Positions 1-26,965 of a stretch of 26,965 nucleotides of DNA are shown here, piece after piece. The notes below the pieces were generated by a model that worked only from the letters and a program-made list of their open reading frames with translations, ran no database searches and was not told the DNA's origin. The translations under genes and the position numbers were made by a program. Origin of the DNA: a virus. The stretch covers positions 1 through 26,965 of IMG/VR virus record IMGVR_UViG_3300034418_007914; one strand, 5' to 3'. Every line of letters starts with the position of its first letter. The first letter of the stretch is position 1.

Positions 1-270
1 GGTGATGGTGGTTATGCTCGTTTAGACTTTACTTATAGTGCTGCAGATCTACTGGCTTATTCTAATGGGCAGCCATTAGCGCAAAAGCAGGCAAATTTTG
101 TTCATGACGGTTCTTCCACTGAGATGGAGTTTAACTATGTCGTTTTATTGAGAACAGTGGGGAGTGATCCGACTACTGTTGTTGGCTTTCAAAAATTAGC
201 AGAAGTTGTTAATTTGACAAATGGAAATTTTGCGCGATTTGATATTAATATTTTACATGGAGCAGGTTAA
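1..270 (+). CDS. Phage structural protein, C-terminal part (partial)
   Basis: The window opens inside an open frame that ends in TAA at 268-270; the 89 visible codons have no in-frame stop. The visible part ends FARFDINILHGAG and is rich in small and polar residues. I do not recognise a family. Because the genes that follow, in the same direction and directly coupled, are fibre-like proteins, it is most likely a virion or tail component. The stop overlaps the next start by one base (TAATG), so the two are probably translated in a coupled way. The start lies upstream of the window. Confidence 0.65.
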   Translation, partial: GDGGYARLDFTYSAADLLAYSNGQPLAQKQANFVHDGSSTEMEFNYVVLLRTVGSDPTTVVGFQKLAEVVNLTNGNFARFDINILHGAG

Positions 271-524
271 TGGACTTAGTCTCAAGGTTAAACGAAACTT
301 CTAATTTAAACCGTTTAAGCGCAGTTGATGCGGCTTATGTTGGCAGTCCGTACCAAGGATCAAACTTTAAAGCTAAATGGCAAGGTTACGACGCCGATGG
401 AAACGCCACTGTTAAATACAATGGTCAGGTTTATACTGCAAGAAACCTGTCTTCCAGATCAAGCGTTTTAAATAAATCTGTTATATTAAGGGTTAGCAAG
501 GGCAGTCGCTTCGTCAACTATTGA
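270..524 (+). CDS. Small protein with KWQGYDADGN module, probable virion component
   Basis: This 84-residue protein starts at an ATG overlapping the previous stop. Residues 36-45 read KWQGYDADGN, followed by a short beta-rich stretch (TVKYNGQVYTARNL). The same motif is at residues 35-44 of the next, much larger protein, so the two share a small domain, perhaps a beta-barrel in which a variable loop follows Asp-Gly-Asn. The codons differ at many synonymous positions between the copies, so the duplication is old. There is no signal peptide, membrane segment or catalytic motif. The family is unknown; the role as a fibre or neck accessory is inferred from position between virion genes. Only one base separates its stop from the next start. 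Confidence 0.65.
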   Translation: MDLVSRLNETSNLNRLSAVDAAYVGSPYQGSNFKAKWQGYDADGNATVKYNGQVYTARNLSSRSSVLNKSVILRVSKGSRFVNY

Positions 525-525
525 T

Positions 526-2433
526 ATGCCGTCTTTAGAGGAGCTTGTACAAGAATTCGCAAGACGCGCTCGGTTGCAATTAATGCAACAGATAGAAGAG
601 CAACAAGATGCAGATACTTCAACAGCAAAATGGCAGGGTTATGATGCTGACGGCAACCCAATCGTAAAAGATGGAGATCAGACCAAAGTTGTCAGAGGGA
701 TTGGAGACACGGGATTAGTAAAAGGGCAGAAAGTAATCCTTGACGATGCAGGCAGTATTGAATATAAAAGAAGGCGGCAGGAGGAACAAAAACAGCTTGA
801 CAGGAAAAGAAAAAGGGTAACTCAACCTAGAAGATTAAAGGTAAGGGATAATTTAATATCTGTAGCTCCAGTCATTGAAGAAGAGATTCGCTATTTAACT
901 GAAGAGGAATTGCCTGTTTTTGAGATTCCTAGTCCAGGATTTTATGTTTGCACTTATTCAACACTCAGGTCATCGGAGGTAAACACCACGTTTGCTGACG
1001 TACTTACATCTATTACTGCAGGTTTAGCCGATTACTCTGTAAGTCAAACTAACAGTGTACCGAGTTATACAAATCAGGCGACTGGTGGAACAACCTGGAG
1101 GATTAGCGTTGGTGCGATTGCAGTAGCCTCTCGTAGCGCAGGAGGGCAAGATGGTACAGCATCTGCAAGTCTTAGCGGTCTTGGAATCAATTTAAGCGGC
1201 AGTTGTACAGGAGATCAACGGATAGGCGACGCGGCTATTGATATTAGAGAAACAACTGCTGGTGGTGATTTTGACTATGAACTAGATGGATCAAATCTAG
1301 CTCTTGTTATTAATGTTCTTGGAGGCAACGCAGGGGCTGATGCAGATTGCATGCACATCACTTTCCCAAGAGCTGTTTGGTATTATCAGATTTTAAATGA
1401 CCCGGAAGATGAGACATTAACACGTATTAGAGAAATAAATTTAAATGATCTCGTTCCTAATCAAGTATTTGAAAGTAAATTAGTGCATAATTTCACTGCA
1501 AGAGAAGGAAACAATGCTTTTGTATATAGCATTTGGTATGTAGCTGATGTTGACATGACGCAGACTGAGACAACTGTTGATATAGATAATGGAGATGAAA
1601 GAGAAATCAGAATGTTTGTCGGCAAGCGAACTCGGTATGTCGTTCATGCAAGGCTAAACATTGCTACTGGTGAAATTGAAACTAAAGTAAACGAAAGCCC
1701 CAATACCGGAGACTTCAGAGGTGCTCCTTTTAATGACATTATTGAATATCCAAATAATGCAAATTCAAACGGGCAATGGCTAATAGAAGCTAGAGCTAAA
1801 GGGGATGCAAGTGGTGGTGTTGGCAGTTTCGGTTTTGATACTTTAGTCGCATTTGCAGCGATTGCAGGTGCAAGTATTGAAGACGATCTAGCAACGAGCT
1901 TCTTTAATCCAGAGGCTGTCTGGAGAGAGTCCTATGATGGCGATTGGATTAATGCATATAGTGACATAATTTGGAGCAATGCAGCATTTGCTAATGTTAC
2001 AGATCAAGATCTTGCTGATTTCCTCCTCTCTTCTTACAAGCAGGGTAAATTCTACAGAGGCTGGGATTCTTTAATGACATTAAAGCCAGGTGTTCTTCCG
2101 GCTGAGTTTATTGAATGGGATCCTACTGGTGATCCGTTTGAAGGTAATGCAAGGCCAGATGGAGATTGGCATGATATTGAAAACTTGCAAGCCCGAATTG
2201 AATTGTCAGGAACAGCTATAGAATACGCAAATTATTTTGATGGCTCTCAAGCAAACACTCCTGATGATTTTACGCAATGGCGTACATGGACTGGTGTTGA
2301 TCTTAATGGCGTAGAGGAGGAACGATTGGGTCCGAACTTTGCTACGCCTGACAATGTAAATGAAACAGGAGTACCACGAGGTGACAGACTTCGTGATCAT
2401 GTCTGGTTCTCATTTGTTCCTCCGTCGGCATAG
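526..2433 (+). CDS. Large tail-fibre-like virion protein with N-terminal KWQGYDADGN module
   Basis: This protein has 635 residues. Residues 1-30 are probably helical, residues 35-75 carry the KWQGYDADGN module shared with the preceding small gene, and about residues 76-105 form a highly charged linker rich in Arg, Lys, Glu and Gln. The remaining roughly 500 residues are rich in beta-forming and small residues with many Asp, Asn and Gly, typical of phage fibre or spike proteins. I see no lyase or lysozyme active-site motif. The position, one base after the previous gene and before another fibre with an Mtd-like N terminus, supports a tail fibre or tail tip role. The short module may be the attachment domain and the C-terminal part the receptor-binding or stalk portion (inference). 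A perfect GGNANNCTAG motif follows seven bases after the stop. Confidence 0.7.
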   Translation: MPSLEELVQEFARRARLQLMQQIEEQQDADTSTAKWQGYDADGNPIVKDGDQTKVVRGIGDTGLVKGQKVILDDAGSIEYKRRRQEEQKQLDRKRKRVTQPRRLKVRDNLISVAPVIEEEIRYLTEEELPVFEIPSPGFYVCTYSTLRSSEVNTTFADVLTSITAGLADYSVSQTNSVPSYTNQATGGTTWRISVGAIAVASRSAGGQDGTASASLSGLGINLSGSCTGDQRIGDAAIDIRETTAGGDFDYELDGSNLALVINVLGGNAGADADCMHITFPRAVWYYQILNDPEDETLTRIREINLNDLVPNQVFESKLVHNFTAREGNNAFVYSIWYVADVDMTQTETTVDIDNGDEREIRMFVGKRTRYVVHARLNIATGEIETKVNESPNTGDFRGAPFNDIIEYPNNANSNGQWLIEARAKGDASGGVGSFGFDTLVAFAAIAGASIEDDLATSFFNPEAVWRESYDGDWINAYSDIIWSNAAFANVTDQDLADFLLSSYKQGKFYRGWDSLMTLKPGVLPAEFIEWDPTGDPFEGNARPDGDWHDIENLQARIELSGTAIEYANYFDGSQANTPDDFTQWRTWTGVDLNGVEEERLGPNFATPDNVNETGVPRGDRLRDHVWFSFVPPSA

Positions 2434-2440
2434 TCACTAA

Positions 2441-2450
2441 GGAATACTAG
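2441..2450 (+). promoter_or_regulatory. GGNANNCTAG intergenic motif (GGAATACTAG), putative late promoter
   Basis: Perfect copy of the recurring motif, seven bases after a stop codon and 18 bases before the GTG start of the 449-residue fibre gene. It is identical in all ten bases to the copy at 7921-7930. The promoter role is inferred from recurrence and position; no conserved -35 element is visible. Confidence 0.5.
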
Positions 2451-2468
2451 TTCAGCGTTTTTAAGCCT

Positions 2469-3818
2469 GTGGTACTGCAAATCCGGCGAGGAACTGCTGC
2501 TGATGTGGCGTCGGAAAGCTTTGTACCGGCCATGGGCGAGCCGTTATGGCTTACGGATGAAGATAATTTATACATTGGCGATGGCGCGACACAAGGAGGT
2601 AATTTAGTCGGTGGCGCTAGTGACTTGGATGAGTTAGCCTCGGTCACTTTAACATCAGAATCAATTGCGACGATTGAAAGTTATTCCGTCGCCAGCAATG
2701 TTGTTACGATTGATACTAGTACAAACCATGGTTATTCTGTCGGGCTGATTGTTACAATTTCAAATTCTTCAGTAGCAGCCTTAGATGGTAGCCATACAAT
2801 TTTGAGCACCCCGATAGGTAGTCAATTTACCTTTTCGTTAACAACTGCAGACGTTGCTTCAACTGCTGCTACGGGAACTGTAACGCCTTCTATTCCTGAT
2901 GGCAATATTTTAGCTTACAATGCAACCACCGAAGTTTGGGAGGATGTTGCTCCTAATACAAATCTTGAGATTGTCAATGATGTCACACCACAACTTGGCG
3001 GCAATTTAGACACAAACGGCAATAATATTGTAAGTGCTGGTAGTAACGATATTGCGTTTGATCCTGCAACCGGTCAAAATGTTGTTTTTAGAGGAAATGC
3101 TACTGATGGATCTGGGCGGATTGTTTTAAATTGTGAGCAAAACACTCATGCTATTACTATCCAGGGTCCAGCCCACGCTGCTGCTGCAAATTATACGTTA
3201 ACTTTTCCTACTACTGATGGAGATGCTGATCAGTATTTAATTACTGACGGTAGTGGCGTTCTTTCATGGCAGACACCTACAACTGAATTACTGTATACAC
3301 GCTTTCAATATAATTCTATTACTCCAACGTCAACTGCGGCTGGATCGCAGTTATTAGGACTGGATGGAACGGTTGGCGCCTGGTCAGAAATGACCTTTGC
3401 TAATAATGCAACTAACGGAACAAATATTGGCTCTGCGGACTTCAATCCAACCCTTACGGGCATTGATGTAACTGACGGAATTTTCAGTGAATTCCCTGTC
3501 GGCGTTTATAGGATTGATGCTGCAGTGCAGCTTACTATTGACAATTTAGCGACAAATAGCTATTTGAATTACAATCATCAAATTCAAGCTCGTAATGGTC
3601 CAGGTACTATTATTTCTTCTGTCGCGCAAAACTTTAATTTTACAACTACTGGCACTGCTCCAGGCTCAGCAGTTACTCAAGATGTGAATTTGTCATTAGT
3701 TGTACACCTTGAGAATGCAACAACTTCTTTAAATGATATTAGGATCATCTTAGATCAAGATCAAGGTACGGATTACTTCTGTAGCCTTGCATCTGTAACA
3801 TTTACGAAGATAGCTTGA
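2469..3818 (+). CDS. Tail fibre protein with Mtd-like N-terminal domain
   Basis: This is a 449-residue fibre protein. The first ~45 residues (LQIRRGTAADVAS, GEPLWLTDEDNLYIGDG) match the pattern of the major tropism determinant N-terminal domain, which joins many phage fibres to the virion: a short basic beta strand followed by a GEP.....D..LYIGDG hairpin. Residues ~65-135 look like an immunoglobulin-like beta domain; the middle contains a PQLGGNLDTNGNNI stretch common in cyanophage fibres; the C terminus is Ser/Thr/Asn-rich and may form the tip. The GTG at 2469 is chosen because it begins the conserved N-terminal domain. No Shine-Dalgarno sequence is evident, but a GGNANNCTAG motif lies 18 bases upstream. 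Related N-terminal domains occur in the proteins at 7949 and 9339. Confidence 0.8.
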   Translation: MVLQIRRGTAADVASESFVPAMGEPLWLTDEDNLYIGDGATQGGNLVGGASDLDELASVTLTSESIATIESYSVASNVVTIDTSTNHGYSVGLIVTISNSSVAALDGSHTILSTPIGSQFTFSLTTADVASTAATGTVTPSIPDGNILAYNATTEVWEDVAPNTNLEIVNDVTPQLGGNLDTNGNNIVSAGSNDIAFDPATGQNVVFRGNATDGSGRIVLNCEQNTHAITIQGPAHAAAANYTLTFPTTDGDADQYLITDGSGVLSWQTPTTELLYTRFQYNSITPTSTAAGSQLLGLDGTVGAWSEMTFANNATNGTNIGSADFNPTLTGIDVTDGIFSEFPVGVYRIDAAVQLTIDNLATNSYLNYNHQIQARNGPGTIISSVAQNFNFTTTGTAPGSAVTQDVNLSLVVHLENATTSLNDIRIILDQDQGTDYFCSLASVTFTKIA

Positions 3819-3820
3819 TA

Positions 3821-3830
3821 GGAACACTAG
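3821..3830 (+). promoter_or_regulatory. GGNANNCTAG intergenic motif (GGAACACTAG), putative late promoter
   Basis: Perfect copy of the motif two bases after the preceding stop and 32 bases before the scaffold start. It is followed by CGCG and then an AT-rich stretch, as is the copy at 23242. A small GGGA/TCCC inverted repeat lies between the motif and the scaffold start codon. Confidence 0.5.
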
Positions 3831-3862
3831 CGCGTTAATCCAGGGAGTGATTCCCTTTTACC

Positions 3863-4600
3863 ATGTCCGAAGAAAACACCAAAGTCTCTGAGATGGAGAC
3901 TGGCGGCCAAGATTCTGCGCCTCAAGCGAGTGCTGATGAAAAATCTCAGTACAGCCCTGATGAGGTGGCTAATCTTGTGAAAGCTTTGCGTTCTGAACGC
4001 GAGGCTCGTAAGACCTATGAACGTCAATTTAAAGAGAAGGAACAGCAACTTCTCAAACTAAAAGACGTTGATCTTGACCGGTATCAACAGCTTGAAGCGG
4101 ATGCAGCCCGTGCCGCCGAGATTGAATCCCGTTATGGCGAGACTATCCAGGCTATTGAGGAGAAGTACGGTCGCCAAACTGCGGAAGCGGAGAGCAAGGC
4201 GAAACAGGCAGAGACTCAGATTAACGAATTCAAAAAACGTTATGCACTTGAAAAAGTGTTTATTTCTGCTGGCGGACGACCTGATGCTGCTGACGGCGTA
4301 TCGTTCTTTGATATGTTTGCTGAGCAGATGAGTGCTCGGTTCCGTCAAGAGCCTAACGGTACGATTACCGTAGTGGATCAACAAGGCGATCCGATCCTTG
4401 ATAGCGAGTCCGGTAAGCGCATTTCACCTGAAGATTTTGTCGCTAGCTTTAAAACCCACCCGATTTATGGCACCTTCTTCAAAAGTGTTAAGGGTTCTGG
4501 TGCTGGTTTAAATTATGCTGGAACTGATGCAAATGGCATGCCAGTAGAGGATCTTTCGCAATTATCGCGTGAAGAATTATTCATGCGAGCGTTCGGTTGA
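3863..4600 (+). CDS. Capsid assembly scaffold protein
   Basis: This 245-residue protein is probably the internal scaffold on which the capsid shell assembles. The N terminus is Glu/Ser/Gln-rich and disordered; residues ~40-135 are a long charged coiled coil with many Glu, Lys, Arg, Gln and Ala; the C-terminal third (from GGRPDAADGVSFFDMF on) is more compact and ends EELFMRAFG, a plausible capsid-interacting tail. Scaffolds of HK97-fold phages typically have this acidic coiled-coil composition and lie directly before the major capsid gene, as here. A rho-independent terminator starts within a few bases of the stop, so scaffold and capsid transcripts can be uncoupled and the capsid expressed from its own leader. 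No protease motif is seen, so the scaffold must leave the shell by another route or be cut by a protease outside the window. Confidence 0.8.
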   Translation: MSEENTKVSEMETGGQDSAPQASADEKSQYSPDEVANLVKALRSEREARKTYERQFKEKEQQLLKLKDVDLDRYQQLEADAARAAEIESRYGETIQAIEEKYGRQTAEAESKAKQAETQINEFKKRYALEKVFISAGGRPDAADGVSFFDMFAEQMSARFRQEPNGTITVVDQQGDPILDSESGKRISPEDFVASFKTHPIYGTFFKSVKGSGAGLNYAGTDANGMPVEDLSQLSREELFMRAFG

Positions 4601-4602
4601 TC

Positions 4603-4626
4603 AGAAGCCCCGAAAGGGGCTTTTTT
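4603..4626 (+). terminator. Rho-independent terminator after scaffold gene
   Basis: A perfect 7-bp stem AAGCCCC / GGGGCTT with a GAAA tetraloop is followed by a run of six T. It lies immediately after the scaffold stop codon and before the long leader of the major capsid gene. Confidence 0.9.
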
Positions 4627-4778
4627 ATTGGGAAGAATAGAAGTTTCGGAATTATATGTTAGAAAGCACCCGGTTTTGACTGGCCGTGATGGTTAGCAGG
4701 CAGGGTGTTCCGAGTTAGAGCGTGATGCTCTGGACACGTTTCACCTTTCCTTTTGTTAACCACAGGAGTTAATTTCCA
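4627..4778 (+). promoter_or_regulatory. Structured 5' leader of the major capsid gene
   Basis: About 150 non-coding bases separate the terminator from the capsid start, much longer than other gaps in the structural region. At 4705-4737 a hairpin can form: an outer stem GTGTTCC / GGACAC with a bulge, and an inner perfect stem AGAGC / GCTCT. The sequence AGGAG at 4764-4768 is a good Shine-Dalgarno site 10 bases before the ATG. A promoter must lie in this leader or in read-through from upstream; a one-mismatch version of the recurring motif is at 4631-4640. The structure may stabilise the capsid mRNA or set its translation (inference). Confidence 0.45.
4631..4640 (+). promoter_or_regulatory. Variant of the intergenic motif (GGAAGAATAG)
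   Basis: One mismatch (A for C) from GGNANNCTAG, located directly after the terminator T-run and upstream of the major capsid leader. The position fits a promoter that restarts transcription after the terminator. The evidence is weaker than for the perfect copies. Confidence 0.3.
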
Positions 4779-5681
4779 ATGGCCCTTAATCTTTCCGAGG
4801 CTAAAAAGCACTCTCGGAACCCCCAGGAACTGGCAATCGTTACCGAATTAGCCGCTGGTCCCCTGCTGAGCGTCCTCCCTTTCCGTGAAATCCAAGGCAA
4901 CGGCCTGTTCTGGAAGCGTGAGGAGAGCCTCGGTGACGTGGGTTTCCGTAACTACAACGCTAACTACACCGAGAGCTACGCTGAAGTCAGCCAGCAATCT
5001 GAAAGCCTCCGCCTGTTCGGTGGCGACATCAAGGTTGACAAGGCTATCATTGATCTGGAAGGCCCTGAGGCTCGTGCCTATCAGGTGCAGTCCAAGACTC
5101 GCGCAATGCGTCTGGCTTGGGAATCGCTGTTCATCAACGGTGACTCCAACCAATCTCCTTCCGAGTTTGATGGTCTGGCTGCTCGCATGCCTGCAGCTGA
5201 CTTTGCAACCAACTCTCAGGTGATCCGCAACGGTAGCTCCGCTGCTGCTCTTGACCTTGGCGCTCTTGACGAAGCTATTGATGCTGTTGACGCCCAGGGC
5301 GGCACCAAGTATCTGGTGATGTCTAAGTCGGCACGTCGTGCTCTGACCACCAAGGCTCGTGCTTCTGCTCAGATTGATATCGCTCGTAACGAGTTCGGCT
5401 ACCAGCAAATGGTGTATGCCGGCCTGCCCGTGATTGAACTGGATCGCGACCATCAGAATGCTGCCATTCTTGATGCTACCCCTGCTGACCAGTCCATCTA
5501 CATCGTTACTTTCGGCAACGATCTGCTGACCGGCATCCAGAACGGTGGTGTTCAGGTCCGTCAACTGGGCGAGTCCTTCACGACTCCTCAGGAAGTCACC
5601 CGTGTTGAGTGGTATTGCGGCTTGGCTCTTGTCAATGGCCGTGCTGCTGCTCGCCTGACCAACGTTGACGCTACTGCCTGA
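4779..5681 (+). CDS. Major capsid protein (HK97 fold)
   Basis: This 300-residue protein forms the capsid shell. Its pattern fits HK97-type capsid proteins of about this size: an N-terminal helix-rich arm, an E-loop-like region around residues 45-75, a long spine helix region with residues MRLAWESLFINGD, an A-domain region (TKYLVMSKSARRALTT, YAGLPVIELDRDHQN), and a C-terminal strand containing VEWYCGLALVNGRAAARL. Codon use is strongly biased to C-ending and translation-optimal codons (AAC, CTG, ATC, GGC, CGT), unlike the A/T-ending codons of the fibre genes, as expected for the most abundant virion protein. A strong Shine-Dalgarno site AGGAG precedes the start. It is flanked by terminators on both sides, so it forms its own transcription unit, preceded by the scaffold and followed by a probable head accessory gene. 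Confidence 0.88.
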   Translation: MALNLSEAKKHSRNPQELAIVTELAAGPLLSVLPFREIQGNGLFWKREESLGDVGFRNYNANYTESYAEVSQQSESLRLFGGDIKVDKAIIDLEGPEARAYQVQSKTRAMRLAWESLFINGDSNQSPSEFDGLAARMPAADFATNSQVIRNGSSAAALDLGALDEAIDAVDAQGGTKYLVMSKSARRALTTKARASAQIDIARNEFGYQQMVYAGLPVIELDRDHQNAAILDATPADQSIYIVTFGNDLLTGIQNGGVQVRQLGESFTTPQEVTRVEWYCGLALVNGRAAARLTNVDATA

Positions 5682-5709
5682 TCTTAGTAGGCTTAACTAG
5701 CAAGACAAG

Positions 5710-5737
5710 AAAAGGGGGCTTCGGCCCTCTTTTTTTT
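5710..5737 (+). terminator. Rho-independent terminator after major capsid gene
   Basis: The stem AAAAGGGGGC / GCCCTCTTTT (one G-U pair) with a TTCG tetraloop is followed by a long T-run. It begins about 28 bases after the capsid stop codon. Confidence 0.9.
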
Positions 5738-5745
5738 GTGTAATT

Positions 5746-5755
5746 GGGAACCTAA
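5746..5755 (+). promoter_or_regulatory. Variant of the intergenic motif (GGGAACCTAA)
   Basis: One mismatch (final A for G) from GGNANNCTAG, eight bases after the terminator T-run and 56 bases before the next gene. An inverted repeat ACGCT / AGCGT (5767-5784) lies between it and the gene. The position is consistent with a promoter for the head accessory gene. Confidence 0.3.
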
Positions 5756-5811
5756 TACAGAACCAGACGCTAACTCTTGAGCGTAGGTTTGTAGTTTTTC
5801 CTTTTAGTATC

Positions 5812-6162
5812 ATGGCTGCACGTTCTACGGGGATGTTCCCCCGCGAAAAGTTCGACATTGACGCCAACATGCTCGTCACCACGAGTGACGCTGATCTTGG
5901 TGTTACCCTGTCCAACATCAAGACCATCCGCGTTGGTCTCGTTAACACGACCATCACTGGTAACGCTACCGTTGTGTTCAACATCGGTGGTCAAGACGTG
6001 ACCTTCACCGCTAACGACTTTGACGAGAACGGCACCGCTATTGCCCATCTGCGTGGTGCTCTTTGCGATGCTGACAACCTTGTTAAGTACACCGCTACTG
6101 CTGGCACCGGTACTGTGTCTGTTGGCACTGCCTTCCTGGACATGGTTGACAACGTTGGCTGA
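5812..6162 (+). CDS. Probable head accessory or decoration protein
   Basis: This 116-residue protein is mainly beta (repeated T/V/N-rich strands such as GNATVVFNIGGQDVTFTAND) with no membrane segment or catalytic motif. Like the major capsid gene just upstream, it uses C-ending, translation-optimal codons, which points to high expression. It sits between two terminators, again like the capsid gene. Small, abundant, beta-rich proteins next to the capsid gene in HK97-fold phages are commonly decoration or head-stabilising proteins; that role is inferred here from size, codon use and location, not from a recognised family. Confidence 0.65.
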   Translation: MAARSTGMFPREKFDIDANMLVTTSDADLGVTLSNIKTIRVGLVNTTITGNATVVFNIGGQDVTFTANDFDENGTAIAHLRGALCDADNLVKYTATAGTGTVSVGTAFLDMVDNVG

Positions 6163-6182
6163 TAAATAAGCCTACGGAATAA

Positions 6183-6210
6183 TAAGGGTGGCTAAGGTCA
6201 CCCTTTTTTT
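6183..6210 (+). terminator. Rho-independent terminator after head accessory gene
   Basis: The stem AAGGGTGGC / GTCACCCTT (one G-U pair) with a TAAG loop is followed by seven T. The T-run ends only three bases before the ATG of the next gene, so any transcript covering that gene must read through or start inside or just before the terminator. Confidence 0.88.
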
Positions 6211-6213
6211 ATT

Positions 6214-6438
6214 ATGCATTTACCTAAACTGCCAACCGTCTTTGTGAAGGGTGGCGAAGAGCGTAAAGCTTTCTTTACTGTGCAGGCACGGGAACTGATT
6301 GCTGCCGGCTGGGTGGAAAAAGGAACCGAAGAGGTTAAGCCTACTCCTGTTGAAGAGCCTAAAGCTGAGGTGGAAGAGGAAAAGGTTGAAGAGAAGCCTA
6401 AAACTCGTCGTACCTACAAGAAGAAGACTGAAGAATGA
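6214..6438 (+). CDS. Small charged protein, probable head-tail accessory
   Basis: This 74-residue protein has two parts. Residues 1-38 form a compact segment (MHLPKLPTVFVKGGEERKAF, then a VQARELIAAGWVEKG helix) that looks like a small folded domain. Residues 39-74 are a low-complexity tail alternating Glu, Lys, Pro and Val and ending in a basic RRTYKKK patch. The ATG lies three bases behind the T-run of a terminator and has no Shine-Dalgarno site, which is unusual. Its stop overlaps the next start (ATGA). The function is unknown; its place in the head gene cluster suggests a virion role. Confidence 0.7.
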   Translation: MHLPKLPTVFVKGGEERKAFFTVQARELIAAGWVEKGTEEVKPTPVEEPKAEVEEEKVEEKPKTRRTYKKKTEE

Positions 6439-6620
6439 ACGAGGATATTCAATACTCAAAAGGTCCACGTTACATTGACGGTATCAATATTGATGCCGAC
6501 ATTATTGCAGGTGAGCCAATTGTCCGCCGCCGACAGATTAGTGATCCTGTAAACGACGGGAGTCTAGGTAAACCTACTTATGCCCCAGGATCTTTAAATA
6601 AAGACGGCACACCTTTGTAA
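6435..6620 (+). CDS. Small hypothetical protein of the head cluster
   Basis: This 61-residue protein is hydrophilic, rich in Asp, Ile, Pro and Arg, without membrane segment or known motif. The start overlaps the previous stop as ATGA, indicating translational coupling. The C terminus (PGSLNKDGTPL) looks like a surface tail. The reading frame is supported by tight packing in the operon and the lack of a competing frame. A perfect GGNANNCTAG sequence lies within its coding region at 6558-6567, about 54 bases before the next gene; this is the only plus-strand copy I found inside a gene. Confidence 0.6.
   Translation: MNEDIQYSKGPRYIDGINIDADIIAGEPIVRRRQISDPVNDGSLGKPTYAPGSLNKDGTPL
6558..6567 (+). 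promoter_or_regulatory. GGNANNCTAG motif inside a coding region (GGGAGTCTAG)
   Basis: Perfect match to the motif but within the 61-residue gene rather than after a stop. It lies 54 bases upstream of the three basic miniproteins and could serve them, or it may be a chance match. Confidence 0.25.
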
Positions 6621-6621
6621 G

Positions 6622-6747
6622 ATGCCCTTTAAATCCGAAAAACAACGCAAGTACTTGTACGCTAAAGAACCAGCGGTCGCCAAGAAATTTGCAGCAGAAA
6701 CAAAGAATAAAAAGCGGAAGACTACTAAGAAGCGCTCAGGGAAGTAA
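6622..6747 (+). CDS. Basic miniprotein (MPFKSEKQRKYLYAKEP type)
   Basis: This 41-residue protein is too short for most gene finders. It begins MPFKSEKQRKYLYAKEP and is rich in Lys (about a third of residues), ending TKKRSGK. Proteins starting with this Lys/Arg/Tyr pattern (KSEKQRKYL.A..P..AKKF) are common small hypothetical proteins of phages, and I recognise the pattern but not a proven function. Its stop overlaps the next start as TAATG. The strongly basic character suggests binding to DNA or to the negatively charged capsid interior (inference). Confidence 0.7.
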   Translation: MPFKSEKQRKYLYAKEPAVAKKFAAETKNKKRKTTKKRSGK

Positions 6748-6893
6748 TGGCACTGCCTCTTTCTACTGCTAGGAGTATTGGCAAATCTAGAGCCAAGAAA
6801 GACAAAGTCGTCAGTGAATTTGGCGGCAAAGCTTCTCCTGTTAGCAAGAAAACCCGTAACGGTGCTACCAATCGTCGAAGGAGCAAGAAGTAA
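6747..6893 (+). CDS. Basic miniprotein of the head cluster
   Basis: This 48-residue protein (starting MALPLSTARSIGKSRAKKDK, ending NRRRSKK) has about 30% Lys plus Arg. It is joined to the genes on both sides by TAATG overlaps, so the three basic miniproteins are probably made together. No domain is recognised. Composition recalls histone-like tails, and an internal capsid or DNA-condensing role is possible but unproven. Confidence 0.65.
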   Translation: MALPLSTARSIGKSRAKKDKVVSEFGGKASPVSKKTRNGATNRRRSKK

Positions 6894-7186
6894 TGGCAGC
6901 CAAAGGACGTACTGCCAAGTTTTACGCTTCAAATCCTGAAGCGTATAAAAAGAAACTTGCTTATGATAAAAAACGGAATGCCAAACCTGAACAAAAGAAA
7001 TACAGGGCTGAATTAGCACGTGAACGTCGCGCCCGTGGTGTAATGGGTAAAGGCGGCAAAGATGTAAGTCATACTGCTGATGGTAAATTTAAACTAGAAG
7101 ATCCCAAAAAGAACCGTGCAAGGAATGGTCATGGGAAGAATGGTCGTCTTGCTCCTGGCAAGGGAACTAGAAAGTCCAAAAAGTAG
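6893..7186 (+). CDS. Basic protein, DUF5872-like
   Basis: This 97-residue, very basic protein starts MAAKGRTAKFYASNPEAYKK and contains KDVSHTADGKFKLEDPKKNR, followed by a Gly/Lys-rich end. The pattern (FYxSNPEAxKKKxAYDKK, then an RAEL stretch, then DVSHTxxGK and NRARN) is one I associate with the DUF5872 family found in cyanophages and in large eukaryotic viruses; its function is not known to me. It is the last of three TAATG-coupled basic proteins. A GGNANNCTAG motif overlaps the last base of its stop codon. Confidence 0.75.
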   Translation: MAAKGRTAKFYASNPEAYKKKLAYDKKRNAKPEQKKYRAELARERRARGVMGKGGKDVSHTADGKFKLEDPKKNRARNGHGKNGRLAPGKGTRKSKK

Positions 7187-7195
7187 GCAGACTAG
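7186..7195 (+). promoter_or_regulatory. GGNANNCTAG motif at stop codon (GGCAGACTAG), putative late promoter
   Basis: Perfect motif whose first G is the last base of the preceding TAG stop. It ends 17 bases before the collagen-like fibre gene, matching the usual 17-19 base spacing. A second CCTAG follows directly. Confidence 0.5.
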
Positions 7196-7212
7196 CCTAG
7201 TCATTTAGTACG

Positions 7213-7920
7213 ATGGCGGTCAGGATAACCTCTGCAGAATCTATCCGGCGAGCCATTCTTGCTGATGCGCTTCTTCGTGAAATCTTTGAAAAAGTAGAAG
7301 TTAATACTAGTGGTTTAGCGCCAATTGCGTTAGGGCCAAGTATTGGTATTCTTGGCATTCCTACGATTGATGGATTTGAAGCTGAATGGAAGCTAAATAT
7401 TATTGGACTAACGCAGTCCGAAAGCAATCAAGTTGCTGAGGCTTTAGATCGAATTTTTCCTGGCTCATCATTTGGGTTTACTGGTGAAAAAATATCTATC
7501 CGTATTTACTCATTGGTCACAAAGGAAGTACTTGAATCTGTTGAACAACAAAAGAAGATCAAACAAGATGAGGAGCGTGTAAAAAAATTAGAGACTGCTA
7601 TTGATTATGCATCGAAACTGCAATCCGGTGCCGACGGGCAAAGGGGAGAGAAAGGTGAGCGGGGTTTGCAAGGTTTACGTGGTGAACCTGGGGTTCCTGG
7701 GCGTGATGGACGCGATGGTAAGGATTTAGTAGCAACAGAGGTTGATCTTAATGATTTAAAAGATGTTTATGTACCTGATCCAAAAGTTGGACATGTTTTA
7801 ACTTGGGATGGTGCAAATTGGGTCGCTTTATTTGTTCCTCAAAGATATAAATACGCTGGAGGAGGTGGTGGTACAGCCGCTGCAGTTACTGACTTAGATT
7901 GTGGGGATTTTGACCTCTAA
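7213..7920 (+). CDS. Tail fibre with coiled coil and collagen-like repeat
   Basis: In this 235-residue protein, residues ~1-105 form an alpha/beta domain that may attach the fibre to the virion, and residues ~108-137 form a charged helix likely to be a trimeric coiled coil (VEQQKKIKQDEERVKKLE). About ten Gly-X-Y triplets follow (GADGQRGEKGERGLQGLRG and on), a collagen-like triple helix known in phage fibres. After it comes a DLNDLKDVYVPDPKVGHVL...WDGANW segment, a short motif frequent in cyanophage and other phage fibres, and then a Gly-rich end. The architecture strongly implies a trimeric fibre. It is the first gene of the second fibre block and is preceded by a GGNANNCTAG motif 17 bases upstream. 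Confidence 0.82.
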   Translation: MAVRITSAESIRRAILADALLREIFEKVEVNTSGLAPIALGPSIGILGIPTIDGFEAEWKLNIIGLTQSESNQVAEALDRIFPGSSFGFTGEKISIRIYSLVTKEVLESVEQQKKIKQDEERVKKLETAIDYASKLQSGADGQRGEKGERGLQGLRGEPGVPGRDGRDGKDLVATEVDLNDLKDVYVPDPKVGHVLTWDGANWVALFVPQRYKYAGGGGGTAAAVTDLDCGDFDL

Positions 7921-7930
7921 GGAATACTAG
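7921..7930 (+). promoter_or_regulatory. GGNANNCTAG motif (GGAATACTAG), putative late promoter
   Basis: Perfect copy abutting the preceding TAA stop and ending 18 bases before the next start. It shares CTAAGGAATACTAGT with the copy at 2441, so the two sites match beyond the 10-bp core. Confidence 0.5.
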
Positions 7931-7948
7931 TCTAGCCAATTTCGGTCG

Positions 7949-9274
7949 ATGCCTACCCCTGCTAATCGCGCAAAGATTCAGTTAGTACGGGGTTCGTATA
8001 GCAATATTGCTGCAAGCCTGTCAGACCTACTTGACGGTGAGCTTTGTTACGCTAAAGATGAAAATCGTTTATATATGGTTGAGGGTTCTACCCTCACACA
8101 AATTGAATCAGACCCGGAAAACATTGAATCTTTAATCGCTAGCATTATTGCTGGCGGCACAGGGATTGATGTTACTCATGATGATCCAAGTGATACTGTA
8201 ACAATTGATCTTGCTGATACTGCAGTAACAGCAGGCAGCTATGGGTCGGCCAGTTCAATTCCTACATTTACGGTTGATCAGCAGGGTCGAATTACAGCAG
8301 CTAGCGAGAATACTATCAATACAGATGTTGTATTGATTCAAGTTCATAATCAAACCGCTTCAGACATTGTTAAAGGTAAGCCAGTTTATGTGTCTGGTAC
8401 GCATACTTCAGGAAAACCCACCGTAGCGTTAGCCGATAATGACGGTTCTGGTACATATCCTGCTATTGGTCTTGTTTATGAAACAATTACCAGTGGCACA
8501 GATGGCTATGTAATCATTAGTGGTTTGTTGACTAATATAGCAACAAGCACTTTAGGTAACGCAGGTGATCCAGTCTATATTGATTCAACCCCAGGCGATT
8601 TAACAACAACACGTCCAACAGCAAGCACCGAAAAAGTTCAAAAAGTTGGACTTATTACTCGTAGTCATGCATCAAATGGCACGATTCTGATTATTGGTGC
8701 TGGTCGTACTAACGATATTAACAATGAACTAGTTGCTCTAACGGGTGTTGCTTTAAATGATTCAGACTTAGGTACTTTTACTGGTTCTACAATTACAGAC
8801 AATGTTGATATTAAGTCAGCATTACAGGAGCTTGAAACTGCTGTAGAAACTGAGCAAGTTAGCACGACTGGTAACTTTACTGTTGGCGGTGAATTACGTG
8901 GTCCCGCGACTTTCTATATTGACCCGTCGGCATATGGGGATGACACAGGCACTGTTGTTATCCGTGGTGGATTAACTGTTAATGGTACAACTACAACGAT
9001 TGAATCAACAACTTTAACAGTTGACGACAAAAATATTGAATTAGGAACAGTTGCCAGTCCTACTGATATTACTGCCGACGGCGGTGGTATTACTTTAAAA
9101 GGTTCGACAGATAAAACAATTAATTGGATTGACTCAACTGATTCTTGGACATTTAGCGAACACATTGATCTTGCAGCAACTAAACAGTATTATTTAAATG
9201 GCACAATGGTGTTAGGATATGACGGATCCGACAGAGTGCTTGATAACGTAAATATTGATGGCGGTACCTATTAA
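7949..9274 (+). CDS. Tail fibre protein with Mtd-like N terminus
   Basis: This is a 441-residue fibre protein. Residues ~8-45 (KIQLVRGSYSNIAA, LLDGELCYAKDENRLYMVEG) follow the Mtd-N pattern of virion attachment. A VDQQGRITAASE motif common in fibres lies around residues 107-118. The middle (~125-255) has a beta-rich domain with repeated V..I..G..T units. Residues ~305-400 contain a module (TFYIDPSAYGDDTGTVVIRG, then a TVNGTTTTIESTTLTVDDKN stretch) that I know from structural proteins of T4-like cyanophages. The C terminus (YYLNGTMVLGYDGSDRVLDNV) looks like a tip domain. The mix indicates fibre-module exchange among cyanophages. A GGNANNCTAG motif precedes the gene at 18 bases. Confidence 0.8.
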   Translation: MPTPANRAKIQLVRGSYSNIAASLSDLLDGELCYAKDENRLYMVEGSTLTQIESDPENIESLIASIIAGGTGIDVTHDDPSDTVTIDLADTAVTAGSYGSASSIPTFTVDQQGRITAASENTINTDVVLIQVHNQTASDIVKGKPVYVSGTHTSGKPTVALADNDGSGTYPAIGLVYETITSGTDGYVIISGLLTNIATSTLGNAGDPVYIDSTPGDLTTTRPTASTEKVQKVGLITRSHASNGTILIIGAGRTNDINNELVALTGVALNDSDLGTFTGSTITDNVDIKSALQELETAVETEQVSTTGNFTVGGELRGPATFYIDPSAYGDDTGTVVIRGGLTVNGTTTTIESTTLTVDDKNIELGTVASPTDITADGGGITLKGSTDKTINWIDSTDSWTFSEHIDLAATKQYYLNGTMVLGYDGSDRVLDNVNIDGGTY

Positions 9275-9276
9275 TA

Positions 9277-9286
9277 GGTAATCTAG
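9277..9286 (+). promoter_or_regulatory. GGNANNCTAG motif (GGTAATCTAG), putative late promoter
   Basis: Perfect motif two bases after a stop codon, 52 bases before the next gene. Its 3' half is part of the palindrome ATCTAGAT. The longer distance to the gene is filled by two further perfect palindromes. Confidence 0.5.
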
Positions 9287-9290
9287 ATCG

Positions 9291-9323
9291 CCGTCATATG
9301 ACGGTGTACCGGCCTATATAGGC
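9291..9323. promoter_or_regulatory. Two perfect palindromes in a fibre-gene leader
   Basis: CCGTCATATGACGG (9291-9304) is a 14-bp perfect palindrome and GCCTATATAGGC (9312-9323) is a 12-bp perfect palindrome, seven bases apart. They lie between the motif at 9277 and the Shine-Dalgarno-like AAGGGAG before the ATG at 9339. They could be protein-binding sites in DNA or small hairpins in the mRNA; neither has a T-run, so termination is unlikely. Confidence 0.5.
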
Positions 9324-9338
9324 GCAAAAGGGAGCCAA

Positions 9339-9986
9339 ATGGCTAATACCATCAAGCTGCGTAGATCAGCCACACAGGGCGCTGTACCCACTACATCACA
9401 GCTAGCTTTAGGTGAGCTGGCGATGAACACTTACGATGGTAAGTTGTTTGTCAAAACTGATCAATCCGGTACTGAAGCAATCGTTGAGATTGGAGCTTCT
9501 GGAGGTGGAACTGGAACTGCTAAGAAATTCGACGATATCAGTTCCTCTTTCAATGGAACTCTGACGACATTTAACATAACGGTTAATTCTACTGCGCATT
9601 ATCCTGTTGATATTAACGCTACAATTATTTCAATTGGTGGCGTAACCCAAGAGCCAACCACTTCATATACAATTAGTGGTAGTACGATTACTTTTACATC
9701 GCCACCCGCAAGTGGTTTAGACTTTTACGGTGTTGACTTAGGTGTACCAGTTGCAATTGGTACGCCAGATGATGGTACTGTTACACCTGTAAAACTAAGC
9801 ACTGGTGGACCAAGTTGGAATACTTATGGTGTGCTGGAAAGCAGTGTATTTCAAAACGATCAAAACCTTACAGCCGATTTAACAGTTGCTGCCAATAAAA
9901 ATGCAGCAGTATTTGGCCCTGTCTACACAATTGCAGGGGGAGTAACTTTAACTGTTTCTTCGGGATCTGTATTTTCTGTTGCATAA
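9339..9986 (+). CDS. Short tail fibre protein with Mtd-like N terminus
   Basis: This is a 215-residue protein. The first ~45 residues (TIKLRRSATQGAVPTTSQLA, then LGELAMNTYDGKLFVK) are a clear Mtd-N-like attachment domain: basic strand, P.....L..GELA.N..DGKLF. Residues ~60-130 form a beta domain, and the C terminus (TADLTVAANKNAAVFGPVYT, then TLTVSSGSVFSV) is a repeated pattern often found at the end of phage fibre and appendage proteins. AAGGGAG eight bases before the ATG is a clear ribosome binding site, stronger than for other fibre genes. It is the third protein in the window with this N-terminal domain, so several fibres may compete for or share the same virion socket. Confidence 0.8.
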   Translation: MANTIKLRRSATQGAVPTTSQLALGELAMNTYDGKLFVKTDQSGTEAIVEIGASGGGTGTAKKFDDISSSFNGTLTTFNITVNSTAHYPVDINATIISIGGVTQEPTTSYTISGSTITFTSPPASGLDFYGVDLGVPVAIGTPDDGTVTPVKLSTGGPSWNTYGVLESSVFQNDQNLTADLTVAANKNAAVFGPVYTIAGGVTLTVSSGSVFSVA

Positions 9987-10026
9987 TACTGCCACTATTC
10001 TTCCTCTTTCTTCTCCTTGATTCAAA

Positions 10027-10644
10027 ATGGCTGGAACAATTATTGCTGATACAATTCAGCATTCAGACTCTACATCTAAAGCAACTAACCAGTTGTTGGC
10101 CTCAGGCGACATTGGCACTACGGTTCAGGGTTATGACGCCGATACCGCCAAGTATGACGATACAACTGCGAACTTTACAGGAACTCTGCAACAGGGTGGA
10201 TCGGATGTCGTTGTAGACACTGACATTGGAGTTACGGTCCAAGGTTATGACGCAGATACGGCAAAGCTGGACGTAGCCCAGACCTTTACGGCAGAGCAGA
10301 CATTCAACGCTGGCGTTAGCTTAGACGGTCCCTTTGAGCAGGCATCAGAAGCTGTTGCAGCTCTGAATATCGACTGCAGCGCAGGCAACTATTTTACTAA
10401 AGCAATCTCAAGTAATTCAAGCTTCACCTTTAGCAATATCCCGACCAGTGGCACTGCGTATTCATTTACGCTTGAAGTTGATGTGACTGGAACAAGCACT
10501 GCCATTACATGGCCTACGTCTGTCGAATGGCCTGAGGGTACGGCGCCAAGTTTGACAGATACAAAAACGCACTTGTTTATGTTTGTTACGAATGACGGCG
10601 GCACGAAATGGCGTGGCGCTGCACTTGTTGATTACACTACCTGA
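10027..10644 (+). CDS. Tail fibre protein with VQGYDADTAK repeats
   Basis: This is a 205-residue fibre. The N terminus (MAGTIIADTIQHSDSTSKAT) is a short adapter seen in many marine phage fibres. Two copies of DIG.TVQGYDADTAK lie at residues ~28-42 and ~66-80, separated by ~38 residues, followed by AQTFTAEQTFNAGVSLDG, a stalk motif. The C-terminal domain (~105-205) resembles the beta domain of phage tail proteins that starts IDCSAGNYFTK and contains TSVEWPEGTAPSLT and WRGAALVDYT. The order adapter, stalk repeats, knob is typical of short fibres. No motif or Shine-Dalgarno site is evident in the 40-base gap before it, which is pyrimidine-rich (CTTCCTCTTTCTTCTCC). Confidence 0.8.
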   Translation: MAGTIIADTIQHSDSTSKATNQLLASGDIGTTVQGYDADTAKYDDTTANFTGTLQQGGSDVVVDTDIGVTVQGYDADTAKLDVAQTFTAEQTFNAGVSLDGPFEQASEAVAALNIDCSAGNYFTKAISSNSSFTFSNIPTSGTAYSFTLEVDVTGTSTAITWPTSVEWPEGTAPSLTDTKTHLFMFVTNDGGTKWRGAALVDYTT

Positions 10645-10655
10645 GGCAACTGATC

Positions 10656-11318
10656 ATGGATCCTATTGCACGCGCAATGTTCATGGGCCCTGCAAGGCTT
10701 CCTGAAGTTGAGTTGCCTGAAGTTGCAATTGGTGCTGCATTTGAGGGGGGTTACTACGCAGGACTAATCAGCCATACGGCTAACGGCAGGCCGACTCATG
10801 CCTTGATTGTTGCACCTGCTGCTACGGGTGCCACTGGAACGGGCTACACATTGACTACCAATAAGCAATTGCAAAATCCGATGAGTGTAACAAATGCAAC
10901 AAGCAATTACGACGGCGCTGCCAATACCGCCTTGTGGACTAACTCACAAGCTGCTGATTTTTGTACAGGTCTTACGATTGGCGGTTACAGCGACTGGTAT
11001 TTGCCCGCACGTTATGAATTAGAGATTGCTTATTACAATTTGAAACCATCGACAACTAGTAATAATACCTATCCGGGTGTAAATCCTTATGCAGTTCCTC
11101 CGCGTACTGCTAGCTTTACTTCTAGTGATCCGGCGCAAACTTCTGTTACAGCATTTCAAACAGGCAATTCTGAAGCGTTTGTTACCTCCACTCACTTGCA
11201 GTCCACGGAGACTAGCCAATATTATGGATATTCAACTAACTTCTCCGATGGCGCCCTAAGCGGCTTCTTTAAGCCCAACTCAGGCCCTGTTCGTGCTTTC
11301 CGCAAGATAGCTCTTTAA
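10656..11318 (+). CDS. DUF1566-like tail adhesin
   Basis: This is a 220-residue protein. From about residue 25 it shows the DUF1566/Lcl C-terminal pattern: beginning GGYYAGLISH, then WTNSQAADFC, then the hallmark GGYSDWYLPARYELE, and near the end PVRAFRKIAL. This family has a C-type-lectin/formylglycine-generating-enzyme-like fold and is used in phages and bacteria for surface binding. The protein is therefore likely a receptor-binding tip made with the preceding fibre, which it follows after only 11 bases. The first 25 residues (ending ARLPEVELPEVAIG) are Pro/Glu-rich and could bind the fibre. It has no signal peptide. Confidence 0.8.
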   Translation: MDPIARAMFMGPARLPEVELPEVAIGAAFEGGYYAGLISHTANGRPTHALIVAPAATGATGTGYTLTTNKQLQNPMSVTNATSNYDGAANTALWTNSQAADFCTGLTIGGYSDWYLPARYELEIAYYNLKPSTTSNNTYPGVNPYAVPPRTASFTSSDPAQTSVTAFQTGNSEAFVTSTHLQSTETSQYYGYSTNFSDGALSGFFKPNSGPVRAFRKIAL

Positions 11319-11345
11319 TTTGCGGAACCTTTGCCCCATCTGATT

Positions 11346-11804
11346 ATGTACGTCCTTGCTTCCAACCAGACCGTCGAGACTTTTCCCTACTCAATCGGCG
11401 ATCTGCGACGCGACAACCGCAACACCAGCTTCCCTCGTAACCCATCGGAGGAAATGCTTGCAGCCTGGAACGTCTTTCCAGTTAAAGATCGCGAAGCCCC
11501 TGCATTTGATCCAGCTACAGAGAACTGCAATCAAGTCAACCCAACACTGGAAAACGGTGAATGGGTAACAACTTGGCAAGTCACCTCAGCCAGTGCGGAG
11601 GAGATTGCTGAACGCCTTGAGCAGAAATCTGCAGAGGTTCGTCAACAGCGCAATCAACTCCTTGCGAATTGTGACTGGACCCAACTTGCTGATGCACCAG
11701 TTGACCACGGCGAATGGGCTACCTATCGTCAAGCTCTACGTAACATCAGTGATCAACCTGGCTTCCCATATGATGTGACCTGGCCGGAGCTACCGTCGGC
11801 ATAA
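11346..11804 (+). CDS. Tail fibre assembly chaperone-like protein
   Basis: This 152-residue protein is read from ATG 11346; an in-frame TTG at 11331 is also possible. The N-terminal half (YVLASNQTVETFPYSIGDLR, RNTSFPRNPSEEMLAAWNV) resembles tail proteins that handle fibres. The C-terminal ~55 residues match the phage tail-assembly chaperone domain (PF16778 type): RNQLLANCDWTQLADAPVD, then WATYRQALRNISDQPGFPYD. Such proteins are usually encoded just after fibre or adhesin genes and help fold or assemble them. A second, diverged relative is at 12007. A near-match of the recurring motif follows the stop. Confidence 0.8.
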   Translation: MYVLASNQTVETFPYSIGDLRRDNRNTSFPRNPSEEMLAAWNVFPVKDREAPAFDPATENCNQVNPTLENGEWVTTWQVTSASAEEIAERLEQKSAEVRQQRNQLLANCDWTQLADAPVDHGEWATYRQALRNISDQPGFPYDVTWPELPSA

Positions 11805-11814
11805 GGAAAACCAG
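11805..11814 (+). promoter_or_regulatory. Variant of the intergenic motif (GGAAAACCAG)
   Basis: One mismatch (C for T in CTAG) from GGNANNCTAG, directly abutting the preceding TAA stop and 25 bases before a small ORF. Same position relative to the stop as the perfect copies; support is weaker. Confidence 0.25.
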
Positions 11815-11839
11815 TAGGTGAATTTAAATTGCCAGTCGG

Positions 11840-11944
11840 ATGATCGAACTAGTTGCTGCCGTTACTGGAGCGATGATCGGTCTGGCAACGCACGCCAACG
11901 AAACAAGCAGGTGTATCTTGGGGTCAAGAGTGACCAAAGAATAA
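11840..11944 (+). CDS. 34-residue hydrophobic peptide, possible truncated relative of the 12557 gene
   Basis: A short ORF that starts MIELVAAVTGAMIGLATHAN and stops at 11944. Its first 18 residues resemble in pattern the N terminus of the 80-residue membrane protein at 12557 (MEVIAALVGAFISIGGIAAG): an acidic residue near the start followed by a hydrophobic helix with Gly. After the helix the sequence is short and basic. It may be a small membrane peptide or the remnant of a duplicated gene that lost its coiled-coil part. The rest of the gap to 12006 has an AT-rich stretch (11945-12006) without a clear gene. Confidence 0.35.
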   Translation: MIELVAAVTGAMIGLATHANETSRCILGSRVTKE

Positions 11945-12006
11945 ACCACACTTACTTAATTAGGCATAATAAATCGATGCCTTATTTTGCAGTCAGGAAT
12001 TAAATT

Positions 12007-12516
12007 ATGTATCTTCTTGATGGTAAGCGCATTACTCCTTTCAAGGCGTTCGTCCATAATGATATTCAATATCCTGCTGGATGGTGGCGATTAACTACTG
12101 CTAGCGAGAAGGCTGAAATTGGCATCACGGAAGTTCCTGATCCTCCTCGACACGATCAAAAATTTTATTGGGGTTATGATGCCGACGGCGCATTGATTCC
12201 TAAAGATCATTCTCAATTAATCGAACAATACACGGCACAAACCAAACAGACAGCAGCCTCGCTGTTATCTAAGTACGATTGGTATGTAATTAGGGCAAGT
12301 GAAACTGGAACAGTCGCTCCACAAGAAGTGATTGATTACCGTGCATCAGTTCGTACTGTTTCCGATAGTCGAGAAGCAGCTATCGCCGATACAGTTGATA
12401 CCGATGCTTTAGCGGAACTCATTGAAGGTAATTTTGGTGGTGAGCAAGAATGGCCTCGTGAACCGTTTGAACCAGAGCCTGAAGCAGTAGAAGAACCTAC
12501 TACTGAGACCCCTTGA
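12007..12516 (+). CDS. Tail assembly chaperone-like protein, second copy
   Basis: This 169-residue protein begins MYLLDGKRITPFKAFVHNDI and contains YPAGWWRLTTASEKAEIGI, then FYWGYDADGALIPKD, a compact N-terminal domain often paired with tail assembly domains. Residues ~85-125 (AASLLSKYDWYVIRASETG, then VIDYRASVRTVSDSREAAI) follow the same helix pattern as the chaperone domain of the 11346 protein, with Tyr-Asp-Trp in place of Cys-Asp-Trp. The C-terminal ~25 residues are acidic and Pro-rich. Having two diverged members next to the adhesin suggests that each serves a different fibre (inference). No Shine-Dalgarno site is visible before the ATG. Confidence 0.7.
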   Translation: MYLLDGKRITPFKAFVHNDIQYPAGWWRLTTASEKAEIGITEVPDPPRHDQKFYWGYDADGALIPKDHSQLIEQYTAQTKQTAASLLSKYDWYVIRASETGTVAPQEVIDYRASVRTVSDSREAAIADTVDTDALAELIEGNFGGEQEWPREPFEPEPEAVEEPTTETP

Positions 12517-12520
12517 CATT

Positions 12521-12530
12521 GGGAGACTAA
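12521..12530 (+). promoter_or_regulatory. Variant of the intergenic motif (GGGAGACTAA)
   Basis: One mismatch (final A for G) from GGNANNCTAG, four bases after a stop and 26 bases before the 80-residue membrane protein gene. A TTGACA sequence at 12513-12518 is too close to serve as its -35 element. Confidence 0.3.
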
Positions 12531-12556
12531 AAAGTTAAGGCTCCGTTCTTTTAGCA

Positions 12557-12799
12557 ATGGAAGTTATCGCTGCATTAGTGGGAGCCTTTATTAGTATTGG
12601 TGGAATAGCTGCCGGATCAGTATTAAAGCGATCCAATGACAGTCGAGAGGTTATTGTAAAGCTTTCAATGGGTGTAGAGCAGATTGGGCACGAATTACAG
12701 GCAATGAGGGAAGATATGAAAGAAGACCGGCATGAAATTTTTAGTCGGTTGGGTAATATCGAGCAACGTATCAGTTCTTTAGAAGCCATACAAAAATAA
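12557..12799 (+). CDS. Small membrane protein with coiled coil, lysis cassette
   Basis: This is an 80-residue protein. Residues 2-22 form a hydrophobic helix (EVIAALVGAFISIGGIAAG); the remainder is a charged amphipathic helix (VIVKLSMGVEQIGHELQAMR, EDRHEIFSRLGNIEQRISSL), probably a coiled coil. One N-terminal anchor plus a coiled coil is seen in phage proteins related to holins, antiholins or spanins. Its position just before the holin candidate and the wall hydrolases supports a role in lysis or its timing, but no specific family is recognised. Confidence 0.6.
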   Translation: MEVIAALVGAFISIGGIAAGSVLKRSNDSREVIVKLSMGVEQIGHELQAMREDMKEDRHEIFSRLGNIEQRISSLEAIQK

Positions 12800-12809
12800 T
12801 TTTGAACTT

Positions 12810-12819
12810 GGCACACTAG
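12810..12819 (+). promoter_or_regulatory. GGNANNCTAG motif (GGCACACTAG), putative late promoter
   Basis: Perfect motif 10 bases after a stop and 19 bases before the holin candidate. If it is a promoter, the holin, zinc-ribbon and hydrolase genes would form a late lysis transcript. Confidence 0.5.
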
Positions 12820-12838
12820 ACCGAATCCTTGGTGAGCT

Positions 12839-13024
12839 ATGGAAGTTCTATTTGTTCTGTGGTCTCAAGCACCACAAATCGTAAGCGCATTATTTGCTGT
12901 TCATGCTGCTGCACTAGCCATTGTTAATTTAACTCCTACGCCTAAGGATGACGAGGTAGTTGCTAAGTTTTATAAGGTGATTGAATTTGCCGCTGGTATT
13001 TTGACCAAAACAGCTAAGCGCTAA
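12839..13024 (+). CDS. Putative holin
   Basis: A 61-residue protein with a hydrophobic first half (LFVLWSQAPQIVSALFAVHA, then ALAIVNLTPTPKDD) and a basic end (ILTKTAKR). The segment LTPTPKDDE followed by a KFYKVIEFAAGIL helix is a pattern I associate with small phage holin-like proteins: a helix, a TPTPKDD turn, a second amphipathic helix and a Lys-rich C terminus. Such proteins sit in the inner membrane and allow the hydrolase to reach the wall. Its place directly before wall hydrolases fits. Its stop overlaps the next start as TAATG. Confidence 0.6.
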   Translation: MEVLFVLWSQAPQIVSALFAVHAAALAIVNLTPTPKDDEVVAKFYKVIEFAAGILTKTAKR

Positions 13025-13182
13025 TGTTATTTGTCGACAACGAAGTCAAAGCTGAACGTTTAAAGAAGTGTGAGTCCTGCGACCTTTACCAGAAACGGTT
13101 AAGGCGTTGTAAGAAATGTGGTTGCATTATGACAGCCAAAACGGGCTTTTACCACGCTAAGTGTCCTTTAGGTAAATGGTAA
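13024..13182 (+). CDS. Zinc-ribbon miniprotein (DUF6171-like)
   Basis: This 52-residue protein is coupled to the holin candidate by a TAATG overlap. Five Cys are arranged CESC, CKKCGC and a final C in AKCPLGKW, giving two probable zinc ligand pairs. The pattern CxxCxxY, then RRCKKCGCxM, then K.....A.CPLGKW is one I associate with the DUF6171 family of small phage proteins; the function is not known to me. It is often found near tail or lysis genes. The start of the hydrolase follows after one base. Confidence 0.75.
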   Translation: MLFVDNEVKAERLKKCESCDLYQKRLRRCKKCGCIMTAKTGFYHAKCPLGKW

Positions 13183-13183
13183 A

Positions 13184-13645
13184 ATGATTACCACCTGTTG
13201 GTCTAGCATTGTATTATTTGCTACATTATCTGGAGCTACTTATCCAAACCTTGTAGCAGCTCAATGGGCCCTGGAAAGTGGTTGGGGTCAACATACCAGT
13301 GGTAGAAACAATTATTTTGGAATGAAAGGCGCAGGTTCAAGTATTACAACTCAAGAATATATAAATGGTAGGTATGTATCAGTATATAGTAGTTTCAAAA
13401 ACTATGATTCTGCTGAAGATTCCGTCAAAGACTTAGTAAACAAATGGCATAAAAATTATAAAGGGTATAGAGGAGTTAATAATGCAAGGTCAAGGGAAGA
13501 GGCTGCGAGGATGCTGGCGGCACAAGGTTATGCTACAAGTCCAACTTATGCAAGATCTTTAATTGGATTGATGAATAGGAATTCTGTGCCAGTGCCATCT
13601 AATTTAAACGATGACAAGACCCGTCAATCTTATCGATGCGGCTAA
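13184..13645 (+). CDS. Endolysin part 1: glucosaminidase-type domain
   Basis: This 153-residue protein has a glucosaminidase-type (PF01832) domain, which cuts the glycan strand of peptidoglycan. Residues 20-50 hold the core motif YPNLVAAQWALESGWG followed by NNYFGMKG; Glu31 in ALESGWG is the expected catalytic acid. Residues ~65-110 (VYSSFKNYDSAEDSVKDLV) match the rest of the fold, and it ends soon after the domain. The first ~16 residues are hydrophobic but align with the first helix of the domain, so I do not call a signal peptide. It overlaps the next hydrolase ORF by 35 bases in another frame. The two may be halves of a formerly single two-domain endolysin or two coupled proteins. Confidence 0.8.
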   Translation: MITTCWSSIVLFATLSGATYPNLVAAQWALESGWGQHTSGRNNYFGMKGAGSSITTQEYINGRYVSVYSSFKNYDSAEDSVKDLVNKWHKNYKGYRGVNNARSREEAARMLAAQGYATSPTYARSLIGLMNRNSVPVPSNLNDDKTRQSYRCG

Positions 13646-14321
13646 GTATTACCAGGGTTTAGCTCATCAGGATTACGCCTGGATGGCTCTAGATGACTGT
13701 TTAACGGAAGCACAACGAGATCTGTTCACAAACCTGTATAGAACTTACCAGAAGGCCCCTAAGACGCAGTCTGACGGCTTTCCATTACAGGTTGAATACT
13801 TTTACCAAAGAGACAGTAAGACTGGTCATGGGGAGAGGTCTTGTCAGTCATCTGCATTGGCGATGGCAATTGAATATATTGACTCAGGTGTTATTTATGA
13901 TGATGATGATTATTTAAATATTGTTTTTAAATATGGCGATACGGTGTCACAAATGGCACAGAAAGCAGCATTAGACAGTCTTGGTGTTAGAAATCAGTTC
14001 AGGATGAATGGGAGGGAATCTGACTTGTTGGATTTATTGACCAATGGATATCCTGTTCCGATTGGCGTATTGCATAAAGGGCATTGTACTGCACCAAGCG
14101 GTGGTGGACATTGGATTACTTTAATTGGATTTGACGAGAAATATTTTATGGTGCATGATCCATTCGGAGAGATGGATTTAATTAATGGTGGATATATTAA
14201 GACTGGACCAACGGATGGGAAGAATGTTCGGTATACCAGGGAACGCCTTATGTCTAGGTGGCTTATTGCCAGCGATTCTGACGGCTGGTTCTGGGATCTA
14301 TCAATGAATCCATTGAAATGA
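13611..14321 (+). CDS. Endolysin part 2: C39-like peptidase
   Basis: This is a 236-residue protein. Residues ~6-45 (NLIDAAKYYQGLAHQDYAW) are a helical motif (KYYxGLxHQxxAW) found at the start of many cyanobacterial and phage hydrolases. Residues ~65-195 match a papain-like C39 peptidase fold: Cys78 in ERSCQSSALAMAIEY, His167 in GGGHWITLIGFD and Asp183 in VHDPFGE form the expected triad. It would cut peptide cross-links of peptidoglycan and so complement the glucosaminidase encoded immediately upstream. Its ATG lies inside the previous gene without a Shine-Dalgarno site, so coupled translation is likely. The C-terminal ~45 residues contain WLIASDSDGWFWD, a possible wall-binding end. The stop overlaps the next start as ATGA. 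Confidence 0.78.
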   Translation: MTRPVNLIDAAKYYQGLAHQDYAWMALDDCLTEAQRDLFTNLYRTYQKAPKTQSDGFPLQVEYFYQRDSKTGHGERSCQSSALAMAIEYIDSGVIYDDDDYLNIVFKYGDTVSQMAQKAALDSLGVRNQFRMNGRESDLLDLLTNGYPVPIGVLHKGHCTAPSGGGHWITLIGFDEKYFMVHDPFGEMDLINGGYIKTGPTDGKNVRYTRERLMSRWLIASDSDGWFWDLSMNPLK

Positions 14322-14527
14322 CGCAGCAAATTATGCTATTTTTCATCCCAGGTTATTACTGGGATGGAAGTAATATCAAAACGACTGGTGTTGCTTTACC
14401 ACCAACGCAACATATTAACCCTAAAAATGGAGAGATTCAATATTATGTAAAACCCATTGGTTGGGGACATTCAGTTTACATCCGCCGGCAGGGAATTATT
14501 GATTATATTGAAGGGTTGAATGGTTAA
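14318..14527 (+). CDS. Small hypothetical protein at end of late operon
   Basis: This is a 69-residue protein coupled to the peptidase gene by an ATGA overlap. The sequence is rich in aromatic residues and Gly (IPGYYWDGSNIKTTG, VKPIGWGHSVYIRRQG) and may be a small beta domain, possibly helping the hydrolase bind its target. No family is recognised. It is the last gene of the rightward late block; its stop codon overlaps the stop of the convergent leftward gene in a shared TTAA, with no terminator between them. Confidence 0.6.
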   Translation: MTQQIMLFFIPGYYWDGSNIKTTGVALPPTQHINPKNGEIQYYVKPIGWGHSVYIRRQGIIDYIEGLNG

Positions 14528-14904
14528 TCTTTAGACATAGTAGCAGAAGCGCGTTCAATGACTTCTGTTAAGTAACGATGGACTTCTTCGACTTCCCAAT
14601 CATAATGGTTGTAGAGAATATTTCCAAACCAATTTAACTGTGCTTCGTGGTCTTCGTTCCATTCGCCAACGCTGATGGCGTCATCTTTGATTTCATCAAT
14701 AGATGAGAATACTTTTAATTCATCAATAAGATCTTGTTGCTCAAGGGTAGAACGCAAATGTTTGACGCGATCTTTATCAATGAAGGAGTAGATAGCGTGG
14801 GAGGCGTGGACAACGCAAAGAGTTAAGTTCTCGGTGAAATTTTTAAGCTTGGATAGGATCCAAGAGTTGAATGTTGCGTAGCAAAAGAAAAGTGCGTCCT
14901 TCAT
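14524..14904 (-). CDS. Hypothetical protein downstream of the helicase
   Basis: This is a 126-residue protein on the minus strand, coupled to the helicase gene by a one-base TAATG overlap. The first ~45 residues are hydrophobic and aromatic (LFFCYATFNSWILSKLKNF); the remainder is acidic and helical (IDEIKDDAISVGEWNEDHEA). It may be a helper of the helicase or an early regulator, but no domain is recognised. It ends the leftward replication operon. Confidence 0.6.
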   Translation of the reverse strand: MKDALFFCYATFNSWILSKLKNFTENLTLCVVHASHAIYSFIDKDRVKHLRSTLEQQDLIDELKVFSSIDEIKDDAISVGEWNEDHEAQLNWFGNILYNHYDWEVEEVHRYLTEVIERASATMSKD

Positions 14905-16640
14905 TAACCGAAACCTTGGCGTTCTTTAATTAGATCGTTAGTTGTGTCTCCCTGAACAAAAGAGGTTTCGTAATCCATTCTAATTACGCTTTTGTCAATG
15001 AAACCTCTGATGCTGTCAAGGACTTCTTTCCCTTCCCTCCACACTGACTGACGACCTCTGACCTTAGAATGCCATACTTCTAGGTCTTTATTGAGTTTGT
15101 CGCCATCCAATTTAGCCTTACGTACTAACCATGTTGCATGGGAGACATGAGCTAGTGCATCAGTGCCACGAATTTCATTGAGTTGTGGTTCTGGGTTGGA
15201 GTTTGAATCCATCCCGATACGGTTTAGCTGAGCAAGAACGAATAAGTCAACATCTAATTCTTTTGCAGCAGTCATTAACTTGTAAGCGCGATCTTCAAGC
15301 ATTGCCGACGGGTTATTGGCAGAACCACCTTTATGGCGTGCTAAACAATGAAAGTGATCAATTACGACTGCGCGAAGTTCTGGTTGTTTTGCTTTCATTG
15401 TCCGCATGGTGTTAATTACTGCATCAACGCAGGCACCCCATGGGCATTCAAGAAGAATTTTGCCGCCACCTTCTTCAAGTTTCATGCTGACTTGGGCGAC
15501 AACTTCTGCGATACGATTTTGATCTATGGTTGCGCCTGGACGTTCTAATTCACCAACGGTGACATGACCCAGACCTTCTTTTACGTTCTTCCACCAACGG
15601 CTGCCGAAATATTGACGGCTAAGGTTTGCGATCAAACGTGCTTCAACTGCTCTTGCTTCAAGTTCAGCAGAGACAAAACCTACCGTGAGACCACCCTTTG
15701 CCAGGGAAGCTGCTACTTGCACACCGAGAGCTGTTTTACCTACACCGGTACGAGCACCAATAACAAGCAAACGACCTGCACGGGGCATGTTAGGGCGTGG
15801 AGCTGAGACACCACCGTCAATGTCAATGTCAAAGGCGTTGACGCCAGTAGAAGTAGGGCGATCTTGTGACTGAGCACTTGAGATGTAGTCAGCCCAATTC
15901 AACCTGCCGGCACCTGGGTCACCGATAATAGATTGGATGAGATCAGTAACTTGCCCTTGGTTACCGATTGAACCACTCAGCATGCTGATGCCGTCCATGG
16001 TGCGTTTATGGACGAACTCCAAGGCTTTCTCAAGTTTTGGATCAGTCTTTAATGACTGCCCAGCGAGGTAGATAGTTTCTTTGTAAAGAGATAGTGCTCG
16101 TTTCTGTTTTAGGATGTCAAGAGCGGTAGACCATTCGGTTGAAGGATCACCGTAGGCTTTCATCGTTTCTTCTGATGTCAGCTCTGTAATGGTTGTACAG
16201 AAATCAGAGAACAATACGTCCCGGTTACTTGGGTTCATTTGTTCATAGCCAGTAATCAAGCTATTTTTTGAAATTGTCGTACCGGTTCGTTCACCGATAA
16301 ACGTCATATCAATTTCTTTGCCGATGGCAGCAAAAGCCGGGAGGCTCCACAGGTGAGATGGAAGTTCTTGACCATGACCAACACCAAAAGCAATTCTGAA
16401 CTTTGACCATAGTTCTCGTGCTATTCCGCTGGGGGAAGTTAAGACGCGACAAAGAATAATTGCTTCTTGGTCTGTTGTGTTTTCATTGTCAACAATAGTA
16501 GTGGGTTGCAGTTTCTCAACTAAACGTGCAGTACCGATTGTTGTTTCAATGGCTTCTTTATTGGTACTGATGATTTTCCCATCATCAACTTCCATAAGAC
16601 CAAGGTCAACTGCTTTTTGGATATAAAAAGGTAGTTCCAT
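14904..16640 (-). CDS. dnaB: Replicative DNA helicase, DnaB-like
   Basis: This 578-residue hexameric replicative helicase unwinds the phage genome at the fork. Walker A is at residues 295-303 (GARTGVGKT), preceded by a RLLVI strand; Walker B ends at Asp428 in AVVIDHFHCL; a DLFVLAQLNR sensor strand and a GTDALAHVSHATW segment follow, all in the order of DnaB-family RecA domains. The ~290-residue N-terminal part is longer than in bacterial DnaB and only weakly similar; it may carry the primase- or initiator-binding domain. The start overlaps the stop of the initiator-like gene upstream (TGATG). The primase gene (26261) lies elsewhere on the opposite strand. Confidence 0.88.
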   Translation of the reverse strand: MELPFYIQKAVDLGLMEVDDGKIISTNKEAIETTIGTARLVEKLQPTTIVDNENTTDQEAIILCRVLTSPSGIARELWSKFRIAFGVGHGQELPSHLWSLPAFAAIGKEIDMTFIGERTGTTISKNSLITGYEQMNPSNRDVLFSDFCTTITELTSEETMKAYGDPSTEWSTALDILKQKRALSLYKETIYLAGQSLKTDPKLEKALEFVHKRTMDGISMLSGSIGNQGQVTDLIQSIIGDPGAGRLNWADYISSAQSQDRPTSTGVNAFDIDIDGGVSAPRPNMPRAGRLLVIGARTGVGKTALGVQVAASLAKGGLTVGFVSAELEARAVEARLIANLSRQYFGSRWWKNVKEGLGHVTVGELERPGATIDQNRIAEVVAQVSMKLEEGGGKILLECPWGACVDAVINTMRTMKAKQPELRAVVIDHFHCLARHKGGSANNPSAMLEDRAYKLMTAAKELDVDLFVLAQLNRIGMDSNSNPEPQLNEIRGTDALAHVSHATWLVRKAKLDGDKLNKDLEVWHSKVRGRQSVWREGKEVLDSIRGFIDKSVIRMDYETSFVQGDTTNDLIKERQGFG

Positions 16641-17575
16641 CAGATTCCCTCCCAGTTGATACCAAGTTCTTGCAATTCTCTGATGTCTTCTAATCTGTCG
16701 CGTTTACAGATTTGAACAATGTCAGAATCAGGATCGTTCATCTTGATTTGATAGTCATTGGCTTTGATTGAATCAATTAGTTCCTGTTGTCTATCGGTGT
16801 AGACTTCTGTTGGTTCGTCATTGTCAGGCTCGCCGGCAACAAACAAACCTTCAATGTTTTTCATCTTAACATCGTTGGGATTTCCGTAGCCGAACACGGC
16901 GTTGAAGTTTCTGGATTTCTTATCAACAGTTTTTGTCCAGAATTCGCTTTTTTCAAGACCACGGCATACCGAACAGATGAAACTTTCTATGTCATCCTTC
17001 GAAAGCCCTAAGTTTTTGATGTGTTTCGTAACAGATTGATTCTGTTTAGCAGAAAGTCTAAGGATTTTTGAGAATGATTCTGGTTTGCATTTATTCCAAG
17101 ATTCTACGATTGATGCGCGTACATCTTTAGCGGGTTTTGTTTCGATGATTTCAGGTTGTTCTGTTAATTGAATCTTGGCAGGCTTTTTATTGCCTTTGCA
17201 TTCTTCGCACAGATGCTTAGCAGTTTGTTGCTTTGTCTTTTCATAAACAGCAACAGGGTCATGCATCGTGACGACTTTGCCGTCGGCACTGATTGAGATG
17301 AAACCTTCTTCAATCAATTGTGAGAGGCAATGCCTCCGAGCTTTGGTGCCGCAATTCATCTTGTATTCACACGCCTGCCACGAAGGCGAGTAGGCCGAAT
17401 TGTAAGCAGCAGATTCAGAGGATGCAAGCCATCCCCACATTTGTATTGCTTGTCTCGTGAGTCTTGCGTTGAACAATATTGCGTCAATCGGCATCTTGAG
17501 CCAGCCGCCAGCCAGCTGGTAGTCACACCTGATTTCTTCCAGTCGCCCGTGGGGCACGTTGCTGGTTTCTGACAT
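16640..17575 (-). CDS. Winged-helix replication initiator-like protein
   Basis: This is a 311-residue protein. Residues ~28-105 resemble a winged-helix DNA-binding domain of the kind found in phage replication proteins: RLTRQAIQMWGWLASSE, then ACEYKMNCGTKARRHCLSQL, then EEGFISISADGKVVTM as the wing. A CEEC pair at 123-126 may bind zinc with other Cys nearby. Residues ~150-230 form a helical domain, and the C terminus is acidic. The gene is first in the leftward operon, directly next to an iteron array, and upstream of the DnaB helicase: the usual arrangement of an initiator that binds the origin and loads the helicase. The role is inferred from context and the HTH pattern. Its Shine-Dalgarno (GAGGA) can pair with an upstream inverted repeat. 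Confidence 0.65.
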   Translation of the reverse strand: MSETSNVPHGRLEEIRCDYQLAGGWLKMPIDAILFNARLTRQAIQMWGWLASSESAAYNSAYSPSWQACEYKMNCGTKARRHCLSQLIEEGFISISADGKVVTMHDPVAVYEKTKQQTAKHLCEECKGNKKPAKIQLTEQPEIIETKPAKDVRASIVESWNKCKPESFSKILRLSAKQNQSVTKHIKNLGLSKDDIESFICSVCRGLEKSEFWTKTVDKKSRNFNAVFGYGNPNDVKMKNIEGLFVAGEPDNDEPTEVYTDRQQELIDSIKANDYQIKMNDPDSDIVQICKRDRLEDIRELQELGINWEGI

Positions 17576-17579
17576 GAGT

Positions 17580-17607
17580 CCTCGTCAATGAATTAACGGT
17601 AACGAGG
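17580..17607 (-). promoter_or_regulatory. Inverted repeat that may mask the initiator ribosome binding site
   Basis: On the minus strand the leader reads CCTCGT, 16 bases, ACGAGG, then ACTC and the ATG. The second arm contains the Shine-Dalgarno (GAGG) of the initiator-like gene, so the hairpin would hide it. The stem is only 6 bp with a 16-base loop, so it is moderate at best. Confidence 0.4.
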
Positions 17608-17733
17608 GTGTCAACAGGTCAGGTGAACTCAGGACAGGGTGGACTCAGTTCAGGGTGTACTCAGGAAACCTTTAGGGTGTACTGAGGAAACCTTTGGGGT
17701 GGACTCAGGCAACCCTTGGGGGGTGACCTGAGG
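17606..17733. repeat. Seven direct iterons, candidate replication origin
   Basis: Seven direct copies of a 13-bp unit with consensus GGGTGNACTCAGG start at 17606, 17621, 17637, 17653, 17675, 17697 and 17721. The first four are spaced 15-16 bp apart, the last three 22-24 bp apart with AACCTTT-type spacers. Copies 1 and 7 are the most diverged. The array lies in the only divergent gap of the window, between an initiator-like/helicase operon and the recombination operon, and is followed by AT-rich DNA. This is the typical plan of an iteron origin. It could also work as an operator array controlling the two divergent operons; both roles may be combined. Confidence 0.75.
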
Positions 17734-17750
17734 AAAGGATACTATATAGA
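17723..17750 (+). promoter_or_regulatory. Candidate rightward early promoter
   Basis: GTGACC at 17723-17728 and TATAGA at 17745-17750, 16 bases apart, resemble a sigma-70 promoter pointing to the rightward recombination operon. The -35 half lies in the last iteron, so an iteron-binding protein would repress it. Matches are partial. Confidence 0.35.
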
Positions 17751-17788
17751 TATAGGATTTAAACCAGAATAAAAGAAGATTAGACATT
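17734..17788. other. AT-rich stretch next to the iterons, candidate unwinding element
   Basis: About 55 bases that are roughly three-quarters A and T (ACTATATAGATATAGGATTT and on), sharply different from the GC-rich iterons. It ends at the ATG of the first rightward gene. Fits the DNA unwinding element of an origin, or a promoter region. Confidence 0.45.
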
Positions 17789-18199
17789 ATGGGAATTAAG
17801 GACGAGGGACGGCTAAATAAGAGAGGGGAGACGGCTCAAGAGGCCCGGCGGCGATACAACCGGAAGTACTACAGCAAGAACAAGGAGCGACTCAGAGACG
17901 CCCAGAAGGCCCGTCAGACAGCCCGAAGGCGTACAGAGAGGGAACGGCAGGCAAACATCCGCACAAGGCGCTTAGAGACGCTTGCAAAGGCCAGAGAAGT
18001 TCGAGACTCAAAATTCCAAAAGTGGGACGAGCTTGGCAGGATTGTTGCGAGGATGAATCTCGAAGCTGGTCTCAGTCAGAAAGAGATCTACAGAATCCTT
18101 CAGGGTCTTGCGACAAAGCGTGAAATTGCGGAGTGGGTTGCTCGCGGAAAGAAGACCGCTAAATTAAAAAGACCGAAATCAAATCTTTCTGATGGCTAA
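17789..18199 (+). CDS. Highly basic, probable DNA-binding protein
   Basis: This 136-residue protein has a very basic first half (long helices full of Arg, Lys, Gln, Glu; YNRKYYSKNKERLRDAQKAR) like a coiled coil or nucleic-acid-binding helix. Residues ~80-110 (IVARMNLEAGLSQKEIYRIL) have a helix-turn-helix look. The gene uses many CGG, CGA, AGG and GAG codons and is more GC-rich than its neighbours, perhaps a later acquisition. It is the first gene after the iteron origin. A role as early regulator or origin-binding factor is possible; the family is not recognised. It overlaps the next gene by eight bases. Confidence 0.65.
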   Translation: MGIKDEGRLNKRGETAQEARRRYNRKYYSKNKERLRDAQKARQTARRRTERERQANIRTRRLETLAKAREVRDSKFQKWDELGRIVARMNLEAGLSQKEIYRILQGLATKREIAEWVARGKKTAKLKRPKSNLSDG

Positions 18200-18920
18200 A
18201 CTTCCAAACCTCAAAGGGATTGCAACTAAAGACCTAGTTGAGACAATTGGGTCTGGTCGTTTTCAAGCGAACTACATCAACTGGTCTCGCACGATGCAGT
18301 TGTTCCGCGACCATGGTGGAGAGGACTGGTTTGTTGAAATGGTCTTTACTTCTGAAGGTGAGATGCTTCATCGTCAACCTGTAGGCGGATGTCTCTTGTT
18401 GCGGTTGCGTCACTTGGATGGAACTGCTACACCTGCTGTACCCCAAGCGGTGATGGACAATTACAACAAGTCAATTCCCTATGAAAAAATTAGCTCTCGC
18501 GACATCACAGATACTCACCGACGTGGTAGTTGCTTGGTGTTGGCAATGCAAACTGGACTTGCCCATGAACTCTGGGCAAAAATGCCTCTTGAGAACGGTT
18601 ATCAAGTAGCGGATGAGGCTGAGATTCAGCAGGTAAAGTCCCAAGCCTCCCAGACGACGACTACGTCTGCTTCGGGCACTGCGGAGGATGCCAAGGCGTC
18701 TAAAAAACAGTTCGTCAGCCTCGGTAAGGAAATGGGTCTCGTTGAGCCTGCAATCAAAGATTTGATCAGCAAGATCAATGAAAACTACGATCTCGGAATT
18801 AAGACTCTTAAGTCCAAAGATAGACGATGGGTTTTGAAGACGAACGAGGAGGTATTACAAAAGAACGGAAAGGAGGAGGTCTTAAAAAAGGAAGCGCAAT
18901 TTCAGGCTAGTCAATACTGA
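18192..18920 (+). CDS. Single-strand annealing protein, DUF1071-like
   Basis: This 242-residue protein resembles the DUF1071/Rad52-superfamily annealing proteins used with phage exonucleases. Residues 20-125 carry the core: ANYINWSRTMQLF, then a beta hairpin (WFVEMVFTSEGEMLHRQPVG), then AVMDNYNKSIPYEKISSRDI and HRRGSCLVLAMQTGLAHELW, where the MDN.NK and R..CLV.A....GL patterns are the family's key features. After a Ser/Thr-rich linker (~150-170) comes a helical C-terminal domain. A RecE-like exonuclease, RusA and SSB encoded nearby complete a recombination set. An AAGGAGGAGGT Shine-Dalgarno-like stretch and A AAA AAG heptamer lie near its 3' end. Assignment is by pattern only. Confidence 0.6.
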   Translation: MAKLPNLKGIATKDLVETIGSGRFQANYINWSRTMQLFRDHGGEDWFVEMVFTSEGEMLHRQPVGGCLLLRLRHLDGTATPAVPQAVMDNYNKSIPYEKISSRDITDTHRRGSCLVLAMQTGLAHELWAKMPLENGYQVADEAEIQQVKSQASQTTTTSASGTAEDAKASKKQFVSLGKEMGLVEPAIKDLISKINENYDLGIKTLKSKDRRWVLKTNEEVLQKNGKEEVLKKEAQFQASQY

Positions 18921-19014
18921 CGAAACCTGGGTCTTAGATGAGGCTGCTAAGAGTCTCGCTCTGTTCTTTAACGGTGTAATTGCAGACCCAGACAAAATTA
19001 GAGAAGGGGGTTGA
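18886..19014 (+). other. Coding-like stretch without start codon after the annealing gene
   Basis: In the +1 frame relative to the annealing gene, 42 codons are open and look coding: from about 18901 they read FRLVNTDETWVLDEAAKSLA, then LFFNGVIADPDKIREGG, ending TGA at 19012-19014. No ATG, GTG or TTG is in frame after the stop at 18883-18885. A strong Shine-Dalgarno-like AAGGAGGAGGT (18870-18880) and an A6 run (18884-18889) lie at its beginning. It could be a C-terminal extension of the annealing protein reached by +1 or slippage at the A6 run, a gene broken by a one-base change, or a reading error. The final codons lie inside the terminator stem. Confidence 0.45.
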
Positions 19015-19027
19015 CGCCCCCTTTTTT
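19004..19027 (+). terminator. Rho-independent terminator after annealing gene
   Basis: Stem AAGGGGG / CCCCCTT with a TTGACG loop followed by six T. It separates the first recombination genes from the RpoD-like sigma factor gene that starts about 35 bases on. Confidence 0.88.
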
Positions 19028-19061
19028 AATGATTACTCTTTCCTCAGTGAAAATTATCGCC

Positions 19062-19853
19062 ATGAGCGCTGAGACTGATCCAATTAGTTTTTGGTTGGCT
19101 GCTGCTGGTCGTTATCCGTTGTTGCCACCTAGTCAACATTTGCGTCTAGCAAGGATCATCCAAGACCCAAAAGCTTCTGAAGCCCAACGTAAGCGTGCGA
19201 TTGACAAAGTGGTCACACACAATCTCAAGTTGATTCCAAAGATCGTTAAAGGATTTACTAAAGGGGTCGTTAGCTACTCCTATGGCGATATTCATACCGT
19301 TGACCTTTTGCAGCAAGGTGTCCTTGGTCTTCGCCGTGCGGCAGAGAAGTACGACCCGACGTTGGGTTATTCCTTCAGTACCTACGCAACACCATGGATC
19401 AAGCAATCAGTGTCGAGGTACGCATACGCAAACCTTTCACCAGTGCGTGTCCCTGAAAATACTCTTCGTGAATACTTTGGGGCTATCAAGAATAAAGGCA
19501 GTTACACACTTGCCGAAGGTACAGCTACTACAAAAGAGCGTGTCGAGGCTTGTCATCTAGCTTTGTACTGCAACAGTCTTGATATTGCAGTCAATGATGA
19601 TGGCGAGAAGGTTAATCGTCATGAGGCAATTGCCTCCAAGGTTTACAGGACTCCGCATTCCTCAATTTCGTTTGAAGAAATCATTGCTGGAGCAGAGATC
19701 ACTGATGAACAAAAGCAGCTTCTGTGGATGCGTTACATGGAAGGCTCTAGTCATCATCAGATCTGTAAGGAGACTGGTCGCTCCAATCAATTTGTGCGGA
19801 TGCACCTAAAAAAAGCGCTTGAAGCAATTACCAACAAGCAGCAGATACAATGA
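19062..19853 (+). CDS. RpoD-like sigma factor (regions 1.2, 2 and 4)
   Basis: This 263-residue protein starts at ATG 19062, chosen because it begins just before the conserved part; an upstream in-frame ATG would lie inside the terminator. Region 1.2 is at residues 5-35 (DPISFWLAAAGRYPLLPP). Region 2 is at 46-130: NLKLIPKIVKGF, then DLLQQGVLGLRRAAEKYDPT and YSFSTYATPWIKQSVSR, the -10-binding core. Region 4 is at 211-255: ITDEQKQLLWMRYMEG, then SSHHQICKETGRSNQFVRM, a helix-turn-helix for the -35 element. Region 3 appears short. This is the plan of group 1/2 sigma factors. It probably redirects host RNA polymerase. It ends overlapping an ATG (ATGA) of the SSB gene. Confidence 0.85.
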   Translation: MSAETDPISFWLAAAGRYPLLPPSQHLRLARIIQDPKASEAQRKRAIDKVVTHNLKLIPKIVKGFTKGVVSYSYGDIHTVDLLQQGVLGLRRAAEKYDPTLGYSFSTYATPWIKQSVSRYAYANLSPVRVPENTLREYFGAIKNKGSYTLAEGTATTKERVEACHLALYCNSLDIAVNDDGEKVNRHEAIASKVYRTPHSSISFEEIIAGAEITDEQKQLLWMRYMEGSSHHQICKETGRSNQFVRMHLKKALEAITNKQQIQ

Positions 19854-19882
19854 AGTGTAAATATCCCCTCCTGGGTAACACA

Positions 19883-20230
19883 ATGGCTTCCATTAGCCTC
19901 TCTGGCAAACTCGTTGGCAAAAAGTCCGACCCCGCAGTAGCTCTTCGTAAGGCAGGCGATATCTCCATCGCAGAATTCTCTGTGATGGACACTGACTACT
20001 GCTACTTCAAAAACAAAGACGACAACCCTGGTCAGTTCTACAAGGTGTCGGTAGCTAGCAAGTCTGCTGAATGGCTTGCTGAAAACCTGACCCATGGCAG
20101 TAAAGTTACCGTACATGGCCAGCCTGTGTGGCGTGAATACAACGGCCAGAAGTTTCTGGACGTTAAAAACGCTCGCGTCGTCAGCATGGATGATCGGAAG
20201 CCTGCTCAGGAAAGCAATTCTTTGTTCTGA
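19883..20230 (+). CDS. ssb: Single-stranded DNA-binding protein
   Basis: This 115-residue OB-fold protein covers single-stranded DNA in replication and recombination. The pattern MASISLSGKLVGKKSDP, then ISIAEFSVMDTDYCYF, then FYKVSVASKSAEWLAENLTH, GSKVTVHGQPVWREYNGQKF and LDVKNARVV follows bacterial SSB, and the last residues (ESNSLF) resemble the acidic/hydrophobic tip that recruits partners, though less acidic than usual. ATG 19883 fits the family's N terminus; an ATG at 19850 overlapping the sigma stop would add 11 residues. A terminator follows. Confidence 0.82.
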   Translation: MASISLSGKLVGKKSDPAVALRKAGDISIAEFSVMDTDYCYFKNKDDNPGQFYKVSVASKSAEWLAENLTHGSKVTVHGQPVWREYNGQKFLDVKNARVVSMDDRKPAQESNSLF

Positions 20231-20269
20231 TCCTGTATGGATCCTGAGTTAAGCATCAATCACCATATT

Positions 20270-20302
20270 GTGGGGGCTGTTATTGCAGCCTCCACTTTTT
20301 TT
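20270..20302 (+). terminator. Rho-independent terminator after ssb
   Basis: Stem GTGGGGGCTG / CAGCCTCCAC (one G-U pair) with TTATTG loop and a run of seven T. It is the longest stem in the window and ends the sigma-ssb unit. Confidence 0.9.
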
Positions 20303-20331
20303 GTTCCATTCACTACGGTCTTTAGTGGGTC

Positions 20332-20787
20332 ATGGATGCCAAGTATTACCTCACAGGGGCAGTTGGGCCTTTCATCGACAAAACCCCATTACTCACCCAT
20401 GCAAACATCAAGCCCTATGTTATTGCAATTCTTTTGCATAGAGGAGGTGTTACTTTTGGAGAAATCCTTGCTTGTTTGACCCCACACTGCGCAAAAATCG
20501 ACCTTGAGGTTGGTACGTGGGATGGGGTTGAGAACTACCAGATCGAAGACCATTCAAGACTGGAAGTCCTGGTAGAAGAGGTTTTAGGTGAAATGGTGTC
20601 TATTGGAATCTTGAGATATAATGAAGAGCAAGATCTCTGGGTTCTATCCGTCGGCGAAAACCGTAAGAATCTACCTAAGATTATTAACTGGGTATCTGCG
20701 CTAGGTGCTCAGTTACCTCATCATGTGCTCCTGGACATGTCCCAGGATGAAATCGTACGAACTCAAAAAGCTAATGCCAAAAACTGA
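20332..20787 (+). CDS. Hypothetical protein of the early block
   Basis: This 151-residue protein begins MDAKYYLTGAVGPFIDKTPL. Residues ~25-55 (KPYVIAILLHRGGVTFGEIL) and ~75-110 (HSRLEVLVEEVLGEMVSIGI, then LRYNEEQDLWVL) look like a winged-helix domain: helix, helix-turn-helix and a beta wing. It may be a DNA-binding regulator. The family is not recognised. It follows a terminator, so it must be the first gene of a new transcript or be reached by read-through. It overlaps the next gene by 14 bases. Confidence 0.6.
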   Translation: MDAKYYLTGAVGPFIDKTPLLTHANIKPYVIAILLHRGGVTFGEILACLTPHCAKIDLEVGTWDGVENYQIEDHSRLEVLVEEVLGEMVSIGILRYNEEQDLWVLSVGENRKNLPKIINWVSALGAQLPHHVLLDMSQDEIVRTQKANAKN

Positions 20788-21013
20788 ATCTATTCTTGAC
20801 CGTAGGGCTCAACTAGAGGCGATTGCGTGGATGAATAAATCCCCGCATCCTATGCCAGTGTTTGAACATGACGAAACCGTTTATGTCCTGCAAAATAACG
20901 ATTGGAGAAAAGCTCGTGTTATCACAAGCTCCCAGAACGGTTGCCAGGTACAATTAATTGAAAACAAGAAAGCATTCAATCTATATGACGCAAGATGTAT
21001 CCGCCCATCTTGA
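20774..21013 (+). CDS. Small protein with SH3/KOW-like beta domain
   Basis: This 79-residue protein is read from ATG 20774, which lies inside the preceding gene. The second half, DETVYVLQNNDWRKARVIT, then GCQVQLIENKKAFNLYDARC and IRPS, resembles a small beta-barrel domain (SH3, Tudor or KOW type) often used in binding nucleic acid or protein. An upstream in-frame ATG would overlap the previous gene more deeply. It overlaps the next gene by 29 bases. Function unknown. Confidence 0.6.
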   Translation: MPKTESILDRRAQLEAIAWMNKSPHPMPVFEHDETVYVLQNNDWRKARVITSSQNGCQVQLIENKKAFNLYDARCIRPS

Positions 21014-21347
21014 GATTGCCGCTGTTTGCGATGACATCAAAAACTTGCTACTCGAGAAGAATGCTAAGTATGGTAACAGCGCTTTAGATCCAGTCAGGAT
21101 TTTTAGCAAAGAGTCACCAGTTGATCAGTTACTGGTAAGGATTGATGACAAGCTTAGCCGTATCAAGCGTGGGGCAGGGCTTCTCGCTTCTGATGAAGAC
21201 GTGGTCAATGATTTAATTGGTTACCTTGTCTTGTTGAAAGTAGCAATGAAAAAACAAAGCACATCTTCTTATAAAGAGGTAGTTGACTTCTTTAATACAC
21301 AGGATGATGCATTGTTGTTTCAAATTTATGGAGGCACGGACATTTGA
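20985..21347 (+). CDS. DUF1599-like protein (nucleotide-modification-associated)
   Basis: This 120-residue protein is read from ATG 20985. Residues ~10-85 match the DUF1599 pattern: CDDIKNLLLEKNAKYGNSAL, then DPVRIFSKES, then LLVRIDDKLSRIKRG and DVVNDLIGYLVLLK. This all-helical family has acidic residues in helices like MazG/dUTPase-type pyrophosphatases and has been named nucleotide modification associated domain 1 because it occurs near base-modification genes. It may act on a nucleotide precursor. With ThyX nearby it could be part of dNTP pool control (inference). Overlaps both neighbours, 29 bases before and 4 bases after. Confidence 0.65.
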   Translation: MTQDVSAHLEIAAVCDDIKNLLLEKNAKYGNSALDPVRIFSKESPVDQLLVRIDDKLSRIKRGAGLLASDEDVVNDLIGYLVLLKVAMKKQSTSSYKEVVDFFNTQDDALLFQIYGGTDI

Positions 21348-21697
21348 GTTACGACGAGATCGTTCTTCCTATCAAGCTAATGTCTAAGGCTCGTCCAAGG
21401 GTGACGAGTCGTGGGACTTACATGCCAAAACCTTACCAGGATTGGCGTAAAGAATGCAGCAGATTGCTTCGTGAGGCTTGGAAGCATGAACCAATTGACC
21501 ACCCTATTGCCGTTGAAATTGACTGCTACGGTACTGCTAGGGGCGATATTGACAACTATATGGGCGCATTGTTCGATACGGCCAATAAAATCCTATGGAC
21601 GGATGACCGCGCTTCCATTATCCAGAAGGCAACAATCTCTTATTACAAGAGGCCGACAGCAGAAAGCTGCTGGAGAATTAGAATTTTCGACTTGTAA
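21344..21697 (+). CDS. rusA: RusA-like Holliday junction resolvase
   Basis: This 117-residue protein matches the RusA pattern: ARPRVTSRGTYMPKPYQDWR at the N terminus and the acidic core RGDIDNYMGALFDTANKILW, TDDRASI, where the Asp residues bind Mg2+ in the active site. It would resolve branched DNA formed in replication and recombination before packaging. The TTG start overlaps the preceding stop (TTGA), and the conserved part begins soon after. No in-frame ATG lies upstream. Usual family length is about 120 residues. Confidence 0.82.
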   Translation: MSYDEIVLPIKLMSKARPRVTSRGTYMPKPYQDWRKECSRLLREAWKHEPIDHPIAVEIDCYGTARGDIDNYMGALFDTANKILWTDDRASIIQKATISYYKRPTAESCWRIRIFDL

Positions 21698-21728
21698 TTA
21701 GATAGATTAAGTGTAAAGCACTATTCAA

Positions 21729-22610
21729 ATGAAATCCTCTGACGCTGAGGTTGTTTACTTTCAGGCAGATACTCCTTACCGTAAGGCAGAAGGGGAAAGT
21801 CAGTCTCATTTGAAGACGATTCTTAAAAGCCCTGCTCATTATGTGAGTGCAGGCAAGCACAGGCTAATTCCTTCCCCGGCAATGATCATGGGGACCGCTG
21901 TGCATTGCTTAACCCTTGAAGGTCAAGAGACATTTGACGCGCAATTCACTCAACGACCTGAAGGGATTAAATTCACTACCAAGGAAGGTAAAGAGTGGCG
22001 TGCTGCTAACAGCAAGAAGACGATCCTTACGAACGAAGGTCGCGATAGGCAGTGGGATTCCGTTATTGGAATGTCTAACGCACTAAAAGGGTTGGAATGG
22101 TTTAATCCAGATCAGCCTGATTATCGTAAATACAACGAGGTATCAATCTACTGGCGAGAAGATGGTGTCGCCTGTAAAGCAAGGCTCGACCGTGTCATCC
22201 CAATGGAAGATGAAGTCTTGGTTCTTGACCTTAAGACAACAGATAACATCTCGCCGGCAAAGTTCCAATCAAAACTTGTTGATCTTGGATATGACTTCCA
22301 AGCTGCATGGTATTCACATGCTGCAGAGCTAATTTATGGCAAACCTGCTCGGTTTGTTTTTGTTGCAATTGAACGCACTGACCCGTTCACAATGGACTTC
22401 TATGAGGTTCCAAGGTTCATGCTTGAAAACGCTCGTTACCGCAATGAGAAGGCTTTGCGGATTCTCAAAGAGTGTCGCGAAAAAGACGAGTGGCCTACTA
22501 GACAGCCTAGTCTTAAGCTTCTAGATTACCCTAAGTGGTATAAGCCCACGCCTCAAGATGATCAGCCTGCCGTCACCAAAACCAATGATGAATTCGTCCC
22601 ACTCTTCTAG
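21729..22610 (+). CDS. RecE-like exonuclease (PD-(D/E)XK)
   Basis: This 293-residue protein resembles the RecE/exonuclease VIII family (PF12684 type). The N-terminal motif SQSHLKTILKSPAHY, then AMIMGTAVHCLTLE, and the core CKARLDRVIP...VLVLDLKTT (Asp at ~155, Asp and Lys at ~170-172) form the PD-(D/E)XK active site; YDFQAAWYSHAAEL is the typical final motif (QxxxY). It digests double-stranded ends so that the annealing protein can pair single strands. Its C-terminal tail overlaps the thyX start by about 26 bases. Confidence 0.82.
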   Translation: MKSSDAEVVYFQADTPYRKAEGESQSHLKTILKSPAHYVSAGKHRLIPSPAMIMGTAVHCLTLEGQETFDAQFTQRPEGIKFTTKEGKEWRAANSKKTILTNEGRDRQWDSVIGMSNALKGLEWFNPDQPDYRKYNEVSIYWREDGVACKARLDRVIPMEDEVLVLDLKTTDNISPAKFQSKLVDLGYDFQAAWYSHAAELIYGKPARFVFVAIERTDPFTMDFYEVPRFMLENARYRNEKALRILKECREKDEWPTRQPSLKLLDYPKWYKPTPQDDQPAVTKTNDEFVPLF

Positions 22611-23238
22611 TGTAAAGCTTAAGTGGATTACACCCGACGCGGGACACATGATTGCGGAGTTAGCACGGGTTTCAAACCCTGCCAACCAGGCCAGTCGTGA
22701 AACTGCTCCAAGGTTAATTAAGTATTTGATCAAACATAGGCACTGGTCTCCATTTGAAATGGCGAACATGTGCGTTGAAATCAATACGACAAGGGCAATT
22801 TCCGCCCAAGTCATTCGCCATCGTTCATTTTCATATCAAGAATTTTCGCAACGTTATTCAGACGTTGGCCATCTTGGTAGTGCAGTGATCCCTCATCTCC
22901 GCCGGCAAGACCTGAAGAATCGACAAAATACAATTAATGATCTAACTGCCGCAGAAGTTGGCGGCTTTTATCGTCGAATTAGTGAGCTTTTTGAAGAATC
23001 CGAACACCTTTACATGGAAATGGTCAGCGCTGGTGTTGGTAAAGAATGCGCCAGGGGGATTCTTCCGTTGAATTCAAGAACTCGTATCTACATGAATGGA
23101 AGTATTCGTTCGTGGATTCATTATTTGCAGATTCGTTCTGGTCCTGAAACGCAACTAGAGCACCGCGAAATTGCACAAGGAGTCCTTGCTATTTTTGAGC
23201 GGGAGCTTCCTGATGTTTACGAGGCTGCTTTTACCTAA
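22585..23238 (+). CDS. thyX: Flavin-dependent thymidylate synthase
   Basis: This 217-residue protein is read from ATG 22585 (a second ATG follows directly). It makes dTMP from dUMP using FAD, NADPH and methylene-tetrahydrofolate. The ThyX signature RHRxxSxxxxSxRY is complete (RHRSFSYQEFSQRY, residues 78-91), HRHWSPFEM gives a conserved His and SPFE, and LPLNSRTRIYMNGSIRSW plus AQGVLAIFE complete the family pattern. An upstream ATG at 22558 would overlap recE more. It supplies thymidine for phage replication, common in cyanophages. It is followed by a GGNANNCTAG motif. Confidence 0.92.
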   Translation: MMNSSHSSSVKLKWITPDAGHMIAELARVSNPANQASRETAPRLIKYLIKHRHWSPFEMANMCVEINTTRAISAQVIRHRSFSYQEFSQRYSDVGHLGSAVIPHLRRQDLKNRQNTINDLTAAEVGGFYRRISELFEESEHLYMEMVSAGVGKECARGILPLNSRTRIYMNGSIRSWIHYLQIRSGPETQLEHREIAQGVLAIFERELPDVYEAAFT

Positions 23239-23241
23239 AAC

Positions 23242-23251
23242 GGTAACCTAG
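23242..23251 (+). promoter_or_regulatory. GGNANNCTAG motif (GGTAACCTAG), putative late promoter
   Basis: Perfect motif three bases after the thyX stop and 19 bases before the GTG of the small terminase gene. It marks the switch from early to packaging genes. It shares CTAGCGCG and an AT-rich tail with the copy at 3821. Confidence 0.5.
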
Positions 23252-23270
23252 CGCGATTTAATAGTGTCGC

Positions 23271-23855
23271 GTGGCCATCCATCAGTACGATTTTAGACGT
23301 GGTTATGAAGTTAAGCCACGTTATGGAAAACATGAGTCTGCTGATCAGTATTCTGCGTTCCAACATTTCTTACATATGGGTGGCCAGCGTGATTATGAAT
23401 CCGTTGCAAAATTTGCAAAAGTAGATCGTCAAACAATCAAAAACTGGGCAAAGAAATATAACTGGGAAAAACGTGCTGCACAATGGGATAAAGAACAGGT
23501 TGCATTGACCTGGAAGGATGCAGAAAAACTTCGGGAACAAAAACACAAACGATCCATCGTTGAATTCCGTGATGCATCTGAAAGGCAGGCGCGGATGATG
23601 ATGGAAATTTCGGAAGACTTGCTCGGTGTTTTAACAAAGAGAGTTAAAGACGCTCAAGACAGTGGAGAGGAAGTTCCTTTGCCGCTAGTATCTGGTTTAT
23701 TACGTGCTACAGCAAACATCACTGAACAATCGCGTCAAGCGTGGGCATCTGCACTTGGAGTGGAAGATATGCTCCAATTAGTAGAACAGGAACTAGAAAG
23801 AGTTACAGTAGAAGAAGTAGAGGAGGATGAAGATGACATCATCATCGACGAATGA
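23271..23855 (+). CDS. Terminase small subunit
   Basis: This 194-residue protein starts at GTG. Residues ~40-75 contain a helix-turn-helix (YESVAKFAKVDRQTIKNWAK, then KYNWEKRAAQWDKEQ), the DNA-binding pattern of phage small terminases that recognise the packaging site. A long helical middle for oligomerisation follows, then a very acidic tail (VEEVEEDEDDIIIDE). Placement just before the large subunit supports the call. Its last codons overlap the start of the next small gene. Confidence 0.75.
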   Translation: MAIHQYDFRRGYEVKPRYGKHESADQYSAFQHFLHMGGQRDYESVAKFAKVDRQTIKNWAKKYNWEKRAAQWDKEQVALTWKDAEKLREQKHKRSIVEFRDASERQARMMMEISEDLLGVLTKRVKDAQDSGEEVPLPLVSGLLRATANITEQSRQAWASALGVEDMLQLVEQELERVTVEEVEEDEDDIIIDE

Positions 23856-24000
23856 TTTGCCATTGGTTTATGTCACAGAAAATGAAGATGGTTCTTTTAC
23901 CTTAGAGTGGGATGAAAATGACCCGCGATGTGAAGAATTGAACAAATGGACGGTTGATGAATGGGTGAAAGCGCTTGAAGATGGATTAGTCAGATTTTAA
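23833..24000 (+). CDS. Small acidic protein between terminase genes
   Basis: This 55-residue protein begins MTSSSTNDLPLVYVTENEDG and continues SFTLEWDENDPRCEELNKWT, then a VDEWVKALEDGLVRF helix. It is preceded by a good Shine-Dalgarno (GAGGAGGA) placed in the acidic tail region of the small terminase gene, and its stop directly abuts the large terminase ATG. Such packing argues for a true gene. Composition is acidic with several Trp. No family recognised; it could modulate terminase assembly. Confidence 0.65.
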   Translation: MTSSSTNDLPLVYVTENEDGSFTLEWDENDPRCEELNKWTVDEWVKALEDGLVRF

Positions 24001-25524
24001 ATGGCACAAAAGCTAGGGAAAGACTATTTACGTAGATCAGCGCAGAATCAAGCGATGCTGAAAGCATTGCGAGAAAAGAAGCTGCAAACAAGAGAGAAGG
24101 GTGACAGGGTTTTACTGCATAAGTTTATTAAGGAGGTTTATCCTAACTACAAGTTTTATCAGTTTCATGCGACACTGATCAAGCAGCTACAAAGGATTAT
24201 TGACGGCGATTGTAATAGACTAATTCTTCAAGTGCCACCACGAAGTGGTAAAAGTCTTCTTAGCTCTGTTCTTTTGCCGGCGGCTTATCTAAAGGCTCAT
24301 CCAGATCGTTATGTAGGTATATCGTCTTATTCAGCAGAACTTAGTCAAGGTTTTTCTCGTAAGGCACGCGATTTTTACCGTGATGGGGGCGGTCAATTAG
24401 ACCCCTCCCAGCAAGCTGTAAACGCTTGGGGAACTCAAGGTGGCGGTGGTTTATGGGCCGCTGGTGTTGGTGGCGCAATTACTGGTCGTTCTGGTCACCT
24501 GCTGATTATTGATGACCCGGTTAAGAACAGGGAAGACGCTGAAAGTGCCCGAATGATGGATAAGTTGTGGGATTGGTATGCATCGACTCTCTATACCCGC
24601 CTTGAACCAGAAGTTGGAGCAATTGTCGTTATTCAGACGCGATGGTCAGAAAATGACATGATTGGTCAATTGCTTGAGAATGAGAATAACGTATCTGAAA
24701 AGGGACGTGAGAATTGGACGATTGTTGACCTGCCGGCATTATTTGAAGATGAAGGTAGTCGTCCCAAGCTCCCAGAGCACTGCGAAACGATCCCTGACTG
24801 GCGTACAGAAGAGGGGCAGGCACTTTGCCCCCAGCGCTATGACGAAGAGGACTATGAGCGCATTAGAGAGGCAATCGGCACCAGGGAATTTGCATCGTTG
24901 TATCAGCAACGTCCTGCTCCCGTCGGCGGCAACATGTTTGATCCAACGTGGTGGCAATATTATTCGCATGATTCAATTATTCCTGATTTTGAAAGAATCT
25001 TGCTGTCCATTGACTGTACGTTTACTGACGCTAAAAACAGCGACTATGTGGTTGGTTTAGTTGTTGGACAGGCTGGTCCATCTTTCTATGTATTGGACTT
25101 GTTTAGAGAGCGAACGGATGTGATTGGCACGATGAATATGATTGCCAGAATGTACAAAAGACATCAACTTGACGGCACGGTGATTGAACTTGCTGCTAGT
25201 GGTTATGCGGTCTACCAGATGGCCAAAAAGAAAGTGCCTGGACTGATCGGGTTTAAGCCTGAAAAGAGCAAGGAGGCTCGTGCTGCCGGCATTGTCCCAG
25301 TTGTTGAGGCGGGTAACGTATACCTACCAATTAGTTCACCCTGGTTAGATAATTTTGTTAGTGAGTTTTCATTGTTCCCTGCTTCAAAAAATGATGACCA
25401 AGTTGACGCATTAACAATGGCAATTAATTATTCACTTCAACGTGTTGCACCTCAGATCACTCAAGTTACATGGGGTCGTGGAGATAGAGTTATTGAAGGT
25501 GTTAAAACTATTAATGTTTGGTGA
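24001..25524 (+). CDS. Terminase large subunit
   Basis: This 507-residue motor and nuclease packages DNA into the prohead. The ATPase has Walker A VPPRSGKS at 78-85, Walker B LLIIDDPV at 167-174 and a coupling motif region IQTRWSENDMIG at ~211-222. The C-terminal nuclease of RNase H fold starts LLSIDCTFTDAKNSDYV (Asp338, Asp348) and ends with SKNDDQVDALTMAI, which supplies the last metal-binding Asp. Complete and of usual length. No Shine-Dalgarno site; translation likely follows coupling with the preceding 55-residue gene. The portal gene is not in the window. Confidence 0.9.
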   Translation: MAQKLGKDYLRRSAQNQAMLKALREKKLQTREKGDRVLLHKFIKEVYPNYKFYQFHATLIKQLQRIIDGDCNRLILQVPPRSGKSLLSSVLLPAAYLKAHPDRYVGISSYSAELSQGFSRKARDFYRDGGGQLDPSQQAVNAWGTQGGGGLWAAGVGGAITGRSGHLLIIDDPVKNREDAESARMMDKLWDWYASTLYTRLEPEVGAIVVIQTRWSENDMIGQLLENENNVSEKGRENWTIVDLPALFEDEGSRPKLPEHCETIPDWRTEEGQALCPQRYDEEDYERIREAIGTREFASLYQQRPAPVGGNMFDPTWWQYYSHDSIIPDFERILLSIDCTFTDAKNSDYVVGLVVGQAGPSFYVLDLFRERTDVIGTMNMIARMYKRHQLDGTVIELAASGYAVYQMAKKKVPGLIGFKPEKSKEARAAGIVPVVEAGNVYLPISSPWLDNFVSEFSLFPASKNDDQVDALTMAINYSLQRVAPQITQVTWGRGDRVIEGVKTINVW

Positions 25525-25551
25525 TACAATTAAATGTATGGTTAAGTTACA

Positions 25552-26190
25552 ATGGCGAGAAAAGCTAAGAAGTTTAAATTAAGCCCAGAGCAGCAAATTC
25601 TCGCCTCTGAAAATATTAACCTTGCAAGACGTGAGGCTTGGAAGCTACAACGCACAACAGATATTGATTACGACACTCTTGAAGGTGCGGCACTAGAGGG
25701 ATTATGTAAGGCGGCATATCGTTACGATCCTGAATCTGGATTTAAATTCAGCAGTCTTGCAGTCCCAACAATTAGGGGTGAACTGTTGCATTGGATCAGA
25801 GATCGCACTTACGCAATGCGGTTGACGCACAAAATGCGCGAGAAATGGATCAAAGGTCGTAGGTTAATGTATCGCGGATCTAATGATCTTGAAATCGCTA
25901 AGGAGTTAGAAATTGAAATATCTGAATGGCAGGAAATCAAAAGTGTGTGCTCTGGACCACCGCTTGAGATTAATGAGCACGCTAAGCCAACGGAAAGCCT
26001 GGAACCAGAAGAAATCAACTTTGGAGAACACTATAGATTTTATGCAGAATGTGCATGGAACATGTTAAATGCCAAACAAAGGAAGGCGATTGAAGACTAT
26101 TTTTGTAGCAAAACAAACATTTTGCCTGTTGAGGCTATTCAAGACTTCCTGCAATGTCATGTAGAGCACACAACATCTAGAGAATCTTAA
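25552..26190 (+). CDS. SigF/SigB-like sigma factor with shortened region 4
   Basis: This is a 212-residue sigma factor. Region 2 (20-86) has NINLARREAWKLQ, then YDTLEGAALEGLCKAAYRYD, FKFSSLAVPTIRGELLHWIR and DR; the IRGELLHWIRDR form is typical of group 3 sigmas (SigB, SigF, FliA). Region 3 (~88-128) follows: MREKWIKGRR, then NDLEIAKELEIEISEWQ. The last ~50 residues (MLNAKQRKAIEDYFCSK, then VEAIQDFLQCHVEHTTSRES) resemble region 4 but end where a recognition helix should continue. This suggests weak or no -35 reading. It lies next to terminase, the late side. I propose that it reads the GGNANNCTAG motifs; this is inference. Confidence 0.75.
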   Translation: MARKAKKFKLSPEQQILASENINLARREAWKLQRTTDIDYDTLEGAALEGLCKAAYRYDPESGFKFSSLAVPTIRGELLHWIRDRTYAMRLTHKMREKWIKGRRLMYRGSNDLEIAKELEIEISEWQEIKSVCSGPPLEINEHAKPTESLEPEEINFGEHYRFYAECAWNMLNAKQRKAIEDYFCSKTNILPVEAIQDFLQCHVEHTTSRES

Positions 26191-26260
26191 ATTAGACTCA
26201 ACCAATTTAGTTGCATTCCCCTGCAGGCCGGATAAGCTCCCCCTAGTTGACTTTTTTTTC

Positions 26261-26965
26261 GTGGCCGTCTCACAAGAGACAATCAGTAAACTCAAGGCGC
26301 TGTCGGTATCCGACGTGCTTCAGCGTGACGGCACATACCTGAAAAAGGTTGGACGAGAATTTGTTACACACTGCATTTGGCATGATGACCGTAACCCGTC
26401 ACTAACTGTTAGTGACGATAAGGGTTTTGTCTTTTGCCACGTCTGTCAGCACCATGATGACGCCATAGGGTTTATCTCTCAGAAATATGGGATTAACTTC
26501 GCACAGGCATGTGAAAAAGTAGCAGCTTCCGCCGGTATAGATGTTCAGCACACAAACGAAGACCCCGAACAGGCAGCAAAAAATAAAGCGATACGGCAAA
26601 AAGCGTTTGACGATGTAACTGATAAACAAATCGGTTATCGTAAGAGCCTTAGGGATTATCCTGAAAGCATAGCTTTTATTCAAAGCAGGAACATAGAGCC
26701 CGAAGCTTCAAGAGAGTTTGGAATTGGCTATGACCACATAAGTAAAAGATTAACACTGCCAATTAGCAATCATCTCGGCAATTTTGTTGGGTTTACTGCA
26801 AGAACGATACTGCCAGACGTAAAACCTAAATATAAAAACACTGAGAATAATTTAATCTTTAACAAGTCCGATATCGTCTTTAATGAATATCGTGCTGCTC
26901 AGCATATTCGTTCTTTAGATGAGTGTGTATTTGTTGAAGGTCACCTTGACGTTGTATCAATGTGG
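26261..26965 (+). CDS. DNA primase, DnaG-like (partial at window end)
   Basis: 235 codons from GTG 26261 to the window end without a stop. The N-terminal zinc-binding domain has Cys38 and His41 in CIWHDDRNPSL and a CHVC pair about 20 residues on, as in CHC2 primases. The middle (ESIAFIQSRNIEPEASREFG, then a RLTLPISNHLGNFVGFTART stretch) matches the DnaG catalytic core, and VFVEGHLDVVSMW at the very end is the start of the Toprim fold with its catalytic Glu. It makes RNA primers for the helicase encoded at 14904 on the other strand. A CCCCCTAGTTGAC stretch and T8 run lie just before the start. Confidence 0.88.
   Translation, partial: MAVSQETISKLKALSVSDVLQRDGTYLKKVGREFVTHCIWHDDRNPSLTVSDDKGFVFCHVCQHHDDAIGFISQKYGINFAQACEKVAASAGIDVQHTNEDPEQAAKNKAIRQKAFDDVTDKQIGYRKSLRDYPESIAFIQSRNIEPEASREFGIGYDHISKRLTLPISNHLGNFVGFTARTILPDVKPKYKNTENNLIFNKSDIVFNEYRAAQHIRSLDECVFVEGHLDVVSMW

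Follow-up and report, generated by a model that had tools for sequence, protein, structure and literature searches.

A SigF-type sigma factor without a recognisable region 4 as the probable reader of -10-only late promoters in a cyanosiphovirus lineage

The window considered here, that is, the whole stretch of DNA that was analysed, is a 26,965-base viral fragment and a piece of a cyanosiphovirus like S-CBS2, the S-CRES phages and P-SS2. Its genes include helicase, RpoD-like sigma factor and SSB genes and, further along, terS, terL, a short sigma factor and a primase-like sequence, an order matching that of the Synechococcus phages S-CBS2, S-CRES1 and S-CRES3, with Prochlorococcus phage P-SS2 a less close match. 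Homologues of the short sigma factor, P-SS2 ORF003 and S-CBS2 gp077, are likewise placed after terL and are of identical architecture. A 44-kb sibling contig, encoding a sigma factor identical to that of the window, includes the far end of the window and so extends it. Elsewhere in the window, six imperfect 16-nt direct repeats (GGTGnACTCAGG...) at 17605-17737, separating the next operon from the divergently oriented replication genes, look like the iterons of a replication origin, and two overlapping lysis ORFs at 13184-14321 jointly match a single endolysin family (PHROG 10051), one corresponding to its first half and the other to its second. The two sigma factors, and the parts of the shorter one, are as follows:

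25552..26190, + strand: 212-aa SigF-type group 3 sigma factor; region 4 not recognisable
25585..25821, + strand: sigma region 2 (residues 12-90), serving in core binding and -10 recognition; Pfam Sigma70_r2, AlphaFold2 helices 12-90
25828..25950, + strand: sigma region 3 (residues 93-133), expected extended -10 contact; SigF/FliA/SigB profile match, helices 93-133
25951..26019, + strand: linker (residues 134-156) with CSGPPLE, invariant in a 63-member alignment; low model confidence
26020..26178, + strand: variable three-helix C-terminal domain (residues 157-209), where region 4 would be; recognition helix missing
19011..19853, + strand: RpoD-like sigma factor, second in the window and rival candidate reader; regions 2 and 4 present

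The RpoD-like sigma factor is far more diverged among relatives than is the short SigF.

The reading frame at 25552-26190 is open, and its 212-aa product contains IRGELLHWIRDR. In Pfam, Sigma70_r2 alone was matched (residues 20-85; E 4e-6). The best curated model was PRK07408, 'RNA polymerase sigma factor SigF' (E 6e-23), in which residues 17-132 correspond to positions 32-154 of the 258 in the profile, covering regions 2 and 3; because the match is partial, the score falls under the whole-protein cut-off. The SigF-like, group 3 class given to this protein in the first-pass annotation is thus borne out, and the S-CBS2 and S-CRES records also name the short sigma factor SigF. A genome scan for host relatives gave one match, located on a contig assigned to a proteobacterial MAG.

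Region 4 was not recognisable in any of the 69 distinct relatives of the short sigma factor examined. When 63 relatives were aligned, region 2 was matched in every one (63/63), while a region 4 match was absent from 62, the remaining one scoring below threshold (E 0.16); likewise, a profile built from these 63 sequences matched solved sigma factors up to region 3 and, in nearly all cases, not further. As region 4 is missing family-wide, a frameshift in the window record was ruled out as an explanation for the short C-terminus. An AlphaFold2 model based on the 63 sequences (pLDDT 81.7), which replaced a shallow model (11 sequences; pLDDT 62), comprises region 2, region 3, a loose linker, probably the region 3.2 finger, and a three-helix domain (residues 157-209), with a pTM of 0.42 marking the relative placement of the domains as uncertain. 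The last 61 residues, used on their own as query, matched nothing in the PDB. With Foldseek, the complete model aligned along whole sigma factors, including SigB and sigma-28, such that the three-helix domain sits, at the level of fold, at the position of region 4.1 and the first helix of the HTH. Given this alignment, the predicted domain is best read as a remnant of region 4 without the recognition helix, and the earlier description of a region 4 that stops near that helix appears a fair one for the modelled structure.

The motif GGNANNCTAG occurs nine times in the window, as compared to 2.0 occurrences expected, a count that none of 100 shuffles reached. Seven of the nine copies are intergenic, on the + strand and 27-62 nt ahead of a gene start, preceding structural, scaffolding, tail and small terminase genes and two others; gene function suggests that these are late genes. 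The copies in coding sequence (minus strand, 22521-22530; + strand, 6558) were left out. Since a search of the window allowing one mismatch had no power (50 found versus 53.6 expected), a trained matrix and tests of position were used. The intergenic copies, together with two probable degenerate ones, are:

2441..2450, + strand: late motif GGAATACTAG; gene start 28 nt downstream, at 2469
3821..3830, + strand: late motif GGAACACTAG; scaffolding protein gene starts 42 nt downstream, at 3863
4631..4640, + strand: probable degenerate copy GGAAGAATAG, one mismatch, directly after a terminator-like hairpin and ahead of the major capsid gene (4779)
5746..5755, + strand: probable degenerate copy GGGAACCTAA, one mismatch, after a terminator-like hairpin and upstream of 5812
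7186..7195, + strand: late motif GGCAGACTAG; collagen-like tail protein gene starts 27 nt downstream, at 7213
7921..7930, + strand: late motif GGAATACTAG; virion structural gene starts 28 nt downstream, at 7949
9277..9286, + strand: late motif GGTAATCTAG; tail-fibre gene starts 62 nt downstream, at 9339
12810..12819, + strand: late motif GGCACACTAG; 61-aa ORF starts 29 nt downstream, at 12839
23242..23251, + strand: late motif GGTAACCTAG; small terminase gene starts 29 nt downstream, at 23271

On the coding strand of S-CBS2, S-CRES1, S-CRES3 and P-SS2, GGNANNCTAG is found 14, 13, 14 and 10 times, respectively, and on the opposite strand 1, 3, 1 and 1 times; in the latter three phages, the sites precede terminase, portal, tail and lysozyme genes. 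Considering these four genomes and the window together, 44 of 59 coding-strand copies are followed 24-40 nt downstream by the ATG or GTG of an ORF, something almost never seen with permuted versions of the pattern. Distances between motif and start codon concentrate at 27-33 nt, 28 nt being the commonest. An unseeded expectation-maximisation search recovered the motif in the majority of sigma-carrying genomes, whereas none of four controls yielded it. Alignment of 53 sites gave the consensus tMGGMANMCTAGCCcRRY. No -35 partner was detected in these sites, with all columns from -45 to -14 holding at most 0.13 bits (99.9% of chance columns fall below 0.20), so that the motif indeed stands without visible upstream partner, as had been noted at first pass from the window. 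Moreover, 7 of 54 sites directly follow terminators made of a hairpin and a T-run; at such sites, transcription must restart and there is no room for a separate -35 element.

The first-pass annotation had also raised the question of whether phages with this sigma factor carry the motif. With four genomes as training set, a matrix was built and applied to the stretches upstream of genes, with 100 column permutations for comparison; a low-threshold scan of whole genomes had proved noisy. The matrix was significant, with no permutation as good, in the four training genomes and in all 16 held-out sigma-carrying genomes, the window included (20/20 in total), and this held down to relatives of approximately 47% sigma identity. 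By contrast, significance was reached in 0/10 cyanophages without the short sigma factor, namely KBS-S-2A, S-CBS1, S-CBS3, S-CBS4 (50 kb), Syn5, S-TIM5 (50 kb), S-PM2 (50 kb), Mwe-JY26 (50 kb), Pam1 and Cr-LKS4 (40 kb). Of these motif-less phages, KBS-S-2A, S-CBS1 and S-CBS3 encode RpoD-like sigma factors, S-TIM5 and Cr-LKS4 encode other, distantly related sigma factors, S-PM2 encodes gp55, and Mwe-JY26 has the capsid protein in common. This pattern favours the short sigma factor over the RpoD-like and host sigma factors as reader of the motif, with the co-occurrence in part reflecting shared descent, as the genomes bearing sigma factor and motif form one lineage; common ancestry could by itself give such a pattern even if the two were not directly linked.

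It is conceivable that the RpoD-like sigma factor (19011-19853), or both sigma factors jointly, reads the motif and that the short SigF serves another role. Both are present in S-CBS2, S-CRES1, S-CRES3 and P-SS2, and the RpoD-like protein of the window has both region 2 and region 4. Yet the RpoD-like proteins of S-CBS1 and KBS-S-2A resemble that of the window (34-35%) to about the degree that those of S-CRES1 and P-SS2 do (29-31%), and the former two phages nonetheless lack the motif, as does S-CBS3, despite its RpoD-like sigma factor. Furthermore, TATAAT rather than GGNANNCTAG is the expected target of an RpoD-like region 2, and a sigma factor with region 4 should leave a -35 element, none of which is seen at the motif. 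As such, a role for the RpoD-like protein as reader is considered unlikely, and the short sigma factor would be the one to read the motif.

In structures of sigma region 2, the flipped-out bases of the -10 element are A-11 and T-7, which lie four apart. The invariant A and T of the motif are also four bases apart and have GG in front. If these are placed at -11 and -7, the motif could be read as a -10 element with an extended -10, with the GG at -14/-13 and the last G at -5. The conserved purines at motif offsets 13-14 then correspond to -1/+1 and likely represent the start region. It is against this spacing, and the purines downstream, that the possibility of the motif being an operator or an RNA element near translation starts, and not a promoter, has to be weighed. 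The unusually constant distance between motif and start codon is what an RNA element would give as well; the motif is, however, too far upstream for a Shine-Dalgarno element, and some copies come directly after terminators, where transcription must restart. An operator or RNA element is thus judged to be quite improbable, and a -10 element is the reading retained.

Cyanobacterial SigF, as described in Synechocystis, has GGTAA as its measured -12 element, used along with TAGGC at -32 (PMC2758279), and the motif begins GG-N-A in the same manner, a likeness that was pointed out at first pass and that stands. Over the 53 aligned sites, no TAGGC-like element was found upstream of the motif; the loss of this half of the SigF promoter is as expected for a sigma factor without region 4. 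It could be argued that a host sigma factor, SigF or another, reads the motif, with the phage protein acting as helper or decoy, given the GGTAA read by host SigF and given that the host of P-SS2 possesses a group 3 sigma factor (PMC2784084). Such reading by host SigF is at odds with the missing TAGGC, and the motif is absent from cyanosiphoviruses of related Synechococcus hosts that lack the short sigma factor, making a host reader highly improbable. A split sigma factor like SPO1 gp33/gp34, in which a separate region-4 protein completes the short sigma factor, would account for the missing region 4 and has a parallel in the role of T4 gp33 (PMC2988020), but is given very little chance, since no genome has more than one PF04545 match, which lies in a frame of approximately 270-300 aa as with the RpoD-like sigma factor, and 8 of 19 genomes have none (a strongly diverged copy could be missed), and since there is no -35 element for a region 4 to read; a diverged gp33-like flap binder that does not read DNA may nevertheless take part.

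In many relatives, the C-terminus of the short sigma factor offers a candidate for a contact that would stand in for the missing -35 one. Among the 43 relatives of at least 215 aa, 37 have Q[G/P/A/S]x[L/V]F as their very last residues (QxSLF-like), with Q and F conserved in 37/37 and L in 36/37. Such QxxLF-type ends are thus present in 37 of the 69 relatives overall and in none of the 26 short members, among them the copy in the window, and are rare among other ORFs of these genomes. In S-CBS2, a QGSLF ending is found in another frame just past the annotated stop of gp077 (17832-18452), such that this record, alone in the family, seems to be frameshifted, hiding the conserved end. The bacterial clamp-binding consensus, frequently located at the C-terminus, is QL[S/D]LF or, in its general form, QxxLF (PMC12309361; PMC4549789), while in T4 gp55, a region-2 domain is joined to a C-terminal clamp-binding motif (PMC7892883). 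As neither a beta clamp (PF00712) nor Pol III alpha was matched in the 19 genomes searched, the host clamp would be the partner. The peptide suggests a T4-like coupling of late transcription to replication via the host clamp, with the short sigma factor predicted to contact the clamp directly; the 26 short members, that of the window included, may use another contact or none.

Taken together, it is likely that a sigma factor of the SigF class, having lost the DNA-reading part of region 4, directs late transcription in these phages from promoters comprising a -10 element only. According to this scheme, region 2 of the short sigma factor would bind the host RNA polymerase core and bring it to the late promoters of the phage family, each consisting of the single element tMGGMANMCTAGCCcRRY with no -35 element. 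Region 2 would read A-11 and T-7 and region 3 the GG at -14/-13, with a predicted transcription start some 14 nt past the motif's first G and leaders about 14 nt long. In many relatives, the C-terminal QxSLF probably ties the holoenzyme to the replication-loaded host beta clamp, a tether that would replace the missing -35 contact, as does T4 gp55 with gp45. That the whole amounts to a second, independently evolved late system of the T4 kind, based on a -10-only, SigF-derived sigma factor that is clamp-tethered in a large part of the family and relies on host parts only, phage genome replication thereby turning on the late genes, is a possibility that we raise tentatively.

Part of this was already known. 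The sigma factor is annotated in P-SS2 (ORF003), whose authors considered it a group 3 sigma factor that probably serves a particular regulon (PMC2784084), and in S-CBS2 (gp077), with no description of a motif or promoter found in either case. In the literature searched, covering few subscription journals, no report of the motif, the missing -35 element, the loss of region 4 or the clamp peptide was found. To our knowledge, gene regulation in this cyanosiphovirus group is almost unstudied, and the motif provides a testable promoter map for what is a widespread group.

The coupling of late transcription to replication via the sliding clamp is established in T4 and its relatives. The system proposed here resembles T4 gp55/gp33/gp45 in having a sigma factor without region 4, a single -10-like box with no -35 element, structural genes as targets and, in many relatives but not in the window's own copy, a C-terminal peptide fitting the sliding-clamp-binding motif. 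It differs in its box (GGNANNCTAG rather than TATAAATA of T4), in that no gp33 and, over 19 genomes, no beta-clamp gene (PF00712) was found, leaving the clamp to the host, and in the sigma factor, which is SigF-like, contains region 3 and belongs to PHROG 36098, whereas S-PM2 gp55 belongs to PHROG 234. The short sigma factor is hence of a different class, as first supposed, and, judging from sequence, would work like T4 gp55 from outside the gp55 family. If so, this would be a convergent version built on SigF and the host clamp, with loss of region 4 and gain of a clamp peptide representing a repeatable route. SPO1, where a phage late sigma factor (gp34) is likewise separated from region 4 (gp33), has late promoters with a -35 element, in contrast to those described here. 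Finally, SigF of Synechocystis PCC 6803 is the best profile match over regions 2-3, and its GGTAA starts as does the motif; the host protein, however, possesses region 4 and relies on TAGGC at -32, whereas the phage sigma factor lacks the former and its sites the latter.
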